In this document: positions 1 to 64,000 of the stretch, one piece after another | Position numbering within the stretch: position 1 is the stretch's first letter | Layout of the letters: each line of letters opens with the position of its first letter | From: Streptomyces sp. RerS4 | GTDB taxonomy: Bacteria > Actinomycetota > Actinomycetes > Streptomycetales > Streptomycetaceae | DNA length: 64,000 bases | Assembly: GCF_023515955.1 (NCBI RefSeq) | Contig: NZ_CP097322.1 | Coordinates: forward strand, 5,070,501-5,134,500 | Direction of reading: 5' to 3' | Position numbers and translations under genes: made by a program | Notes under the pieces: generated by a model | Database searches by the model: none | Told to the model about the DNA's origin: nothing | Seen by the model: only the letters and a program-made list of their open reading frames with translations

Positions 1-1009
1 CGTCGTTCTCGTCGTAGTTGAGGAAGAGGACGGTGGAGTCGAAGACCTCGGGGTTCGCGGCGAGCGCCCGGTAGACCAGGTCGACGAAGTGCGCGCCGTC
101 GCCGGGCGGGGCGTAGGGGTGCTCGGAGAAGGCCTCGTTCGCCACGACCCAGGAGACCTGGGGGAGGGTGCCGGCGACGACGTCCGCGCGGATCGCGGCC
201 GCGATGTCGTCCGGGGTGGAGCCGGTGACGCGCGGGACGGAGGCCATGCCCCGGTCGTGCAGCGGGTCGCCGGGCCTGGCGTCGGTGAACTTCTTGAAGT
301 AGGCCAGGCCGTTGTCCCCGTAGTTGTCCTGGGCGTTCTGGTAGACCTTCCAGCTCAGGCCGGCCCGCTGGAGGGCCTCGGCGTACGTCTCCCAGGTCAG
401 CCCGGACTCCTCGCCGCCGTCCTTGCTGCCCGCGTCGACCTTGCCGCTCCACAGGAAGGTGCGGTTGGGGCCGGTGGCGCTCAGCGCCGAACAGAAGTAG
501 GCGTCGCAGATCGTGTAGTGGTCGGCGAGCCCGTAATGGAACGGTATGTCCTTGCGGTCCAGGTAGCCGAGGGTGTGGGTCTTGCCGACGCCCGCGACCC
601 AGTTGTCCATCCGGCCCTTGTTCCAGGCGGCGTGCTGCGAGGTCCAGCTGTGCGGCAGGTCGCCGGTGCACTGGGCCAGGGTCTCGCCGTCGGCCCCGCC
701 GGCCGCCGGGGTGGCGGAGAGCTTCCACGGGTACTGGCGGCCGCCCCAGTGGGGCTGGTTGAACATGCCCCAGCCGCCCGGGAGGTTGCCGGCCGCGCGG
801 TCGCCGAAGCCCCGGACGCCCTTCAGCCTGCCGAAGTAGTGGTCGAAGCCGCGGTTCTCCTGCATCAGGATCACCACGTGCTTCACGTCGGTGATGGTGC
901 CGGTCGCGGCGGCCGCGGCCGCCGACGCCGGCGTGATCGGGGGCAGGGTCGCCCCCGCCACGAGCCCGGCGCCGATTCCCACGAAACCCCTGCGGCTGAT
1001 GGGTGTCAC
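1..1009 (-). CDS. Phosphocholine-specific phospholipase C family protein, 3' part outside window
   Basis: Exported phosphoesterase of the bacterial phospholipase C / acid phosphatase superfamily, expected to hydrolyse phosphatidylcholine or related phosphodiesters outside the cell. The N-terminus carries a Tat signal (TPISRRGF, then a hydrophobic stretch and an Ala-rich cleavage region around residue 30). The family motif HVVILMQENRGFDHYFG follows near residue 45. The GTG start at 1009 is chosen because GGGAGG lies just upstream and the twin-arginine motif follows at once. About 336 residues are visible; the family is usually 450-700 aa, so the C-terminus lies beyond the left edge. Family assignment is firm, substrate is inferred. 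Confidence 0.85.
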   Translation of the reverse strand, partial: MTPISRRGFVGIGAGLVAGATLPPITPASAAAAAATGTITDVKHVVILMQENRGFDHYFGRLKGVRGFGDRAAGNLPGGWGMFNQPHWGGRQYPWKLSATPAAGGADGETLAQCTGDLPHSWTSQHAAWNKGRMDNWVAGVGKTHTLGYLDRKDIPFHYGLADHYTICDAYFCSALSATGPNRTFLWSGKVDAGSKDGGEESGLTWETYAEALQRAGLSWKVYQNAQDNYGDNGLAYFKKFTDARPGDPLHDRGMASVPRVTGSTPDDIAAAIRADVVAGTLPQVSWVVANEAFSEHPYAPPGDGAHFVDLVYRALAANPEVFDSTVLFLNYDEND

Positions 1010-1128
1010 TGGCTGCTCGCCTCCCACTCAAGTGCCCCGTCGGCACATCGACGCACAGAGTGGCGGCAGCCGCCGCAAAGGTCTACAGCCGTGCGGCAAG
1101 GAATCGGTGAACATCCGGTTGGCCGGCA

Positions 1129-2142
1129 TCAGTCGGCGAGGCGGACCAACATCTTGCCCAGATTCTCCCCGCGGAGCATCCCGAGGAAAGCCTCCACCGT
1201 CCGGTCGAATCCCTGGACAACGGTGGTGTCGGTGCCCACCGCGCCGCTGCGCAGGTGCGGGACCAGGAAGTCCTCCAACTCGTCCTGGAGATTGGTGTGG
1301 TTTCGAACCAATACGCCTTCCAGGCGCAGCGACTTGTGGACCACCTCGAAGAGGTTGCGCGGCGCCGCCGGGGAGCGGTCGCCGTTGTACATCGAGATCG
1401 CGCCGACCCAGGCGATCCGCCCGAAATCGCGCAGGGAGTCGATCGCGCCCTCCAGGTGGTCGCCGCCCACGTTGTCCACGTAGACGTCGATCCCGTCGGG
1501 GGCCGTCTGCGCCAACTGCTCGCCCACCGGCCCGTCGTGGTAGTCGAAGGCGGCGTCGAAGCCGAGCGTGCCGGTGAGGTGGCGCACCTTCGCCGCCGAG
1601 CCGGCGCTGCCGATGATCCGGCGGGCGCCGAGCAGCCGGGCGATGTGTCCGGTCGCCGTGCCGACGCCGCCCGCCGCGGCGGAGACGAAGAGGTCCTCGC
1701 CCTCGCGCAGGGCGGCGGTGCGGGTGAGGGCGGCGTACGCGGTCAGGCCGGTCCCGCCCAGGATGGACAGGTACGCCTCCAGGGGGACGCCCTCGTGTAC
1801 GCGCAGGCGTCGCGTGCCGTCGACGCCGAGGCTGACCAGGGCGTGCGTACGCCAGCCGGCGCGGTGGAAGACCAGGTCGCCTTCGTTCAGCCCCGGGTCG
1901 CGCGAGGCGAGTACGCGGCCCACGGAGCGGCCCTCCAGCGGGGTGTGCAGGTCCAAGCCGTCCTCGCCGCCGTCCATCAGGCCCCGGTGGTAGGGGTCCA
2001 CGGAGAGCAGCAGGTTCTCCACGAGGGCCTCGCCGGGGGCGGGTTCGGGGACGGGGGAGGAGACGTAGGCGAACTCGCCGGGGGTGGGGAAGCCGGTCGG
2101 ACGGGCGATCAGGTGGACGGCGTGAGCGGTGTGCGTGGTCAT
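1129..2142 (-). CDS. NADP-dependent oxidoreductase, zinc-free MDR family (CurA/prostaglandin reductase-like)
   Basis: A 337-aa medium-chain dehydrogenase/reductase of the zinc-independent enoyl/alkenal reductase group, which reduces activated C=C bonds with NADPH. Visible signatures are the N-terminal GroES-like half with SVDPYHRGLM and a nucleotide-binding half with SAAAGGVGTATGHIARLLGA near residue 150. The family tail ends in GMLRGENLGKMLVRL. The ATG at 2142 begins MTTHTAHAV; longer readings run into non-conserved sequence. It is divergent from the adjacent LysR-type gene with a 100-nt gap, the usual arrangement for a regulator and its target. The physiological substrate cannot be told from sequence. 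Confidence 0.88.
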   Translation of the reverse strand: MTTHTAHAVHLIARPTGFPTPGEFAYVSSPVPEPAPGEALVENLLLSVDPYHRGLMDGGEDGLDLHTPLEGRSVGRVLASRDPGLNEGDLVFHRAGWRTHALVSLGVDGTRRLRVHEGVPLEAYLSILGGTGLTAYAALTRTAALREGEDLFVSAAAGGVGTATGHIARLLGARRIIGSAGSAAKVRHLTGTLGFDAAFDYHDGPVGEQLAQTAPDGIDVYVDNVGGDHLEGAIDSLRDFGRIAWVGAISMYNGDRSPAAPRNLFEVVHKSLRLEGVLVRNHTNLQDELEDFLVPHLRSGAVGTDTTVVQGFDRTVEAFLGMLRGENLGKMLVRLAD

Positions 2143-2242
2143 GGACAGGACCGTAGGAAGGAATGGCGCGGCCGGGCAGGGGGTTGCGTTCATGGAAGCC
2201 GTCCGACCATGAGCGCGGCTCATACATCGAGGTGGGAACGCT

Positions 2243-3126
2243 GTGACCGAGCTCGCCCCCCAGGAACTGAGGGTCCTGGTCGCCGTCGCCGAGACGGGCG
2301 GGTTCTCCGCCGCGGCCGCCGCCCTCGGTGTCAGCCAGTCGGCCGTCTCGCACTCCGTGCGCGGCAGCGAGGCCAAGGTGGGCGCGGTGCTCTTCGAACG
2401 CGGGCGCGGCGGCGCCTCGCCGACCCCGGCGGGGGAGCGGGCCGTGGCCCTCGGGCGGCGCATCCTGCGGCTCTACGAGGTCCTGGGCGCGGAGGCGCGC
2501 GCCGCCGCCGGGCCGCCCCCGGCCGGGAGGAGCCGACGGGCGCGCTGCGGATCGCCGCCTTCCGTAGCGCTGCCCTGCACCTGCTGCCCCCCGCCCTGGA
2601 CCGGCTGACCGCCCGCCACCCCGGGATCCGCCCGGAGGTGCGCGTGGTGCGCGAGATCGGCGCCGGAACGGCGGGGGAGGTGGCGGCCGGCCGGGCCGAC
2701 CTGGGCATCGCCACCCTGGGCGCCGCCGACGGCGTACCGCCCGGCCTGCTGGCCGGGGAGCTGACGGTGGAGGCGTACTCACTGGTGCACCCGGCCGGAC
2801 ACCCGGACCCGAAGGGGTTGCCGCTCCTGGACTGGGACGAGAACTGCGGCTCCTACACCCGCGCGTGGTGGCGGTCCCAGGACTGGATCCCCCGGGCGAC
2901 GGTCAAGGCGGAGGACGACGCGATGGTGCTGACCATGGTCGGCCGGGGCCTGGGCATGGCGATCATGCCGGAGCTGTCGCTGCGCGAGGCCACGGACGCC
3001 GTGGAGATCGCCGGCCTGGGCCCGGACGGGCCGGCGCGCCGGGTGGGCTACGTCACCACACCGGAACTGGCCTCCACCTTCGCCGTCAGGGCGCTGATCA
3101 GGGAACTCAGGGCCGAGAAGGGCTGA
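2243..3126 (+). CDS. LysR-family transcriptional regulator, frameshifted
   Basis: LysR-type regulator split over two reading frames. The first frame (from GTG 2243, preceded by GAGGTGGGA) encodes the winged HTH (LRVLVAVAETGGFSAAAAAL, then GVSQSAVSHSV). The effector-binding domain (GALRIAAFRSAALHLLPPAL onward to RALIRELRAEKG) continues one base earlier in the reading frame. Adding one C to the C5 run at 2516-2520 would join them into a protein of about 295 aa, normal for the family. Either a real inactivating deletion or a sequence error; other genes here show the same kind of defect. It probably regulates the divergent oxidoreductase. Confidence 0.8.
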
Positions 3127-3133
3127 CCAGGGC

Positions 3134-3173
3134 CGAAACCGGAGCCGCCGGAGCATCCTTCCGGGCGGTTTCG
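3134..3173 (+). terminator. Inverted repeat after LysR gene, possible terminator
   Basis: CGAAACC at 3134-3140 pairs with GGTTTCG at 3167-3173, with more G/C pairing inside. It begins 8 nt after the stop codon of the LysR gene. No T-tract follows, as is usual for streptomycete terminators. Confidence 0.4.
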
Positions 3174-3396
3174 CGTCTCAGATACTAGGAAGTCCGAGTA
3201 ATTGCGGAGACATACAGCCCGACCTGCCCTAGCTTTGTAGAAGCCGAACGTCTCGCCGATCCGGCGAATGGCGGTCGAGAGCGCGCGCCCACCGGCAGGC
3301 AACCCCTGCGGCCGCAGCTCCCCGCCTCTTCCGGCGCCTTGAAGGAACCCCTCATCCGTGGCCCCGCCACGCCGTGATCTCAAGGAGTCGATCACC

Positions 3397-3528
3397 ATGA
3401 CCCCCACCTCCGCCGCGACCCGCCGCGTCCGCCACGCCTCCCCGGCCGACCAGGACCGCAAGAACGCCGCCGCCGCCCTCCAGCGCGCCCTGGACCGCCG
3501 CGACAACGGTGGCTCGACCGGCCACTGA
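3397..3528 (+). CDS. Small basic hypothetical protein (43 aa)
   Basis: A short ORF beginning MTPTSAATRRVRHASPADQD and ending RRDNGGSTGH. It is preceded by AAGGAG at 3381-3386, a good ribosome binding site 10 nt from the ATG. Codon third positions are strongly G/C, as in real genes here. No domain is recognised: the protein is hydrophilic with many Arg and Ala and no signal peptide or membrane segment. It lies 147 nt upstream of leuB. The region 3174-3396 before it holds no other gene that I can support. Confidence 0.55.
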   Translation: MTPTSAATRRVRHASPADQDRKNAAAALQRALDRRDNGGSTGH

Positions 3529-3663
3529 CCCGGCCCGTCGACCGGTCCGACCCGCTGCCCACCCGCCGGTCCCACCCGCCGCCCCGACACGTCGCGTCCA
3601 CCGCGCGCGCCGCACGCACGTCCATATGGTGGACGCGATATGTCTGAGGGCTGGGACACGGAG

Positions 3664-3675
3664 TACGGTTCCGTC
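3664..3675 (+). promoter_or_regulatory. -10 element of a probable leaderless leuB transcript
   Basis: TACGGT (3664-3669) fits the actinobacterial TANNNT -10 element and ends exactly six bases before the leuB ATG, the spacing expected if transcription starts at the A of the start codon. No convincing -35 is seen. Confidence 0.45.
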
Positions 3676-4716
3676 ATGTCGACCAGCCTCAATCTCGCAG
3701 TGATCCCCGGTGATGGCATCGGCCAGGAAGTCGTGGCTCAGGGCCTCAAGGTCCTTACCGCGGTCCTGCCCCAGGATGTGAAGCTGGAGACCAAGGAGTA
3801 CGACCTCGGCGCCCGGCGGTGGCACCGCACCGGTGAGACCCTCCCGGACGCCGATCTGGAAGCGCTCAAGCACCACGACGCGATCCTCCTCGGCGCCATC
3901 GGCGACCCGTCGGTCCCGTCCGGCGTGCTGGAGCGCGGTCTGCTGCTGAAACTCCGCTTCGCCTTCGACCACTTCATCAACCTGCGCCCCTCGAAGCTCT
4001 TCCCCAACACCGCCACCCCGCTGGCCGGTCGTCCGGAGATCGACTTCGTCGTGGTCCGCGAGGGCACCGAAGGCCCGTACACCGGCAACGGCGGCAGCCT
4101 GCGCACCGGCACGCCGGCCGAGGTGGCCACCGAGGTCAGCGTCAACACCGCGTACGGCGTCGAGCGCGTCGTCCGGGACGCGTACGAGCGGGCCAACGCC
4201 CGCCCGCGCAAGAAGCTGACGCTGGTCCACAAGAACAACGTCCTCGTCTACGCCGGCCACCTGTGGAAGAACACCTTCGACCGGGTCGGCCGGGAGTACC
4301 CCGAGGTCACCACCGACTACCTGCACGTCGACGCCGCGACGATCTTCTTCGTCACCCAGCCCGAGCGCTTTGACGTCATCGTCACGGACAACCTCTTCGG
4401 TGACATCCTCACCGACCTGGCCGCCGCCGTGACCGGCGGAATCGGCCTCGCCGCCTCCGGGAACATCAACCCGACCGGCGCCTTCCCGTCGATGTTCGAG
4501 CCCGTCCACGGCTCGGCCCCCGACATCGCCGGCACGGGCAAGGCCGACCCGACCGCGACGATCCTGTCCGTGGCCCTCCTGCTGCGCCACCTCGGCTACG
4601 AGGCGCAGGCCGCCCGCATCGAGGACGCGGTCTCCGCCGACCTGGCGGAGCGCGACGGCACCTTCCGCTCCACCGACGCGATCGGCGACGCCCTCGCCGC
4701 GCGAGTAGCCGGCTGA
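3676..4716 (+). CDS. leuB: 3-isopropylmalate dehydrogenase
   Basis: Third step of leucine biosynthesis: NAD-dependent oxidative decarboxylation of 3-isopropylmalate to 2-oxoisocaproate in the cytoplasm. The 346-aa protein has the isocitrate/isopropylmalate dehydrogenase signatures [13 protein letters not shown] at the N-terminus, [14 protein letters not shown] near 120, and the metal-binding [16 protein letters not shown] with downstream [16 protein letters not shown]. The ATG at 3676 gives the standard N-terminus and sits 6 nt after a -10-like TACGGT, suggesting leaderless expression. A strong terminator follows at 4739-4773. Length and motifs match the actinobacterial LeuB type. Confidence 0.96.
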
Positions 4717-4738
4717 CCCGGCAGCGCCACCTCATCAG

Positions 4739-4773
4739 GAAGCCGCCAGGTCACAAAGGGACCTGGCGGCTTC
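4739..4773 (+). terminator. Terminator after leuB
   Basis: Perfect 13-bp stem: GAAGCCGCCAGGT (4739-4751) and ACCTGGCGGCTTC (4761-4773) around a 9-nt loop, starting 22 nt after the leuB stop codon. Confidence 0.85.
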
Positions 4774-4824
4774 ACCTGTGCGGCCCCGGGTGCCACCATC
4801 TCCCCTGGACCGCTCTCACCCCGC

Positions 4825-4854
4825 TTCACCGAAGGCGCGGCCGCGCGCGATAAT
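4825..4854 (+). promoter_or_regulatory. Candidate HrdB-type promoter of ilvE
   Basis: TTCACC (4825-4830) and GATAAT (4849-4854) are spaced by 18 nt. This would give a leader of about 85 nt before the ilvE ATG, which has its own Shine-Dalgarno sequence (AAGGACAAG). Confidence 0.5.
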
Positions 4855-4946
4855 CGAACGCGAGGCCGCGGAATACGGAGAAGCCCGGACGTCCGATACG
4901 CAGTGAGCGCGGTCCGCCCTACCCAACCGGTGAAGGACAAGCACTC

Positions 4947-6047
4947 ATGACGACGCCCACGATCGAGCTGAAGCCCTCCTCGAACCCCCTGTCCGACGCG
5001 GAGCGCGACGCGATCCTGGCCAGCCCCGGTTTCGGCCGCCACTTCACCGATCACATGGTGACCATCAAGTGGACCGAGGGACGCGGCTGGCACGACGCCG
5101 AGCTCGTCCCGTACGCCCCGCTGTCGATCGACCCGGCGAACATGACCCTGCACTACGCGCAGACCATCTTCGAGGGGCTCAAGGCGTACAGGCAGCCCGA
5201 CGGCACCGTCGCCACCTTCCGCCCGCTCGCGAACGCCGAGCGCTTCCAGGCCTCCGCCCGCCGCATGGCGATGCCGGAGCTGCCGACCGAGCTGTTCATC
5301 GAGGCGTGCGACGCGCTCATCAAGCAGGACCGCGCCTGGGTGCCGGACTCCGGTGAAGCCTCGCTGTACCTGCGTCCGTTCATGTTCGCCTCCGAGGTCG
5401 GCCTCGGTGTCCGCCCGGCCAACGAGTTCCTCTTCATGGTGATCGCCTCGCCCGCCGGCGCGTACTTCCCCGGTGGCGTCAAGCCCGTCTCCGTCTGGCT
5501 CTCCGAGGAGTACGTCCGCGCGGTCAAGGGCGGCACCGGCGCGGCCAAGACCGGCGGCAACTACGCGGCCTCCCTCGTCGCCCAGGCGCAGGCGGCCTCA
5601 CACGGCTGCGACCAGGTCGTCTGGCTGGACGCCGTGGAGCACCGCTGGATCGAGGAGATGGGCGGCATGAACCTGTACTTCGTGTACGCCGAGGAGGACG
5701 GGAAGCGGCGCATCGTCACCCCGGAGCTCACCGGCTCGCTCCTGCCCGGCATCACCCGTGACTCCCTCCTCACCATCGCCCGCGACCTCGGCTACACCGC
5801 CGAGGAGGGCCGCATCAGCACCGAGGACTGGAAGCGCGACAACGAGAACGGCACCCTGACCGAGGTGTTCGCCTGCGGCACCGCCGCCGTCATCACCCCC
5901 GTCGGCTCCGTCAAGTCCGAGCGCGCCAACTGGATCCAGGGCGACGGCGAGCCCGGCGAGGTCACCATGAAGCTCCGCAAGGCGCTGCTCGACCTCCAGA
6001 CCGGCCACAGCGCCGACACCCACGGCTGGATGCACCCGCTCGGCTGA
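4947..6047 (+). CDS. ilvE: Branched-chain amino acid aminotransferase
   Basis: PLP-dependent class IV aminotransferase that interconverts leucine, isoleucine and valine with their 2-oxo acids. The 366-aa protein shows the BCAT-II pattern: [12 protein letters not shown] near residue 70, the PLP-lysine region [19 protein letters not shown] near 200, [12 protein letters not shown] near 230 and the [15 protein letters not shown] motif near 310. The start is supported by AAGGACAAG upstream. It follows leuB in the same direction but is separated from it by a terminator and a candidate promoter, so it is probably a separate transcript. It ends at a strong bidirectional terminator. Confidence 0.96.
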
Positions 6048-6060
6048 TCCCCGTACGCAC

Positions 6061-6095
6061 CCGAAGGCCCCCACTCGACGAGTGGGGGCCTTCGG
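6061..6095 (+). terminator. Bidirectional terminator between ilvE and the NCS1 permease
   Basis: Perfect 15-bp stem CCGAAGGCCCCCACT (6061-6075) / AGTGGGGGCCTTCGG (6081-6095), loop CGACG, between two convergent genes. Confidence 0.9.
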
Positions 6096-6113
6096 TGTGT
6101 TCGCGAGCGGAGA

Positions 6114-7541
6114 CTAGTCGGCCGCCACCGCCACCGAGCCCATCGGGTCGGTGACGGGCGCCGCCTCGGGCCGGATCGTCAGGGCGGTGTACACCACGCC
6201 GCCGACCAGCCCCGACAGGATGAAGCTGCAGTCCACCCCGCCGGTGAGGGCCAGCAGCGGGCCCTCGTAGACCGGGGTCGACACGGCGGCCAGTCCCACC
6301 GCCGCGCCCGCCACCCAGGAGGCGGTGGCGCGGAGGTTCCAACCGCCGCGGTACCAGTAGACCCCGCCGCGGGCCCGACGGTTGAACACCTGGAGGGCGT
6401 CGGGGTCGTAAACGCCCCGGCAGCGGACGTAGCCGATCAGGGTGATCACGGCCCACGGGGTGCCGATCGCGGTCAGGAGCAGCACGAAGGAGGTCATCGC
6501 CGACTGCACGTCCCACTCGAAGGAGCCGACGAACACGAAGACGGTGGCGACGCCGGCCGCGGCCAGGGTGGCCGTGGTGCGGGTGGCCTTGGGGACGATC
6601 GCGTCGAGGTCGAGGCCCATGGAGTAGAGCATCAGCCCGGCGTTGCCCACCGAGCCGGCGGCCGCGGCGACGAGCAGCGGTACGAGGTACCAGAACGGCG
6701 CGGCGTCGACGAGCGGCCCGGCGTAGTCGAGGCCCGCCTTGGCGGCCAGCGCGGTGTACGTACCGAACAGCTGCGGGATCAGCAGGCCGATGAGCAGGCC
6801 GAGGCAGGTGGCCCAGAAGACCTTGCGGGAGCCGTGCCGGCGCGGGGAGACGTAGCGGGTGTAGTCGCCGAGCAGGGTGATGAAGGCGACGGGTCCGCTG
6901 AGCCCGGCGGCGACGGCGGCGAGCAGCCACGTCGGCCAGAAGGAGCCGAGCAGGTACGCGGTCTCCGGCGGGGCGGCGGTGGTGAAGTCCGGGGCGTAGG
7001 CGAAGACGCCGACGGCCAGCAGGATCACCATGCCGATGGACAGGATCTTGCTCATGCGCAGCAGCAGTCGGTAGCCGAAGACGGCCGCGACGACGGTACA
7101 GGCCGCCAGCGCGCCGTACATCACGGCCCGGGAGACGCCGGTGTTCGGCAGGCCGGTCAGTCGGGACAGGGTCCCGACCATCACGTCGCCGCCGATCCAC
7201 AGGGTCAGCGCCGTGTAGCCGAGGGACAGCAGCAGGCCGACGACCGAGCCGACCAGCCTGCCGCGGACGCCGAACTGGGCGCCGCTGGAGGTGGAGAGGT
7301 TCGTCGCGGTGCGCAGGGATACCAGCGCGAGCGGCGCGGTGAAGGCGATGCCGACGAGGGTGCCGGTCACGATGGCGGTGACCGAGGGCCACAGGCCCAG
7401 TCCGAAGGACGGGGGCAGCCAGCCGAAGACGATCACACCGAGGCAGAGGTTGGAGCCCAGGAGGATCGAAATCAGGTCACGGGGACCGCTGGTCCGCTCC
7501 TCCTCCGGGATGGTGTCGACTCCGCGCTGTTCGATGGGCAT
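6114..7541 (-). CDS. NCS1-family purine/cytosine permease (CodB-like)
   Basis: Cytoplasmic membrane transporter of the nucleobase:cation symporter-1 family, which imports cytosine, purines, hydantoins, allantoin or related compounds. The 475-aa protein has about 12 hydrophobic segments and begins MPIEQRGVDTIPEEERTSGP, the usual hydrophilic N-terminus before helix 1 (LISILLGSNLCLGVIVFGW). The ATG at 7541 has a GGAGT ribosome binding site; longer starts extend into unrelated sequence. It is divergent from the ureAB-ureC operon across a 157-nt gap containing a perfect palindrome. It may supply a nitrogen compound degraded by the neighbouring enzymes; the substrate is inferred only from context. 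Confidence 0.88.
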   Translation of the reverse strand: MPIEQRGVDTIPEEERTSGPRDLISILLGSNLCLGVIVFGWLPPSFGLGLWPSVTAIVTGTLVGIAFTAPLALVSLRTATNLSTSSGAQFGVRGRLVGSVVGLLLSLGYTALTLWIGGDVMVGTLSRLTGLPNTGVSRAVMYGALAACTVVAAVFGYRLLLRMSKILSIGMVILLAVGVFAYAPDFTTAAPPETAYLLGSFWPTWLLAAVAAGLSGPVAFITLLGDYTRYVSPRRHGSRKVFWATCLGLLIGLLIPQLFGTYTALAAKAGLDYAGPLVDAAPFWYLVPLLVAAAAGSVGNAGLMLYSMGLDLDAIVPKATRTTATLAAAGVATVFVFVGSFEWDVQSAMTSFVLLLTAIGTPWAVITLIGYVRCRGVYDPDALQVFNRRARGGVYWYRGGWNLRATASWVAGAAVGLAAVSTPVYEGPLLALTGGVDCSFILSGLVGGVVYTALTIRPEAAPVTDPMGSVAVAAD

Positions 7542-7651
7542 GGGGGGACTCCCTTGGCAGGGCGGGGGGTGGTGGCGCTTGTCTTTGAGCGACATTCAAT
7601 GTGACCTAATCCCTGCGGTCCGGTCAATGATTCCTTGAGGCGAGATGAAGA

Positions 7652-7670
7652 GTTAGAGTGATGCTCTAAC
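7652..7670. promoter_or_regulatory. Palindromic operator in permease/ureAB intergenic region
   Basis: GTTAGAGTGATGCTCTAAC is a perfect inverted repeat (7-bp arms, 5-nt centre), 28 nt upstream of the ureAB start and in the only control region shared by the permease gene and the ure operon. The best candidate ligand is the TetR-family regulator encoded at the end of that operon. Confidence 0.65.
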
Positions 7671-7698
7671 CCATCGACTCAAAAGGTGGTGGATCGGC

Positions 7699-8415
7699 GT
7701 GCGGCTGACCCCTACGGAGCGTGACCGGCTGCTGCTGCGCAGCGCGGCGGAACTGGCCCGAGCCCGACGGGCCCGTGGCCTGAAGCTGAACGTCCCCGAG
7801 GCCACCGCGCTGATCGCGGACACGGTCTGCGAGGCCGCGCGCGACGGCAAGCGACTGGCCGAGGCCATCGAGGAGGCCCGTTCCGTCCTCGGCCCCGAGG
7901 ACGTGCTGCCCGGCGTGGCCGACGTGGTCACCGAGGTCCACGTCGAGGCCGTGTTCGACGACGGATCCCGCCTCGCGGTGGTCTCCGCGCCCGTCCAAGG
8001 CGCCGCCTTCCTCGGCGACGAGGCCCCGGGAGCCGTCGTGCCGGGCCCTGGCGCCCCGCAGCCCGAACCGCAGCTCCACCTGCGGGTACGCAACACGGCG
8101 CCCGTGCCGGTGAGCGTCACCTCGCACTTCCACTTCTTCGAGGCGAACCCCCGGCTCGACTTCGACCGCGCCGCCGCCTACGGCATGCGGCTGTGCGTAC
8201 CGGCCGGCTCCTCCGTGCGCTTCGACCCGCACGGCGAGGGCGAGGTCGGTCTGGTCCCGATCGGCGGGGCGCGCGTCGCCGTCGGCTTCGCGGGACTGGT
8301 CGACGGGGAGCTGGACGCCCCCGGCGCCAAGGAACAGGCCCTGGCCCGTGCCGCCGCCTGCGGCTACCTCGGCGCCGCCGGCGCCACCGACACCGCGGAT
8401 GGAGAACAGGCGTGA
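7699..8415 (+). CDS. ureAB: Fused urease gamma/beta subunit
   Basis: A 238-aa fusion. Residues 1-100 are a UreA (gamma) domain (RLTPTERDRLLLRSAAELA, then ARGLKLNVPEATALIAD and AARDGKRLAEAIEEAR). Residues about 125-225 are a UreB (beta) domain with the VSVTSHFHFFEANPRLDFDR signature. Fused gamma/beta subunits are known in some actinobacteria and Helicobacter. The start is GTG 7699 after AAGGTGGTGGATCG. The stop overlaps the ureC start by 4 nt (GTGA), implying translational coupling. With UreC it would form the (alpha, gamma-beta) urease assembly, but no ureD/E/F/G genes are present here. Confidence 0.92.
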   Translation: MRLTPTERDRLLLRSAAELARARRARGLKLNVPEATALIADTVCEAARDGKRLAEAIEEARSVLGPEDVLPGVADVVTEVHVEAVFDDGSRLAVVSAPVQGAAFLGDEAPGAVVPGPGAPQPEPQLHLRVRNTAPVPVSVTSHFHFFEANPRLDFDRAAAYGMRLCVPAGSSVRFDPHGEGEVGLVPIGGARVAVGFAGLVDGELDAPGAKEQALARAAACGYLGAAGATDTADGEQA

Positions 8416-10145
8416 GCCGTCAGACCCCCCACAGCGACCACTGCGCCCCCGGCAGCCGCCACATCGACCCGCACGAGTACGCGTCCGTCTTCGGCCCCCG
8501 CGCCGGCGACCGGGTGCGGCTCGGCGACTCCGGGCTGACCGTCCGCGTCGAGCACGACGCCCAGAAGCCGGGCGACGAGTTCCTGGCCGGCTTCGGCAAG
8601 ACGGCCCGCGACGGCCTGCACCTGAAGGCCGCCGCCGTCCGCGAGACCTGTGACGTGGTCATCAGCAACGTGCTGGTCATCGACGCCGTGCTCGGCATCC
8701 GCAAGGTGTCGATCGGCATCCGCGAGGGCCGCATCCACGCGATCGGCCGCGCCGGCAACCCGGACACCCTCGACGGGGTCGACGTGGTCGTCGGCACCGG
8801 CACCTCGATCGTCTCCGGCGAAGGCCTGATCGCCACCGCCGGAGCGGTGGACACGCACGTCCACCTCCTCTCGCCGCGGATCATGGAGGCCTCGCTCGCC
8901 GCCGGTGTCACCACCGTCATCGGCCAGGAATTCGGCCCCGTCTGGGGCGTCGGGGTCAACTCCCCGTGGGCGCTGAAGCACGCCTTCAACGCCTTCGACG
9001 CCTGGCCGGTCAACATCGGCTTCCTGGCCCGTGGTTCCTCCTCCGACGCCGCCCCGCTGGTGGAGGCGCTGGCCGAGGGCGGTGCGTCCGGGTTCAAGGT
9101 GCACGAGGACATGGGCGCGCACACGCGCGCCCTGGACACGGCGCTGCGGGTGGCCGAGGAGCACGACGTGCAGGTCGCCCTGCACAGCGACGGCCTCAAC
9201 GAGTGCCTGTCGGTGGAGGACACCCTGCGCGTGCTGGAAGGCCGCACCATCCACGCCTTCCACATCGAGGGCTGTGGCGGCGGACACGTCCCCAACGTGC
9301 TGAAGATGGCGGGCGTGCCGAACGTCATCGGCTCCTCCACCAACCCGACGCTGCCCTTCGGCCGGGACGCGGTCGCCGAGCACTACGGCATGATCGTCTC
9401 CGTCCACGACCTCAAGCCGGACCTTCCCGGCGACGCCGCCATGGCCCGCGACCGCATCCGCGCCGGCACCATGGGCGCCGAGGACGTCCTGCACGACCTC
9501 GGGGCCATCGGCATCACCTCCTCCGACGCCCAGGGCATGGGCCGCGCGGGCGAAACGATCCGGCGTACCTTCGCGATGGCCGCGAAGATGAAGGGCGAGC
9601 TGGGTCCGCTGGACGGCGACGGCGAGGGCGACGACAACGCCCGCGTGCTGCGCTACATGGCCAAGCTCACCATCAACCCGGCCATCGCCCACGGCCTGGC
9701 GCACGAGATCGGATCCATCGAGGTCGGCAAACTCGCCGACATCGTCCTGTGGCGCCCCGCCTTCTTCGGCGCCAAGCCGCAGCTCGTCCTCAAGTCCGGC
9801 TTCCCCGCCTACGGAGTCACCGGCGACCCCAACGCCGCCACCGACACCTGCGAACCCCTCGTCCTCGGCCCGCAGTTCGGCGCCTACGGCGCCACGGCCG
9901 CCGACATCTCCGTGGCCTTCGTCTCGGCCGCCGCCGCGGCCCTGAGCGGCGACGCCATGCCGACCCGCCGCCGCCGGGTCGCCGTACGCGGCACCCGCGG
10001 CATCGGCCCCAAGGACATGCTCCTCAACTCCCGGGTGGGCGCGGTCGATGTCGACGCGCGCAGCGGACTCGTCTCCCTCGACGGGGAACCGCTGCGCTCC
10101 GAAGCCGCCGATTCGGTCTCCCTCAACCGCCTGTACTTCCTGTAG
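8412..10145 (+). CDS. ureC: Divergent urease alpha subunit (UreC-like amidohydrolase)
   Basis: A 577-aa amidohydrolase. All residues that bind the two nickel ions in classical ureases can be placed: HVH in DTHVHLLS, the carbamylated Lys in GFKVHEDMG, His in ALHSDGLNE, His in IEGCGGGH, and Asp in SSDAQGMGRAGE. The substrate side differs: the classical flap MVCHHL is IVSVHDL here, so the flap Cys is Val and the second His is Asp. The classical AGTxATTCTPG segment is replaced by EFGPVWGVGVNSPW. The gene overlaps ureAB by 4 nt and is followed 19 nt later by an agmatine-deiminase-like gene. It is a urease paralogue by fold; urea as substrate is not certain. Confidence 0.9.
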   Translation: MSRQTPHSDHCAPGSRHIDPHEYASVFGPRAGDRVRLGDSGLTVRVEHDAQKPGDEFLAGFGKTARDGLHLKAAAVRETCDVVISNVLVIDAVLGIRKVSIGIREGRIHAIGRAGNPDTLDGVDVVVGTGTSIVSGEGLIATAGAVDTHVHLLSPRIMEASLAAGVTTVIGQEFGPVWGVGVNSPWALKHAFNAFDAWPVNIGFLARGSSSDAAPLVEALAEGGASGFKVHEDMGAHTRALDTALRVAEEHDVQVALHSDGLNECLSVEDTLRVLEGRTIHAFHIEGCGGGHVPNVLKMAGVPNVIGSSTNPTLPFGRDAVAEHYGMIVSVHDLKPDLPGDAAMARDRIRAGTMGAEDVLHDLGAIGITSSDAQGMGRAGETIRRTFAMAAKMKGELGPLDGDGEGDDNARVLRYMAKLTINPAIAHGLAHEIGSIEVGKLADIVLWRPAFFGAKPQLVLKSGFPAYGVTGDPNAATDTCEPLVLGPQFGAYGATAADISVAFVSAAAAALSGDAMPTRRRRVAVRGTRGIGPKDMLLNSRVGAVDVDARSGLVSLDGEPLRSEAADSVSLNRLYFL

Positions 10146-10164
10146 ACCAGCAAGGACACCAGCT

Positions 10165-11211
10165 ATGAACAAGCCCGTCGACGCCGGATTCCGCATGCCC
10201 CCCGAGTGGGCTCCGCACGAGCGCACCTGGATGGCCTGGCCCAGCCCCAACCCGACCTTCACCAACGACGAGGAGCTCGCCGAGGCCCGTCGGGCCTGGG
10301 GCTCGGTCGCCCGCGCCGTCAGCGCGTACGAGCCGGTCACCCTGGTCGTCTCGCCCGGCGACGCCGACAACGCCCGCGCCGTGGTCGGCGCCGGCGACTC
10401 GCACCCCGTCGACCTGGTCGAGCGCGACCTCGACGACGCCTGGATGCGCGACATCGGCCCCACCTTCGTCACGAACGACGCCGGTGAGCTGGCCGCCGTC
10501 GACTGGACCTTCAACGGCTGGGGCGCCCAGGAGTGGGCCCGCTGGGACCACGACTCGAAGATCGCCCGCCACGTCTCCGACCTCGTCGGCACCCGCACGT
10601 ACAGCACCCCCCTCGTCAACGAGGGCGGCGCCATCCACGTGGACGGCGAGGGCACCGTCCTGCTCACCGACACCGTGCAGCTCGGCGAGGGCCGCAACCC
10701 CGACTGGACCCGCCGGCAGGTCGAGGCCGAGATCCACGCCCACCTCGGCACCACCAAGGCGATCTGGCTCCCGTACGGCCTGGCCGGCGACTACGGCACC
10801 TACGGCACGCAGGGCCACGTCGACATCGTCGCCGCCTTCGCCCGTCCCGGCGTGGTCATGGTCCACACCCAGCCCGACCCGGCCCACCCGGACCACGAGC
10901 GCTGCAAGACCATCGCCGCCCTCCTGCGCGCCTCCACCGACGCGCGGGGCCGGCGGCTGGAGGTCGTGGAGATCCCCGCGCCGACCGTCCTGGAGGAGGA
11001 CGGCGAGTGGGTCGACTACTCGTACATCAACCACTACCTGTGCAACGGCGGTGTGGTGCTGTGCGCCTTCGACGACCCGCGCGACGAGGAGGCCGCCGAG
11101 ATCTTCCGGGGCCTGTTCCCCGAGCGGACCGTGACACTCGTTGACGCACGTACGATTTTCGCCGGGGGTGGCGGCATCCACTGCATCACCCAGCAGCAGC
11201 CGAAGGTCTGA
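10165..11211 (+). CDS. Agmatine deiminase family protein
   Basis: A 348-aa member of the guanidino-group modifying (peptidyl-arginine deiminase-like) fold, which converts guanidino compounds such as agmatine to ureido compounds plus ammonia. Catalytic features are visible: Asp in DAWMRDIGPTF (near 95), His-Asp in GHVDIVAAF (near 220) and the nucleophilic Cys in GGGGIHCITQQQP near the C-terminus. The usual DETDGHVD is replaced by a longer GLAGDYGTYGTQGHVD segment. The ATG start has AAGGACACC upstream. It is third in the ureAB-ureC operon, so its product may feed the urease-like enzyme. True agmatine specificity is unproven. Confidence 0.85.
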   Translation: MNKPVDAGFRMPPEWAPHERTWMAWPSPNPTFTNDEELAEARRAWGSVARAVSAYEPVTLVVSPGDADNARAVVGAGDSHPVDLVERDLDDAWMRDIGPTFVTNDAGELAAVDWTFNGWGAQEWARWDHDSKIARHVSDLVGTRTYSTPLVNEGGAIHVDGEGTVLLTDTVQLGEGRNPDWTRRQVEAEIHAHLGTTKAIWLPYGLAGDYGTYGTQGHVDIVAAFARPGVVMVHTQPDPAHPDHERCKTIAALLRASTDARGRRLEVVEIPAPTVLEEDGEWVDYSYINHYLCNGGVVLCAFDDPRDEEAAEIFRGLFPERTVTLVDARTIFAGGGGIHCITQQQPKV

Positions 11212-11245
11212 ACGCGGACCCGGCGGACCTCGTGAAGGAGTGACC

Positions 11246-11887
11246 ATGGCGGCGGGCGGAGTACCGGTACGGGCGGCGCGCAAGAACGCGCCCCCGCGCG
11301 AGGACGTCCTCGTCGCCGCCATGGCCATGATCGCCGAACGGGGTCTGGACGGCCTGACCATGGCCGGACTCGGTCGCGAGGTCGGCATGAGCAGCGGCCA
11401 CCTCCTCTACTACTTCGGCAGCAAGGACGAGCTCCTGCTGCGCACCCTGGAGTGGAGCGAGGCCGCGCTCGGCGCCGAGCGGCGCGCCCTGCTGGCCCGG
11501 CGCGGCCCCGCCCGCGAACGCGTCCAGGCGTACGTCGACCTCTACGTGCCCGACGGCCCCCGGGACCCGCACTGGACCCTGTGGCTGGAGGTCTGGAACC
11601 GCTCGCAGAACGCGGGACCCCAGGAGCGCGAGCGCCAGGCGGCCATCGAGGGCGCCTGGCACCGCGACCTCGTCGCCCTGCTCGCCGAGGGGATCTCGCG
11701 CGGCGAGTTCCGCCCCGTGGACCCCGACCGCTTCGCGGCCCGGCTGCGGGCCCTGCTCGACGGGTTCAGCATCCAGGTGGCCGTCGGCCTGCCCGGGATA
11801 GGGCGCGAGGACATCCTGGAACACGTACGCGAGTTCCTGACGGACACCCTCGTGGCCCTGGGCAGCGGCGGCGTGACCGAATACTGA
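11246..11887 (+). CDS. TetR-family transcriptional regulator (BetI-like C-terminal domain)
   Basis: A 213-aa repressor-type protein. The N-terminal HTH is clear (REDVLVAAMAMIAERGLDGL, then GLGREVGMSSGHLLYYFGSK at about residues 45-65). The ligand-binding part contains DPHWTLWLEVWNRSQ, typical of the BetI/TetR_C_6 type. The ATG at 11246 follows GAAGGAG; a GTG two codons upstream is possible. Last gene of the ureAB-ureC-deiminase operon, so it is the natural candidate to bind the palindrome at 7652-7670 and respond to a pathway compound. That link is inferred. Confidence 0.9.
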   Translation: MAAGGVPVRAARKNAPPREDVLVAAMAMIAERGLDGLTMAGLGREVGMSSGHLLYYFGSKDELLLRTLEWSEAALGAERRALLARRGPARERVQAYVDLYVPDGPRDPHWTLWLEVWNRSQNAGPQERERQAAIEGAWHRDLVALLAEGISRGEFRPVDPDRFAARLRALLDGFSIQVAVGLPGIGREDILEHVREFLTDTLVALGSGGVTEY

Positions 11888-11930
11888 GATTCGCGTCCAT
11901 CGGCGCGAGCCGGTGTGAAAGACTGCGGGC

Positions 11931-11981
11931 GTGCCTGCTCAGCTCATGATTACGGACAGCAGCGCGCCGGTCCTTCAGTGA
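11931..11981 (+). CDS. Putative 16-aa leader peptide upstream of cimA
   Basis: GTG 11931 to TGA 11979-11981 encodes VPAQLMITDSSAPVLQ. It precedes an intrinsic terminator (12042-12067) and cimA. An AAGACT hexamer ends 6 nt before the GTG, the spacing seen at other probable leaderless starts here. It contains ATT (Ile) and CTT (Leu) codons, which are rare in this genome. A role in ribosome-mediated attenuation is a hypothesis; an internal ATG start at 11946 is also possible. Confidence 0.3.
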   Translation: MPAQLMITDSSAPVLQ

Positions 11982-12041
11982 CCGCTCACCCGTGGAAAAC
12001 CTTCGCGGAAGCGGCCACCGTGCCCCAGACCCGCGCGCAGA

Positions 12042-12067
12042 CCTCTCGCACCCGCGAGAGGTTTTTT
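12042..12067 (+). terminator. Intrinsic terminator with T-tract upstream of cimA, possible attenuator
   Basis: CCTCTCGC (12042-12049) pairs with GCGAGAGG (12054-12061), followed directly by TTTTTT (12062-12067). It lies 154 nt after the TetR gene and 101 nt before cimA. It may end the ure operon or attenuate cimA transcription. A true U-tract is uncommon among the terminators of this window. Confidence 0.8.
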
Positions 12068-12168
12068 CGTTTCCCGGCCCGAATCCTGCCGGGGCCCGTG
12101 GCGCGCGATGATGGGGGCAGTGGATCCCCGGTCTCCGGAACCACTCATCCGACAGGAGTCAGATCAGC

Positions 12169-13791
12169 ATGACGACGACAGAGGCGACTGCGCCGACAGC
12201 GGCACTCGACGACAGCTTCCATGTCTTCGACACCACCCTGCGCGACGGCGCCCAGCGTGAGGGCATCAACCTCACGGTCGCGGACAAGCTGACGATCGCG
12301 CGGTACCTGGACGACTTCGGAGTCGGCTTCATCGAGGGCGGCTGGCCCGGCGCCAACCCCCGCGACACCGAGTTCTTCGCCCGCGCCCGCGCCGAGATCG
12401 ACTTCAAGAACGCCCAGCTCGTCGCCTTCGGAGCCACCCGCCGGGCCGGCGGATCCGCCGCCGAGGACCCCCAGGTGCGCGCCCTGCTGGAGTCCGGCGC
12501 CCCGGTCATCACGCTCGTCGCCAAGTCCCACGACCGCCACGTCGAGCTCGCGCTGCGCACCACCCTCGAAGAGAACCTGGAGATGGTGAGGGACACCGTC
12601 TCCCATCTGGTCGCGCGGGGCCGGCGCGTCTTCGTCGACTGCGAGCACTTCTTCGACGGCTACCGCGCCAACGCCGAGTACGCCAAGTCCGTCGTCCGCG
12701 CCGCGCACGAGGCCGGCGCCGACGTCGTCATCCTCTGCGACACCAACGGCGGCATGCTCCCCGCCCAGATCAACGCCACCGTCGCCACCGTCCTCGCGGA
12801 CACCGGCGCCCGCCTGGGCATCCACGCCCAGGACGACACCGGCTGCGCCGTCGCCAACACCCTGGCCGCCGTCGACGCGGGCGCAACCCACGTCCAGTGC
12901 ACCGCGAACGGCTACGGCGAGCGCGTCGGCAACGCCAACCTCTTCCCGGTCGTCGCCGCGCTGGAGATCAAGTACGGCCGCACGGTGCTCCCCGAGGGCG
13001 CCCTCGCCGAGATGACCCGCATCTCGCACGCCATCGCCGAGGTCGTCAACCTCACCCCCTCCACCCACCAGCCCTACGTCGGCGTCTCCGCCTTCGCGCA
13101 CAAGGCGGGCCTGCACGCCTCGGCCATCAAGGTCGACCCGGACCTCTACCAGCACATCGACCCCGAGCGCGTCGGCAACACCATGCGCATGCTCGTCTCC
13201 GACATGGCCGGCCGCGCCTCCATCGAGCTCAAGGGCAAGGAACTCGGCGTCGACCTCGGCGGGGACCGCGCGCTCATCGCCCGGGTCGTCGAGCGGGTCA
13301 AGGAACGCGAGCTGGCCGGATACACGTACGAGGCCGCCGATGCCTCCTTCGAGCTGCTGCTGCGCGCCGAGGTCGAGGGCCGGGCGCGCAGGTACTTCCG
13401 TACGGAATCCTGGCGGGCGATCGTCGAGGACCGCCCCGACGGCACCCACGCCAACGAGGCCACCGTCAAGCTGTGGGCGAAGGGCGAGCGGATCGTCGCC
13501 ACGGCGGAGGGCAACGGCCCGGTCAACGCCCTCGACCGCGCGCTGCGGGTGGGGCTCGAACGCTTCTACCCCCAGCTGGCCAAGTTCGAGCTGGTGGACT
13601 ACAAGGTCCGCATCCTGGAGGGCACGCACGGCACCGAGTCCACGACCCGCGTACTGATCTCCACGACGGACGGCACGCACGAGTGGAACACGGTGGGCGT
13701 GGCCCCGAACGTCATCGCGGCCTCCTGGCAGGCCCTGGAGGACGCCTTCACCTTCGGACTCCTGCGCGCGGGCATCGAACCGGCGGAGTAG
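12169..13791 (+). CDS. cimA: Citramalate synthase
   Basis: A 540-aa acetyl-CoA-dependent condensing enzyme of the LeuA/CimA family, expected to make citramalate from pyruvate and acetyl-CoA for threonine-independent isoleucine synthesis. It has the HMGL-like TIM barrel (VFDTTLRDGAQREGINLT at residues 18-35, GFIEGGWPG, VILCDTNGGMLP, GIHAQDDTGCAVAN) and a C-terminal LeuA-type regulatory dimer domain from about residue 400. The ATG has ACAGGAGTCAG upstream. The GGWPGANPRD signature and length match CimA-type proteins better than LeuA. It follows a putative leader peptide and terminator, so attenuation is possible. Confidence 0.92.
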   Translation: MTTTEATAPTAALDDSFHVFDTTLRDGAQREGINLTVADKLTIARYLDDFGVGFIEGGWPGANPRDTEFFARARAEIDFKNAQLVAFGATRRAGGSAAEDPQVRALLESGAPVITLVAKSHDRHVELALRTTLEENLEMVRDTVSHLVARGRRVFVDCEHFFDGYRANAEYAKSVVRAAHEAGADVVILCDTNGGMLPAQINATVATVLADTGARLGIHAQDDTGCAVANTLAAVDAGATHVQCTANGYGERVGNANLFPVVAALEIKYGRTVLPEGALAEMTRISHAIAEVVNLTPSTHQPYVGVSAFAHKAGLHASAIKVDPDLYQHIDPERVGNTMRMLVSDMAGRASIELKGKELGVDLGGDRALIARVVERVKERELAGYTYEAADASFELLLRAEVEGRARRYFRTESWRAIVEDRPDGTHANEATVKLWAKGERIVATAEGNGPVNALDRALRVGLERFYPQLAKFELVDYKVRILEGTHGTESTTRVLISTTDGTHEWNTVGVAPNVIAASWQALEDAFTFGLLRAGIEPAE

Positions 13792-13860
13792 CCGGAAGCG
13801 TCAGCGTCCTTTTGTCTGGCGCCCTTATGTCCGTCTTGCACGGGAAAATGGCGGTTCGGG

Positions 13861-13873
13861 TAGCGTCGTAGAC
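13861..13873 (+). promoter_or_regulatory. -10 element of a probable leaderless transcript
   Basis: TAGCGT (13861-13866) ends 7 nt before the ATG at 13874, and no Shine-Dalgarno sequence is present. A TTGCAC hexamer lies about 19 nt upstream of it. Confidence 0.4.
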
Positions 13874-15217
13874 ATGAGGACCAGGCTCGTTTCCGCACGC
13901 TTCCGATCGCTGTCGGCCGGCCTGCTGCTGGCCCTGTCGGCGACCGTGCTCGCCGTCGCCCCGCAGGCGGCGGCCGACACCGGAGTCGCCGCCGTCGGTG
14001 AGGCTTTGAAGAAGGGGCCCGTCTACGTCGATCCCGGAGCGCGGGACCAACTGTCGGCGGACCGGGCCGACGCGTTGGCGGACCGGATCAAGGACGCCGG
14101 GAAGCCGGTGTTCGTCGCCGTGCTGCCCGCCACCGGCGAGTTCCCCGCCGACAAGGTGCTCGGCGCCGTCCGCGCCGAGACCGGCATCACCGGGCTCTAC
14201 GCGATCCGGCTCGGTGACGGCTTCGACGCCGGGGCCGACCGGGCCGTCATGCCGAGCAACGCCGTCCGCAACCTCGCCGAGGCGGTGAAGGTGGGGTCGC
14301 CCGACGCCGCCACCCAGCTCGACAACTTCGTCGAGCAGGCCCTGAGCCAGGCCAAGGGCTCGGCGCCCGCCTCCTGGGGCGGCGCCGCGTCCGACGAGGG
14401 CTTCGACGCCGGCGCCCTGATCGGCCTCGGCGCGGTGGCGCTGGTCGGCGGTGGGGGCGCGTACGCGCTGGTGCGCCGCAACCGCAAGAAGAAGGAAGAG
14501 GTCCGCCGCGAGGCGATCGCCCGGCTGAGCGTCGTCGTGGACGAGGACATCACGGCCTTCGGCGAGGAGCTGGAGCGCCTCGACTTCCATCCCGGTGAGC
14601 CCGGCGCGGACGACGCGATGCGCGAGGACTACGCGCAGGGCCTCGACTCGTACGAGAAGGCCAAGCGGATCATGGCCTCGGTCCAGTACCCGCACGAGGT
14701 GCAGGGCGTGACCCGGGCGCTGGAGGACGGCCGCTTCGCGCTGGCCCGGCTCGACGCGCGCCGCGAGGGCCGGCCGCTGCCGGAGCGCCGTTCGCCCTGC
14801 TTCTTCGACCCGCGCCACGGGCCCAGCGTCGAGGACGCGACGTGGGCCCCGCCCGCGGGAGCGGCGCGTACGGTCCCGGTCTGCGCGGCGGACGCGGTAC
14901 GACTGCGGGACGGCCTGGACCCGGAGGTCCGTACCGTCGAGACCGAGCACGGTCGGCGCCCCTACTACGACGCCGGCCCGGCGTACGGTCCCTGGGCCGG
15001 CGGCTACTTCGGCGGCGGCATCCTGCCCGGCCTGCTGGTGGGCACGATGCTCGGCTCGATGATGTCCACCCCGGCCTACGCCTCCGACTTCGGTGGTGGG
15101 GCGATGGACGGGGGAGGTTTCGAAGGGGGCGACTTCTCCGGGGCCGACTTCGACCCGTCCGACTTCGGCGGCGGGGGCTTCGGCGGTGGAGGCGACTTCG
15201 GCGGGGGCGGCTGGTGA
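13874..15217 (+). CDS. Secreted/membrane protein with Gly-rich C-terminus (TPM-like)
   Basis: A 447-aa protein with an N-terminal signal peptide (residues 1-35, ending near PQAAADT) and an extracellular segment of about 120 residues. A transmembrane helix (GALIGLGAVALVGGGGAYALV, about 178-198) is followed by a basic RRNRKKKEE stop-transfer. The cytoplasmic part has a coiled-coil-like region, a hydrophobic Gly-rich loop (YFGGGILPGLLVGTMLGSMM) and a tail of GGGFGGGG repeats. The layout resembles TPM-domain membrane proteins of actinobacteria. No catalytic motif is clear and the function is unknown. Confidence 0.8.
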   Translation: MRTRLVSARFRSLSAGLLLALSATVLAVAPQAAADTGVAAVGEALKKGPVYVDPGARDQLSADRADALADRIKDAGKPVFVAVLPATGEFPADKVLGAVRAETGITGLYAIRLGDGFDAGADRAVMPSNAVRNLAEAVKVGSPDAATQLDNFVEQALSQAKGSAPASWGGAASDEGFDAGALIGLGAVALVGGGGAYALVRRNRKKKEEVRREAIARLSVVVDEDITAFGEELERLDFHPGEPGADDAMREDYAQGLDSYEKAKRIMASVQYPHEVQGVTRALEDGRFALARLDARREGRPLPERRSPCFFDPRHGPSVEDATWAPPAGAARTVPVCAADAVRLRDGLDPEVRTVETEHGRRPYYDAGPAYGPWAGGYFGGGILPGLLVGTMLGSMMSTPAYASDFGGGAMDGGGFEGGDFSGADFDPSDFGGGGFGGGGDFGGGGW

Positions 15218-15262
15218 CCGCCCCCGGATCTCCGACCGGGCCCGCCGGGCAGGCCCAGCCCG

Positions 15263-15877
15263 TCAGGCCTGCTTGATCGCCGAGATGTCGAAGACCAGCT
15301 TGACCTTGTCGCTGACCATCACACCGCCGGCCTCCAGGGCGGCGTTCCAGGTCAGACCCCAGTCGGAGCGCAGGATCTCGGTGGAGCCCTCGAAGCCGAC
15401 GCGCTCGTTGCCGTAGGGGTCGGTCGCGGATCCGCCGAACTCCAGGTCGATGGAGAGCGGGCGGGTGACGTCCTTGATGGTCAGGTCGCCGATGATCCGG
15501 TACGTGTCACCGCCGACGTAGGCGGCGGAGGTCGAGCGGAAGCTCATCAGCGGGAAGCGCTCCACGTCGAAGAAGTCGCCGCCGCGCAGGTGGGCGTCGC
15601 GGTCGGCGATGCCGGTGGAGACCGAGGCGACCTTCACGTCGATCGAGGCGGCGGAGCGCGAGGGGTCGGCGCCGTCGAGGTGGAGGGTGCCCTCGTGCTC
15701 GGCGAAGCTGCCGCGCACGTTGGTCACCATGGCGTGGCGCACGGTGAAGCCGATGCTGCTGTGGGCGGCGTCGACCACGTAGTCGCCGGTGAGGGCGGCC
15801 AGCGCGGGGGCCACTTCGAGCGTGGCGACGTCGACGGAGCCGGCGGTGTCCTGGTTACGGCGGGTGAAGAGACCCAT
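15263..15877 (-). CDS. YceI family protein
   Basis: A 204-aa lipocalin-like YceI protein, a family that binds polyisoprenoid or other amphiphilic ligands. Family signatures are YVVDAAHSSIGFTVRHAMV near residue 33, HLRGGDFFDVERFPLMSFRS near 98 and GDLTIKDVTRPLSIDLEF near 130. It has no signal peptide, so it is probably cytoplasmic, as is common for streptomycete members. GAGGAGG precedes the ATG. It has a consensus-like promoter with two GTTGAA/TTCAAC-type repeats upstream, suggesting repression by a MarR-type regulator not encoded next to it. Confidence 0.92.
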   Translation of the reverse strand: MGLFTRRNQDTAGSVDVATLEVAPALAALTGDYVVDAAHSSIGFTVRHAMVTNVRGSFAEHEGTLHLDGADPSRSAASIDVKVASVSTGIADRDAHLRGGDFFDVERFPLMSFRSTSAAYVGGDTYRIIGDLTIKDVTRPLSIDLEFGGSATDPYGNERVGFEGSTEILRSDWGLTWNAALEAGGVMVSDKVKLVFDISAIKQA

Positions 15878-15910
15878 GACTTCCTCCTCGGGAGATCCTG
15901 CTGCGGAGTT

Positions 15911-15961
15911 GTTGAATGTTCAACGAGAATGACAGTAGACCCATTCTGTTCAACTTTCAAC
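15911..15961 (-). promoter_or_regulatory. Promoter and paired operators of the yceI gene
   Basis: On the minus strand TTGAAA (15955-15960) and TACTGT (15932-15937) are 17 nt apart, a good promoter. A perfect palindrome GTTGAATGTTCAAC lies downstream at 15911-15924. A related imperfect copy at 15948-15961 overlaps the -35, the layout expected of two operator sites for a MarR-like repressor. Confidence 0.65.
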
Positions 15962-16132
15962 TTTATTGGGCACGTGTTGCGCCATCTGGCGGAGTTTTGT
16001 AGGACTCGCACAAAGGGCTGCCGTCCCCACTGGGGGAGTCCGTACATCTCACGCCGGTTCTGTCCGGGCCGCACAGCGGAACGCGCCGGAGACTGTGTAG
16101 AACCAACGGAGGGTTTTCATGGCGCGACTTCG

Positions 16133-16144
16133 TAAGGTCGGTAC
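16133..16144 (+). promoter_or_regulatory. -10 element of a probable leaderless accB transcript
   Basis: TAAGGT (16133-16138) ends exactly 6 nt before the accB ATG at 16145. No ribosome binding site lies between them. Confidence 0.45.
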
Positions 16145-17728
16145 ATGACCGTTGTGGACCAGACCCCGAGCGAGCCGACGGACGCCCGCGGGCGCGTGGC
16201 CGAGCTGCACTCCCTCCGCGAGGACGCCCGGCGCGGACCGAGTGACCGTGCGACCGAGGCGCAGCATGCCAAGGGCAAGCTGACGGCGCGTGAGCGGATT
16301 GCGCTGCTTCTGGACGAGGGTTCGTTCAAGGAGGTCGAGCAGCTGCGTCGGCACCGGGCGACGGGTTTCGGTCTGGAGGCCAAGAAGCCCTACACCGATG
16401 GTGTGATCACGGGGTGGGGCACGGTCGAGGGTCGGACGGTCTTCGTGTACGCGCACGATTTCCGCATCTTCGGTGGTGCGTTGGGTGAGGCGCACGCGGC
16501 GAAGATCCACAAGATCATGGACATGGCCATCGCGGCCGGTGCGCCGCTGGTCTCGTTGAACGACGGTGCGGGTGCCCGTATCCAGGAGGGTGTCTCGGCG
16601 CTGGCCGGCTACGGTGGCATCTTCCAGCGCAACACCAGGGCCTCGGGTGTGATCCCGCAGATCTCGGTGATGTTGGGCCCGTGCGCGGGCGGGGCGGCGT
16701 ACTCCCCGGCGTTGACGGACTTCGTGTTCATGGTGCGGGACACCTCGCAGATGTTCATCACGGGTCCGGACGTGGTCCGGGCGGTGACGGGCGAGGAGAT
16801 CAGCCAGAACGGTCTGGGCGGCGCGGACGTGCACGCGGAGACCTCGGGCGTGGCGCACTTCGCGTACGACGACGAGGAGACCTGCATCGCCGAGGTCCGC
16901 TACCTCATCACGATGCTGCCCTCCAACAACCGCGAGAACCCGCCGGTCCACGAGAGCGACGACCCCAAGGACCGCCGCTCCGACGTGCTGCTGGACCTCG
17001 TCCCGGCCGACGGCAACCGGCCGTACGACATGCTCAAGGTGATCGAGGAGCTCGTCGACGACGGGGACGTCCTGGAGGTCCACGAGCGGTGGGCGCGCAA
17101 CATCATCTGCGCGCTGGCGCGGTTCGACGGGCAGGTGGTGGGCATCGTCGCCAACCAGCCCGGTCACCTCGCGGGGGTGTTGGACATCCACGCCTCGGAG
17201 AAGGCGGCGCGGTTCGTCCAGCTGTGCGACGCGTTCAACATCCCGATCATCACGCTGCTGGACGTGCCGGGCTTCCTGCCGGGCGTGGACCAGGAGCACG
17301 GCGGGATCATCCGCCACGGCGCGAAGCTGCTGTACGCGTACTGCAACGCGACGGTGCCGCGGATCTCGCTGATCCTGCGCAAGGCGTACGGCGGCGCGTA
17401 CATCGTCATGGACTCGCAGTCCATCGGCGCCGACCTGACCTACGCCTGGCCGACCAACGAGATCGCCGTGATGGGCGCCGAGGGCGCGGCGAACGTGATC
17501 TTCCGCAGGCAGATCGCGGACGCCGAGGACCCCGAGGCGATGCGCGCGCGGATGGTCAAGGAATACAAGGCCGAGCTGATGCACCCGTACTACGCGGCCG
17601 AGCGCGGCCTCGTCGACGACGTCATCGACCCCGCCGAGACCCGCGAGACGCTGATCAGCGCCCTCGCGATGCTCCGCACCAAGCACGCCGACCTGCCGTC
17701 CCGCAAGCACGGCAACCCGCCGCAGTAG
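16145..17728 (+). CDS. accB: Acyl-CoA (acetyl-/propionyl-CoA) carboxylase beta subunit, carboxyltransferase
   Basis: A 527-aa carboxyltransferase that moves the carboxyl group from biotin to acetyl-CoA or propionyl-CoA, giving malonyl- or methylmalonyl-CoA for fatty acid and polyketide synthesis. The two crotonase-fold halves are visible. The N half has KLTARERIALLLDEGSF, LVSLNDGAGARIQEGVSAL and GPCAGGAAYSPALTDF; the C half has DVPGFLPGVDQEHGGIIRHG, KAYGGAYIVM and EIAVMGAEGAANVIF. It is followed 25 nt later by an epsilon-subunit gene, the order known for accB-accE in S. coelicolor. Substrate preference depends on a single pocket residue in this family and is not settled here. Confidence 0.93.
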   Translation: MTVVDQTPSEPTDARGRVAELHSLREDARRGPSDRATEAQHAKGKLTARERIALLLDEGSFKEVEQLRRHRATGFGLEAKKPYTDGVITGWGTVEGRTVFVYAHDFRIFGGALGEAHAAKIHKIMDMAIAAGAPLVSLNDGAGARIQEGVSALAGYGGIFQRNTRASGVIPQISVMLGPCAGGAAYSPALTDFVFMVRDTSQMFITGPDVVRAVTGEEISQNGLGGADVHAETSGVAHFAYDDEETCIAEVRYLITMLPSNNRENPPVHESDDPKDRRSDVLLDLVPADGNRPYDMLKVIEELVDDGDVLEVHERWARNIICALARFDGQVVGIVANQPGHLAGVLDIHASEKAARFVQLCDAFNIPIITLLDVPGFLPGVDQEHGGIIRHGAKLLYAYCNATVPRISLILRKAYGGAYIVMDSQSIGADLTYAWPTNEIAVMGAEGAANVIFRRQIADAEDPEAMRARMVKEYKAELMHPYYAAERGLVDDVIDPAETRETLISALAMLRTKHADLPSRKHGNPPQ

Positions 17729-17753
17729 AGACTTCCAAGGAGACCTGCCAACG

Positions 17754-17945
17754 ATGAGCACCGACACCCTGCTGAAGGTCGAGAAGGGCAACGCCGCGCC
17801 CGAGGAGCTGGCCGCGATCACCGCGATCCTCCTGGCCCGCGCCGCCGCCACCCCCGAGACCGCCGTCACCCACCGCTCCACCGCCGGCTGGCGCCGCCTG
17901 GAACGCTCCCGCGGCTTCCAGCCCCCCCACAGCTGGCAGGGCTGA
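17754..17945 (+). CDS. accE: Acyl-CoA carboxylase epsilon subunit
   Basis: A 63-aa protein with the short actinobacterial AccE/PccE pattern: LKVEKGNAAPEELAAITAIL, an Ala-rich linker, then a C-terminal segment with paired Trp (GWRRLERS and HSWQG). This subunit joins beta subunits and the biotinylated alpha subunit and raises activity. It directly follows the beta-subunit gene, with AAGGAGACC before the ATG at 17754. Its conserved neighbour in S. coelicolor is a conservon; here an NLR-like gene intervenes on the other strand. Confidence 0.9.
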   Translation: MSTDTLLKVEKGNAAPEELAAITAILLARAAATPETAVTHRSTAGWRRLERSRGFQPPHSWQG

Positions 17946-17971
17946 CCCCCGGCCCCTCACCCCACGGCCGC

Positions 17972-20900
17972 TCAGCCGAGCCGGACCTCGACGCCTTCGG
18001 GCATCGAGTCCAGGTCCGGCGGGCGGCTGTCGGCCGTTCGGCACCGGGTGAGGTGGAGCTTCTTCAGGGCCGAGTGGGCGGCCAGGATCCCGAGGTCGTC
18101 GGGTAGGACACAGTCTGTCAGCCACAGGTGGGTGAGCTTGGGCGGGTGGCCCCCTGGTGTGCCCGGCCACTGCCGCAGGTCGTAGCCCTCCAGTTCCAGG
18201 CTCATCAGCCGGGTCAGACCGTGCAGCACCGTGAAGTTCGCCGGTGCCCCGCTGCCCCCGAGCGTGAGCGAGATCAGATCCGGGACCCCCGCCAACGGGA
18301 GGAAATCCGTGGTTTCGCCCAGCATGCTCAACTGCAGGCTTGTCAGGCCCTGCGGCAGCGGTATTTCACTGATGGGCGGCAGCGACGGAAAGGTGAGGCG
18401 CAGGCTCATCAGATCCGGCAGATCGTTCAGAACCGATACGTCCCGCAGCCGCACACGTCCTCCCAGAGTGAGCGCCCTCAAGTGGGGGTGGAGCCGCAGC
18501 GGTGAGAGGTCGTTCTCGTCCCGGAGGTTGGTGACGTACAGCGCTGAGAGGTCCTGCGCTGCACGGGCGTCCGCGAGCCCGGGCAGCGGATAGGTGATGG
18601 CGATTCGGCGGGCTGTGGGCAGCGATGCGAGTTCAGCGCACTGCTTGGGGTGGTCCACGAACAACAAGTGGTCCCTGAGCGAGAACTGCTTCAGTACTCG
18701 CTCGGTGAACTCCCGGGCGTCGAAGTACTCCCAGTGATAGGCGAGTTGGCTGTGCACCCGGGGGTCCTGGGCCCACCCCTCCAGCAGCTTCAGCGCTTGA
18801 TCGCCACCGATCAGCGCGGTCGTCCGGACCAGGGCATCGGCCGCCGCGTCCGACTCCGCGGCCAAAGACGTGGGCAGGCGGCGCAGCACCGGCGTGCCGA
18901 CTACGGCCAGGGATTCCGCCTCGCTTGTGCGGCGCGGCGGGATCAGGGCGTCGAGCGCCTCGTCCAGCGGGCCGGCGAGCGCGTCGGGTACGGACGGCAT
19001 GGTCTCCAGGCAGGAGGTGGCGAGCAGGCGCAGACGCCGCCTGTGGCGGGGTTCGGCGGCCGCGCGGGCAAGGATGCCTTCGATCAGCTCCACCTGCTGG
19101 GAGGTGTAGGCGTGGCCCGCCGCCATGACGATGGTCTCGCGCCACTGGTCCAGGTGGGCCCGCTCGACCAGGTTTCCGATCCTGTCCTCCCGGACCGCCT
19201 CGGCCGCGGCCAGGTACTCCTGGAACGTGCGGTGCAGGAAGTCCACCCGGTCCTCGGCAGGTGCACGCAGCACGCCACAGCGCTGGAGCAGCCGGTCGAA
19301 GACCCTGTCGGCATCGGCCTTATCCAGGTGCCGCATTCGACCGAGCGCGGCCCGCACGCGGCTGACGGCCCGCTCCTGGGTGATCTCGCTGCGGTTGGTG
19401 TCGGACAGCCACCACGCCAGGTCTTGGAGCAGCAACTGCTTGTCCGTCAGGGACAGTTCGACATCGGGCTCGCCGGGGATGTGGCGGCGGGAATCCCTGA
19501 CGTGCAGCAGGACGCCCAGAGCCCGGCGGTACAACTCCATCCGGTCACGCGGCAGTTGGCGGCGATCCTCCAGGTGGAGCGCACAGAGCATCGCCGCCAG
19601 CAGCGGGCTCGACGCCAGGGAGGCCAGGTGGGGGCGGTCCTTGAGGGCGGTGATCAGGGAGCTCTCGTAGTGCGGGAGTTGTCCGGGCTCGCAGGGGAGT
19701 TGATCGCCCTGTTCCCGCACGGCCTGGTGCCACTGGCGGATGAACAGCACCAGGTCGGACGGCCGCATCCGGTCCAGCAGCACGGGCTGGAAGCCGTCGT
19801 TGCGCAGCCAGTCCTTGCCGGCTGCCGCAGGGCGTGACGTGACCACGATCCGGTTGCCCGGGTAGTGGCGGACCAGATCGCGCAGCCAGGTCCGCACCGC
19901 CCGGCGCTCGTTCGTCGGGAGCTCATCGACCCCGTCCACCAGGAACAGGACCTGCTTGTCGCGCAGCCGGCGGTCCAGCCAGGCCTTGGGCATGTGACCC
20001 GAGATGAAGCCGGCGGCATGGTCCATCATGGCTTCCGGTTTCTCGGGCAGTGGCTTGCCCGCGAAGCGCCGCAGTTTGATCAGCACGGGCACGAGCCGGT
20101 TCCATTCGGCGAGCCCATCCGTGAAGGTGCCGCGCGCCGCCGTGACCGCGAGCCATTTGAGCAGGGTCGACTTACCCGAGCCGGCCTCACCCCGCAGCAG
20201 CACGAGAGGGGCGTCACCCAGCGCCGTTTCCACCCGGACGCCGTGCCCGCCCTCGTCCTCCTCGGCCCAGTCGCCAAGCGCCGAACGTGGCGTGGGCACC
20301 AGACGGGAGCGCCGGCCCGTCTCGCTCCCGCCGGTGCGCAGGCTGACGTAGGCCACGGACAGCTTGGTCCGAGGCGCGCGCTCCGACGCGAAGCTGTACA
20401 GCTCGATCTCGTCGTGCAGGTCGCTGATCAGCCTCAGGTACTCCTGCCGGAAACCCTCGTCCTGGGCGGTGCCCAGCGGCGCGTACAGCGTCGGGGTGTA
20501 GAGGCGCTCCAGCACGCGGGCCACCTCGGATGCCAGGGAGGTGGTGCGCGCCAGCAACTCCGCCACGGCCCGCTCGGTGAAGACCGGCAGGTGCTTGAGG
20601 ATCTGTACGTAGCACCTCACGCACTCGTCGAAGAGACGGTCGTGGAAGGCGCTGCCCGCCTCGGACAGGCCCGCCGGGGCGGGGACGGCGTCACGGATCC
20701 GGCGGGCCAGCACCGTCGCATCGGCGTCCGAGCCGATCACCGCCTCGTCCGAGAGGTTGGCGCGAACGAAGGTGTCGGTCACCCCGTCGAGGGCGGCCTG
20801 CCGCTCATTCGCCTCCAGTCCGGCGAACTCGTTGGCCAACAGCGGCTCCAGGCGCACCGAGACGGCGTCGCCCATCTTCTCGAACTGGCGCACCAGATCG

Positions 20901-21052
20901 TTTTGGGCGCGCAGCCCCTTCACCCGTACGCGGATCAGGTCCCCCATCGAGGACCCCGCCTCCTGTTCGCGCCGGCGCGGTTCCAGCCATAGCGACACCG
21001 CTCGGGTGGCCAGGACACGACCCAGGTTGATCGCTGCTGCCTCGGCGCTCAC
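17972..21052 (-). CDS. NACHT-LRR STAND ATPase (bacterial NLR-like protein)
   Basis: A 1026-aa NLR-like protein. Residues 1-250 are an alpha-helical N-terminal region of the kind called NACHT N-terminal helical domain. The NACHT ATPase follows, with Walker A LLRGEAGSGKSTLLKWLA near 285, Walker B VLFLVDGVDELP near 370 and sensor RIVVTSRPAA near 400. Next comes a winged-helix/helical region (VDFLHRTFQEYLAA), and residues about 830-1026 are leucine-rich repeats (for example LISLTLGGSGAP, LMSLELEGYDL, LTHLWLTDC). GTG 21052 is chosen for its GGGGGA site and the conserved MSAEAAAINLGRVL start. Bacterial NACHT proteins can act in phage defence; that role is inferred. It is downstream of cvnD2 but separated by a hairpin. 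Confidence 0.9.
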   Translation of the reverse strand: MSAEAAAINLGRVLATRAVSLWLEPRRREQEAGSSMGDLIRVRVKGLRAQNDLVRQFEKMGDAVSVRLEPLLANEFAGLEANERQAALDGVTDTFVRANLSDEAVIGSDADATVLARRIRDAVPAPAGLSEAGSAFHDRLFDECVRCYVQILKHLPVFTERAVAELLARTTSLASEVARVLERLYTPTLYAPLGTAQDEGFRQEYLRLISDLHDEIELYSFASERAPRTKLSVAYVSLRTGGSETGRRSRLVPTPRSALGDWAEEDEGGHGVRVETALGDAPLVLLRGEAGSGKSTLLKWLAVTAARGTFTDGLAEWNRLVPVLIKLRRFAGKPLPEKPEAMMDHAAGFISGHMPKAWLDRRLRDKQVLFLVDGVDELPTNERRAVRTWLRDLVRHYPGNRIVVTSRPAAAGKDWLRNDGFQPVLLDRMRPSDLVLFIRQWHQAVREQGDQLPCEPGQLPHYESSLITALKDRPHLASLASSPLLAAMLCALHLEDRRQLPRDRMELYRRALGVLLHVRDSRRHIPGEPDVELSLTDKQLLLQDLAWWLSDTNRSEITQERAVSRVRAALGRMRHLDKADADRVFDRLLQRCGVLRAPAEDRVDFLHRTFQEYLAAAEAVREDRIGNLVERAHLDQWRETIVMAAGHAYTSQQVELIEGILARAAAEPRHRRRLRLLATSCLETMPSVPDALAGPLDEALDALIPPRRTSEAESLAVVGTPVLRRLPTSLAAESDAAADALVRTTALIGGDQALKLLEGWAQDPRVHSQLAYHWEYFDAREFTERVLKQFSLRDHLLFVDHPKQCAELASLPTARRIAITYPLPGLADARAAQDLSALYVTNLRDENDLSPLRLHPHLRALTLGGRVRLRDVSVLNDLPDLMSLRLTFPSLPPISEIPLPQGLTSLQLSMLGETTDFLPLAGVPDLISLTLGGSGAPANFTVLHGLTRLMSLELEGYDLRQWPGTPGGHPPKLTHLWLTDCVLPDDLGILAAHSALKKLHLTRCRTADSRPPDLDSMPEGVEVRLG

Positions 21053-21090
21053 GTCGTCCCCCTTCGTCCCCTCCGTCAGAAACACAGAAC

Positions 21091-21117
21091 GCCGGGAACC
21101 CGGACGGGGTTCCCGGC
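21091..21117 (-). terminator. Hairpin between cvnD2 and the NACHT-LRR gene
   Basis: Perfect 10-bp stem GCCGGGAACC (21091-21100) / GGTTCCCGGC (21108-21117) with a 7-nt loop, 30 nt past the cvnD2 stop and 39 nt before the NACHT start. It probably ends the conservon transcript and uncouples the NACHT gene. Confidence 0.7.
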
Positions 21118-21147
21118 GGACCGGGTGAAAAAGGAGCGCGCGGACGG

Positions 21148-21732
21148 TTACCGCAGGCGAGCCATCAGGGCGTGCTCGACCAGGGTGATGAGGGCGCTCT
21201 TGGCGTCCGCGCGGTGGCGGGCGTCGGTGGTGATGATGGGGGCGTCCGGGCCGATCTGGAGGGCCTCGCGGACTTCCTCCGGCGTGTACGGCTGGTGGCC
21301 GTCGAAGCCGTTGAGGGCGATCACGAACGGCAGGCCGCTGTTCTCGAAGTAGTCGACCGCCGGGAAGCAGTCCGCGAGACGGCGGGTGTCGACGAGGACC
21401 ACCGCGCCGATGGCGCCGCGTACGAGGTCGTCCCACATGAACCAGAAGCGGTCCTGTCCGGGGGTACCGAAGAGGTACAGGATCAGGTCCTGGTCCAGGG
21501 TGATGCGGCCGAAGTCCATGGCGACCGTGGTGGTCGTCTTGTCACCGGTGTGGGTGAGGTCGTCGATACCCGCGGAGGCGCTGGTCATGACGGCTTCGGT
21601 GCGCAGCGGGTTGATCTCGGAGACCGCGCCGACGAACGTGGTCTTGCCCACGCCGAAGCCGCCCGCCACCACGATCTTCGCGGAGGTGGTGGAGCGGGGA
21701 GCCGCTCCGCCGTTAGAGCTTGCGAAGTCCAC
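21148..21732 (-). CDS. cvnD2: Conservon GTPase CvnD (ATP/GTP-binding protein), copy 2
   Basis: A 194-aa small Ras-like GTPase. P-loop GGFGVGKTTFVGAVSEI starts near residue 24, a Thr-rich switch I (GDKTTTTVAMDFG) follows, and switch II is FGTPGQDRFWFMWDDL. Conservon GTPases act with the sensor, roadblock and DUF742 proteins at the membrane. The gene overlaps cvnC2 by 20 nt. It is nearly identical to the second CvnD in this window (26287-26871), with two stretches of identical DNA. Numbering follows the S. coelicolor cvn1/cvn2 order by synteny. Confidence 0.93.
   Translation of the reverse strand: MDFASSNGGAAPRSTTSAKIVVAGGFGVGKTTFVGAVSEINPLRTEAVMTSASAGIDDLTHTGDKTTTTVAMDFGRITLDQDLILYLFGTPGQDRFWFMWDDLVRGAIGAVVLVDTRRLADCFPAVDYFENSGLPFVIALNGFDGHQPYTPEEVREALQIGPDAPIITTDARHRADAKSALITLVEHALMARLR
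21161..21648 (-). repeat. Mosaic duplicated segment shared with cvnD1 (26300-26787)
   Basis: Bases 21161-21297 (137 nt) and 21404-21648 (245 nt) are identical to 26300-26436 and 26543-26787, a constant offset of 5139. The 106 nt between carry many, mostly silent differences. Shorter identical tracts are found in cvnB (22503-22591 and 22692-22788 against the copy 5018 nt further on). Confidence 0.85.
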
Positions 21733-22279
21733 TGAGCACCCTTTCGAGCAGTGTCACGTCTGGCTGGCCGCCGGCAGACTCGTCGCCGCCGGGCTGATGA
21801 ATGGCGACAAGGCCCGCCTCCGCCAGGTCGGCGACGAGGATGCGGGCGACACCAAGAGGAATGGAGAGGAGTGCCGAGATCTCCGCGACGGATTTGATCT
21901 CTTGGCACAGACGGCAGATGCGCTGGTGCTCGGGCAACTGCCCTTGCAGCCGCGCGGGATCGGCCGTGGTACTGACCAGCGCCTCGATGGCGAGCTGGTA
22001 GCGCGGCCGGGTACGGCCGCCGGTCATCGCGTACGGGCGCACCAGCGGGTTGTGCGCCTTCGGAGCCTGCGGCCCACCGCCGCGCAGGGGCTGCTGCGAA
22101 GGCCGCTGGGACTGCTGGGACTGCGGAGGCTGCTGGGGCAGACCGTACGACTGCTGCTGGTAGGGGTTGTGCTCCGGCACGGGCCGGCTGGGCGCGGAGG
22201 GGAAGTTGAAGCGGTTCTGGTCGTGCCCACCCTGCGGCTGCTGAGCGCCGCCATAAGGATGTCCTCCGGGTGTTGTCAC
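21713..22279 (-). CDS. cvnC2: Conservon DUF742 protein CvnC, copy 2
   Basis: A 188-aa protein. Residues 1-80 are a low-complexity Pro/Gln/Gly-rich region (PQQPPQSQQSQRPSQQP). The rest is a DUF742 domain with the signature LVRPYAMTGGRTRPRYQLAI, EHQRICRLCQEIKSVAEISA, and a winged-helix-like PLGVARILVADLAEAGLV. The GTG at 22279 has GAGGAGG upstream; longer readings lack family similarity. It sits between cvnB2 and cvnD2. The long Gln/Pro tail distinguishes it from the shorter CvnC of the other conservon. Confidence 0.9.
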   Translation of the reverse strand: MTTPGGHPYGGAQQPQGGHDQNRFNFPSAPSRPVPEHNPYQQQSYGLPQQPPQSQQSQRPSQQPLRGGGPQAPKAHNPLVRPYAMTGGRTRPRYQLAIEALVSTTADPARLQGQLPEHQRICRLCQEIKSVAEISALLSIPLGVARILVADLAEAGLVAIHQPGGDESAGGQPDVTLLERVLSGLRKL

Positions 22280-22372
22280 GTTTCCTCCTCCGACTCCAAG
22301 AACGCAGTACTCCCTGTGGCACCGCGCCACCGCACCTTACGGTGCGATGACGCGAAACACACTGTCTGTCTG

Positions 22373-22786
22373 TTAGTTGAGAAGACTTCCCTGCAGTTCC
22401 GCGCGCAGGTCCGGGGTGAGGACGCTGCCCGCGCGGTCGACAAGAAGGGCCATCTCGTAGCCCACGAGGCCGATGTCGCACTCGGGGTGCGCGAGCACCG
22501 CGAGCGAGGAACCGTCGGAGACGGACATGAGGAACAGGAACCCTCGGTCCATCTCCACCACGGTCTGGTTGACGGCGCCACCCTCGAAGATGCGGGAAGC
22601 CCCGGCGGTGAGCGACGTCAGACCGGAGGCCACGGCCGCCAGCTGGTCGGCGCGGTCGCGCGGGAATCCGTCGGACATCGCCAGAAGAAGGCCGTCGGCG
22701 GAGACCACCACCGTGTGCGACACCCCGGGGGTGTTGTCCACGAAGTTGGTGATCAACCAGTTCAGGTTCTGTGCCGCCTGGCTCAT
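22373..22786 (-). CDS. cvnB2: Conservon roadblock/LC7 protein CvnB, copy 2
   Basis: A 137-aa roadblock/LC7-domain protein (MSQAAQNLNWLITNFVDNTP, VVVSADGLLLAMSDGFPRDR, FLFLMSVSDGSSLAVLAHPE). Proteins of this fold bind small GTPases and modulate their nucleotide cycle, so it is the likely partner of the CvnD GTPase. The ATG at 22786 gives the same length and start as the second CvnB. It follows cvnA2 with a 10-nt gap. Confidence 0.93.
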   Translation of the reverse strand: MSQAAQNLNWLITNFVDNTPGVSHTVVVSADGLLLAMSDGFPRDRADQLAAVASGLTSLTAGASRIFEGGAVNQTVVEMDRGFLFLMSVSDGSSLAVLAHPECDIGLVGYEMALLVDRAGSVLTPDLRAELQGSLLN

Positions 22787-22796
22787 CGGGCTCACA

Positions 22797-25700
22797 CTAA
22801 CGCTCCTGGTCATAGCTGTTACTTGACTGCTCGGAACCCGCGCTGCGTCCCTGCTGGACACCGCGTCGCAGGTTGCTCAACCTGCCACGGACGTCCTCCG
22901 GGGCGCGGGAGACCTGGGGGCCGCCCTGCGGGGTCGTCTCCGCAGCACCCTCGACCAGGTTGGCCTTGGGTACCCGCCGAGGGAGACCGGACGGGGTGAC
23001 CCCGCCCGCCTTCGGCTCGCGGAGCTTGGCGGCCTGCTGCCAGCGCTCGTCGTTGTTCGAGCGCCAGGCGTTGCCGCCTTCCTCGTCCTGCTCCGGGGCG
23101 GTCGGCTGCTGACGCGGCGACCGCTGCTCGAAGAGGGATCCGGTGGACTCCGCTTCCTGCTGTGCCGGCTGCCACTGCTGCTGGCTGCCGCGTCGCGGCA
23201 GGCCCGCTCCGGTCATGTCGTGACCGGTGTCGGCGGCGGCGCCCGGACGGTCGAAGCCTACGCGCTCCTGGGCCGGTTCGGGAGCGGACTGAGGTTCCGA
23301 ATCCGTCCGGTAGTCCTGCTGGTAGGTACCCGAGTACGTGTTCTGCTCGGGCCACCCGGCCTGCGGGGACTGCTCCGCGTAGCCGTTTTCGTACGCCTGC
23401 GCGGGCTGCTGCGGGTCCTGGTAGCCGTCTTCCGGATAGGCATAGCCCTGGTCCGGGTACGCCTCGTAGGCCCGGTCCTGCGCGGGGGCGTCGTACGCCG
23501 CCTCGTAACCGGGCGCGGACGCCTGTTCGTAGCCCTGGTACGGCTGGTACCCGTGTTCGGGCTGAGGTTCCGGATACTCCCGCGCGGAGTACTCCTCCGC
23601 GGCGTCCGCGGGCTGCGACTGGCCGACCTGGGCCTCCAGCGCCGCCCGGCGCTCCTCGCGGCCCAGGGAGCGGGCCATCGCGTCGAGCGGGGCGCCGTCG
23701 CCGCCCGCGGCGTCCTGGCCGCCGCCCTGGGCGTCGTAGCGCGAGTCGTCGAAGCCGAGCTCGGCGGCCGTGCGCAGCGGGGCGGCCTGCTGGGCCTGCT
23801 GCCGCGGGATCATCGAGGAGACGGTGAAGTCGTCGTCCGGTATGCCCTCGCCACCGCCACCGTGGGTGATGGCGTCGGGGAGCATGACCAGCGAGGTCGT
23901 GCCCGCCGCCTCGCCCGAGGGGCGCAGCTGGACGCGGATGCTGTGGCGGTCCGCCAGCCGGCCGACCACGAACAGACCCATGCGCTGCGAGATCGCGGCG
24001 TCGACGGTCGGCGGGTTGGCGAGCTTGTGGTTGATGTCCGCGAAGTCCTCGGCGGTGAGGCCGATTCCCTTGTCGTGGATCTCGACCATCACGCGGCCGT
24101 CGGGAAGACGGGTCGCGTTGACGCGGACCTTGGTCTGGGGGGAGGAGAACGTGGTGGCGTTCTCCAGCAGCTCGGCGAGCAGGTGCACGAGGTCGGTCAC
24201 GGCCTGGCCGTGGATCTCGGCGTCGGAGACGCCCGAGAGTTCGATGCGCTCGTACTGCTCCACCTCGGAGGAGGCGGCGCGCAGGACGTCGACGAGGGGC
24301 ACCGGCTGGTCCCAACGGCGGCCCGGGTTCTCACCCGCGAGGATGAGCAGGTTCTCGCCGTTGCGGCGCATACGGGTGGCCAGGTGGTCCAGGCGGAAGA
24401 GGTTCTCCAGCTGGTCCGGGTCGGCCTCGTTGTTCTCCAGGTCGGTGATGAGGGTCAGCTGGCCCTCGATCAGCGACTGGTTGCGCATCGAGAGGTTCGT
24501 GAAGATCGCGTTGACGTTCCCTCGCAGGAGCGCCTGCTCGGCGGCGAGCCGGACCGCTTCCCGGTGGACCTGGTCGAAGGCGCGGGCGACCTCGCCGATC
24601 TCGTCCCGGGAGTTGATCGGGATCGGTGCGACACGGGTGTCGACCTTGCCCGGGTCGGTGCGCGAGAGCTGGTCGACGAGCATCGGCAGGCGCTGCTCGG
24701 CGACGTCGAAGGCGGAGGAGCGCAGGCGGCGCATCGCGCGGCTCATCTGGCGGGCCATCATGGCGGCCAGGATGAAGGCGGTCGACAGGGCCACCACGAC
24801 GATGGCGCCGGTGACGATCGCGTCGTTGCGCGCGTCATCGGAGACCGCGGCGGCGTCGGCGAGCGCCTTGGCGAGCAGGTCCTTCTCGACCTCCGCGTAG
24901 CCCTCGAACTTGGCGGTGGACGCGGCCTGCCAGGCGGGCGGGGTGGTGCCGTTCTGGGCGAGCTTGGTGTTCTTCTCGCCGCCGGCTATCGCCTCGGTCA
25001 TGCCGATGAGCGCGGAGCCGTTGACCACGGGCGGAGCCTTGAAGGCCGTACCGGCCTGCTCGGAGGCCTGCTTGGCCTGGGCGAGCTTGGCGGCGCCCTC
25101 CTGGGACTTCCGGCCCATGACCTCCTTGAGCCGGTTCACGTCCTCGTCGGTGCCGGCGGCGACGTACTCGCCGATGGCTATCTCTTCGAGGTAGTTGTAG
25201 GAGGAGAAGGCGACGAGCTGGGCCTTGCGGGTGTCCTCGACCTCGCTCGGGCGCACCAGCAGGTGCGTGCCGACGGAGCGCTGGAGGGAGTTGGCGGCCT
25301 TCGCCAGTTCGAGCGCGTAGACCATGCGGCCGTAGCTGGTGACGTTCCCGGTGCCCAGACCCAGTTCGTTGGAGAACTGCATGAGGTAGTGCTGGACCAG
25401 CACGTACCCCTCTTCGGTCGGGATGGGGCCGGCCTGCTGCGGGAGGTTCTTCTTCGGGGTCTCCGGGATGGCGTACGCCGTCTTGCGGACCTGCTCCAGC
25501 TTCGGCTCCTCCTGGCGGAAGAGCTCCAGGCGACGCTCCAGGCCCTGCTCCGAGGGCAGGTCCTTCACGGCGGAGGCGAACTTGGCCTTCGCGGCGTCGG
25601 TGGCGGCGTACGCCTTGGTGACGGCTTCGTTGTTGCGGTCGCCCTTGAGGAGGGGCTCGGCGGTGAGGTCGCGCTCGTTGAGGAGGGCCTGGCCGTATTC

Positions 25701-25994
25701 GGCCGCGGCCTGGACGATCCGGGTGGTCTTCTCGGCGTCCTTCGCCTCGTTCCAGGTGTCGACGGAACCCTTCACCTGGAAGCCGCCCATGACCAGTCCG
25801 ACGAGGACGGGCACGAGGAGGATCGCGTTCAGACGGGTCGGCACACGCCAGTTGCGCGGTGAGAACTTGCTGGTGCTGCCGCTGCTCGTGGGTGGCTCCA
25901 CGGGTACGTCGACGGGCGACGTCGCCGCGCGCGGCGGCGGGGTGAAGTTGCCGCGCGCGGGTTCATCCGCGGGGCTCGAGTTGCTTCGCCTCAC
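22797..25994 (-). CDS. cvnA2: Conservon sensor kinase-like protein CvnA with nitrate/nitrite-sensing domain, copy 2
   Basis: A 1065-aa membrane protein. A basic N-terminal cytoplasmic part precedes TM1 (RLNAILLVPVLVGLVMGGF, about 52-70), and an extracellular NIT-type helical sensor runs to about 390. TM2 (IVTGAIVVVALSTAFILAAM), HAMP, a helical region (LDHLATRMRRNGENLLILAG) and a HATPase_c domain (HLLAELLENATTFSSPQ, EIHDKGIGL, GLFVVGRLADRH) follow. The tail from about 730 is Tyr/Gln/Pro-rich, ending in a conserved SGLPRRVPKANLVEG and RGRLSNLRRGVQQGR. The usual phospho-acceptor His motif is not obvious. First gene of a four-gene operon; GTG start. Confidence 0.92.
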   Translation of the reverse strand: MRRSNSSPADEPARGNFTPPPRAATSPVDVPVEPPTSSGSTSKFSPRNWRVPTRLNAILLVPVLVGLVMGGFQVKGSVDTWNEAKDAEKTTRIVQAAAEYGQALLNERDLTAEPLLKGDRNNEAVTKAYAATDAAKAKFASAVKDLPSEQGLERRLELFRQEEPKLEQVRKTAYAIPETPKKNLPQQAGPIPTEEGYVLVQHYLMQFSNELGLGTGNVTSYGRMVYALELAKAANSLQRSVGTHLLVRPSEVEDTRKAQLVAFSSYNYLEEIAIGEYVAAGTDEDVNRLKEVMGRKSQEGAAKLAQAKQASEQAGTAFKAPPVVNGSALIGMTEAIAGGEKNTKLAQNGTTPPAWQAASTAKFEGYAEVEKDLLAKALADAAAVSDDARNDAIVTGAIVVVALSTAFILAAMMARQMSRAMRRLRSSAFDVAEQRLPMLVDQLSRTDPGKVDTRVAPIPINSRDEIGEVARAFDQVHREAVRLAAEQALLRGNVNAIFTNLSMRNQSLIEGQLTLITDLENNEADPDQLENLFRLDHLATRMRRNGENLLILAGENPGRRWDQPVPLVDVLRAASSEVEQYERIELSGVSDAEIHGQAVTDLVHLLAELLENATTFSSPQTKVRVNATRLPDGRVMVEIHDKGIGLTAEDFADINHKLANPPTVDAAISQRMGLFVVGRLADRHSIRVQLRPSGEAAGTTSLVMLPDAITHGGGGEGIPDDDFTVSSMIPRQQAQQAAPLRTAAELGFDDSRYDAQGGGQDAAGGDGAPLDAMARSLGREERRAALEAQVGQSQPADAAEEYSAREYPEPQPEHGYQPYQGYEQASAPGYEAAYDAPAQDRAYEAYPDQGYAYPEDGYQDPQQPAQAYENGYAEQSPQAGWPEQNTYSGTYQQDYRTDSEPQSAPEPAQERVGFDRPGAAADTGHDMTGAGLPRRGSQQQWQPAQQEAESTGSLFEQRSPRQQPTAPEQDEEGGNAWRSNNDERWQQAAKLREPKAGGVTPSGLPRRVPKANLVEGAAETTPQGGPQVSRAPEDVRGRLSNLRRGVQQGRSAGSEQSSNSYDQER

Positions 25995-26286
25995 TCGACC
26001 AACAACCTCTCGGCGGTGCTACTAGCTAGTTCGTTGAATTCCAGCACGGTCCACGGCCGTGGTCCAAACAGTTGGAATCGGCCATTCCAAGAGCCTTATG
26101 TCCCACATAATTCGGACATAAAGAGCGAGCGGCGGCAAAAGCGGGGCCAGTTGTACGCAGAGCGGCACCGCGCGAACGCGGGCCGTGTCCAACTGGCGTC
26201 AATTCTCTGTCGAAACGTTATGAACGACAGGGGCGGACCGTGTCCGACGACACAGCCCGCCCCGGCGTACAGCCTTGTCGAACGTG
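25995..26286. promoter_or_regulatory. Intergenic control region of cvn2 with two inverted repeats
   Basis: This 292-nt gap separates cvnA2 from the end of cvnD1. It holds TTGGAAT-CGGCC-ATTCCAA (26072-26090, perfect 7-bp arms), TTATGTCC (26096-26103) with GGACATAA (26114-26121, perfect 8-bp arms, 10-nt spacer), and a CCACGGCCGTGG palindrome at 26051-26062. No gene is supported in it. The repeats probably lie in the promoter of the cvnA2 operon; the 26096-26121 repeat could instead end the cvn1 transcript. Confidence 0.5.
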
Positions 26287-26871
26287 CTACTTGAGCCGCG
26301 CCATCAGGGCGTGCTCGACCAGGGTGATGAGGGCGCTCTTGGCGTCCGCGCGGTGGCGGGCGTCGGTGGTGATGATGGGGGCGTCCGGGCCGATCTGGAG
26401 GGCCTCGCGGACTTCCTCCGGCGTGTACGGCTGGTGCCCCTCGAAGCCGTTGAGGGCCACGACGAACGGCAGACCGCTGTTCTCGAAGTAGTCCACCGCG
26501 GGGAAGCAGTCGGCCAACCGGCGCGTGTCGACCAGCACGATGGCGCCGATGGCGCCGCGTACGAGGTCGTCCCACATGAACCAGAAGCGGTCCTGTCCGG
26601 GGGTACCGAAGAGGTACAGGATCAGGTCCTGGTCCAGGGTGATGCGGCCGAAGTCCATGGCGACCGTGGTGGTCGTCTTGTCACCGGTGTGGGTGAGGTC
26701 GTCGATACCCGCGGAGGCGCTGGTCATGACGGCTTCGGTGCGCAGCGGGTTGATCTCGGAGACCGCGCCGACGAACGTGGTCTTGCCGACACCGAAGCCG
26801 CCCGCCACCACGATCTTCGCGGAGGTGGTGGAGCGGGGAGCCGCTCCGGCGTCAGAGCTTGCGAAGTCCAC
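26287..26871 (-). CDS. cvnD1: Conservon GTPase CvnD (ATP/GTP-binding protein), copy 1
   Basis: A 194-aa Ras-like GTPase, near identical to the copy at 21148-21732. It has the same P-loop (GGFGVGKTT) and switch II (FGTPGQDRFWF); the few protein differences include SDAGAAP for SNGGAAP, VVALNGFEGH for VIALNGFDGH, and a final Lys for Arg. It overlaps cvnC1 by 20 nt. Such close identity between the GTPases of two conservons raises the question of how signals stay separate. Confidence 0.93.
   Translation of the reverse strand: MDFASSDAGAAPRSTTSAKIVVAGGFGVGKTTFVGAVSEINPLRTEAVMTSASAGIDDLTHTGDKTTTTVAMDFGRITLDQDLILYLFGTPGQDRFWFMWDDLVRGAIGAIVLVDTRRLADCFPAVDYFENSGLPFVVALNGFEGHQPYTPEEVREALQIGPDAPIITTDARHRADAKSALITLVEHALMARLK
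26300..26787 (-). repeat. Mosaic duplicated segment shared with cvnD2 (21161-21648)
   Basis: Partner of the repeat at 21161-21648. Identical blocks of 137 and 245 nt flank a diverged centre, the pattern left by gene conversion between tandem paralogues. Confidence 0.85.
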
Positions 26872-27244
26872 TGAGAACCCTCTCGAGCAGCGTTACGTCC
26901 GGCGTTCCGCCGGCCTCTCCATTGCCCGGCTGGTGGATGGCCACCATTCCGGCCTCGGCCAGGTCGGCCACGAGGATCCGGGCGACACCGAGCGGCATCG
27001 ACAGCAGCGCCGAGACCTCCGCGACCGACTTCACCTCGCGGCAGAGCGTGCAGATGCGCTGGTGCTCCGGCAGGAGGGTGGACAGGTGCATCGGATCGGC
27101 CGTGGTGCTGACCAGCGCCTCTATGGCGAGCTGGTAGCGGGGCCGGGTACGGCCGCCGGTCATCGCGTAGGGACGTACCAGCGGCTGGTCGCCTTCCGAG
27201 TACGGGTCTCCGTACGCGTCGGGATAGGCGGGGGGCGGGGTCAT
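26852..27244 (-). CDS. cvnC1: Conservon DUF742 protein CvnC, copy 1
   Basis: A 130-aa DUF742 protein (PLVRPYAMTGGRTRPRYQLA; EHQRICTLCREVKSVAEVSA; PLGVARILVADLAEAGMV). Its N-terminal extension is only about 20 residues (TPPPAYPDAYGDPYSEG). The ATG at 27244 is preceded by GGAGGAT. It is 146 nt downstream of cvnB1, a gap without other genes, and overlaps cvnD1. Conserved Cys residues in the EHQRICTLC motif are shared by both copies. Confidence 0.92.
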   Translation of the reverse strand: MTPPPAYPDAYGDPYSEGDQPLVRPYAMTGGRTRPRYQLAIEALVSTTADPMHLSTLLPEHQRICTLCREVKSVAEVSALLSMPLGVARILVADLAEAGMVAIHQPGNGEAGGTPDVTLLERVLSGLRKL

Positions 27245-27390
27245 TGATCCTCCGGGCTGGACAGCAGTGGTCAGCGTGCCGTCTGAGGGGGCGGCCGGTG
27301 GGGGGACATGACGGCCTGTCGGGGGTACTGGATACCGGGAGTGCGGTCCCGGGGCCCCGGCCGGAAGTACCGTCCGGCCGGGGGGGAACG

Positions 27391-27804
27391 TCAGATGAGC
27401 AGGCTTCCCTGGAGCTCCGCGCGAAGGTCCGGGGTGAGGACGCTGCCGGCGCGGTCCACGAGGAGGGCCATCTCGTAGCCCACGAGGCCGATGTCGCACT
27501 CGGGGTGCGCGAGAACGGCCAGCGAGGAACCGTCGGAGACGGACATGAGGAACAGGAACCCTCGGTCCATCTCCACCACGGTCTGGTTGACGGCGCCACC
27601 CTCGAAGATCCGGGAGGCCCCGGCGGTCAGCGAGGTCAGGCCGGAGGCCACGGCCGCCAGCTGGTCGGCGCGGTCACGGGGGAATCCTTCGGACATCGCC
27701 AGAAGGAGTCCGTCGGCGGAGACCACCACCGTGTGCGACACCCCGGGGGTGTTGTCCACGAAGTTGGTGATCAACCAGTTCAGGTTCTGTGCCGCCTGGC
27801 TCAT
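27391..27804 (-). CDS. cvnB1: Conservon roadblock/LC7 protein CvnB, copy 1
   Basis: A 137-aa roadblock/LC7 protein with the same start (MSQAAQNLNWLITNFVDN) and core as the second copy. Only a handful of substitutions separate the two, for example MSEGFPRDR for MSDGFPRDR and a C-terminal LLI for LLN. An in-frame TTG three codons upstream directly abuts the cvnA1 stop, but the ATG at 27804 matches the other copy. It is the expected partner of CvnD1. Confidence 0.92.
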   Translation of the reverse strand: MSQAAQNLNWLITNFVDNTPGVSHTVVVSADGLLLAMSEGFPRDRADQLAAVASGLTSLTAGASRIFEGGAVNQTVVEMDRGFLFLMSVSDGSSLAVLAHPECDIGLVGYEMALLVDRAGSVLTPDLRAELQGSLLI

Positions 27805-27813
27805 CGAACTCAA

Positions 27814-30800
27814 CTATCGCTCCTGCTGGTAAGTGGGGTCGATGTGGTAACTGCCGGTCGCGGGGCCGGTGGTGCCGGCCTGGCGACCCTGCTGGATACC
27901 GCGCCGGAGGTTGGTGAGACGACCGCGGACGTCGTCCGGCGCACGCGAGACCTGCGGACCCGCCTGGGCGTCGGACTGCTGCTGCGCGGTGCCGGCCACG
28001 AGGTTCGCCCGTGGCACGCGGCGCGGCAGACCGGAGGTGGTGATCCCGCCGGCGGCGGGCTGACGCACCCGTTCGGCCTGGCGCATCAGCTCGTCGTTGG
28101 GCGAGGAGCGCCAGCTGACCGTCGGGGTGCTGCCGGTGACCGCCGCGGCCGGCTCGGCCGGACGCTCCTGGCCGCGCTGCGGCAGCGGGTGCTGCGGCGC
28201 CTGCGTCGGCTGGGGGCCGGTCTGCGGCTGCTGGGGTACGGCCGGTGCCTGCGCGGGGGACTGCTCGCCGGCCCGCGGGTACCAGTTCGACTCCAGCGTG
28301 TCGAAGATCGGGCTGCGCAGCTCGCCGCCGCTCTGCGCGGGGGTCGGGGCGTAACCGGACTGCTGCTGGTGCGGCTGCTGCGGGACCTGCTGCTGACCGT
28401 AGCCGCCGCCCACACCGGGGCCGCCCGGTCGGGCGAACTGGCCGGTCTGGGACGGGTCCATCGGGCCGCCCGGCTGCGGGCGCTCGAACTGCCCGGTGGC
28501 CGACGGGTCCTGGAGGGCCGGCGGCTGCGGACGCTCGAACTGGCCGGTGGTGCCGTTGGCCGGCGGCTGGCTGAAGTCAGGGCGGGCGAACTCCGCCGTC
28601 GAGCCGGGGCCCGAGCGCTCGTCGTGGCCGCGCGGAACGTCCTGGCCGCCCTGGCCCGCGCCCCAGCTGGTGCCCTGCGGGAGCCCGGCGGGCGAGACAC
28701 CCGTACCCGGGAGCTCCGGACGCGGGGCGCCGGCGGGCGACGGCAGCTGCGGCCGCCGGCGCTTGACCGGCTGCTGCGGCCCGCCCTGCGGGGACTGCGC
28801 ACCGGGACGGCCCTGCTGGGGCTGCTGGCCCTGCTGCGGCACGTCCTGCGGCGGCCCTGCTGCTGCGGACGCTCGAAGCCGTTGCCCTGCGGGAACCCGG
28901 CGGGGCCGGACGTGGCCCCGGCCGGGCCTGCGGGCCACCGCCGAGCAGGCCACCCGGCTGCTGCTGCTGGCCACGCGCCGGCAGCGGAGCCCCGCCGCCC
29001 TGCGGACGCTGCTGCCCACCGGGACCGCCCTGGCCGGCCGGAGCACCCGGACCGCCGGGAGCACCCGGACCGCCCTGGCCCGGCAGCGCCGGACGCGGAC
29101 CACCGGACACCTGCCCGCGCTGCCGGCCCGCTTCCACGGGGGGACGTGCGCCCGCACCGGGCACGGAAGCCTGCCCACCGGGACCGCCCTTGCCACCCGG
29201 GCCGCCCTGCCCACCGGGACCGCCCTGCCCACCGGGACCGCCCTGGCCGCCGGGAGCACCCGGACCGCCCTGGCCGGCCTGACCCGGCATCGGACCCGGC
29301 TTCTTGCCGCCCTGGGCGACGTCCACCGGAAGCATGACGAGGGCGGTCGTACCACCCGAGTCGGAGGGGCGCAGCTGGATGCGGATGCCGTGTCGCAGGG
29401 ACAGGCGGCCGACCACGAACAGACCCATGCGGCGGGAGACGGAGACGTCCACGGTCGGCGGCGACGCGAGTCGCTCGTTGATCGCGGCGAGGTCCTCGGG
29501 GGACAGACCGATACCCGTGTCGTGGATCTCGACGAGCACGCGGCCGTCGGGCAGCGCGTGACCGGTGACCTTGACCTTGGTCTGCGGGGAGGAGAACGAG
29601 GTGGCGTTCTCCAGCAGCTCGGCGAGGAGGTGCACGAGGTCGTTGACGACGCGGCCGGCGACGTCGGTGCCGGGCACCGACGCGAGTTCGATGCGCTCGT
29701 ACTGCTCCACCTCGGACGCGGCGGCGCGGAGCACGTCGACGAGGGGGACGGGGCGGGTCCACCGGCGGCCCGGCTCCTCGCCCGCGAGGACGAGGAGGTT
29801 CTCGCCGTTACGGCGCATGCGGGTGGCGAGGTGGTCGAGCTTGAAGAGCGAGGACAGCTGGTCCGGGTCGGCCTCGCGCGACTCCAGCTCGGAGATGAGC
29901 GAGAGCTGACGCTGGATGAGGCCCTGGGAGCGGCGCGAGAGGTTGGTGAACATCGCGTTGACGTTGCCCCGCAGGAGGGCCTGCTCGGCGGCGAGGCGGA
30001 CGGCCTCGCGGTGCACGTCGTCGAAGGCCGCGGCCACCTGGCCGATCTCGTCGCGGGTGTGCAGACCGACGGACTCCACGGAGGTGTCCACGTCCTGCGG
30101 GTCCGACTCGGAGAGCTGCTTGACGAGCTCGGGCAGACGGTCCTGGGCGACGCGCGTCGCGGTGTCCTGCAGGCGGCGCAGCGAGCGGATCATGGACCGG
30201 GCCATGACGAAGGCGCCGACGAGCGAGACGCCGAGGACGAGGAGGATCAGGGCACCGTTGATGATGGCGTCCTGCTGCGACTCGTTCTTGAGCTCGCGGG
30301 CCTTCTGCTCCATGTCCTCCAGCAGGGTCAGCTCGATGACCTTCATCGCCTGGAGCTTGGTGTCGTCGGCGTCGTACCAGTCCATCCAGGACCGGTTCTT
30401 CTCCTTGCCGAACTGCCCCTGGGTGCTGAGCACACGACGGGCGTAGTGGTCGGCGCTGCCGATCTCCGTGTTGCCGTCGCCGAGGGCCGCGAGGAGTTCC
30501 TCGGGCTTGCCCTGGTAGACGAGTTCGAAGGTCTTCTTCGCCTGGCTCTCACCGCGGAGCGCGGAGAGGGCGTAGAGGCGGTCGTTCTCCTCCAGCTTGC
30601 CCGGCTTGTCGCCGCTCTCGGGGAGCGAGGCGGCGATGATCGCGCGCTGGATGGAGGCGTACTCCTTGGCGGACGAGAACGCCGCCAGGGCGCGCGTGCG
30701 CTTGATCATCTCGGGGCTGGAGGTGGCCTGGGCCATGTCCTGCGAGAGGGAGAGCAGCGAGACGATCAGCGCGTTGTACTCGGTGACGGTCTGCTGGGCG

Positions 30801-31531
30801 CCGTTCTGGTACGCCTTCTTGCGGATGTCCTCGATGCCGGTGAGCTGACGGCCGATCTGGAGGATGTTGTTGCGGATCGACTTGAGCGTCTCGTCCTTGT
30901 CCTGCGCGTTGTCGACCCTGTCGGTCGCGGCGGCGAAGGCCTTGGCGGCGGCGTCGGTCTGGTCGCGGACACCCTCGACGAGGCTGTTGGCCTTGCCGTC
31001 CTTGGTGATGGACATGGGGCCGGCCGACTTGTCCCGCTCCTCCTGGAGCATGGCGGCCAGGTTGGTGGCCTGCCGGGTCATCGTCGTCAGCAGCTGCATG
31101 TGTTCGAGCTGCGCGATGTCGTTGAGCGAGTCGTTGATACGGAAGCCACCGAGCGAGGTGGCGGCGACGACCGGCAGGGTCAGCAGCGACACCAGTCGCG
31201 TGCTGATGCGCCAGTTCTGCATGGCGAGACGGGAACCGGGCCCACTGGGGGCCTTCGGTATCGCCTGCGCCTCATCGGTCTCGATCGGCTCGGTCCGGCC
31301 CTTGGCCCGGCTCGGCTTCGCGGCCTTGCCGGACTTCCCGCGGCCCTTGCCCTTCACCGGAGGAGCGGACGCGGGGCCCGTTCCCTCGATGGCCGGCCCG
31401 CGGTTCTGGGCGTGCTGGGCCGAGGGACCACGGTCGGTCCCACCGCGCGGGTCCTGCTCCGCCGCGGCTTCCCCACGTCCCTGGCGGGCCTGGGGAGACC
31501 CCTTGCCATCCCTCTTGAATCGTCCCTGCAC
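27814..31531 (-). CDS. cvnA1: Conservon sensor kinase-like protein CvnA, copy 1, frameshifted in the C-terminal tail
   Basis: Sensor kinase-like protein of about 1240 aa if repaired. From GTG 31531 it has a basic N-terminus, TM1 (STRLVSLLTLPVVAATSLGG), a NIT-type sensor region, TM2 (GALILLVLGVSLVGAFVMA), HAMP, a LDHLATRMRRNGENLLVLAG helix and HATPase_c (HLLAELLENATSFSSPQ, EIHDTGIGL, GLFVVGRLSLRH). A collagen-like GPGGQ-repeat tail follows. The tail then changes frame twice near 28916-28919 and 28853-28854, each fitting one lost base. After the second shift the conserved end (TGQFERP repeats, SGLPRRVPRANLV, RGRLTNLRRGIQQGR) continues to 27814. Unrepaired, translation would stop at 28577, losing only the tail. 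Confidence 0.85.
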
Positions 31532-32137
31532 TAGCGTCGCAACCTCTGGACCAGGCGTCCCGCCGTGAACGGCGAAACGGTGTCGAGTCGTGGGGCACTG
31601 ACGGCCCCATGGTGGTCGTCGGTGACCGGCGCGTCTCCCTCTCTTGCCACCGCGCTCGGCGCCCTCTGGCGCCACCTGCGCGCCGGCTGATACCCGCGGC
31701 GGTCCCGCGAATTCCAGCACAGTGGGGGATCTCCAACAAGGTGCGCGTGTCGGCCCGGCGAGGCGCTCACGAGGTGTGACGGACGGGCTACGGCACGTGG
31801 AGGCACTATGGGGATGAATCGGACTTAAGTCAATCAAAGCTCGTGCCTGGCAAGGTGTCCCAGTCGAGATGATCAGGAGCGGAATGGCGCATTCAGTGGC
31901 GCAATGTCCGTTTTGTTGAACGGAATTGACCGCCTGTTATGTCTGAAATGCCGGCTCACTGGTGAGCAAACTCACACGGTCATGGCCATGAGTTCCCGGT
32001 TCGGTAAGGGATTCGGATGTTTAGCCTTGCCCTTTGAAGGGTTGGCGTGCGCCGCCGCACGCGACGCGCACCGAATCGCACGGACGCGCACATCCGACAG
32101 CCTCATCCACGAACCGAGCCGAGGGCCCGAAACTCCG
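31532..32137. other. 606-nt intergenic region between cvnA1 and a small divergent gene
   Basis: No convincing gene is seen. It contains the candidate cvnA1 promoter (31805-31833), a possible rightward promoter TTGAAC (31916-31921) with TATGTC (31938-31943), and a perfect GCTCAC-TG-GTGAGC palindrome at 31954-31967. It is less GC-rich than its surroundings between about 31805 and 32045. Confidence 0.6.
31805..31833 (-). promoter_or_regulatory. Candidate promoter of the cvn1 operon
   Basis: On the minus strand TTGACT (31828-31833) and CATAGT (31805-31810) are 17 nt apart, a good match to the HrdB consensus. A long leader of roughly 270 nt would precede the cvnA1 GTG. Confidence 0.5.
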
Positions 32138-32335
32138 ATGACTCCGCAGAAGACCACGATGATGTTCCGCAACATAGCCAACCCCCGCCGCACCACCCTC
32201 GCGCACCTCAAGGACGCCGACGAGCTGCAGGCGGCGCCGGCCGCCCCGGAGCACTCCGTCGAGCTGCCGACCCAGACCGCGAACCCGCGCCGCACCGTCC
32301 TGATGGACGCGCCGGTCGCCGCCGCCGCGCAGTAG
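32138..32335 (+). CDS. Small protein with two NPRRTxL motifs (65 aa)
   Basis: The ATG at 32138 opens a 65-aa ORF starting MTPQKTTMMFRNIANPRRTT and ending APVAAAAQ. It holds two copies of one short motif: NPRRTTLAHL (residues about 15-24) and NPRRTVLMDA (about 49-58), separated by an Ala/Pro/Glu-rich linker. No signal peptide, transmembrane segment or known domain is visible. It stands alone, divergent from cvnA1 and upstream of the hydrolase gene. Possible roles (a peptide precursor, a docking or regulatory protein) cannot be decided from sequence. Third-position G/C bias supports coding. Confidence 0.6.
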   Translation: MTPQKTTMMFRNIANPRRTTLAHLKDADELQAAPAAPEHSVELPTQTANPRRTVLMDAPVAAAAQ

Positions 32336-32381
32336 GCCGCGCGGGCACGGAGCGTGAAGCGTCGCCGCCCACCGCGTTAGC

Positions 32382-32401
32382 CTGGAGTCCGCAGACTCCA
32401 G
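32382..32401 (+). promoter_or_regulatory. Hairpin/operator upstream of the fumarylacetoacetase-like gene
   Basis: CTGGAGTC-CGCA-GACTCCAG is a perfect 8-bp inverted repeat overlapping a TAGCCT (32378-32383) -10-like element. It could be an operator at the transcription start, or a terminator of the preceding small gene 47 nt upstream. Confidence 0.45.
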
Positions 32402-32433
32402 CCAGCGGAAATACAGAGGGGCAGACGCAACAC

Positions 32434-33240
32434 GTGCGCATCGCCAGGTTCTCGATCGACGGCAATGTCGCGTTCGGCGCGGTCGAGGGCAGCAGCGCCC
32501 CCGGCGACGAATCGACGCTCGTGCTCGACATCATCAAGGGCATTCCCTTCGCGGACTTCGAGCTCTCCGGTACGAAGGTCCCGCTGAGCAAGGTCCGCCT
32601 GCTGCCGCCCGTGCTCCCGAACAAGGTCGTGGCCGTGGGCCGCAACTACGCGGAGCACGCGGCGGAGCTCGGACACGCGGTCGTCGACGACCAGGGCCGC
32701 GCCGAGCCGCCCCTCGTCTTCTTCAAGCCCTCCACCTCCGTGGTCGGCCCCGGCGACCCCATCGCCTACCCGTCCTTCTCCGAGGAACTCCACCACGAGG
32801 CGGAGCTCGCCGTGGTGATCGGCCGCATGTGCCGCGAAGTCCCCAGGGAGCGCGTCAAGGACGTGATCCTCGGCTACACCTGCGCCAACGACGTCACCGC
32901 CCGCGACGTCCAGCGGCGCGAGCAGCAGTGGGCGCGGGCCAAGGGCTTCGACAGCTCCTGCCCCCTCGGCCCCTGGATCGAGACCGACCTCGACCCGAGC
33001 GACCTGACCATCCAGTGCACCGTCAACGGAGAACAGCGCCAGCTCGGCCGCACCGGCGACATGATCCGCTCCATCGAGGACCTGGTCGTGCACATCAGCG
33101 AGGCCATGACCCTGCTCCCGGGTGACGTCATCCTCACGGGGACCCCGGCCGGAGTCGGCCCCCTCAACGTCGGCGACGAGGTCGCCGTCACCATCGAAGG
33201 CATCGGCACTCTCACCAACAAGGTGATCAAGCGTGGTTAA
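32434..33240 (+). CDS. Fumarylacetoacetate hydrolase family protein
   Basis: A 268-aa metal-dependent hydrolase/decarboxylase of the FAH family (relatives cleave fumarylpyruvate, acylpyruvates or oxaloacetate). The fold signature is clear: KVVAVGRNYAEHAAELGH near residue 65, HHEAELAVVIGRMCR (metal Glu residues) near 115, GYTCANDVTARDVQRRE near 145 and LTGTPAGVGPLNVGDEV near 230. GTG 32434 fits the family N-terminus. The stop overlaps the gltX start by 8 nt, so the two are translationally coupled. The natural substrate is unknown. Confidence 0.92.
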   Translation: MRIARFSIDGNVAFGAVEGSSAPGDESTLVLDIIKGIPFADFELSGTKVPLSKVRLLPPVLPNKVVAVGRNYAEHAAELGHAVVDDQGRAEPPLVFFKPSTSVVGPGDPIAYPSFSEELHHEAELAVVIGRMCREVPRERVKDVILGYTCANDVTARDVQRREQQWARAKGFDSSCPLGPWIETDLDPSDLTIQCTVNGEQRQLGRTGDMIRSIEDLVVHISEAMTLLPGDVILTGTPAGVGPLNVGDEVAVTIEGIGTLTNKVIKRG

Positions 33241-34708
33241 CGGACCTGTCCGCGTACGTTTCTGTCCCTCCCCGACCGGCAACCCCCACGTGGGTCTGGT
33301 CCGCACCGCCCTCTTCAACTGGGCGTTCGCGCGCCACCACGGCGGTACGTTCGTCTTCCGCATCGAGGACACCGACGCGGCCCGCGACTCCGAGGAGTCC
33401 TACGGCCAGCTGCTCGATTCGCTGCGCTGGCTCGGCTTCAGCTGGGACGAGGGCCCCGAGGTCGGCGGCCCGCACGCCCCGTACCGCCAGTCCCAGCGCA
33501 TGGACATCTACGCCGACGTCGCGAAGAAGCTCCAGGCCGGCGGCTACGCCTACCACTGCTACTGCACCACCGAAGAGCTGGAGCAGCGCCGCGACGCCGC
33601 CCGCGCGGCCGGCAAGCCCTCCGGCTACGACGGCAAGTGCCGCGACCTCACCGCCGAACAGAAGGCCGCGTACGAGGAGGAGGGCCGCCTCTCCATCGTC
33701 CGCTTCCGGATGCCCGACGAGGCGATCACCTTCACCGACCTGGTGCGCGGCGAGCTGACCTTCACCCCGGAGAACGTGCCGGACTTCGGCATCCTGCGGG
33801 CCAACGGCGCGCCCCTCTACACGCTCGTCAACCCGGTCGACGACGCGCTGATGGAGATCACCCACGTCCTGCGCGGCGAGGACCTGCTGTCCTCCACCCC
33901 CCGCCAGATCGCCCTCTACAAGGCGCTCATCGAGCTCGGCATCGCCAAGGGCGTCCCGGAGTTCGGTCACCTGCCGTACGTGATGGGCGAGGGCAACAAG
34001 AAGCTCTCCAAGCGCGACCCCGAGTCCTCGCTCAACCTCTACCGCGAGCGCGGCTTCCTGCCCGAGGGCCTGCTGAACTACCTCTCGCTCCTCGGCTGGT
34101 CCTTCTCCAAGGACCAGGACATCTTCTCGATGGAGGAGATGGTCGCGAAGTTCGACATCCCGGACGTCAACGCCAACCCGGCCCGCTTCGACCTGAAGAA
34201 GTGCGAGGCGATCAACGCCGACCACATCCGCCGCCTCGACCCCAAGGCCTTCGCGGACGCCTGCGCCCCCTGGCTGCACGCGCCGCACGCCAACTGGGAG
34301 CCGGAGGACTTCGACGCCGCCGCCTGGGAGCGGATCGCCCCGTACGCCCAGACCCGCGTGACCGTTCTGTCGGACATCACGGCGAACGTGGACTTCCTCT
34401 TCCGCAAGCGGCCCGTCGAGGACCAGGCGTCCTGGGACAAGGCCATGAAGGGCGAGCCCGCGGCCCTGCTGACCACCGTCCGCGAGAAGCTCGTCGACGC
34501 CGATTGGTCGGACCCCGAGTCCCTCAAGCAGGCCGTCCTGACCGCCGGCGAGGCCCACGGCCTCAAGCTCGGCAAGGCCCAGGCCCCGGTCCGGGTCGCC
34601 GTCACCGGCCGCACGGTGGGCCTGCCGCTGTTCGAGTCCCTGGAGATCCTGGGCGAGGAGCGCTCCCTGGAGCGCATCGACGCGGCCCTGGCGAAGCTCT
34701 CCGCCTGA
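33233..34708 (+). CDS. gltX: Glutamyl-tRNA synthetase
   Basis: A 491-aa class I aminoacyl-tRNA synthetase. The HIGH-type motif is in CPSPTGNPHVGLVRTALFNW (residues 9-28) and the KMSKS-type motif is KKLSKRD near 260. The Glu-binding RIEDTDAARDSEES is also present. In actinobacteria without GlnRS this enzyme normally also loads Glu on tRNA-Gln for GatCAB. It starts with GTG inside the preceding hydrolase gene and ends at an 18-bp hairpin. An array of tRNA-Gln and tRNA-Glu genes lies 1.6 kb downstream. Confidence 0.96.
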   Translation: MVNGPVRVRFCPSPTGNPHVGLVRTALFNWAFARHHGGTFVFRIEDTDAARDSEESYGQLLDSLRWLGFSWDEGPEVGGPHAPYRQSQRMDIYADVAKKLQAGGYAYHCYCTTEELEQRRDAARAAGKPSGYDGKCRDLTAEQKAAYEEEGRLSIVRFRMPDEAITFTDLVRGELTFTPENVPDFGILRANGAPLYTLVNPVDDALMEITHVLRGEDLLSSTPRQIALYKALIELGIAKGVPEFGHLPYVMGEGNKKLSKRDPESSLNLYRERGFLPEGLLNYLSLLGWSFSKDQDIFSMEEMVAKFDIPDVNANPARFDLKKCEAINADHIRRLDPKAFADACAPWLHAPHANWEPEDFDAAAWERIAPYAQTRVTVLSDITANVDFLFRKRPVEDQASWDKAMKGEPAALLTTVREKLVDADWSDPESLKQAVLTAGEAHGLKLGKAQAPVRVAVTGRTVGLPLFESLEILGEERSLERIDAALAKLSA

Positions 34709-34717
34709 CCCACGTCC

Positions 34718-34758
34718 GGCGAAGGGGCGGCCACCCATCCGGTGGCCGCCCCTTCGCC
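34718..34758 (+). terminator. Terminator after gltX
   Basis: Perfect 18-bp stem from 34718-34735 (GGCGAAGGGGCGGCCACC) to 34741-34758, loop CATCC, 10 nt after the gltX stop. Confidence 0.9.
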
Positions 34759-34818
34759 GTTGTCGGTCCGGGGACCTAAGGTGCTGTCGATCACCCCACC
34801 CCCGTGGAAGGCCTTGCC

Positions 34819-35490
34819 ATGCCCATGACCGCCCCCGACTACGCCCGCTACTTCACCCCGGGCCACGCCTTCTCGTACGAGAGCGGCCAGCGCGGGATCC
34901 TCCACGTGGCCGGCGCCGGCGAGCTGTGGCTCCCCAGCGGCCAGGTCGCCGCCTGCGACCCCTTCATCGGCCTCGGCGCGGGCGAGGCCGAGCCCTTCAC
35001 CGTGCGCGTGGCCCCGGGCCGCTACCGCGTCGAGGCGGCCATAGCCACCCTCACCACCCCGGGCGAGCCGCCCTCCGACACCCCCCACCTGCGCACCGCC
35101 GCCGCCCGCCTGGTGATCTCCGACACGGAGACGGTGAGCTGGGAGCAGGCCCTCGTCGCGGGCCAGGACGCCGCGGAGCTCGGCGACGACGAATACTTCG
35201 GCTACGGGGTCGACGCCGGCGCCGGCTGCTTCTACGACGTCGCCGCCGACGAGTCCTTCCCCGCGTGCGAGGGCGACGAGGGCCCCCTGTGGGACGCCTT
35301 CGAGGCGAACGACCACGGCCCCGGCCCCTACCTGATCGCCGGTGAGCAGGGCCACAACCTCGCCGCCTTCTCCTCCGGCTGGGGCGACGGCTCCTACCCG
35401 ACGTGGGTCGGCCGCGACCGCGCCGGCGCCGTCACCTGCTTCGTGACGGACTTCTTCGTCGTGCCCACCGAGGAGGGCGGGGCGGCGTAG
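34819..35490 (+). CDS. DUF4241 domain-containing protein
   Basis: A 223-aa acidic protein of the DUF4241 type. Marks are LPSGQVAACDPFIGL near residue 40, YRVEAAIATL near 75, and the DEYFGYGVDAGAGCFYD block near 130 with GWGDGSYPTWVGRD near 195. GGAAGG lies 7 nt before the ATG at 34819. No signal peptide or membrane helix. DUF4241 proteins have been associated with toxin/immunity settings in some bacteria, but nothing in this housekeeping context supports a role here. Confidence 0.85.
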   Translation: MPMTAPDYARYFTPGHAFSYESGQRGILHVAGAGELWLPSGQVAACDPFIGLGAGEAEPFTVRVAPGRYRVEAAIATLTTPGEPPSDTPHLRTAAARLVISDTETVSWEQALVAGQDAAELGDDEYFGYGVDAGAGCFYDVAADESFPACEGDEGPLWDAFEANDHGPGPYLIAGEQGHNLAAFSSGWGDGSYPTWVGRDRAGAVTCFVTDFFVVPTEEGGAA

Positions 35491-35500
35491 GCTCGGCCCC

Positions 35501-36229
35501 ATGCCGATCCGCGCCGTGCTGTGGGACATCGACGACACCCTCTTCGACTACACGGGTGCCGACACGGCCGGACTCGCCCGCCACCTCGTCGAAGAGGGCC
35601 TCGTGGAGTGCTACGGCTCCCCCGACGAGGCCCTCGCCCTGTGGCGCCGCGTCACCCGGCGCCACTGGGAGCGCTTCTCCGCCGGCGAGGTCACCTTCCC
35701 GGATCAACGCCGGGACCGCGTACGGGAGTTCCTCGCGCGGCCCGCCATGGGAGACGTCGAGGCCGACGCCTGGTTCAACCGCTACGTCGACCACTACCAG
35801 GCCGCCTGGGCCCTCTTCCCGGACGCCCTGCCCGCCCTCGACGCCCTGGCCGGCGCCTACCGCCACGGCGTGCTCTCCAACTCCTCCTTCGTCAACCAGG
35901 ACCCCAAGCTGCGCCGGCTCGGCGTGCGCGAGCGCTTCGAGGTGCTGGTCTGCGCCGCCGAGCTGGGCGTGAGCAAACCGGAGGCCGCCGCCTTCCTCGC
36001 CGCGTGCGAGGCCCTGGGCCTGCCGCCGCACGAGGTGGCCTACGTCGGCGACGAGCCGGAGATCGACGCCCGGGGGGCCCGGGACGCGGGCCTGACCGCC
36101 GTCTGGCTGGACCGCGCCGGACGCCGCGGGCCCGCCCCCTTGGGGGTGCACCGCATCCGCGATCTTGACGGACTGCCGGAGCTGCTGGCTGCGGATACCC
36201 GTTTTGGAGCACGGTCGGGCATCCGGTAA
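35501..36229 (+). CDS. HAD-family hydrolase
   Basis: A 242-aa haloacid dehalogenase-like phosphatase. Motif I is VLWDIDDTLFDYT (nucleophile and acid Asp), motif II is HGVLSNSS near 125, the Lys motif is GVSKPEAAAF and motif IV is VAYVGDEPEIDARGA. An alpha-helical cap lies between motifs I and II. TAGGCT (35488-35493), which includes the previous gene's stop codon, ends 7 nt before the ATG, suggesting leaderless initiation. Substrate unknown, probably a small phosphorylated metabolite. Confidence 0.92.
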   Translation: MPIRAVLWDIDDTLFDYTGADTAGLARHLVEEGLVECYGSPDEALALWRRVTRRHWERFSAGEVTFPDQRRDRVREFLARPAMGDVEADAWFNRYVDHYQAAWALFPDALPALDALAGAYRHGVLSNSSFVNQDPKLRRLGVRERFEVLVCAAELGVSKPEAAAFLAACEALGLPPHEVAYVGDEPEIDARGARDAGLTAVWLDRAGRRGPAPLGVHRIRDLDGLPELLAADTRFGARSGIR

Positions 36230-36232
36230 TGT
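36203..36232 (+). promoter_or_regulatory. Candidate promoter of the tRNA array
   Basis: TTTGGA (36203-36208) and TAATGT (36227-36232) are 18 nt apart at the end of the HAD gene, about 83 nt before the first tRNA. Confidence 0.4.
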
Positions 36233-36314
36233 TCTTTCTGCGCCGCCGAGCGGGCCGAAAGGCCGAAGCGGAGGCGCTAACCAAACGAAAGCCCCCCAGG
36301 GGGTTGAAGTTCGG

Positions 36315-36386
36315 TGGGCTATAGTGTAATTGGCAACACGAGGGTTTCTGGTTCCCTTATTCTAGGTTCGAGTCCTGGTAGCCCAG
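36315..36386 (+). tRNA. tRNA-Gln (CTG)
   Basis: Cloverleaf with acceptor TGGGCTA/TAGCCCA, D-loop AATTGGC, anticodon loop TTCTGGT (anticodon CTG) and T-arm GGTTCGAGTCC. CCA is not encoded. A second identical gene lies at 36645-36716. Confidence 0.93.
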
Positions 36387-36413
36387 CGCAGTGCAGCAGT
36401 AACGCAGTGCTTT

Positions 36414-36486
36414 GCCCCCGTTGTGTAGCGGCCTAGCACGCCGCCCTCTCAAGGCGGTAGCGCCGGTTCGAATCCGGTCGGGGGTA
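36414..36486 (+). tRNA. tRNA-Glu (CTC)
   Basis: Acceptor GCCCCCG pairs with CGGGGGT; anticodon stem CCGCC/GGCGG encloses loop CTCTCAA (anticodon CTC); T-arm GGTTCGAATCC. First of three identical copies. Confidence 0.93.
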
Positions 36487-36547
36487 CAGATCCTTCCCGC
36501 GAGATCTCCAGGGTCGCACCCGGACGTCACGATGCAGGATCGCTAGG

Positions 36548-36620
36548 GCCCCCGTTGTGTAGCGGCCTAGCACGCCGCCCTCTCAAGGCGGTAGCGCCGG
36601 TTCGAATCCGGTCGGGGGTA
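36548..36620 (+). tRNA. tRNA-Glu (CTC), second copy
   Basis: Sequence identical to the copy at 36414-36486, 61 nt downstream of it. Confidence 0.93.
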
Positions 36621-36644
36621 CTGTGTCTAGCTGGTCTAGACCTT

Positions 36645-36716
36645 TGGGCTATAGTGTAATTGGCAACACGAGGGTTTCTGGTTCCCTTATTCTAGGTTCG
36701 AGTCCTGGTAGCCCAG
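36645..36716 (+). tRNA. tRNA-Gln (CTG), second copy
   Basis: Identical to 36315-36386; 24 nt after the preceding tRNA-Glu. Confidence 0.93.
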
Positions 36717-36737
36717 CGTAGTACCGCAGTAAAGCTA

Positions 36738-36810
36738 GCCCCCGTTGTGTAGCGGCCTAGCACGCCGCCCTCTCAAGGCGGTAGCGCCGGTTCGAATCCG
36801 GTCGGGGGTA
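36738..36810 (+). tRNA. tRNA-Glu (CTC), third copy
   Basis: Identical to the other two tRNA-Glu genes; last member of the array, followed 8 nt later by a strong terminator. Confidence 0.93.
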
Positions 36811-36818
36811 CGCACAGG

Positions 36819-36852
36819 AGAGGCCCTCCGCGAGTCATCGCGGAGGGCCTCT
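36819..36852 (+). terminator. Terminator of the tRNA array
   Basis: Perfect 15-bp stem AGAGGCCCTCCGCGA (36819-36833) / TCGCGGAGGGCCTCT (36838-36852), tetraloop GTCA. Confidence 0.9.
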
Positions 36853-37010
36853 TCCGCATGTCCGGAGCGGTACCGCGGCCGGCCGCGCGGGGAGACAAGT
36901 ACGGGCCCGGCGGCGCGAGTTCGGACGTGTGCGGCGTCGTACGCGCCCCCGGGCCCGGAGGGTGGTGGGGGAAAAGAGGTCGGCGACCGGAGGGGCTCGG
37001 CCGGAGGGGC

Positions 37011-37727
37011 TCAGCCGGAGCGGCGCAGCGCCTCCGTCAGCCGGGCGGCCGCGTCGATGACGGCCTGGGCGTGCATGCGCCCCGGGTGGCGCGTCAGGCG
37101 CTCGATCGGCCCGGAGACCGACACGGAGGCCACGACGCGGTTCGAGGGGCCGCGTACGGGCGCCGAGACGGACGCCACGCCGGGCTCCCGCTCGCCGATC
37201 GACTGGGCCCAGCCCCGGCGTCGTACGCCGGACAGGGCCGTCGCCGTGAAGCGCGCGCCCTGCAGGCCCCGGTGGAGCCGCTCGGGCTCCTCCCAGGCCA
37301 TCAGGATCTGCGCGGCCGAACCCGCCTTCATCGGGAGCGTGGAGCCCACCGGGACGGTGTCCCGCAGGCCCGAGAGCCGCTCGGCCGCCGCCACGCAGAT
37401 GCGCATGTCACCTTGACGCCGGTAGAGCTGCGCGCTCTCGCCCGTCACGTCACGCAGGTGCGTGAGCACCGGTCCGGCCGTCGCCAGCAGACGGTCCTCG
37501 CCGGCCGCGGCGGCGAGCTCCGCCAACCGCGGGCCGAGGATGAACCGGCCCTGCATGTCCCTCGCCACCATCCGGTGGTGTTCCAGTGCCACGGCCAGGC
37601 GATGTGCCGTGGGTCGTGCGAGCCCTGTCGCCGCGACCAGCCCGGCGAGGGTGGCCGGACCGGACTCCAGTGCGCTCAATACCAGAGCTGCCTTGTCGAG
37701 AACGCCGACGCCGCTAGAGTTGTCCAT
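37011..37727 (-). CDS. ndgR: IclR-family regulator NdgR
   Basis: A 238-aa IclR-type regulator. The winged HTH covers residues 8-65 ([34 protein letters not shown]), and the effector domain follows with [18 protein letters not shown] and [15 protein letters not shown]. It is divergent from leuC, the position of NdgR, known in S. coelicolor as a regulator of leucine biosynthesis and amino-acid-dependent growth. The intergenic gap of 120 nt would contain its target sites. The ATG at 37727 gives the expected length. Confidence 0.92.
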
Positions 37728-37736
37728 GAAACGATA

Positions 37737-37756
37737 TTCACGTCTCACACTGTGAA
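37737..37756. promoter_or_regulatory. Inverted repeat in the ndgR-leuC intergenic region
   Basis: TTCAC (37737-37741) and GTGAA (37752-37756) form a spaced inverted repeat just upstream of ndgR, a candidate NdgR operator for both divergent genes. Confidence 0.4.
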
Positions 37757-37847
37757 ACGCAAGTTCAATTTTTCCAAGAAGCAGCGAGTCTGTATGTACG
37801 GGTCCACGAACCACTGGGTCCGGGACGGTGAGCTCGGAGGGAAAGCG

Positions 37848-39272
37848 ATGGGTAGGACACTCGCGGAGAAGGTCTGGGACGACCATGTCGTCCGGCGCGC
37901 CGAGGGCGAGCCCGATCTCCTCTTCATTGATCTCCACCTGCTGCACGAGGTGACCAGCCCGCAGGCCTTCGACGGGCTGCGCCAGGCCGGTCGCAAGGTC
38001 CGCCGGCTCGACCTCACCATCGCGACCGAGGACCACAACACCCCCACCATCGACATCGACAAGCCCATCGCGGACCCCGTCTCCCGGGCCCAGCTGGAGA
38101 CGCTGCGCAAGAACTGCGCCGAGTTCGGCGTACGCCTGCACTCCCTGGGCGACGTCGAGCAGGGCGTCGTCCACGTCGTGGGGCCGCAGCTGGGACTGAC
38201 CCAGCCGGGCACCACCGTGGTCTGTGGTGACTCGCACACGTCCACGCACGGCGCCTTCGGCGCGCTGGCGTTCGGCATCGGCACCAGCCAGGTCGAGCAC
38301 GTGCTCGCCACCCAGACGCTGCCGCTGGCCCGCCCGAAGACCATGGCGATCACCGTCACGGGCGCGCTGGCCGAGGGCGTCACCGCCAAGGACCTGATCC
38401 TGGCGATCATCGCCAAGATCGGCACCGGCGGCGGTCAGGGCTACATCCTGGAGTACCGCGGCGAGGCCGTCGAGAAGCTCTCGATGGAAGCCCGCATGAC
38501 CATCTGCAACATGTCGATCGAGGCCGGCGCCCGCGCGGGCATGATCGCCCCCGACCAGACCACCTTCGATTACCTCCAGGGCCGCGACCACGCCCCCGAG
38601 GGCGAGGACTGGGACGCGGCCGTCGCCTACTGGAAGACGCTGCGCACGGACGAGGACGCGGTCTTCGACGCGGAGGTCGTCATCGACGGCTCGGCGCTGT
38701 CCCCGTTCGTCACCTGGGGCACCAACCCCGGTCAGGGCGCCCCGCTGTCGGCCAACGTCCCCGACCCCGCTTCGTACGAGGACGCTTCGGAGCGCCTCGC
38801 CGCCGAAAAGGCCCTGGAGTACATGGGGTTGACGGCCGGACAGCCGCTGCGTGACATCAAGGTCGACACCGTCTTCGTAGGTTCCTGCACCAACGGCCGC
38901 ATCGAGGACCTGCGCGCCGTCGCCGGGATCGTCGAGGGCCGCAAAGTCGCCGACGGCGTACGGATGCTGGTCGTCCCCGGTTCGGTGCGCGTCGCGCTCC
39001 AGGCCGTCGAAGAGGGCCTGGACAAGGTCTTCAAGGAGGCCGGCGCCGAATGGCGGCACGCGGGTTGCTCGATGTGCCTGGGCATGAATCCCGACCAGTT
39101 GGCCCCGGGTGAGCGCTCCGCGTCCACCTCCAACCGCAACTTCGAGGGCCGGCAGGGCAAGGGTGGGCGTACCCACCTGGTCTCGCCGCAGGTGGCCGCC
39201 GCCACCGCGGTGCTGGGCCACCTGGCCTCGCCCGCCGACCTGTCCGACGCCCACGCGACCGCCGGAGTCTGA
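37848..39272 (+). CDS. leuC: 3-isopropylmalate dehydratase large subunit
   Basis: A 474-aa aconitase-family subunit that, with LeuD, isomerises 2-isopropylmalate to 3-isopropylmalate. The [4Fe-4S] ligands are visible as Cys in [10 protein letters not shown] near 345 and the CSMCLGMN pair near 407. Substrate-site signatures [20 protein letters not shown] and [19 protein letters not shown] are present. ATG 37848 is preceded by CGGAGGGAAA. It is followed 6 nt later by leuD; control by the divergent NdgR is likely. Confidence 0.96.
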
Positions 39273-39278
39273 TCAACC

Positions 39279-39872
39279 ATGGAAGCCTTCACCACCCACA
39301 CCGGCCGGGCCGTGCCGCTGCGCCGCAGCAACGTGGACACCGACCAGATCATCCCGGCCCACTGGCTCAAGAAGATCACCCGCGACGGGTTCGAGGACGG
39401 GCTCTTCGAGGCCTGGCGCAAGGACCCGGACTTCGTCACGAACCGTCCGGAGCGCGCGGGCGCGACCGTCCTGGTCGCCGGGCCCGACTTCGGCACCGGC
39501 TCCTCGCGCGAACACGCCGTCTGGGCCCTGCAGAACTTCGGTTTCAAGACGGTCATCTCCTCCCGCTTCGCCGACATCTTCCGCGGCAACTCGCTGAAGA
39601 ACGGCCTGCTGACCGTCGTCCTGCCGCAGGAGACCGTCGACAGGCTGTGGGAGCTGACCGAGGCCGACCCGACCGCCGAGATCACCGTCGACCTGGTCGA
39701 CCGGAAGGTCCGAGCCGAAGGCGTCGAGGCGGAGTTCGAACTCGACGACAACGCCCGCTGGCGTCTGCTGGAGGGGCTGGACGACATCTCGCTCACCCTT
39801 CAGAACGAAGCCGACATCGACGCGTACGAAAGCACTCGCCCCACCTTCAAGCCACGTACGATTCGGGCTTGA
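39279..39872 (+). CDS. leuD: 3-isopropylmalate dehydratase small subunit
   Basis: A 197-aa swivelling-domain subunit, partner of LeuC. The conserved start ([20 protein letters not shown], with IIPAHWLKK) and the phosphate-loop motif [20 protein letters not shown] near 65 are present. Tightly coupled to leuC (6-nt gap) and followed by a strong hairpin at 39924-39953. Confidence 0.96.
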
Positions 39873-39923
39873 TTCCAGCCTGATCAGCGCTTATTCGCCT
39901 TCGCGTGATCACATCGGCAACAC

Positions 39924-39953
39924 TGTGCCCCCCGCCTTCCGGCGGGGGGCACA
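39924..39953 (+). terminator. Terminator after leuCD
   Basis: Perfect 13-bp stem TGTGCCCCCCGCC / GGCGGGGGGCACA with loop TTCC. Confidence 0.88.
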
Positions 39954-40009
39954 GCCGTATGTTGAGGCCCCGTGAGGCGACAACTCGCCCCAGATGGCAC
40001 AATCTGTGC

Positions 40010-40237
40010 ATGGAACGCGACAGTCAACTCGAGCTCTACGAACTCGTCGCGGACCGGTTGAAAGAAGCACACGCAAGGGTGCGCTCACTGCAAGTCCCGG
40101 AGGGCGTAAGGATGACGCTGTCCCGGAAGCTGTTGGTCGTCACCGCCACGGCGAAGCATGATCTCGCCGACGCGGCAAGGCGCCTGGACAGGTTGATGAA
40201 GGACCTCGACGAGGGTCGATTCCCTGAAGGCGACTGA
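40010..40237 (+). CDS. Small conserved hypothetical protein (75 aa)
   Basis: A 75-aa charged helical protein, from MERDSQLELYELVADRLKEA to RLMKDLDEGRFPEGD, with no recognised domain. CACAAT (39998-40003) ends 6 nt before the ATG, pointing to leaderless initiation. It lies between leuD and hupS, where, as I recall, a similar small gene occurs in other streptomycetes. The helical, heptad-like distribution of Leu/Ala suggests a dimer or a small DNA- or protein-binding role, not established. Confidence 0.75.
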   Translation: MERDSQLELYELVADRLKEAHARVRSLQVPEGVRMTLSRKLLVVTATAKHDLADAARRLDRLMKDLDEGRFPEGD

Positions 40238-40300
40238 TGCGAAGGAACTCCGTAACGGCCTACATCGTTGCGGCACTAGGGTGATTAGCCCGTTTCGTGT

Positions 40301-40329
40301 TTGATTTGCGGTATATATCCGCCTAACGT
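40301..40329 (+). promoter_or_regulatory. Promoter of hupS with an inverted repeat in the spacer
   Basis: TTGATT (40301-40306) and TAACGT (40324-40329) are 17 nt apart. The spacer contains GCGG-TATATAT-CCGC (40308-40322), an inverted repeat that a regulator could use. Confidence 0.6.
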
Positions 40330-40381
40330 GCGAAATAAGCTTGAACACATTCGTTCTGGCGATGTCTCCGAAGGGGAAGAC

Positions 40382-41056
40382 GTGAACAAGGCGCAGCTCG
40401 TAGAAGCGATTGCCGACAAGCTCGGCGGCCGTCAGCAGGCCGCGGACGCTGTCGACGCGGTACTGGACGCCATGGTCCGCGCGGTCGTCGCGGGCGACCG
40501 GGTCTCGGTCACCGGCTTCGGCTCGTTCGAGAAGGTCGACCGGCCGGCACGGTACGCCCGCAACCCGCAGACGGGTGAGCGCGTCCGGGTCAAGAAGACC
40601 TCCGTCCCCCGTTTCCGCGCGGGTCAGGGCTTCAAGGACCTGGTCAGCGGTACCAAGAAGCTCCCCAAGGGTGACGAGGTCGCCGTCAAGAAGGCCCCCA
40701 AGGGCAGCCTGATGGGCGGGGCTTCCGCCACGGTCAAGAAGGCCGCCGCGAAGAAGGCCACCACGGCCAAGAAGGCCGCCGCCAAGACCGCGGTGGCGAA
40801 GAAGACCACGGCGCGCAAGACCACCGCGACCGCCGCGAAGAAGACGGCCGCGAAGACCACCGTCGCGAAGAAGGCCGCCACCGCCAAGAAGGCGGCCCCG
40901 GCCAAGAAGGCCACCACGGCGGCGAAGAAGACCACCGCCACGGCCAAGAAGACGGCTCCGGCGGCCAAGAAGGCCACCTCGAAGACCACCGCGCCCGCCA
41001 AGAAGACGACGGCGCGCAAGACCACCGCGAAGAAGACCACCGCCCGCAACAAGTAG
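40382..41056 (+). CDS. hupS: HU-family nucleoid protein with Lys/Ala-rich tail
   Basis: A 224-aa DNA-binding protein. Residues 1-92 are a normal HU fold (NKAQLVEAIADKLGGRQQAA, VTGFGSFEKVDRPARYARNP, FRAGQGFKDLV). Residues about 110-224 are a histone H1-like tail built from KKA/TTAKK/ARKT units. This HupS type is the sporulation-linked, tail-bearing HU paralogue of streptomycetes that compacts spore DNA. GTG 40382 follows GGGGAAGAC. The gene has its own promoter and a strong terminator. Confidence 0.94.
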   Translation: MNKAQLVEAIADKLGGRQQAADAVDAVLDAMVRAVVAGDRVSVTGFGSFEKVDRPARYARNPQTGERVRVKKTSVPRFRAGQGFKDLVSGTKKLPKGDEVAVKKAPKGSLMGGASATVKKAAAKKATTAKKAAAKTAVAKKTTARKTTATAAKKTAAKTTVAKKAATAKKAAPAKKATTAAKKTTATAKKTAPAAKKATSKTTAPAKKTTARKTTAKKTTARNK

Positions 41057-41080
41057 GACCCGGGCACGAGTCACACACGC

Positions 41081-41111
41081 CGGGCCGGCTTCCCCGTGGG
41101 AAGCCGGCCCG
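41081..41111 (+). terminator. Terminator after hupS
   Basis: Perfect 14-bp stem CGGGCCGGCTTCCC / GGGAAGCCGGCCCG with a 3-nt loop, between convergent hupS and cofC. Confidence 0.88.
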
Positions 41112-41145
41112 CGGTGCGTTCTTCGCAGGTCAGAAGGCCAGAAGA

Positions 41146-41349
41146 TCAGAAGGTCTGCAGGGTCACCAGGGTGATGCGCAGGTCCGCGCCCTCGCCGGAC
41201 GTCTCGATGCGCACCCGCTGCCCCGGACGCAGCAGGCGCAGGCCCCCGGCGTCGAAGGCCGCCGCCTCGAAGGGCACCGGAGTGCCGTCGTCGAGCAGCA
41301 CACTGCCGCTGCGGGTCTGGGAGTCGTACGTGTACGCGGTCGCCTGCAT
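41146..41349 (-). CDS. Probable separate small gene inside the cofC frame (67 aa)
   Basis: The last 67 codons of the cofC frame begin with ATG (MQATAYTYDSQTRSGSVLLD) and look like an OB/cold-shock-like mini-domain (GGLRLLRPGQRVRIE). On the minus strand a TACAGT -10-like element ends exactly six bases before this ATG, as at other probable leaderless starts in the window. Either a nested leaderless gene, or a true fusion to CofC. Confidence 0.5.
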   Translation of the reverse strand: MQATAYTYDSQTRSGSVLLDDGTPVPFEAAAFDAGGLRLLRPGQRVRIETSGEGADLRITLVTLQTF

Positions 41350-42027
41350 ACGGGCACTGTATCGGGCGGTGTGCGGGCCCACACCGAGGGAGAGCGCCCT
41401 GCGCAGGTCCGCTCCGGTGTCCACGTCCCGACGTACGCTCTCCACGTCCGCGAGGGCGATTTCCGCCGCCCCCGAGGCCGAATGGCGGGCGCGGGACGGG
41501 CCGCCGAACGAAGGATCCAATTCCATGTCCGGGCCGGCGGAAAGCAGGGTCGTCCCGATTCCGGCCGCATCCGCCAGAAATGCCCGAGGAAATGTCGAGG
41601 CGTTTTCGAGCACGCGTAGCAATTCCGGTGCGCGCAGCGCCGGCAGGTCCGCGTTCATCGCGGCGACCGCCGCGCGCGGCCGGCCCGCCCGCACCGCCCG
41701 CGCACCGTGGTCCAGCGCGGCGTTCAATCCCGCGCCCGGGGCGTCCGCCAGGATGCGCGCGCCCAGCCTCGCCAGCTCCGCACCGGCCACCCGGTCGTCC
41801 GTGACGACCACCACATCCACGACGGAAGGGCAGGCCAGCGCCCCGGCGACGGTGTCCTGGGCGAACGCCAGGGCCAGTCCCGGACGGGATCCGCCGACCG
41901 CCGCCGCGAGCCGGCTCTTGGCCAGCGTCAGGGGCTTCAGAGGGACCACCAGACTCCAGACGGCGTTCGTGACGGACCCCTTCCCTCCGGCGCGTTCCCG
42001 CACCCGCCCGAACCATCGACAGGTCAT
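41146..42027 (-). CDS. cofC: 2-phospho-L-lactate guanylyltransferase with C-terminal extension
   Basis: Cofactor F420 biosynthesis: transfers GMP to 2-phospho-L-lactate (or phosphoenolpyruvate), giving the substrate of CofD. The CofC core is clear: WSLVVPLKPLTLAKSRL at the N-terminus, PSVVDVVVVTDDR, DAPGAGLNAALDHGAR, AAMNADLPALRAPEL and TTLLSAGPDMELDPSFG. Family members end near LSLGVGPHTA (about residue 220). Here the frame continues without a stop through a 67-residue small-domain sequence that probably starts independently at 41349. ATG 42027 is used, but the exact start is uncertain. Confidence 0.85.
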   Translation of the reverse strand: MTCRWFGRVRERAGGKGSVTNAVWSLVVPLKPLTLAKSRLAAAVGGSRPGLALAFAQDTVAGALACPSVVDVVVVTDDRVAGAELARLGARILADAPGAGLNAALDHGARAVRAGRPRAAVAAMNADLPALRAPELLRVLENASTFPRAFLADAAGIGTTLLSAGPDMELDPSFGGPSRARHSASGAAEIALADVESVRRDVDTGADLRRALSLGVGPHTARYSARMQATAYTYDSQTRSGSVLLDDGTPVPFEAAAFDAGGLRLLRPGQRVRIETSGEGADLRITLVTLQTF

Positions 42028-42194
42028 GGCCCGGTCATCAGTCGGCCCATTGTCGCCTCCCGCCCACCGCGGAGGGGACCCGTGGCGCGAGCGGGGCGTA
42101 CGGTGTCCTCGACAGAGACCGGACCTGGGGCGACACTTGTCCGGCCGAAGACGGGTGCCGAAGCCGCGCACCGGTCCTAGAGGAAGGTGTCCGA

Positions 42195-42947
42195 GTGTCC
42201 CGCCGCAGAATCGGCTTCTGGTACCGCCTGGCGGCGGTCATCGCGAAACCGCCGCTGGTAGTGCTCTTCAAGCGGGACTGGCGGGGAATGGAGCACATTC
42301 CGGCGGACGGGGGTTTTATCACCGCCGTCAATCACAACTCGTACCTGGACCCGCTGTCCTACGCGCACTTCCAGTACAACACCGGCCGGGTGCCCCGATT
42401 GCTCGCGAAGGCCGGACTCTTCAAGGTGCCATTCGTCGGCGCGATCCTGCGCGGCTCCGGACAGATCCCCGTCTACCGGGAGACCACCGACGCCCTGGAC
42501 GCATTCCGGGCCGCCGTGGACGCCATCGAGCGCGGTGAATGCGTGGCCTTTTACCCCGAGGGCACCCTCACCCGCGATCCCGAGATGTGGCCGATGGCCG
42601 GCAAGACCGGCGCCGCCCGCGTGGCATTGATCACGAAGGCCCCCGTCATTCCGGTGGCCCAGTGGGGCGCGAACCTCGCGATGCCGCCGTACGCCAAGGA
42701 GAAAAGGGTCCGTCTGTTCCCCCGCAAGACGCTCCAGGTGCTCGCGGGACCGCCCGTGGACCTTTCGGCGTACTACGACCGGGAACCCACGCCGGACGTC
42801 CTCAGGGGCGCCACGGAGGCCATCATGGCCGACATCACCAAGCTCCTGGAGGAGCTGCGCGGCGAGAGGGCTCCCGAGCGGCCCTACGACCACCGCAAGG
42901 CCAGGGCGCAGCAGCGGCGCGACGCCGCGGGGGAGGGCAAGAAGTGA
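42195..42947 (+). CDS. plsC: 1-acyl-sn-glycerol-3-phosphate acyltransferase (lysophospholipid acyltransferase family)
   Basis: A 250-aa membrane-associated acyltransferase of phosphatidic acid synthesis. The catalytic NHxxxxD block is AVNHNSYLDPLSY near residue 47 and the substrate block is AFYPEGTLTRD near 115. A hydrophobic N-terminal helix (YRLAAVIAKPPLVVLF) anchors it. GTG 42195 is preceded by AGGAAGG. It overlaps gpsA by 4 nt, pairing two glycerolipid steps in one operon. Confidence 0.9.
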   Translation: MSRRRIGFWYRLAAVIAKPPLVVLFKRDWRGMEHIPADGGFITAVNHNSYLDPLSYAHFQYNTGRVPRLLAKAGLFKVPFVGAILRGSGQIPVYRETTDALDAFRAAVDAIERGECVAFYPEGTLTRDPEMWPMAGKTGAARVALITKAPVIPVAQWGANLAMPPYAKEKRVRLFPRKTLQVLAGPPVDLSAYYDREPTPDVLRGATEAIMADITKLLEELRGERAPERPYDHRKARAQQRRDAAGEGKK

Positions 42948-43954
42948 CACGTCCCGTGAAGGTGGCCGTCTTCGGAAGCGGTTCCTGGGGCACCGCGTTC
43001 GGCATGGTGCTCGCCGACGCCGGCTGCGAGGTGACCCTGTGGGGCCGCCGCAGGGAACTGGCCGACGCCATCAACACCGGCCGGACCAACCCGGACTACT
43101 TCCCCGACGTCGAACTGCCCGCGAACATGCGGGCCACGACCGACGCGGCCGAGGCCGCCCGGGACGCCGATTTCGCGGTCCTGGCCATCCCCTCCCAGAC
43201 GCTGCGCGCCAACCTCGCCGAATGGGCGCCCCTGCTGCCCGCCGACGCCGTGCTCGTCTCCCTCATGAAGGGCATCGAACTCGGCACCGCCAAGCGGATG
43301 AGCGAGGTCATCGAAGAGGTGGCCAAGGTCCCCGCCGAGCGCGTCGCCGTCGTCACCGGCCCCAACCTGGCCCGCGAGATCGTCGCCCGGCAGCCCGCCG
43401 CCTCGGTGGTCGCCTGCGTGGACGAGGCCGTCGCCCGACGCCTCCAGGCCGCCTGCCACACCCCGTACTTCCGCCCGTACACCAGCACCGACGTCATCGG
43501 CTGCGAACTCGGCGGCGCCGTCAAGAACGTCATCGGCCTCGCCGTCGGCATCGCGGACGGCATGGGCCTGGGCGACAACACCAAGGGCTCGCTCATCACC
43601 CGCGGCCTCGCCGAAGCCACCCGCCTGGGCCTGGCGATGGGCGCCGACCCGCTCACCTTCTCCGGCCTCGCGGGCCTCGGCGACCTCGTCGCCACCTGCT
43701 CCTCGCCGCTCTCCCGGAACCACACCTTCGGCACCAACCTGGGCCGCGGGATGACCCTGGAGGAGACCATCGCGGTCACCAAGCAGACCGCGGAAGGGGT
43801 CAAGTCCTGCCAGTCCGTGGCGGATCTGGCCAACCGGTACGGGGTGGACATGCCGATCACCGACACCGTCGTCGACATCGTCCACCACGGCAAGCCCCCG
43901 CTGGTCGCCCTGAAGGAACTCATGGGCCGCAGCGCCAAACCGGAACGCCGCTGA
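42944..43954 (+). CDS. gpsA: NAD(P)-dependent glycerol-3-phosphate dehydrogenase
   Basis: A 336-aa enzyme that makes sn-glycerol 3-phosphate for phospholipids. It shows a Rossmann start VAVFGSGSWGTAFGMVLADA, VTGPNLAREI, and the catalytic lysine segment GAVKNVIGLAVGIADGMGLG near residue 190. LAGLGDLVATCSSPLSRNH is also typical. GTG start overlaps plsC (GTGA). Confidence 0.95.
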   Translation: MTRPVKVAVFGSGSWGTAFGMVLADAGCEVTLWGRRRELADAINTGRTNPDYFPDVELPANMRATTDAAEAARDADFAVLAIPSQTLRANLAEWAPLLPADAVLVSLMKGIELGTAKRMSEVIEEVAKVPAERVAVVTGPNLAREIVARQPAASVVACVDEAVARRLQAACHTPYFRPYTSTDVIGCELGGAVKNVIGLAVGIADGMGLGDNTKGSLITRGLAEATRLGLAMGADPLTFSGLAGLGDLVATCSSPLSRNHTFGTNLGRGMTLEETIAVTKQTAEGVKSCQSVADLANRYGVDMPITDTVVDIVHHGKPPLVALKELMGRSAKPERR

Positions 43955-43993
43955 CTCCGTTCCGGACGCTTGAGCGGGTACCCTCGTGGCGAT

Positions 43994-45151
43994 ATGAGCA
44001 GCGAGAACCTCCCCCAGACCCCTGAGCAGCAGGGCCGCAAGCCCCGCGTGGCCGTCGTGTTCGGCGGCCGCAGCTCGGAACACGCCATCTCGGTCGTCAC
44101 GGCGGGCGCGGTCCTGCGCTCCATCGACCGCGCCAAGTACGAGGTGCTGCCCATCGGCATCACCACGGACGGCCGGTGGGCCCTGACCGCCGACGCGCCC
44201 GAGCGCATGGCCATCGCCGACCGCGTCCTCCCGAACGTGGAGGCCCTGGCGGAGTCCCCGGACGGCACCGTCGTGCTGTCCGTGGACCCCGCCAGCCGCG
44301 AGGTCGTCTACACCGAACCGGGCGCCGTCCCCAAGGCCCTGGGCGAGGTCGACGTCGTCTTCCCCGTGCTGCACGGCCCCTACGGCGAGGACGGCACCCT
44401 CCAGGGCCTCCTGGAGCTGTCCGGGATCCCGTACGTCGGCTCGGGCGTCCTGTCCTCGGCCGTCGGCCAGGACAAGGACTACATGAAGCGGGTGTTCACC
44501 TCCTTCGGTCTGAAGGTGGGCCCCTACCTCACCGTCCGTCCGCGCGAGTGGAACGCCGACCCGGACGCCGCCCGCGGCCGCATCCTGGACTTCGCCGCCG
44601 AACACGGCTGGCCGCTGTTCATCAAGCCCGCCCGCGCCGGCTCCTCCATCGGCATCACCAAGGTCGACGACGCGTCCGGCCTGGACGAGGCGATCCGCGA
44701 GGCCCAGCGCCACGACCCGAAGATCATCGTGGAGGCGCTGCTGCGCGGCCGCGAGATCGAGTGCGGCGTCCTGGAGTTCGAGGACGGGCCGCGCGCCAGC
44801 GTGCCGGCCGAGATCCCGCCGGTCTCCAGCCACGACTTCTACGACTTCGAGGCGAAGTACATCGACTCCGCCTCCGGGATCGTGCCCGCCCCGCTCACCG
44901 CGGAGCAGACCGCCGAGGTGCAGAGGCTCGCGGTGGACGCCTTCGAGGCGGCCTCCTGCGAGGGTCTGGTGCGCGCCGACTTCTTCCTCACCGAGGACGG
45001 CGAATTCGTGATCAACGAGATCAACACCATGCCGGGGTTCACCCCGATCTCGATGTACCCGCGCATGTGGCAGGAGTCGGGGGTCGAGTACCCGGAACTG
45101 GTCGACCTCCTGATCCAGGCGGCCCTGCGCCGCTCGACCGGACTGCGCTAG
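43994..45151 (+). CDS. ddl: D-alanine--D-alanine ligase
   Basis: A 385-aa ATP-grasp ligase that forms the D-Ala-D-Ala dipeptide of peptidoglycan. Signatures: VAVVFGGRSSEHAISVVTAG at the N-terminus, FPVLHGPYGEDGTLQGLLEL, ATP-site KPARAGSSIGITKV, and the metal-binding FVINEINTMPGFTPISMYP near the C-terminus. ATG 43994 follows a TACCCT hexamer by 9 nt and lacks an obvious ribosome site. A hairpin follows at 45177-45217. Confidence 0.96.
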   Translation: MSSENLPQTPEQQGRKPRVAVVFGGRSSEHAISVVTAGAVLRSIDRAKYEVLPIGITTDGRWALTADAPERMAIADRVLPNVEALAESPDGTVVLSVDPASREVVYTEPGAVPKALGEVDVVFPVLHGPYGEDGTLQGLLELSGIPYVGSGVLSSAVGQDKDYMKRVFTSFGLKVGPYLTVRPREWNADPDAARGRILDFAAEHGWPLFIKPARAGSSIGITKVDDASGLDEAIREAQRHDPKIIVEALLRGREIECGVLEFEDGPRASVPAEIPPVSSHDFYDFEAKYIDSASGIVPAPLTAEQTAEVQRLAVDAFEAASCEGLVRADFFLTEDGEFVINEINTMPGFTPISMYPRMWQESGVEYPELVDLLIQAALRRSTGLR

Positions 45152-45176
45152 GCCGTCCGGCCCGACGTACAGCGGA

Positions 45177-45217
45177 CCGCCCGTCGGCCCGCCCTCACGG
45201 GCGTGGTCGACGGGCGG
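45177..45217. terminator. Bidirectional terminator between ddl and the DUF3515 gene
   Basis: CCGCCCGTCG (45177-45186) pairs with CGACGGGCGG (45208-45217), with a further GCCCG/CGGGC pairing inside, between convergent genes. Confidence 0.7.
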
Positions 45218-45257
45218 CGGTGCGAGGTGCGCAGGGCCCTGTGGGACTCACCAGGAC

Positions 45258-45749
45258 TCAATAGGACGAGATACCGGTGGGAACGGTCTTCTCCACGGCG
45301 GCGGACAGCCCGACCAGCATCTGCGCGTCCGTGGCATGCTCCTTGTCGATCCGGACCTCCGTGTACGCCAGCCGCGAGGTGGTGGTGAAGACGAGACCGC
45401 CGTCCGGCGTCCGCTGGACCAGCCAGCCGACGCCGTTCACCTCCACCCCGTCCTGCTGGGGATCGGCCATCGCGGGGGGCTTGGGGATACCGCACCGCAG
45501 TACGATCGCCGAGCCGCCCCACGCGGCGGTCAGGTCGGACGCCGGTTCGGTGGCGGCCCGCCCCAGCCCCGCCACGGTTCGCGGGAGCTCACCGTGCAGA
45601 GCGGCACAGAGCTTCGCGACCTCGGCGGGCGGAGCGGGCGGCGGTTCCACCCGGGCCTCGGAGTCCCCCGGAGCACAGCCCGCGAGGGCCAGCAGGGCCG
45701 AGGCGGCGGGCAGGACCAGCAGACGAAACGGCCGACGGTGCGAAGACAT
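45258..45749 (-). CDS. DUF3515 family lipoprotein
   Basis: A 163-aa putative lipoprotein. The signal peptide (RRPFRLLVLPAASALLALAGC) ends in a lipobox LAGC, so the protein is likely anchored by Cys26. The mature part matches the DUF3515 pattern (WGGSAIVLRCGIPKPPAM, VEVNGVGWLVQRTPDGG). Function unknown. ATG 45749 is chosen; a GTG one codon earlier is equally possible. Convergent with ddl. Confidence 0.88.
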   Translation of the reverse strand: MSSHRRPFRLLVLPAASALLALAGCAPGDSEARVEPPPAPPAEVAKLCAALHGELPRTVAGLGRAATEPASDLTAAWGGSAIVLRCGIPKPPAMADPQQDGVEVNGVGWLVQRTPDGGLVFTTTSRLAYTEVRIDKEHATDAQMLVGLSAAVEKTVPTGISSY

Positions 45750-45772
45750 CACCGGCCAAGAGTAGACGGGGG

Positions 45773-46006
45773 CTACAGATGGACCACGGGGCAGGTCAAG
45801 GTGCGGGTGATGCCCTCCACCTGCTGGACCTTGGCGACGACCAGGCGGCCGAGGTCGTCCACGGTGTCGGCCTGGGCGCGCACGATCACGTCGTAGGGGC
45901 CCGTCACGTCCTCGGCCTGGATCACCCCCGGGATCTTGCCGATGGACTCGGCGACGAACGACGCCTTGCCCACCTCGGTCTGGATAAGGATGTACGCCTG
46001 TACCAC
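45773..46006 (-). CDS. Stand-alone Lrp/AsnC ligand-binding (RAM) domain protein
   Basis: A 77-aa protein made only of the Lrp/AsnC effector domain (VVQAYILIQTEVGKASFVAE, TGPYDVIVRAQADTVDDLGR, VEGITRTLTCPVVHL) without an HTH. Such small RAM proteins are common in actinobacteria and probably bind amino acids and form oligomers. GTG 46006 has CTGGAGG upstream. It is 23 nt from the DUF3515 gene in the same direction and divergent from thiL. Confidence 0.88.
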   Translation of the reverse strand: MVQAYILIQTEVGKASFVAESIGKIPGVIQAEDVTGPYDVIVRAQADTVDDLGRLVVAKVQQVEGITRTLTCPVVHL

Positions 46007-46251
46007 GGAACCTCCAGGGCGGCCACGAGGATCATTTCCCCTAATCTTCGGGTGGGCCCGGGGACAGCGGGCGGGCCCGGGGAAGAAGGGACGCCACGGT
46101 ACCGCGTCGCCGTGTGTCGCGGGGAGACCCACGAGCCCGGCGCCACGCACAGCGGGGCGTACGCAGAGCAGAAGTTGACGTATCTGTTGACGGTACCCAG
46201 AGCTGTGACGGCTCGCGACCGCAAGCGGACTTGCCAAGAAGGGGCACAGCG

Positions 46252-47235
46252 ATGAAGGGCACTGTGGGCGAGCTGGGGGAGTTCGGGCTCATTCGGGAGC
46301 TCACCTCACGGCTCACCACCACCCCGGCGGTCCGGCTCGGACCGGGCGACGACGCCGCGGTGGTCTCGGCCCCCGACCGGCGGGTCGTCGCCAGCACGGA
46401 CATCCTGCTGGAGGGCCGGCATTTCCGCCGCGACTGGTCCACGGCCTACGACGTCGGCCGCAAGGCCGCCGCGCAGAACCTGGCCGACATCGCCGCCATG
46501 GGCGCGGTGCCGACCGCGCTCCTGCTCGGCCTCGTCGTACCGGCCGAACTGCCGGTGACCTGGCCGACCGAGCTGATGGACGGCATCCGCGACGAATGCC
46601 AGGTCGCGGGGGCCGCCGTGGTCGGCGGGGACGTGGTGCGCGGCGACACCATCACCGTCGCCATCACCGCGCTCGGCGACCTGCGCAACCACGAACCCGT
46701 GCTGCGCTCCGGCGCCCAGCCCGGCGACGTCGTCGCCGTGACCGGCTGGCTCGGCTGGTCCGCCGCCGGCTTCGCGGTGCTCTCGCGCGGCTTCCGCTCC
46801 CCGCGGGCCTTCGTAGAGGCTCACCGGCGCCCCGAGCCCCCGTACCACGCGGGCCCCGCGGCGGCCGGGCTCGGCGCCACCGCCATGACCGACGTCAGCG
46901 ACGGCCTGATCGCCGACCTCGGGCACATCGCCGAGGCCAGCAAGGTCCGCATCGACGTGCGCTCGGGCGCGGTGGACATCCCGACGCAGATGCACGACAT
47001 CGGGCAGGCCGTCGGCGTGGACCCGCTCCAGTGGGTGCTCACCGGGGGAGAGGACCACGCCATCGTGGCGACCTTCCCGCCCGACGTGAAGCTCCCGGCC
47101 CGCTGGAAGGTCATCGGGGAGGTCCAGCACCGCTCCGCGCTGCCTCAGGTGACCGTGGACGGCGCTCCGTGGACCAGCACCGGCGGCTGGGACCACTTCG
47201 GCGCCGACCCGGCCGTCGAGGAGACGCCCCGGTGA
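46252..47235 (+). CDS. thiL: Thiamine-monophosphate kinase
   Basis: A 327-aa ATP-dependent kinase that makes thiamine diphosphate from thiamine monophosphate. Family blocks: [10 protein letters not shown] near residue 27, [46 protein letters not shown] and [16 protein letters not shown]. The start has AAGAAGGGG upstream. It overlaps thiD by 4 nt, a thiamine operon. A direct repeat GTTGACG (46174-46180 and 46186-46192) lies in the upstream region. Confidence 0.94.
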
Positions 47236-48050
47236 GTGCCCCGCCGAGCGGCCGCGCGCATCCGCCGCTGTGCCTGACCGTCGCCGGATCCGACTCCGGC
47301 GGCGGCGCGGGCATCCAGGCCGACCTCAAGACGATGCTCGCCCTCGGCGTGCACGGCATGAGCGTGATCACGGCGGTGACCGCCCAGAACTCCCTGGGCG
47401 TGCGCGGAGCCTGGGAACTGCCCGCCGAGGCCGTCACCGCCCAGTACCGGGCCGTCGTGGACGACATCGGAGTCCAGGCCGTCAAGACCGGGATGCTCTC
47501 CTCCACCGCGCTCGTGGAGACGGTGGCCGCCCTGTTGGCCGACACGGCGGCTCCGGCGGTGGTGGATCCCGTGGGCGTCTCCAAGCACGGGGACGCGCTG
47601 CTCGCCGCCTCCGCGCTGGACGCCGTACGACAGGAGCTGCTGCCCCGGGCGACGGTGGCCACGCCGAACCTCGACGAGGTGACGCAGCTGACGGGCCTGG
47701 TCGTGGAGAGCGAGGACGACATGCGGCGGGCCGCCGACGCGATCCTCGGTCACGGCCCGCGCTGGGCCCTCGTCAAGGGCGGTCACCTCGACGCCCACGG
47801 GCACGAGGCCGTCGACCTGCTCACCGACGGCGACCGGGAGCTGTGGCTGCGCGCCCCGCGTCACGACAACCGGCACACCCACGGCACGGGCTGCACCCTC
47901 GCCAGTGCCATCGCGGCCGGCCTGGCCAAGGGCCTGCCGGTCCCCGAGGCGGTGACGCAGGCCAAGGCGTACGTCACGGGCGCCATCGCCGCCGGCTTCG
48001 CGCTAGGCGGCGGCATCGGACCCGTGGACCACGCCTGGCGGTGGCGCTGA
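47232..48050 (+). CDS. thiD: Bifunctional hydroxymethylpyrimidine kinase/phosphomethylpyrimidine kinase
   Basis: A 272-aa ribokinase-fold enzyme that phosphorylates HMP and HMP-P in thiamine synthesis. Conserved parts are [20 protein letters not shown] near residue 16, [22 protein letters not shown], and the anion-hole motif [17 protein letters not shown] near 220. GTG overlaps the thiL stop (GTGA). A terminator follows. Confidence 0.94.
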
Positions 48051-48096
48051 CGCCGGGAAGGCCGCGGCGGCAGTGGAGGCCGGGCGGGAAAGGCAA

Positions 48097-48127
48097 AAGG
48101 CCGGTTCACCAGAGGTGAACCGGCCTT
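48097..48127. terminator. Terminator between thiD and rpmB
   Basis: Perfect 14-bp stem AAGGCCGGTTCACC / GGTGAACCGGCCTT with loop AGA, followed by CTT; it serves two convergent genes. Confidence 0.88.
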
Positions 48128-48168
48128 CTTGGCAACCGGAAAGGGCTGCGCTACGACGACGGGAGGCG

Positions 48169-48354
48169 TCAGCGCGAGACCTTGCCGGCCTTGATGCACG
48201 AGGTGCAGGCGTTGAGGCGCTTCGGCGTCCCATTGACCACGGCACGGACGCGCTGGATGTTCGGGTTCCAGCGACGCGAGGTGCGGCGGTGCGAGTGGGA
48301 GATGTTGTTGCCGAAGCTCGGCCCCTTGGCGCAAACGTCGCAGTTGGCAGCCAC
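48169..48354 (-). CDS. rpmB: 50S ribosomal protein L28
   Basis: A 61-aa ribosomal protein ([43 protein letters not shown]). It is the zinc-binding C+ form, with CDVC and CTSC pairs. Start GTG 48354 with TGGAG upstream. The gap 48355-48596 should hold its promoter and that of the divergent DAK2 gene, but no clear elements were found. Confidence 0.95.
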
Positions 48355-48596
48355 AGGTCACTCCAAAGACTTCAGATGCAATTACAGTGAAATCCGGCGC
48401 ACCGGAATCAGAGATCTGAAGTGGCTTGCCGGACGAATGACCCGACTCTCGACGGGCAACCTGAGCAGCATACAACGACTGCTTCGGTCCAAGAAAACTA
48501 CCATGACCGGACCAGGCCCCGCCCCGGGGCACCGGATCGGGCACCGGCCTTCGTTACCCTGCGGTGAACCCTGGCCCGCACAAGGAGGAACGCCCG

Positions 48597-50281
48597 GTGG
48601 CGCACCAGCCCGAGCCGCACACCCTCGACGCCGAAGCGGTGCGCACCTGGAGTTCGCTGGCCGTGGCCGCGCTGGGCCGGGCCCGTGAGGACATCGACGC
48701 CATCAACGTCTACCCCGTCGCGGACTCCGACACCGGCACCAACCTCTTCCTCACCGCCGAGGCCGCCGACCGCGCCCTGGCCGGGGCCTGCCGGGCCGGC
48801 GCCGCCGCCACCGGCGCCGACCGAGCCGACCTCACCGTGACCGAAGACACAGCCGTGTCCCTGTCCCTCGCCGAAGCCGTACGGGCCTACGCGCACGGCG
48901 CGCTCATAGGCGCCCGGGGCAACTCCGGGACGATCCTCGCCCAGCTGCTGCGCGGCGTCGCCGACGTCCTCGGCTCCGCCCCCGCCGACCGCGCCCCCGG
49001 ACCGCTGCTCGCGCAGGCCCTGGAGCGGGCCGCCGAGGAGGCGTACCGGGCCGTCGCGCACCCCGTCGAGGGGACCATGCTCACCGTCGCCGGAGCCGCC
49101 GCGCGGGCCGCGGGAGCCGCCGAGTCCGCCGCCGCGACCGTCGCCGAGGTGGCCCACGCCGCCTACGAGGGGGCCCGCGCCGCCCTCGCCGAGACCCCCG
49201 GGCAACTGGCCGAGCTCGGCCGGGCGGGCGTGGTCGACGCGGGGGGCTGCGGGTTGGTCGCCGTACTCGGTGCCCTGTGGCAGGCGCTGTCCGGGCAGGA
49301 GCCCGCCGCGCGGCCCGTCCCCGGCCGGTCCGTGCCCGTACCGTGCGAGGGCGCGCAGTGCGCGGAGGAGGAGGGCGGACCGGCGTACGAGGTGATCTAC
49401 CTCCTGGAGGCCTCCGAGGAGGCCGTCGACACACTGCGCGAGGACCTCGACGCCCTCGGCGACTCCCTGGTGGTGGTCGGCGGCGACCGCCTGTGGAACG
49501 TCCACGTCCACGTCGACGACCCCGGAGCCGCGGTCGAGGCCGGGGTGGTCGCGGGCCGCCCCCACCGCATCCGCATCACCCACTTCGGTGACGAACGCCG
49601 CCGCGCCCGCGCCCCGCGCGCCCAGCGGGCCGTCGTCGCCGTCGTCCCCGGCGAGGGACTGGCCGCGCTGTGCGGCGAGGCCGGCGCCACCACCGTCCTG
49701 GCCCGCCCCGGGAGCCGCCCGCCGTCGCCGAACTGGTCGAGGCCATCCACCGGGCGCACGCCCGCGAGGTGGCCCTGCTGCCCGGCTCCGCCGAGCTGCG
49801 CGCGGCCGCCGCGGCCGCCGCCGAACGCGCCCGCGCCGACGGCGTACGGGTCGCCGTGATCCCCACCCGCTCCGCCGTCCAGGGCCTCGCCGCGCTCGCC
49901 GTCCACGACCCCGACGCCAGCTTCGACGAGGACGTCGTCACCATGACCGCCGCCGCCGGCGCCACCCGGTACGGGGAACTGGCCGTCGCCGAACGGCAAT
50001 CCTTCACCTCCGCCGGCATCTGCCAGGCCGGGGACGTCCTCGGCCTCATCGACGGCGACGTCGCCGTCATCGGCGCCGGCCTGCCCGAGACCGCCGAGGC
50101 CGTCCTGCAACGGATGCTCGGCTCCGGCGGCGAACTGGTCACCCTCGTCCTGGGCCCCGAGGTCCCCGACACGCTCGCCGCGCGCCTGGAGGCGTACGTC
50201 CAGCACGGACACCTCGCCGTCGACACCGTCACCTACCGCGGCGGACGCTACTCGGCGCCGCTGCTCATCGGGGTGGAATAG
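48597..50281 (+). CDS. DAK2 (DhaL) domain / FakA-like protein, frameshifted
   Basis: Repaired length is about 561 aa. Residues 1-210 are a DAK2/DhaL phosphotransferase domain (INVYPVADSDTGTNLFLT; GARGNSGTILAQLLRG; VEGTMLTVAGAAARA). The middle and C-terminal FakA-type part (YEVIYLLEASEEAVDTLRED, WNVHVHVDDPGAAVEAG, QSFTSAGICQAGDVLGLIDG) resembles fatty-acid kinase subunit A. The frame breaks after TVLARPG: one missing G in the run at 49710-49712 restores EPPAVAELVEAIHRAH. GTG 48597 has AAGGAGG upstream. Located just before recG, its usual neighbour in actinobacteria. Confidence 0.85.
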
Positions 50282-50307
50282 CGGGCTTGTCGGCGCCATG
50301 GTGTGCA

Positions 50308-52503
50308 ATGGAACACGTGCCCGCGCTCGACGAAGACCTCAAGAAGACCCTCGGCCCCGCCACCGCCAAGGTGCTGGCCGAGCAGCTCGGCCTGCACACG
50401 GCCCTGGACCTGCTCCACCACTACCCCCGGCGCTACGCGGAGCGCGGCGAGCTGACCCCGCTGGCCGAGCTCGCCGACCAGCTCGACGAGCACGTGACCG
50501 TCGTCGCCCAGGTCGCCGACGCCCGGATCCTGACCTTCAACGGCGGCCGCGGCAAACGCCTGGAGGTCACCATCACCGACGGCAGCGGCCGCCTCCAGCT
50601 GGTCTTCTTCGGCGCCGGCGTCCACAAGCCGCACAAGGACCTGCTGCCCGGCACCCGCGCGATGTTCGCGGGCAAGGTCGGCACGTTCAACCGCAAGCTC
50701 CAGCTCTCGCACCCCGCCTACGAACTCCTCGGCGCGGACGCCTCCGACCGGGACGCGGCGACCGCCTTCGCCAACCAGCTCATCCCGATCTACCCGGCCT
50801 GCGCAAAACTGGAGTCCTGGAAGATCTCCAAGGCCGTCGACGCCGTGCTGCCCGCGGCCCGGGAGACCCTGGACCCGCTGCCGCCCGCCCTGCGCGAGGG
50901 CCGCGGCCTGATCCCCCTCACCGAGGCCCTCCTCAAGATCCACCGTCCGGGCACCAAAGCCGACGTCGAGGACGCCCGGCAACGCCTCAAGTGGGACGAG
51001 GCCTTCGTCCTCCAGGTCGCCCTGGCCCGCCGCCGCCACGCCGACTCCCAGCTCCCCGCCGTCCCCCGCCGCCCCACCCCCGGCGGCATCCTCGACGCCT
51101 TCGACGCCAAGCTGCCCTTCACCCTCACCGAAGGCCAACAGACCGTCTCGAAGGAGATCTTCGACGACCTGGCCACCGACCACCCCATGCACCGCCTCCT
51201 CCAGGGCGAGGTGGGCAGTGGCAAGACGCTGGTCGCGCTGCGGGCCATGCTCGCCGTCGTGGACTCCGGTGGGCAGGCGGCCATGCTCGCGCCCACCGAG
51301 GTCCTCGCCCAACAGCACCACCGGTCGATCACCGAGATGATGGGCGAGCTGGCCGAGGGCGGCATGCTCGGCGGGGCCGACCACGGGACCAAGGTGGTGC
51401 TGCTCACCGGCTCCATGGGGATGCCCGCCCGCCGGCAGGCCCTGCTCGATCTGGTCACCGGCGAGGCCGGCATCGTCATCGGCACGCACGCGCTGATCGA
51501 GGACAAGGTGCAGTTCCACGACCTCGGCCTGGTCGTCGTCGACGAACAGCACCGCTTCGGTGTGGAGCAGCGCGACGCGCTGCGGTCCAAGGGCAAGCAG
51601 CCCCCGCACCTGCTGGTCATGACCGCGACCCCGATCCCGCGCACGGTCGCGATGACCGTCTTCGGCGACCTGGAGACCTCCGTCCTCGACCAGCTGCCCG
51701 CCGGCCGCTCCCCGATCGCCACCCACGTCGTCCCCGCCAAGGACAAGCCGCACTTCCTCACCCGCGCCTGGGAACGGGTCCGCGAAGAGGTCGAGAACGG
51801 CCACCAGGCGTACGTCGTCTGCCCGCGCATCGGCGACGGCGAGGACGAACCCAAGAAGAAGCAGGCCGACGGGGAGGACGGCGACCGGCGGCCCCCGCTC
51901 GCCGTCCTGGAGATCGCCGAGCAGCTGACGCGCGGCCCCCTCGCCGGGCTCTCCGTCGAGGTGCTGCACGGGCGGATGGACCCCGCCGACAAGGACGACG
52001 TCATGCGCCGCTTCGCCGCCGGCGAGGTCAAGGTGCTCGTGGCCACCACCGTGATCGAGGTCGGGGTCAACGTCCCCAACTCCACCGTCATGGTCATCAT
52101 GGACGCCGACCGCTTCGGCGTCTCCCAGCTCCACCAGCTGCGCGGCCGCGTCGGCCGCGGCTCCGCCCCGGGCCTGTGCCTGCTGGTCAGCGAGATGCAC
52201 GAGGCCAGTCCCGCCCGCGCCCGGCTCGCCGCCGTCGCCGCCACCCTCGACGGCTTCGAACTGTCCCGCATCGACCTCGAACAGCGCCGCGAGGGCGACG
52301 TCCTCGGCCAGGCCCAGTCCGGCGTCCGCTCCTCCCTGCGCATGCTCGCCGTCATCGAGGACGAGGAGGTCATCGCCCAGGCCCGCGAGGAGGCCGCCCG
52401 CGTGGTCGCAGCCGACCCCGACCTGGAACACCTCCCCGGACTGCGCACCGCCCTCGACGCGCTGCTGGACAGCGAGCGGGAGCAGTACCTGGAGAAGGGC
52501 TGA
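50308..52503 (+). CDS. recG: ATP-dependent DNA helicase RecG
   Basis: A 731-aa helicase that remodels stalled forks and branched DNA. The N-terminal wedge/OB domain holds LLHHYPRRYAERGELTPL and AQVADARILTFNGGRGKRLE. The helicase core has Walker A GEVGSGKTLVALRAM near residue 305, the DEAH-type VVDEQHRFGVEQR near 410, TATPIPRTVAMTVFGDLE, VEVLHGRMDP and QLRGRVGRG. ATG 50308 is chosen by the family start MEHVPALDEDLKK. Confidence 0.95.
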   Translation: MEHVPALDEDLKKTLGPATAKVLAEQLGLHTALDLLHHYPRRYAERGELTPLAELADQLDEHVTVVAQVADARILTFNGGRGKRLEVTITDGSGRLQLVFFGAGVHKPHKDLLPGTRAMFAGKVGTFNRKLQLSHPAYELLGADASDRDAATAFANQLIPIYPACAKLESWKISKAVDAVLPAARETLDPLPPALREGRGLIPLTEALLKIHRPGTKADVEDARQRLKWDEAFVLQVALARRRHADSQLPAVPRRPTPGGILDAFDAKLPFTLTEGQQTVSKEIFDDLATDHPMHRLLQGEVGSGKTLVALRAMLAVVDSGGQAAMLAPTEVLAQQHHRSITEMMGELAEGGMLGGADHGTKVVLLTGSMGMPARRQALLDLVTGEAGIVIGTHALIEDKVQFHDLGLVVVDEQHRFGVEQRDALRSKGKQPPHLLVMTATPIPRTVAMTVFGDLETSVLDQLPAGRSPIATHVVPAKDKPHFLTRAWERVREEVENGHQAYVVCPRIGDGEDEPKKKQADGEDGDRRPPLAVLEIAEQLTRGPLAGLSVEVLHGRMDPADKDDVMRRFAAGEVKVLVATTVIEVGVNVPNSTVMVIMDADRFGVSQLHQLRGRVGRGSAPGLCLLVSEMHEASPARARLAAVAATLDGFELSRIDLEQRREGDVLGQAQSGVRSSLRMLAVIEDEEVIAQAREEAARVVAADPDLEHLPGLRTALDALLDSEREQYLEKG

Positions 52504-52564
52504 CCGGCACGACCTATCGTTGAACCCCCGTACGTCTCCCGCCCACCCCAGCGAAGGACCCCAG

Positions 52565-53143
52565 ATGACCCGCGTGATCGCCGGCAGCGCCGGCGGGCGG
52601 CGGCTGGCCGTGCCGCCCGGCACCGGCACCCGCCCGACCTCCGACCGGATGCGCGAAGGGCTCTTCTCCACCTGGGAGTCGCTGCACGGCGTGGAGGGCG
52701 CCCGCGTGCTCGACCTCTACGGCGGCTCCGGCGCCGTCGGCCTGGAGGCCCTCTCCCGCGGCGCCGACCACACCCTGCTCGTCGAGGCCGACGCCAAGGC
52801 CGCCAAGGCGATCCGGGACAACATCAAGACGCTGGGCCTGCCCGGCGCCGAATTCCGGGCGGGCAAGGCCGAACAGATCGTGGCCGCCACCGCGCACGGG
52901 GACCCGTACGACATCGTCTTCCTGGACCCGCCCTACGCCGTCGAGCACGCCGAACTCGGCGAGATCCTGCTCACACTCCGCTCCAATCGCTGGATCACGG
53001 ACGACGCGCTCGTCACCGTGGAACGCAGCACGAGGAGCGGTCCGTTCCCGTGGCCGGAGGGGTTCGAGCCGTTGCGGTCACGCAAATACGGCGAAGGCAC
53101 CCTTTGGTACGGTCGCGCCGCCCACACCCGCGAAGAATCATGA
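52565..53143 (+). CDS. rsmD: 16S rRNA (guanine(966)-N(2))-methyltransferase RsmD
   Basis: A 192-aa SAM-dependent methyltransferase acting on 30S rRNA. It has the family start TRVIAGSAGGRRLAVPPG, the SAM site LDLYGGSGAVGLEALSRGA near residue 50, and the catalytic FLDPPYAVE near 120. Start ATG follows GCGAAGGACC. It precedes coaD, a common bacterial pairing. Confidence 0.94.
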   Translation: MTRVIAGSAGGRRLAVPPGTGTRPTSDRMREGLFSTWESLHGVEGARVLDLYGGSGAVGLEALSRGADHTLLVEADAKAAKAIRDNIKTLGLPGAEFRAGKAEQIVAATAHGDPYDIVFLDPPYAVEHAELGEILLTLRSNRWITDDALVTVERSTRSGPFPWPEGFEPLRSRKYGEGTLWYGRAAHTREES

Positions 53144-53175
53144 AGCCCGCCGCACGGGAGATCGAGGGAGTTCAG

Positions 53176-53655
53176 TTGCGCCGCGCCGTCTGTCCGGGGT
53201 CGTTCGATCCCATCACCAACGGGCACCTCGACATCATCGGCCGGGCCTCCAGGCTCTACGACGTCGTCCACGTCGCCGTGATGATCAACCAGTCCAAGAA
53301 GGGGCTGTTCACCGTCGAGGAGCGGATCGAACTGATCCGCGAGGCCACCGCCGACTACGGCAACGTGGAGGTCGAGTCCTTCCACGGCCTGCTCGTCGAC
53401 TTCTGCAAGCAGCGGGACATCCCCGCCATCGTCAAGGGCCTGCGCGCCGTCAGCGACTTCGACTACGAACTCCAGATGGCCCAGATGAACATGGGCCTCT
53501 CCGGGGTCGAAACGCTGTTCGTGCCGACCAACCCCACCTACAGCTTCCTGTCCTCCTCGCTGGTCAAGGAGGTCGCCGCCTGGGGCGGGGACGTCGCCCA
53601 CCTGCTGCCCGCGCACGTCCACGCGGCCCTGGTCGAACGCCTGCGCGCCAAGTGA
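53176..53655 (+). CDS. coaD: Phosphopantetheine adenylyltransferase
   Basis: A 159-aa enzyme of coenzyme A synthesis. Nucleotidyltransferase motifs CPGSFDPITNGHLDIIGRA and NPTYSFLSSSLVKEVA, plus KGLRAVSDFDYELQMAQMN, are diagnostic. The rare start TTG 53176 is preferred because GAGGGAG lies before it and it gives the family N-terminus; an ATG at 53140, overlapping the rsmD stop, would add 12 residues. Confidence 0.95.
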   Translation: MRRAVCPGSFDPITNGHLDIIGRASRLYDVVHVAVMINQSKKGLFTVEERIELIREATADYGNVEVESFHGLLVDFCKQRDIPAIVKGLRAVSDFDYELQMAQMNMGLSGVETLFVPTNPTYSFLSSSLVKEVAAWGGDVAHLLPAHVHAALVERLRAK

Positions 53656-53662
53656 GCCGACC

Positions 53663-53691
53663 GCGGTCCGGGTGAGCTTCGCCCGGACCGC
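53663..53691 (+). terminator. Terminator after coaD
   Basis: GCGGTCCGGG (53663-53672) pairs with CCCGGACCGC (53682-53691), 8 nt after the stop. Confidence 0.75.
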
Positions 53692-53784
53692 TCCACGGCC
53701 CCGCCCGCCGGCCCTACAGTCGTCCCCGTCAGCCGTTCCGGCCGTCTCGGGACCCGACCCGGGGCAGAGAGAGTGCGAGCGCCC

Positions 53785-54891
53785 ATGGACGTACAGAAGA
53801 AGCTCGACGAGATCGTCGCAGCCGTCGGCGGCGCCCGGTCCATGCCCATGTCGGCGTCCTGCGTGATCAACCGGACGGAACTGCTCGAACGGCTCGAAGA
53901 GGTGCGCCAGGCCCTCCCCGGCTCCCTCGCCCTGGCCCGCGAGGTGATCGGAGGCCGGGAGCGGATGGTCGAGGAGGCCCGCCGGGAGGCGGACCGGATC
54001 ATCGAGGCCGCGCACGCCCAACGCGGCTCGCTCGTCTCCGACACCGAGATCGCGCGCCGCTCGCAGGCCGAGGCGGACCGGATCCTGGCGGACGCCCGCC
54101 GGGAGGCCGAGGAGATCCGCGCCGAGGCGGACGAGTACGTCGACAGCAAGCTCGCCAACTTCGAGGTCGTCCTCAGCAAGACCATCGGCTCCGTGGACCG
54201 GGGCCGCGAGAAGCTGCTCGGGCGCGGCCCCGGCCTCGACGAGCAGGGGCAGGCGGACCCGCACGTCCCCGAGCGCAGCGAGGACCCGCGCGTCCTGCGG
54301 GAGCAGGCGGACGCGTACGTGGACACCAAGCTCGCCACCTTCGAAGCGGTGCTCTCCAAGACCCTGGAGGCCGTCGGCCGGGGCCGGCAGAAGCTGCTGG
54401 GCCGGGTGGCCGGCGACGACCTCGGCGCCCACATGGCCGCCCAGGACGCCGCCGGGGACCGGGGGACCCGCCCCGCGAACGACGCGGACTTCCTGGCCGG
54501 GCTGGCCGAGCCGGGCCCCGAGCCGATGCCGCCGGCGGCGCGGCCCCAGCCGGTGCAGCAGCCGTACGAGGCCCCGTATGCCTATCCGCAGCCCGTCGCC
54601 GCGCAGCAAGGCCCGTACGCCTACCAGGACCCGTACGCCGGCTACGCGGGCCAAGAGCCGTACGCGGGCCAGGATCCGTACGCGGGCCAGGATCCGTACG
54701 CCGGGCACGCGTACGCCGGCCACGCGGACGCCGGGCAGGCCTACGCCGCCTACCCGCAGCAGCCGGACCCGTACGCGGCGTACCGGCAGCAGCCCGCTCA
54801 GTCCCCGCGGCCCGCGCTGGACGAGACGAGCTTCTTCGACACGAGCATGATCGACCTGGAGCAGCTGCGCCGCTACGAGCAGGGCCGTTAG
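53785..54891 (+). CDS. DivIVA-like coiled-coil protein (cell division initiation protein)
   Basis: A 368-aa cytoplasmic protein. Residues 1-60 are a conserved head (DVQKKLDEIVAAVGGARSMP, SASCVINRTELLERLEEV). A coiled coil with two similar halves follows (EYVDSKLANFEVVLSKT and AYVDTKLATFEAVLSKT). The tail from about 240 is Pro/Gln/Tyr-rich with YAGQDP repeats at 54650-54710. The last residues (DLEQLRRYEQGR) look like a conserved docking end. Similar proteins occupy the coaD-downstream site in streptomycetes. Function is inferred from DivIVA-like layout only. Confidence 0.85.
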   Translation: MDVQKKLDEIVAAVGGARSMPMSASCVINRTELLERLEEVRQALPGSLALAREVIGGRERMVEEARREADRIIEAAHAQRGSLVSDTEIARRSQAEADRILADARREAEEIRAEADEYVDSKLANFEVVLSKTIGSVDRGREKLLGRGPGLDEQGQADPHVPERSEDPRVLREQADAYVDTKLATFEAVLSKTLEAVGRGRQKLLGRVAGDDLGAHMAAQDAAGDRGTRPANDADFLAGLAEPGPEPMPPAARPQPVQQPYEAPYAYPQPVAAQQGPYAYQDPYAGYAGQEPYAGQDPYAGQDPYAGHAYAGHADAGQAYAAYPQQPDPYAAYRQQPAQSPRPALDETSFFDTSMIDLEQLRRYEQGR

Positions 54892-54897
54892 CCCGGA

Positions 54898-54927
54898 TTG
54901 GGCGCGGGGCGCCGCTCCGGGTATCCT
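54898..54927 (+). promoter_or_regulatory. Candidate promoter of the DUF177-rpmF-rnc-mutM cluster
   Basis: TTGGGC (54898-54903) and TATCCT (54922-54927) are 18 nt apart, about 80-90 nt upstream of the first gene. Confidence 0.5.
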
Positions 54928-55014
54928 GGCTGTTCGGTCGCGCGTATGCACCGCGATCCATGCTGCCCGTAAGCGGTCATCGTTTACGTGGCAGGCCCTG
55001 ATCTTCAGCGATCT

Positions 55015-55683
55015 GTGAAAGCAGGAACGGCCCTGAACACCCGCCTCGACCACCGCAACCCCCTCGTGTTCGACACGCACGAGCTGGGTCGGCGTCCTGG
55101 TGCCATGCAGCGGCTCTCCCGCGAGATCGACGCCCCGGCGGACCTCGGTATCGCCGGTGTCATCGGAGTGCCGGAAGGCGCCCCGCTGAAGCTCAACCTC
55201 CGTTTGGAGTCGGTCATGGAAGGGGTGCTTGTCACAGGCACCGTCCGTGGAACGGCCGCCGGAGAGTGCGTAAGGTGTCTGGAGGCCGTCGAGCGTGAGC
55301 TCAAGGCGGACTTCCAGGAGATGTTCTCGTACCCTGACGCCGACGACCGGAGCCGCTCTCACGCGGAGCCGGCCGACGACGCCGAGGACGACGAGGACAC
55401 GCTCTTCCTCGAGGACGGTTTGTTCGACCTCGAACCCGTGCTGCGCGATGTGGTGGTGCTCGCACTGCCCATGCAGCCGGTGTGCCGGGAGGACTGTCTC
55501 GGACTGTGCCCGGAATGCGGGCTCAGCCTGAACGACGACCCGGACCACCACCATGACGCCGTCGACATCCGTTGGGCGGCATTGCAAGGACTCGTCGTGA
55601 CCGATCAGGACGACGAGAAGGACAACATGAGCGGCACTGCCTCTGACGGAGTTCAGGGCGCCGCCGAGAAGCAGGAGAAGTAG
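55015..55683 (+). CDS. YceD family protein (DUF177)
   Basis: A 222-aa protein of the YceD/DUF177 family, which bacteria usually encode next to rpmF and which is linked to 23S rRNA/ribosome assembly. Marks: [18 protein letters not shown] near residue 18, [20 protein letters not shown], and the Cys-rich [19 protein letters not shown] near 165. The start is uncertain: GTG 55015 is used, while GTG 54988 or a CTG near 55033 after AGGAACGG are alternatives. It ends 2 nt before rpmF. Confidence 0.9.
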
Positions 55684-55685
55684 CC

Positions 55686-55859
55686 GTGGCTGTTCCGAAG
55701 CGGAAGATGTCGCGCAGCAACACGCGCCACCGCCGGTCGCAGTGGAAGGCTGCGGTCCCCACCCTGGTTTCGTGTGAGCGTTGCCAGGAGCCGAAGCTCC
55801 AGCACATCGCGTGCCCGAGCTGCGGCACCTACAACAAGCGCCAGGTCCTCGAGGTCTGA
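55686..55859 (+). CDS. rpmF: 50S ribosomal protein L32
   Basis: A 57-aa ribosomal protein ([20 protein letters not shown]). Two CxxC pairs (CERC and CPSC) make it the zinc-binding C+ form. GTG start, 2 nt after the DUF177 gene, with GAGAAG upstream. Confidence 0.95.
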
Positions 55860-55878
55860 GCGGCTGGTGAGAGGCGCA

Positions 55879-56706
55879 ATGTCTGAGCTGTCCAACGCTG
55901 AGAAGCAGGCAGACAGTAACAACGCGGCCTCGTCCCACACGCTTCTGGAAGGGCGGCTCGGGTATCGACTCGAGTCCGCCCTTCTGGTGCGTGCGCTGAC
56001 CCACCGTTCGTACGCGTACGAGAACGGCGGTCTGCCCACCAACGAACGCCTGGAGTTCCTCGGGGACTCCGTGCTGGGCCTGGTGGTCACCGACACGCTG
56101 TACACCACCCACCCCGATCTGCCGGAAGGCCAGCTGGCCAAACTGCGGGCCGCGGTGGTCAACTCGCGTGCGCTGGCGGAGGTCGGGCGTGGCCTCGAAC
56201 TCGGCTCCTTCATCCGGCTCGGCCGGGGCGAAGAGGGCACGGGCGGCCGGGACAAGGCCTCCATCCTCGCCGACACCCTTGAAGCGGTGATCGGCGCGGT
56301 CTACCTCGACCAGGGCCTCGACGCGGCCTCGGAGCTGGTCCACCGGCTCTTCGACCCGCTCATCGAGAAGTCCTCGAACCTCGGCGCCGGCCTGGACTGG
56401 AAGACCAGTCTCCAGGAACTCACGGCCGCCGAAGGCCTCGGCGTTCCGGAATACCTGGTCACCGAGACGGGTCCGGACCACGAGAAGACCTTCACCGCTG
56501 CCGCCCGCGTCGGTGGTGTCTCGTACGGCACCGGCACCGGCCGCAGCAAGAAGGAAGCGGAACAGCAGGCCGCGGAGTCCGCCTGGCGCGGGATCCGTGC
56601 CGCCGCGGACGAGCGGATCGCGGCGGCCGCCGCCGCGACCGAAGCCGCTCCGGCGGAGGGCGACGGGACGCCGACGCCCGCCGCCGACCCGGCTCCGGAA
56701 GCCTGA
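55879..56706 (+). CDS. rnc: Ribonuclease III
   Basis: A 275-aa double-strand RNA endonuclease. The catalytic signature [18 protein letters not shown] is near residue 58 and the metal-binding [15 protein letters not shown] near 133. A dsRNA-binding domain covers about 165-240 ([36 protein letters not shown]). It ends in an Ala/Pro-rich tail. In S. coelicolor this gene is absB, a global antibiotic regulator. Clustered with rpmF and mutM as is usual. Confidence 0.96.
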
Positions 56707-56723
56707 TCGCTTTCTTTTACAGT

Positions 56724-56753
56724 GACCCCGTCGCACTCCGGTGCGGCGGGGTC
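56724..56753 (+). terminator. Hairpin after rnc
   Basis: GACCCCG-T-CGCAC pairs with GTGCG-G-CGGGGTC around TCCG, followed by T-rich TTCTGTTG. It lies 18 nt after the rnc stop and 40 nt before mutM. Confidence 0.75.
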
Positions 56754-56793
56754 TTCTGTTGCGCCACCTGTTCGACTTTCCCGGAGGAACACC

Positions 56794-57663
56794 GTGCCCG
56801 AGCTGCCCGAAGTCGAAGTGGTGCGGCGCGGTCTGGAGCGCTGGGTGGCCGGTCGGACCGTCGCGTCCGTCGAGGTGCTGCACCCCCGGGCCGTACGCCG
56901 CCACCTGGCGGGCGGAGCGGACTTCGCGGCCCGCCTGGCCGGCCAGACCATCGGCGTACCGATGCGGCGCGGCAAGTACCTGTGGCTGCCGCTGGAGGGG
57001 CGCGAGCTGTCCGTCCTCGGGCACCTCGGGATGAGCGGGCAGCTGCTGGTGCAGCCCGCCGACGCCCCCGACGAGAAGCACCTGCGCATCCGCGTGCGCT
57101 TCGCCGACGCCGCCGGGACGGAGCTGCGCTTCGTCGACCAGCGGACCTTCGGCGGGCTCTCGCTGCACGAGACGGTCCCGGACAGCCCCGAGGGCCTGCC
57201 CGACGTCATCGCGCACATCGCCCGTGACCCCCTGGACAGCCTGTTCGACGAAGGGGCGTACCACCTCGCGCTGCGGGCCAAGAAGACGACGGTCAAGCGG
57301 GCGCTGCTGGACCAGTCGCTGATCAGCGGCGTCGGCAACATCTACGCCGACGAGGCGCTGTGGCGCGCGAAGCTGCACTACGAGCGCCCCACCGCCGGCA
57401 TCAGCCGGGCCAAGAGCGCCGAACTCCTCACCCACGTGCGAGAGGTCATGAACGCCGCGCTCGACGTCGGCGGAACCAGCTTCGACAGCCTCTACGTGAA
57501 CGTGAACGGCGAGTCCGGGTACTTCGACCGGTCCCTCGACGCCTACGGGCGCGAGGGCGAGCCCTGCCGCCGTTGCGGGACCCCGATGCGGCGACGGGCC
57601 TGGATGAACCGGTCCAGCTACTTCTGCCCGCGCTGTCAGCGGCCGCCGCGCGTGGCGTCGTAG
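56794..57663 (+). CDS. mutM: Formamidopyrimidine-DNA glycosylase (Fpg)
   Basis: A 289-aa bifunctional DNA glycosylase/AP lyase that removes 8-oxoguanine. The catalytic N-terminus [16 protein letters not shown] (Pro2, Glu3) is exact, the H2TH region has [19 protein letters not shown] near 173, and the zinc finger is C-RRC...CPRC ([19 protein letters not shown]). GTG 56794 has CGGAGGAA upstream. Its last 28 nt overlap the convergent HxlR gene. Confidence 0.95.
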
Positions 57664-58040
57664 GACCGGCGGGAGGCGAGGACCCCGTCCATGCTGCCCT
57701 CCAGGAAGTGGATCAGGGCGAGCAGGCGGTCGGCGACCTCGCGGCCGAGCGGGGTCAGCTCGTAGTCGACGCGGGGCGGGTTCGTCGGCTGCGCCTCGCG
57801 CAGGACGATGCCGTCGCGCTCCAGCGCGTGCAGGGTCTGGGAGAGCATCTTCTCGCTCACGCCGTCGACGCGGCGGCGCAGCTGGTTGAAGCGGCAGGGG
57901 CCTTCGCGCAGGGCGCCGACGGTGAGGCTGCCCCACCGGCCGGTGACGTGCTCCAGGGTCTCCCGCGACGGGCAGGCGCGCGCGAACACGTCGAAGGGGA
58001 GGTCGGAGGCGGGCGTTTCGCTGCGGGCGGGGGTCTCCAT
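57636..58040 (-). CDS. HxlR-family transcriptional regulator
   Basis: A 134-aa winged-HTH regulator of the HxlR type ([59 protein letters not shown]). The typical Cys near the N-terminus (ARACPS) is present and in some relatives senses electrophiles or redox state. It overlaps the 3' end of mutM tail to tail. Its target is not adjacent; the upstream CAP-domain gene is transcribed in the same direction 69 nt away. Confidence 0.9.
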
Positions 58041-58109
58041 GCCGTCCAGCGTACTCCGAGGGTGCGCTCACCCTCAGCTTGCGCTTTCAAAAAGTTAGCA
58101 CGAGCGGGT

Positions 58110-59036
58110 CTAGAAGCCGAAGTCCTGGGTCCACCAGGGACCGCCGGCGCCGAAGTGGACGCCGACACCCAGGGTGCGGAACTCGCAGTTGAGGATGTTC
58201 GCCTTGTGCCCCGGGCTCTCCATCCAAGCCCGCATCACGGAGGCGGCGTCACCCTGGCCGCGGGCGATGTTCTCGCCGCCCAGGCCCGCGATGCCGGCCT
58301 TCTCGGCCCGCTGCCACGGGGTGTTCCCGTCCGGGTCGGTGTGGTCGAAGAAGCCCCGTGCGGCCATGTCCTCGCTGAAGGCTCCGGCGAGCGCGGCCAG
58401 CGGCGGGTTCGCCCGGACGGCGACGCAGCCCGCCCGGGCGCGCTCCTGGTTGACCAGGGCGAGGACGGCCGCCTCCTCGGCGGAGTGCCCGTCCGCCGGC
58501 GCGGGGACGGTGGGCTTCGGGGCCGGCGGCTTCGGCGCGACCGGCTTCGAGGTGACGGGCTTCGGTGCGACGGGCTTCGAGGTGACCGGCTTCGGCGCCG
58601 GCGGCTTCGGGGCCTCGGTCGTGGGGCTCTTCTCCGGTTCCTTGGCGGAGGCGGAGGCCGACGGGGACGGCGGGCTCGACGGAGACGGGGACGGCGACGC
58701 GGAGGGGGAGGGCGAGGCCGAGGGCGACGGCGAGGCGGAGGCCGACGGGGTGCCCGCGCCGGGGCCGTCGGAGGCCCGACCCGACAGGTTCGCGAGACCG
58801 CCCTGATCGCCCGCGGCGCGGCTCGCGCTCGGGGAGGGCTTCGCCGCCTGGGTCTGCGACTGGCTCGCCGCCTGGGTGCCGACGTAGGGGAAGGAGTCGC
58901 CGACCGGGACGAAACCGGTCGTGACGGCGGCCGTGCCGAGCGCCACGGCGACGGAGACGCCGAGCAGGCCGCCCCGCACCAGGGTGCGGCGCCGGCCGCC
59001 GGGGGGCGGCGAGGCGGGGAGTCGGTGGCGTCCCAT
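58110..59036 (-). CDS. Secreted CAP-domain (SCP/PR-1-like) protein
   Basis: A 308-aa exported or membrane-anchored protein. The N-terminal hydrophobic segment (RGGLLGVSVAVALGTAAVTT) acts as signal/anchor. A low-complexity linker holds SASPSPSASPSPS and a tandem PVTSKPVAPK-type repeat (about residues 95-175). Residues 185-308 are a CAP domain (VLALVNQERARAGCVAVRAN, FFDHTDPDGNTPWQRAEKAG, ENIARGQGDAASVMRAWMES, SPGHKANILN). Bacterial CAP proteins are often cell-wall associated; activity is unknown. Confidence 0.9.
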   Translation of the reverse strand: MGRHRLPASPPPGGRRRTLVRGGLLGVSVAVALGTAAVTTGFVPVGDSFPYVGTQAASQSQTQAAKPSPSASRAAGDQGGLANLSGRASDGPGAGTPSASASPSPSASPSPSASPSPSPSSPPSPSASASAKEPEKSPTTEAPKPPAPKPVTSKPVAPKPVTSKPVAPKPPAPKPTVPAPADGHSAEEAAVLALVNQERARAGCVAVRANPPLAALAGAFSEDMAARGFFDHTDPDGNTPWQRAEKAGIAGLGGENIARGQGDAASVMRAWMESPGHKANILNCEFRTLGVGVHFGAGGPWWTQDFGF

Positions 59037-59164
59037 CGGCGCGGGCCTTCCTGCAAGATCAGTCTTTGCTCACCCGAAAGGGTGAGTCGCTGGTGGGGGA
59101 CTGTAGCCCAATACGCCAGGGGGGCGATGTGCCCGGAAAGTCTTTGCCCGGTTAGCGTTCACGC

Positions 59165-59446
59165 ATGAATGAAGATGTCCGCATGACGGCGTGGGTGCGC
59201 GGTCGTGTACAGGGAGTGGGGTTCCGTTGGTTCACCAGGGCGAATGCGCTGGAGATCGGCGGAATGGTCGGCTTCGCGCTCAATCTTGACGACGGTCGAG
59301 TGCAGGTGGTGGCCGAAGGTCAACGTGAGAATTGCCACCGGCTGCTGGACTGGCTCCGCTCCGCCGACACGCCCGGGAAGGTGGACGGGGTGACGGAGAT
59401 CTGGGGCACACCGCGCGGCGGCTACGACGGCTTCGAGATCCGTTGA
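59165..59446 (+). CDS. acyP: Acylphosphatase
   Basis: A 93-aa acylphosphatase. The phosphate-binding loop [16 protein letters not shown] contains the catalytic Arg, and the catalytic Asn sits in [12 protein letters not shown]. The closing GYDGFEIR is typical. TAGCGT (59153-59158) ends exactly six bases before the ATG, so initiation is probably leaderless. It stands upstream of a small coiled-coil gene and smc. Confidence 0.95.
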
Positions 59447-59795
59447 TCGATCGACTGATCATGCACTGATCACTTCGCGGGACGGATCGCATGCGGTCGG
59501 AACTGCGCATTCTCCGCCGACGCGTTGCCGTGCGGCTCGATTCGTGGAAGGCTCGGAGACGAGGATGATCTCTTCGCCCCTTGTGAGGGCCGGGCCGCCC
59601 GCCGATACGGGGCGTGATCGTGTTGACCGTCAAACTTTTTGGTGAGACGCTGGAAGCCCCGCGCACCCGAGCTGTTTGACAGTGTTGGCAGTACGAAGCG
59701 CAGTGACGGTCAGTCGCTGTCGGACATCCGCGGGTGCGATTCCCTCACGACCCACACCGCTTCGGTCGGTCACTCAGTGTGGAGGACCATCCATC
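59447..59795 (+). other. 349-nt intergenic region before the small coiled-coil gene
   Basis: No gene is supported. It contains TTGACC (59620-59625) in the short palindrome TTGAC-C-GTCAA, and a consensus TTGACA (59676-59681) with CGCAGT 17 nt later, both possible promoters for the downstream gene. Three TGATC-type palindromic words lie at its left end (59451-59470). Confidence 0.4.
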
Positions 59796-60011
59796 ATGGC
59801 AAAGGCGCTTCTCGGTTACGTCGGCGGTTCCGACCCGCGACTCCTCGCCGAGATGCGACGGCTTCAGCAGCGCGTCCAGGACCTTGAGTCCGAGCTCGGA
59901 CGAATCCAGTCCGAGAACGACGCACTGAACGCGGCCGCCGCTCAGCACGGAGACTCGCTGCTGGACAGCATCGACCTCGACGTACCCCAGGCGGAGCCTG
60001 CGCTCACCTGA
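59796..60011 (+). CDS. Small coiled-coil hypothetical protein (71 aa)
   Basis: A 71-aa acidic protein (MAKALLGYVGGSDPRLLAEM, then RRLQQRVQDLESELGRIQSE). The central 30 residues form a clear leucine-heptad coiled coil. GGAGGA precedes the ATG. As I recall, a similar small gene precedes smc in other streptomycetes. It is separated from smc by a terminator. Function unknown. Confidence 0.8.
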   Translation: MAKALLGYVGGSDPRLLAEMRRLQQRVQDLESELGRIQSENDALNAAAAQHGDSLLDSIDLDVPQAEPALT

Positions 60012-60054
60012 TCCCGCTCATTCGTCGCTCGATTCCAGCCCCCGCTTGATCTGC

Positions 60055-60076
60055 AAGGGACGCTCCGGCGTCCCTT
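60055..60076 (+). terminator. Terminator upstream of smc
   Basis: AAGGGACGC (60055-60063) pairs with GCGTCCCTT (60068-60076), loop TCCG, followed by CGTTCTTT. Confidence 0.8.
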
Positions 60077-60173
60077 CGTTCTTTGGGGCACCCTTTCCCT
60101 TAGCGTTTGATGTGCCCTGCACCTTCATGGGTGAAACCGAAGGTGAAGAACGTGAAAGGGAGAGTCCGGCGGC

Positions 60174-63100
60174 GTGCACCTCAAGTCCCTGACCCTGCGT
60201 GGCTTCAAATCGTTCGCTTCCGCGACCACTCTTCGGTTCGAACCGGGGATCACGTGCGTCGTCGGTCCGAATGGATCGGGCAAGTCCAATGTGGTGGACG
60301 CGCTCTCGTGGGTCATGGGGGAACAGGGAGCCAAATCCCTGCGCGGCGGGAAGATGGAGGACGTCATCTTCGCGGGCACGACCGGCCGCCCGCCGCTCGG
60401 CCGCGCCGAGGTCTCCCTCACCATCGACAATTCCGACGGCGCGCTGCCCATCGAGTACGCCGAGGTCACCATCACGCGGATCATGTTCCGCGGCGGCAGC
60501 AGCGAATACCAGATCAACGGGGACACCTGTCGGCTCCTGGACATTCAGGAGCTGCTCTCCGACTCCGGTATCGGCCGCGAGATGCACGTCATCGTCGGAC
60601 AGGGCCGCCTCGACTCCGTCCTGCACGCCGATCCCCTGGGCCGTCGCGCCTTCATCGAGGAGGCCGCCGGGGTCCTCAAGCACCGCAAGCGCAAGGAAAA
60701 GGCCCTGCGCAAGCTCGACGCGATGCGGGCCAACCTCGCCCGCGTGCAGGACCTCACCGACGAGCTGCGCCGGCAGCTCAAGCCGCTCGGGCGGCAGGCG
60801 GCGGTCGCCCGCCGCGCGGCCGTGATCCAGGCCGACCTGCGCGACGCCCGGCTGCGGCTGCTCGCCGACGACCTGGTGAGGCTGCGCGCCGCCCTGGACG
60901 CGGAGATCGCCGACGAGGCGGCCCTGAAGGAGCGCAAGGAGTCGGCGGAGCGGCGGCTGGCGGACGCCCTGCGGCGCGAGGCCGAGCTGGAGGAGGCCGT
61001 ACGCCTCCTCGCGCCCCGGCTCCAGCGCGCGCAGCAGACCTGGTACGAGCTCTCGCAGCTGGCCGAACGGGTCCGGGGGACCGCGTCCTTGGCGGAGGCC
61101 CGCGTCCGCAGCGCCTCGGCCCCCGTGGAGGAGGAGCGGCGCGGCCGTGACCCCGAGGACATGGAGCGCGAGGCGGCCCGGATCCGGGAGCAGGAGGCCG
61201 AGCTGACGGCCGCTCTGGAGGCGGCCGGGCGGGCGCTGGAGGACACCGCCGGGCACCGCGCGGAACTCGAGCGGGCCCTCGCCGAGGAGGAACGGCGGCT
61301 GCGGGACGCCGCCCGTGCGATCGCCGACCGGCGTGAGGAGCTGGCCCGACTGACGGGGCGCCTGGGGGCGGCGCGCTCGCGGGCGGGCGCCGCGCAGGCC
61401 GAGATCGACCGGCTCGTGGCGGCCCTGGACGAGGCCGAGGCGCGGGCGGTCGCGGCGCGCGAGGAGTACGAGGCCCTGGCGGAGGAGGTCGGCGGGCTCG
61501 ACGACCCCGAGGCGGAGGGGGAGTACGAGGCGGCCCGGACGGAGCTGAAGGACGCGGAAGCCGCCCTGGGCGCGGCCCGGGAGGCGCTGACCGAGGCGGA
61601 ACGATCCCGCGCGGCCGTGTCGGCCCGGCGGGACGCGCTCGCGCTCGGTCTGCGGCGCAAGGACGGTACGGGGGCGGTGCTCGCGGCCCGCGAACGCCTG
61701 GCCGGGCTGCTCGGGCCGGCGGCGGAACGGCTCACCGTGACCCCGGGCTACGAGGTCGCGGTGGCCGCGGCGCTGGGGGCCGCCGCCGACGCGGTGGCCG
61801 TGGCCTCCTCGGGGGCGGCGGCGGAGGCGATCCGTCACCTCCGCGACACGGACGCCGGCCGCGCGGGCTTCCTGGTCACCCCGCCGCCCGCGTCGCTCCC
61901 GGCGCAGCAGTCCCCGGCGCAGCAGTCCCCGGCGCAGCCGTCCCCGGCCCAGCCGTTCCCGCCCCAACCCTCCCGGAAGCGCAGCCGCCCGCGCCGCGTA
62001 CCGGCGGGCTGTCGAACCCCGCCCCCGCTTCCGCGCGGGCGGTGACCCGTACGGTCGAAGGGGGGCGGGAGGCCGCCTCGTTGGTCGGCGGGGACGCCGA
62101 GGTGCGGCGGGCCGTGGGGTGGGTGCTGCGGGGGCACGTCGTGGTGGGGTCCCTGGAGGAGGCCGAGGCGCTGGTCGGCGAACACCCCGACCTGGTCGCG
62201 GTGACCGTCGACGGGGACGTGCTCGGCGCGCACTTCGCGCACGGCGGCTCGGCGGGCGTGCCCAGCCTGATCGAGGTCCAGGCCGCCGTGGACGAGGCGG
62301 CGGCGGAACTGGAGCGGCTCGACGCCCGCTGCCGCGAGCTGGCCCGGGTCGAGGAGGCGGCCCGGGAACGCCGCAGCGCCTCGGCGGCCCGCGTGGAGGA
62401 GGCGGCCGAGCGCCGCCGCGCCGGCGAACAGGCCCGCGCCGGGGTGGCGCAGCAGCTCGGACGGCTCGCGGGACAGGCGAAGGGCGCGGCCGGCGAGGCC
62501 GAGCGCAGCGCCCGCGCCGCGGCGTCGGCGCAGGAGGCGCTGGAGCGGGCGCGGATCGAGGTGGAGGAGTGCGCGGAGCGGCTCGCGGCGGTGGAGGAGC
62601 TGCCCGTCGCGGAGGAACCCGACACCTCCGCCAGGGACCGGCTCGCGGCCGACGGGGCGAACGCCCGGCAGACCGAGATGGAGGCCCGCCTCCAACTGCG
62701 TACGCACGAGGAGCGGGTCAAGGGCCTCGCGGGCCGGGCGGACGCGCTCGACCGGGGGGCCAGGGCCGAGCGCGAGGCGCGGGCCCGCGCGGAGCGGCGT
62801 AGGCAGCGGCTGCGCCACGAGGCCGCGGTGGGCAGGGCCGTCGCCGACGGGGCGCGGCAGCTGCTCGCCCACCTGGAGGTGTCACTCGGCCGGGCGGACC
62901 GGGAGCGGAGCCGGGCGGAGGCCGCGAAGGGGCTGCGCGAGCGGGAGCTCGCCGAGGCCCGAGGGCACGGTCGTGAGCTGAAGGGCGAACTCGACAAGCT
63001 GACCGACTCCGTGCACCGGGGCGAGGTGCTCGGCGCCGAGAAGCGGCTGCGGATCGAGCAGTTGGAGACGCGGGCGCTGGAGGAGCTGGGCGTGGAGCCC

Positions 63101-63862
63101 GCCGCGCTGGTGGCGGAGTACGGCCCCGACCAGCCGGTTCCGCCGTCGCCGGCCGCCGAGGGGGAGGAACTGCCGCAGGATCCGGAGCACCCGCGCAACC
63201 GGCCGGGGCCCTTCGTACGCGAGCGGCAGGAGAAGCGGCTCAAGGCGGCCGAGCGCGCCTACCAGCAGCTCGGCAAGGTCAACCCGCTGGCGCTGGAGGA
63301 GTTCGCGGCGCTGGAGGAGCGGCACCGCTTCCTCGGCGAACAGCTGGACGACCTGCGCAAGACGCGGGCCGATCTCCTTCAGGTCGTGAAGGAGGTCGAC
63401 CGTCGGGTGGAACAGGTGTTCACCGAGGCCTACCGGGACACCGCCCGCGAGTTCGAGGGGGTGTTCGCGCGGCTCTTCCCCGGTGGTGAGGGCCGGCTCG
63501 TGCTCACCGACCCGGACGACATGCTGGCGACCGGGGTGGACGTGGAGGCCCGCCCGCCGGGCAAGAAGGTCAAGCGGCTGTCGCTGTTGTCGGGTGGCGA
63601 GCGCTCCCTGACGGCCGTGGCGTTGCTGGTCTCCATCTTCAAGGCGCGGCCCAGCCCGTTCTACGTGATGGACGAGGTCGAGGCCGCGCTCGACGACACC
63701 AACCTCCAGCGGCTGATCCGGATCATGGTGGAGCTCCAGGAGAGTTCGCAGCTGATCGTCATCACCCATCAGAAGCGGACCATGGAGGTCGCGGACGCCC
63801 TCTACGGGGTCTCCATGCAGGGCGACGGCGTCTCGAAGGTCATCAGCCAGCGCCTCCGCTGA
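60174..63862 (+). CDS. smc: Chromosome segregation protein SMC, frameshifted
   Basis: About 1230 aa if repaired; condensin ATPase of chromosome organisation. N-terminal ATPase half: LKSLTLRGFKSFASATTLRF, Walker A GPNGSGKSNVVDALSWVMGE, then a long coiled coil. The hinge region lies around 60% of the first frame, the second coiled coil follows, and the C-terminal signature LSGGERSLTAVALLVSIFKA and Walker B FYVMDEVEAALDDTN complete it. The frame breaks near 61972-61974 just after four Pro/Gln-rich 15-nt repeats. One lost C would account for it, restoring ...SPEAQPPAPRTGG before the second frame. smc is a core gene, so a sequence error is likely. GTG 60174 gives the family start. Confidence 0.9.
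61901..61960 (+). repeat. Tandem 15-nt repeats inside smc
   Basis: Four units beginning GGCGCAGCAGTCCCC (61901, 61916, 61931, 61946), the last two diverged, encode a Pro/Gln run (PAQQS, PAQQS, PAQPS, PAQPF) within the hinge region of SMC. Confidence 0.85.
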
Positions 63863-63882
63863 CCGGCCAGCCGACCTCCAGT

Positions 63883-63969
63883 GTTCAGAACCTGAACTCA
63901 CTTCCCAAGTAACTCTGCCGTCACGACCCTCTTGCCCACTCTTGACTTCAGAAAATGAACGCATAGGCT
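63883..63969 (+). promoter_or_regulatory. Promoter with two related operator-like repeats at the right edge
   Basis: TTGACT (63942-63947) and TAGGCT (63964-63969) are 16 nt apart, a good promoter for a gene beyond the window. A perfect inverted repeat GTTCAG-AAC-CTGAAC lies at 63883-63897, and a related CTTCAGAAAATGAAC (63946-63960) sits inside the promoter. Confidence 0.5.
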
Positions 63970-64000
63970 CGCTCCGCTGTCTCCCGACTTCGAGTGGTGC

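Follow-up and report, generated by a model that had tools for sequence, protein, structure and literature searches.

A deiminase-linked urease-type operon of Streptomyces that may act on a ureido compound without UreD, UreF and UreG

A divergent urease-type operon was identified in the genome of Streptomyces sp. RerS4, within the 64,000-nucleotide stretch of DNA that was analysed here (the window). The operon encodes a urease complex with a non-canonical UreC next to an agmatine-deiminase-like enzyme. It may specify a urease-shaped hydrolase that is independent of UreD, UreF and UreG and that decarbamoylates the ureido product of the deiminase, the substrate probably not being free urea. Our confidence in this reading is evenly balanced. 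Somewhat more tentatively, the UreC proteins could form a deep second branch of urease complexes, apart from the canonical ureases including an archaeal one, that comprises UreDEFG-free decarbamoylases with NRPS-linked offshoots.

Gene organization and linkage to a deiminase

The five-gene layout originally predicted for positions 6114–11887 was confirmed by ORF positions and Pfam matches. An NCS1-family permease (6114–7595, minus strand; PF02133, 309 bits) is the divergent neighbour and an optional partner. On the plus strand lie the genes for a fused urease gamma-beta subunit, UreAB (7699–8415, 238 aa; PF00547 and PF00699), the non-canonical UreC (8412–10145, 577 aa; PF00449 and PF01979), the agmatine-deiminase-like enzyme (10165–11211; PF04371, 375 bits), and a TetR-family regulator with a BetI-type C-terminal domain (about 11240–11887; PF00440 and PF13977). 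The deiminase and TetR ORFs are open from 10048 and 11141, respectively. UreAB scores above the cut-off of NF009671 and was found in all 80 Streptomyces loci compared.

The deiminase retains the motifs DDAWMRDIGPTF, NEGGAIHVDGEGT, GHVD, and GGGGIHCITQQQP, which presumably hold the catalytic Cys, His, Asp, and Glu of the guanidine-modifying fold. Its scores lie under both NCBIfam agmatine-deiminase cut-offs (332.5 of 483 bits and 326.7 of 381.8 bits). Members of the PF04371 family act on substituted guanidines. A lack of conserved linkage had been named beforehand as an outcome that would refute the prediction; the deiminase was found adjacent to UreC in 78 of the 80 Streptomyces loci, and both remaining loci are contig ends. 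The adjacent deiminase shares at least 60% identity in 75/80 loci. Linkage also recurs in a second Streptomyces locus type with a different deiminase (41–45% identity), in a third Streptomyces locus type, and in three other Actinomycetota genomes outside the genus (G208, G007, and G224). A chance neighbourhood was rejected because the linkage recurs at different locations with different deiminases. Among Streptomyces genomes chosen by the analyst, PF04371 was present in 8/8 with the divergent UreC and in 4/12 without it. In one lineage (f15), a search of 10 draft genomes of 81–91% completeness left 6 without a PF04371 match.

The permease falls below the TIGR00800 cut-off, and a search of its protein against solved structures gave no match at E 0.001. 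NCS1 carriers transport cyclic ureides and nucleobases. A complete import-deiminate-hydrolyse route had been proposed; since the permease adjoins UreC in only 62 of 80 loci (five of these partial), it is not obligatory and the proposal holds for some strains only. The TetR regulator is present at at least 60% identity in 73/80 loci. A perfect inverted repeat, GTTAGAG-N5-CTCTAAC (7652–7670), lies between the divergent genes and is a candidate TetR operator. It is the sole match in the window when up to 2 mismatches are allowed, with 0.01 expected by chance, and the core TAGAG-N3-6-CTCTA occurs upstream of UreAB in 47/80 loci. Neither the window operon nor nine related loci yielded a guanidine riboswitch. 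RNA-family matches in the operon were sub-threshold and belonged to other families (E up to 1); one of them, to the antisense 5'ureB sRNA model, reached 28.7 of 40 bits, and we read it as coding similarity. The nine related loci gave matches to two tRNAs only.

Active site and phylogeny of the divergent UreC

UreC was aligned to urease chain 1ejw; we take this chain to be the Klebsiella urease and assign residue roles on the same assumption. As predicted, UreC retains all metal ligands, and its catalytic residues are also intact (H149/H151, K229, H231, H258, H284, D372, H332, and R348). H149, H151, K229, H258, H284, and D372 are invariant across 13 aligned Streptomyces UreC sequences. Among 165 loci with a UreC match, a single Streptomyces copy (L073) departs at a metal ligand, with Thr replacing the metal-bridging Lys229 (K229T). 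Arg348 is replaced by Leu in one f15 genome (G084). The flap had been described as changed, and it is: the Klebsiella Cys-His-His reads Val-His-Asp in UreC, with V331 at the position of C319 and D333 at that of H321. The catalytic His is nevertheless retained, as H332 corresponds to Klebsiella H320. The predicted change in the pocket also held, since the segment containing Klebsiella Ala167 is replaced and four residues shorter. This loop is remodelled or deleted in all non-canonical UreC rows compared. In the Klebsiella urease, Ala167 is presumably a contact to urea.

UreC scores below the urease_alph equivalog TIGR01792 (643.9 bits against a cut-off of 680) and passes the subfamily model NF009686. 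Its pairwise dN/dS is 0.11–0.29 against six relatives and 0.11–0.17 against five orthologues of its own genus, including G652, G379, and G171. Loss of catalysis was rejected because the ligands and the catalytic His are retained and dN/dS is 0.11–0.29. An AlphaFold model of UreC built with 13 close Streptomyces sequences had a mean pLDDT of 31.9 and a pTM of 0.28.

In an unrooted tree of 24 non-canonical and 20 canonical UreC rows, computed with the trait columns removed, the non-canonical UreC proteins form a branch separate from canonical ureases with a support of 100. Nine rows were left out of this tree, two as partial (L141 and L142) and the others as near-copies; three near-copies had been left out of an earlier UreC tree. 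When two further members of the branch were used as queries against plasmids, the best 8 rows for each contained no new close group, with the exception of Streptomyces sp. NBC_00841, which carries a further non-canonical UreC type. Some members of the wider branch have no deiminase alongside. Wider-branch UreC genes also adjoin NRPS genes, polyamine-type ABC genes, or amidohydrolase and MFS genes. The amidohydrolase-like neighbours were recognized by Pfam in L159, by weak matches in L126, and by eye in L164. A comparison with solved structures gave matches for one NRPS protein.

Occurrence of UreC with and without maturation genes

The maturation families tested were UreD, UreF, and UreG. The original prediction stated that ureD/E/F/G are missing. 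No ureD, ureF, or ureG was found among the genes read around the window operon, but at another place in this genome (C1, about 1.25 Mb) a canonical urease is encoded together with UreD, UreF, and UreG. Canonical UreD is over the cut-off in 69 of 73 sampled genomes that carry the divergent UreC operon, so trans use of canonical chaperones is possible there.

The maturation families tested, two or three per genome, were not found in 16 genomes in which the sole intact UreC is a non-canonical one. Five of these are Streptomyces (G379, G428, G465, G652, and G171), in which UreAB, UreC, the deiminase, and TetR are all open. UreD was not found in G379, G428, G465, and G652, and G171 retains a sub-threshold UreD remnant. 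None of the five has UreG over the cut-off, and UreF was not found in G379 and G171, the two tested for it. The G652 assembly is one contig. An apparent stop in its UreC was rejected, as the TGA falls at query position 18, shortly before a Met. The other 11 genomes carry only non-canonical UreC, and UreD, UreF, and UreG were not found in any of them. UreD, UreF, and UreG are present in three carriers of canonical UreC (G087, G088, and G218). Together, the 16 genomes support the predicted independence of UreC from ureD/F/G, and at the level of gene content this accessory independence is well supported.

Several other genomes fall outside the strict count. G335 and G358, of the same genus, are without UreD and have a non-canonical UreC. 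UreD, UreF, and UreG over the cut-off are absent from G309 and G386, which were set aside with more than 1000 contigs each and a second UreC match. G302 and G320 gave no UreD match; they are fragmented drafts with a canonical UreC near contig ends. In G512 the divergent UreC is the sole UreC match, yet the genome keeps UreD together with a UreG interrupted by one stop. This genome is a case against strict co-loss.

Proposed reaction, alternatives and known systems

Since UreC is kept in genomes that lack the chaperones, it probably works independently of them and on a substrate other than urea. In the proposed pathway, the deiminase would take one nitrogen off a guanidino compound to yield a ureido (N-carbamoyl) compound. 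UreABC would then hydrolyse the carbamoyl group to free amine, CO2, and ammonia, and would thus fill the role of N-carbamoylputrescine amidohydrolase with another scaffold. The UreABC site would combine the canonical binuclear centre and carbamylated lysine with an opened pocket. The metal centre may assemble spontaneously, for which dihydroorotases and hydantoinases, with self-assembling metal centres, offer a precedent. TetR may repress both the operon and the facing permease via the 7652–7670 repeat.

Three alternatives were weighed against this proposal. A duplicate of an ordinary nickel urease that relies for its maturation on the canonical ureDFG acting in trans from another locus would fit the window genome's own canonical urease with its maturation genes, the frequency of UreD among operon carriers (69/73), and G512, which keeps UreD and a broken UreG with no canonical UreC match. 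The 16 genomes without the tested maturation families, together with the non-canonical UreC of G335 and G358 without UreD, make this very improbable. A genuine urease isoenzyme with free urea as its substrate is a better candidate, though still unlikely. It would have a self-assembling non-nickel centre, and the deiminase would feed it, for example by converting guanidine to urea. The iron-cofactored UreA2B2 of Helicobacter, encoded outside the accessory cluster, provides a precedent. UreC also retains all catalytic residues for urea chemistry, and the operon is kept in five Streptomyces genomes without UreD and UreG. Against free urea stand the remodelled or deleted Ala167 loop, presumably a urea contact, in every non-canonical row; the activity of the deiminase family on substituted guanidines; the lack of a guanidine riboswitch in the window operon and nine related loci; and the NRPS-adjacent members, for which free urea would be an odd substrate.

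A broader hydantoinase- or imidase-like amidohydrolase on a urease scaffold, with ring opening or amide cleavage and the deiminase acting later or in parallel, seems improbable, less so than trans maturation and more so than the free-urea isoenzyme. The cyclic ureide and nucleobase cargo of NCS1 carriers and the amidohydrolase-like (L159, L126, and L164) or NRPS genes beside some relatives point towards it. However, the urease-specific gamma and beta subunits stay with UreC in 80/80 loci, and the NCS1 permease is optional.

To our knowledge, urease is the textbook enzyme that depends strictly on dedicated chaperones for its metal and that has essentially one substrate. If the decarbamoylase reading is true, a widespread sister branch retained in genomes without the chaperones would uncouple fold, metal loading, and substrate from one another. 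Many Actinomycetota genes annotated as 'urease subunit alpha' would not be ureases, and genome-based claims on urea use and biomineralisation would be affected. Two homologous complexes could then be compared, and why nickel urease needs UreDEFG would become testable.

The Streptomyces ure(AB)C cluster SCO5525-5526, with the same kind of genes as the window ure(AB)C, has been counted as urease or urea-utilising, and its absence of accessory genes is already published (PMC2492869, PMC3293853, PMC5489568). The available portions of these three papers mention neither the link to a deiminase nor the altered active site nor genomes free of accessory genes. In the tree in the available portion of PMC2492869, SCO5525-5526 lies near the fused-(AB) ureases of Bradyrhizobium and Pseudomonas syringae, a placement that differs from the separate branch obtained here.

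Canonical nickel urease (UreABC with UreDEFG) and the window UreABC have in common the subunit architecture, the metal ligands, the lysine carbamylated in urease, the catalytic His, and the Arg. They differ in the flap (Val-His-Asp for Cys-His-His), in the replaced and shorter Ala167 loop, in the lack of adjacent maturation genes in the window operon, and in the separate branch of its UreC. The UreA2B2 urease of Helicobacter mustelae is described, in the available portion of the literature, as an active, iron-cofactored urease expressed under nickel restriction, and is thus a precedent for a metal other than nickel. Its structural genes lie outside the accessory cluster, as in the window operon; linked accessory genes are likewise absent from the gene tables around the window operon and its relatives. 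We know of no accessory proteins that UreA2B2 needs. Chain 3qga ('Urease subunit beta 2') matched UreC with 499.9 bits, below most ureases among the matches listed; UreA2B2 and 3qga are outside the rows of the UreC tree. Unlike the window operon, UreA2B2 has no deiminase partner in the available portion of its published description. The AguA-AguB pair (agmatine deiminase and N-carbamoylputrescine amidohydrolase) has a deiminase of the same Pfam family and the same proposed two-step logic. In contrast to AguA, the window deiminase scores below the agmatine-deiminase cut-offs, and in its second step a urease-type metalloenzyme would replace the AguB amidohydrolase.

Gene content and conservation of the operon

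The operon at 6114–11887 lies in a 7.5 Mb genome. The closest named relatives of this genome all belong to Streptomyces (genomes marked as of the same genus were likewise taken as Streptomyces). By eye, the operon is flanked by leuB/ilvE-like genes on one side and a citramalate/isopropylmalate-synthase-like gene on the other. The NCS1 permease gene is on the minus strand, and the genes for fused UreAB, UreC, a deiminase of family PF04371 and a TetR regulator run divergently from it, the gene content that the original prediction had described. The UreC and UreAB genes overlap by four bases. A canonical ureC with UreF, UreG and UreD is also present in this genome at about 1.25 Mb. Elsewhere in the window, a large ORF at 17972–21436 on the minus strand resembles, by eye, a leucine-rich-repeat ATPase of the NACHT/NLR type.

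Of the 121 genus genomes sampled, 116 gave a UreC-type match at E 1e-60; the divergent form, counted as a best E below 1e-200, is present in 73, and the best E is weaker in 43. In a larger sample overlapping the first, 374 of 393 genomes had some UreC match. The best 80 matches, all from Streptomyces, were kept as a gauge of conservation rather than breadth. UreAB is present in all 80 loci and TetR at ≥60% identity in 73. The predicted linkage to the deiminase holds in 78 loci (75 at ≥60% identity), and in the other two, L027 and L079, the sequence stops less than 100 bases from UreC. The predicted linkage to the permease is looser, with NCS1 in only 62 of the 80 loci, five of them partial. 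In 23 loci an MFS carrier gene follows downstream. Ten loci with complete flanks carry neither carrier, and two of these, L028 and L076, have ABC-transporter genes instead. Between the window UreC and five genus orthologues, including those of the accessory-free genomes G652, G379 and G171, dN/dS is 0.11–0.17; against the more distant locus L126 it is 0.29.

A perfect repeat, GTTAGAG-N5-CTCTAAC, was identified at 7652–7670 between the divergent genes; the window holds no second match, and 0.01 would be expected by chance. Of the best 80 loci, 47 carry its core upstream of UreAB, and we infer that the TetR protein binds this candidate site.

Active site and phylogeny of UreC

UreC residues were read from an alignment with the urease chain 1ejw, which we take to be Klebsiella urease; the roles of its residues are likewise assumed. 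The window UreC retains H149/H151, K229, H231, H258, H284, D372, H332 and R348. The predicted flap change stands as C319 to V331 and H321 to D333, with the catalytic histidine kept, since H332 aligns with H320 of 1ejw. The bigger change is in the A167-containing loop, which is replaced and four residues shorter, bearing out the predicted pocket alteration; in f15, a family outside the genus, this loop lacks 11 residues relative to canonical ureases. Only three of 165 loci with a UreC match deviate at the nine active-site positions examined. Thr replaces K229, the lysine carbamylated in ureases, in L073 (Streptomyces sp. CC53), and this copy is possibly inactive or a sequencing error. In G084, two contig ends (L141 and L168) have Leu instead of R348. 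The window UreC scores below the TIGR01792 (urease alpha) cut-off (643.9 vs 680 bits), and the deiminase scores below both agmatine-deiminase cut-offs. The UreC of L105 (genome G065) has a canonical A167-type loop, yet its flap reads VVHS where the canonical one has VCHH; it sits among canonical ureases on a long branch.

In a first tree, one branch with support of 100 splits 29 non-canonical from 16 canonical sequences. A second tree, with loop and flap columns left out and canonical UreC of Thermus, Methylobacterium, the archaeon Halomontanus and Rubrobacter added (the last identical to an existing row), separates 24 non-canonical from 20 canonical rows with SH-aLRT of 100. Both trees are quick and unrooted; they can be read as making the non-canonical branch sister to all ureases but do not prove it.

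We take the window genes to be counterparts of SCO5525–5526 and SCO5527. PMC2492869 describes an ure(AB)C cluster lacking accessory genes in S. coelicolor and S. avermitilis, and its tree places their UreC near the Bradyrhizobium and Pseudomonas syringae ureases with fused (AB); in our tree, by contrast, the UreC of Methylobacterium, from a cluster with similar gene order, groups with canonical UreC. SCO5525–5526 were named urea-utilising genes and SCO5527 was placed among ADC-pathway homologues in ArgR work (PMC3293853), and ure(AB)C was counted among functional urease clusters in a moonmilk study (PMC5489568). Titles and abstract openings of open-licence literature on urease with deiminase, accessory-free urease, biosynthetic clusters and NCS1 described neither the remodelled site nor the linkage to a deiminase.

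Absence of maturation genes

Genomes in which the divergent UreC is the sole intact UreC form the informative test set. Six such genus genomes were found: G379, G428, G465, G512 and G652, with one UreC match each, and G171, whose canonical UreC (locus L130, contig C1 440000–455000) is split by inserted DNA in which transposase-like genes were recognised by eye. L130 is a decaying canonical urease operon; the divergent operon of G171 is intact. UreD was not found in G379, G428, G465 and G652, and G171 retains just a sub-threshold fragment. None of these five has UreG above the cut-off; four show weak sub-threshold matches, and G652, a one-contig assembly, shows none at E 0.001. UreF was absent from G379 and G171, the two of the five searched. 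The reading frames of UreAB, UreC, deiminase and TetR are open in all five. The sixth genome, G512, retains UreD plus a UreG carrying one stop.

Outside the genus, UreD, UreF and UreG were found neither in the 10 f15 genomes nor in G208; f15 genomes are 81–98% complete, so any one absence carries little weight, unlike the joint pattern. All three were found in G087, G088 and G218, which have canonical UreC, and UreD and UreF in G296 and G362, which have both kinds. Within the genus, UreD is also lacking in G335 and G358, whose UreC seemed canonical by identity, but an unplanned check revealed another non-canonical type; in G302 and G320, fragmented drafts that gave no UreD match either, canonical UreC lies near contig ends. 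On genetic grounds a chaperone-independent urease-like branch is strongly supported; the chemistry proposed for it is tentative.

Deiminase linkage and a candidate route

Linkage was scored by reading gene tables, not with a statistical model. In a second locus type (L028, L076, L118–L122, L124 and L125; L044 adjoins ilvE), UreABC occurs with a different deiminase, of 41–45% identity to the window's. The majority have extra deiminase paralogues and, L124 excepted, the same Dpp/Nik-type ABC transporter, judged by likeness of gene calls; a family search of L119 alone gave only matches below cut-off. The paralogues, of PF04371 type with 33–38% identity to the window's deiminase, surround ureABC in L028, L076, L119–L122, L124 and L125 and are often accompanied by TetR-like genes. 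In a third type (L126 and L127; UreC 77–78%), the deiminase is immediately 5' of UreAB. The pairing also occurs outside the genus in G208 (UreC 51%, deiminase 44%), G007 and G224. Among genomes hand-picked from the two genus samples, PF04371 is present in 8/8 with divergent UreC vs 4/12 without.

Other members have different neighbours. On four plasmids (L150–L153; Embleya NBC_00888, Streptomyces NBC_00637, S. anulatus NBC_01523 and Kitasatospora NBC_01519), UreAB-UreC at 66–68% identity adjoins a conserved nonribosomal-peptide gene set and a phosphotransferase. The Kitasatospora record is unannotated, and its similar order was taken from gene calls. The NBC_00637 annotation names a 2OG oxygenase next to UreAB-UreC and an FkbM-type methyltransferase in the peptide set. 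The plasmid homologue is perhaps used in natural-product biosynthesis. In G245, G037 and G117, ABC genes follow UreABC; in the copy scanned (G245) their best matches are PotA, PotD and PotB, all under cut-off. Amidohydrolase and MFS genes (Pfam) adjoin UreC in L159; by eye, L164 resembles this arrangement and an MFS-like gene is present in L165. Six of the 10 f15 genomes gave no PF04371 match. Because branch members occur without an adjoining deiminase, this enzyme is considered a feeder in some members, not a feature that defines the branch. The original interpretation is thus partly supported: chaperone independence is retained, and NCS1 and the deiminase do not accompany UreC in every member.

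In the proposed route, the deiminase would convert a guanidino into a ureido compound, whose carbamoyl group UreABC would then hydrolyse, and the absent A167 wall would give space for the substrate's substituent. Agmatine is the default guess for the substrate. A sarcosine-oxidase/GcvT-like protein is encoded at 3356–5848 of L142, near the deiminase and divergent UreABC, a hint that creatine-like compounds or N-methylated guanidino acids would also fit.

In dihydroorotase and hydantoinase, the binuclear site with a carbamylated lysine assembles spontaneously. The genes of the Helicobacter mustelae iron urease lie outside the accessory cluster (PMC11541087, PMC6247508). With these as precedents, the binuclear site of UreC would assemble spontaneously. 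For the deiminase-then-UreABC route, the known analogue is AguA-AguB, agmatine deiminase and N-carbamoylputrescine amidohydrolase, as described in PMC9397018.
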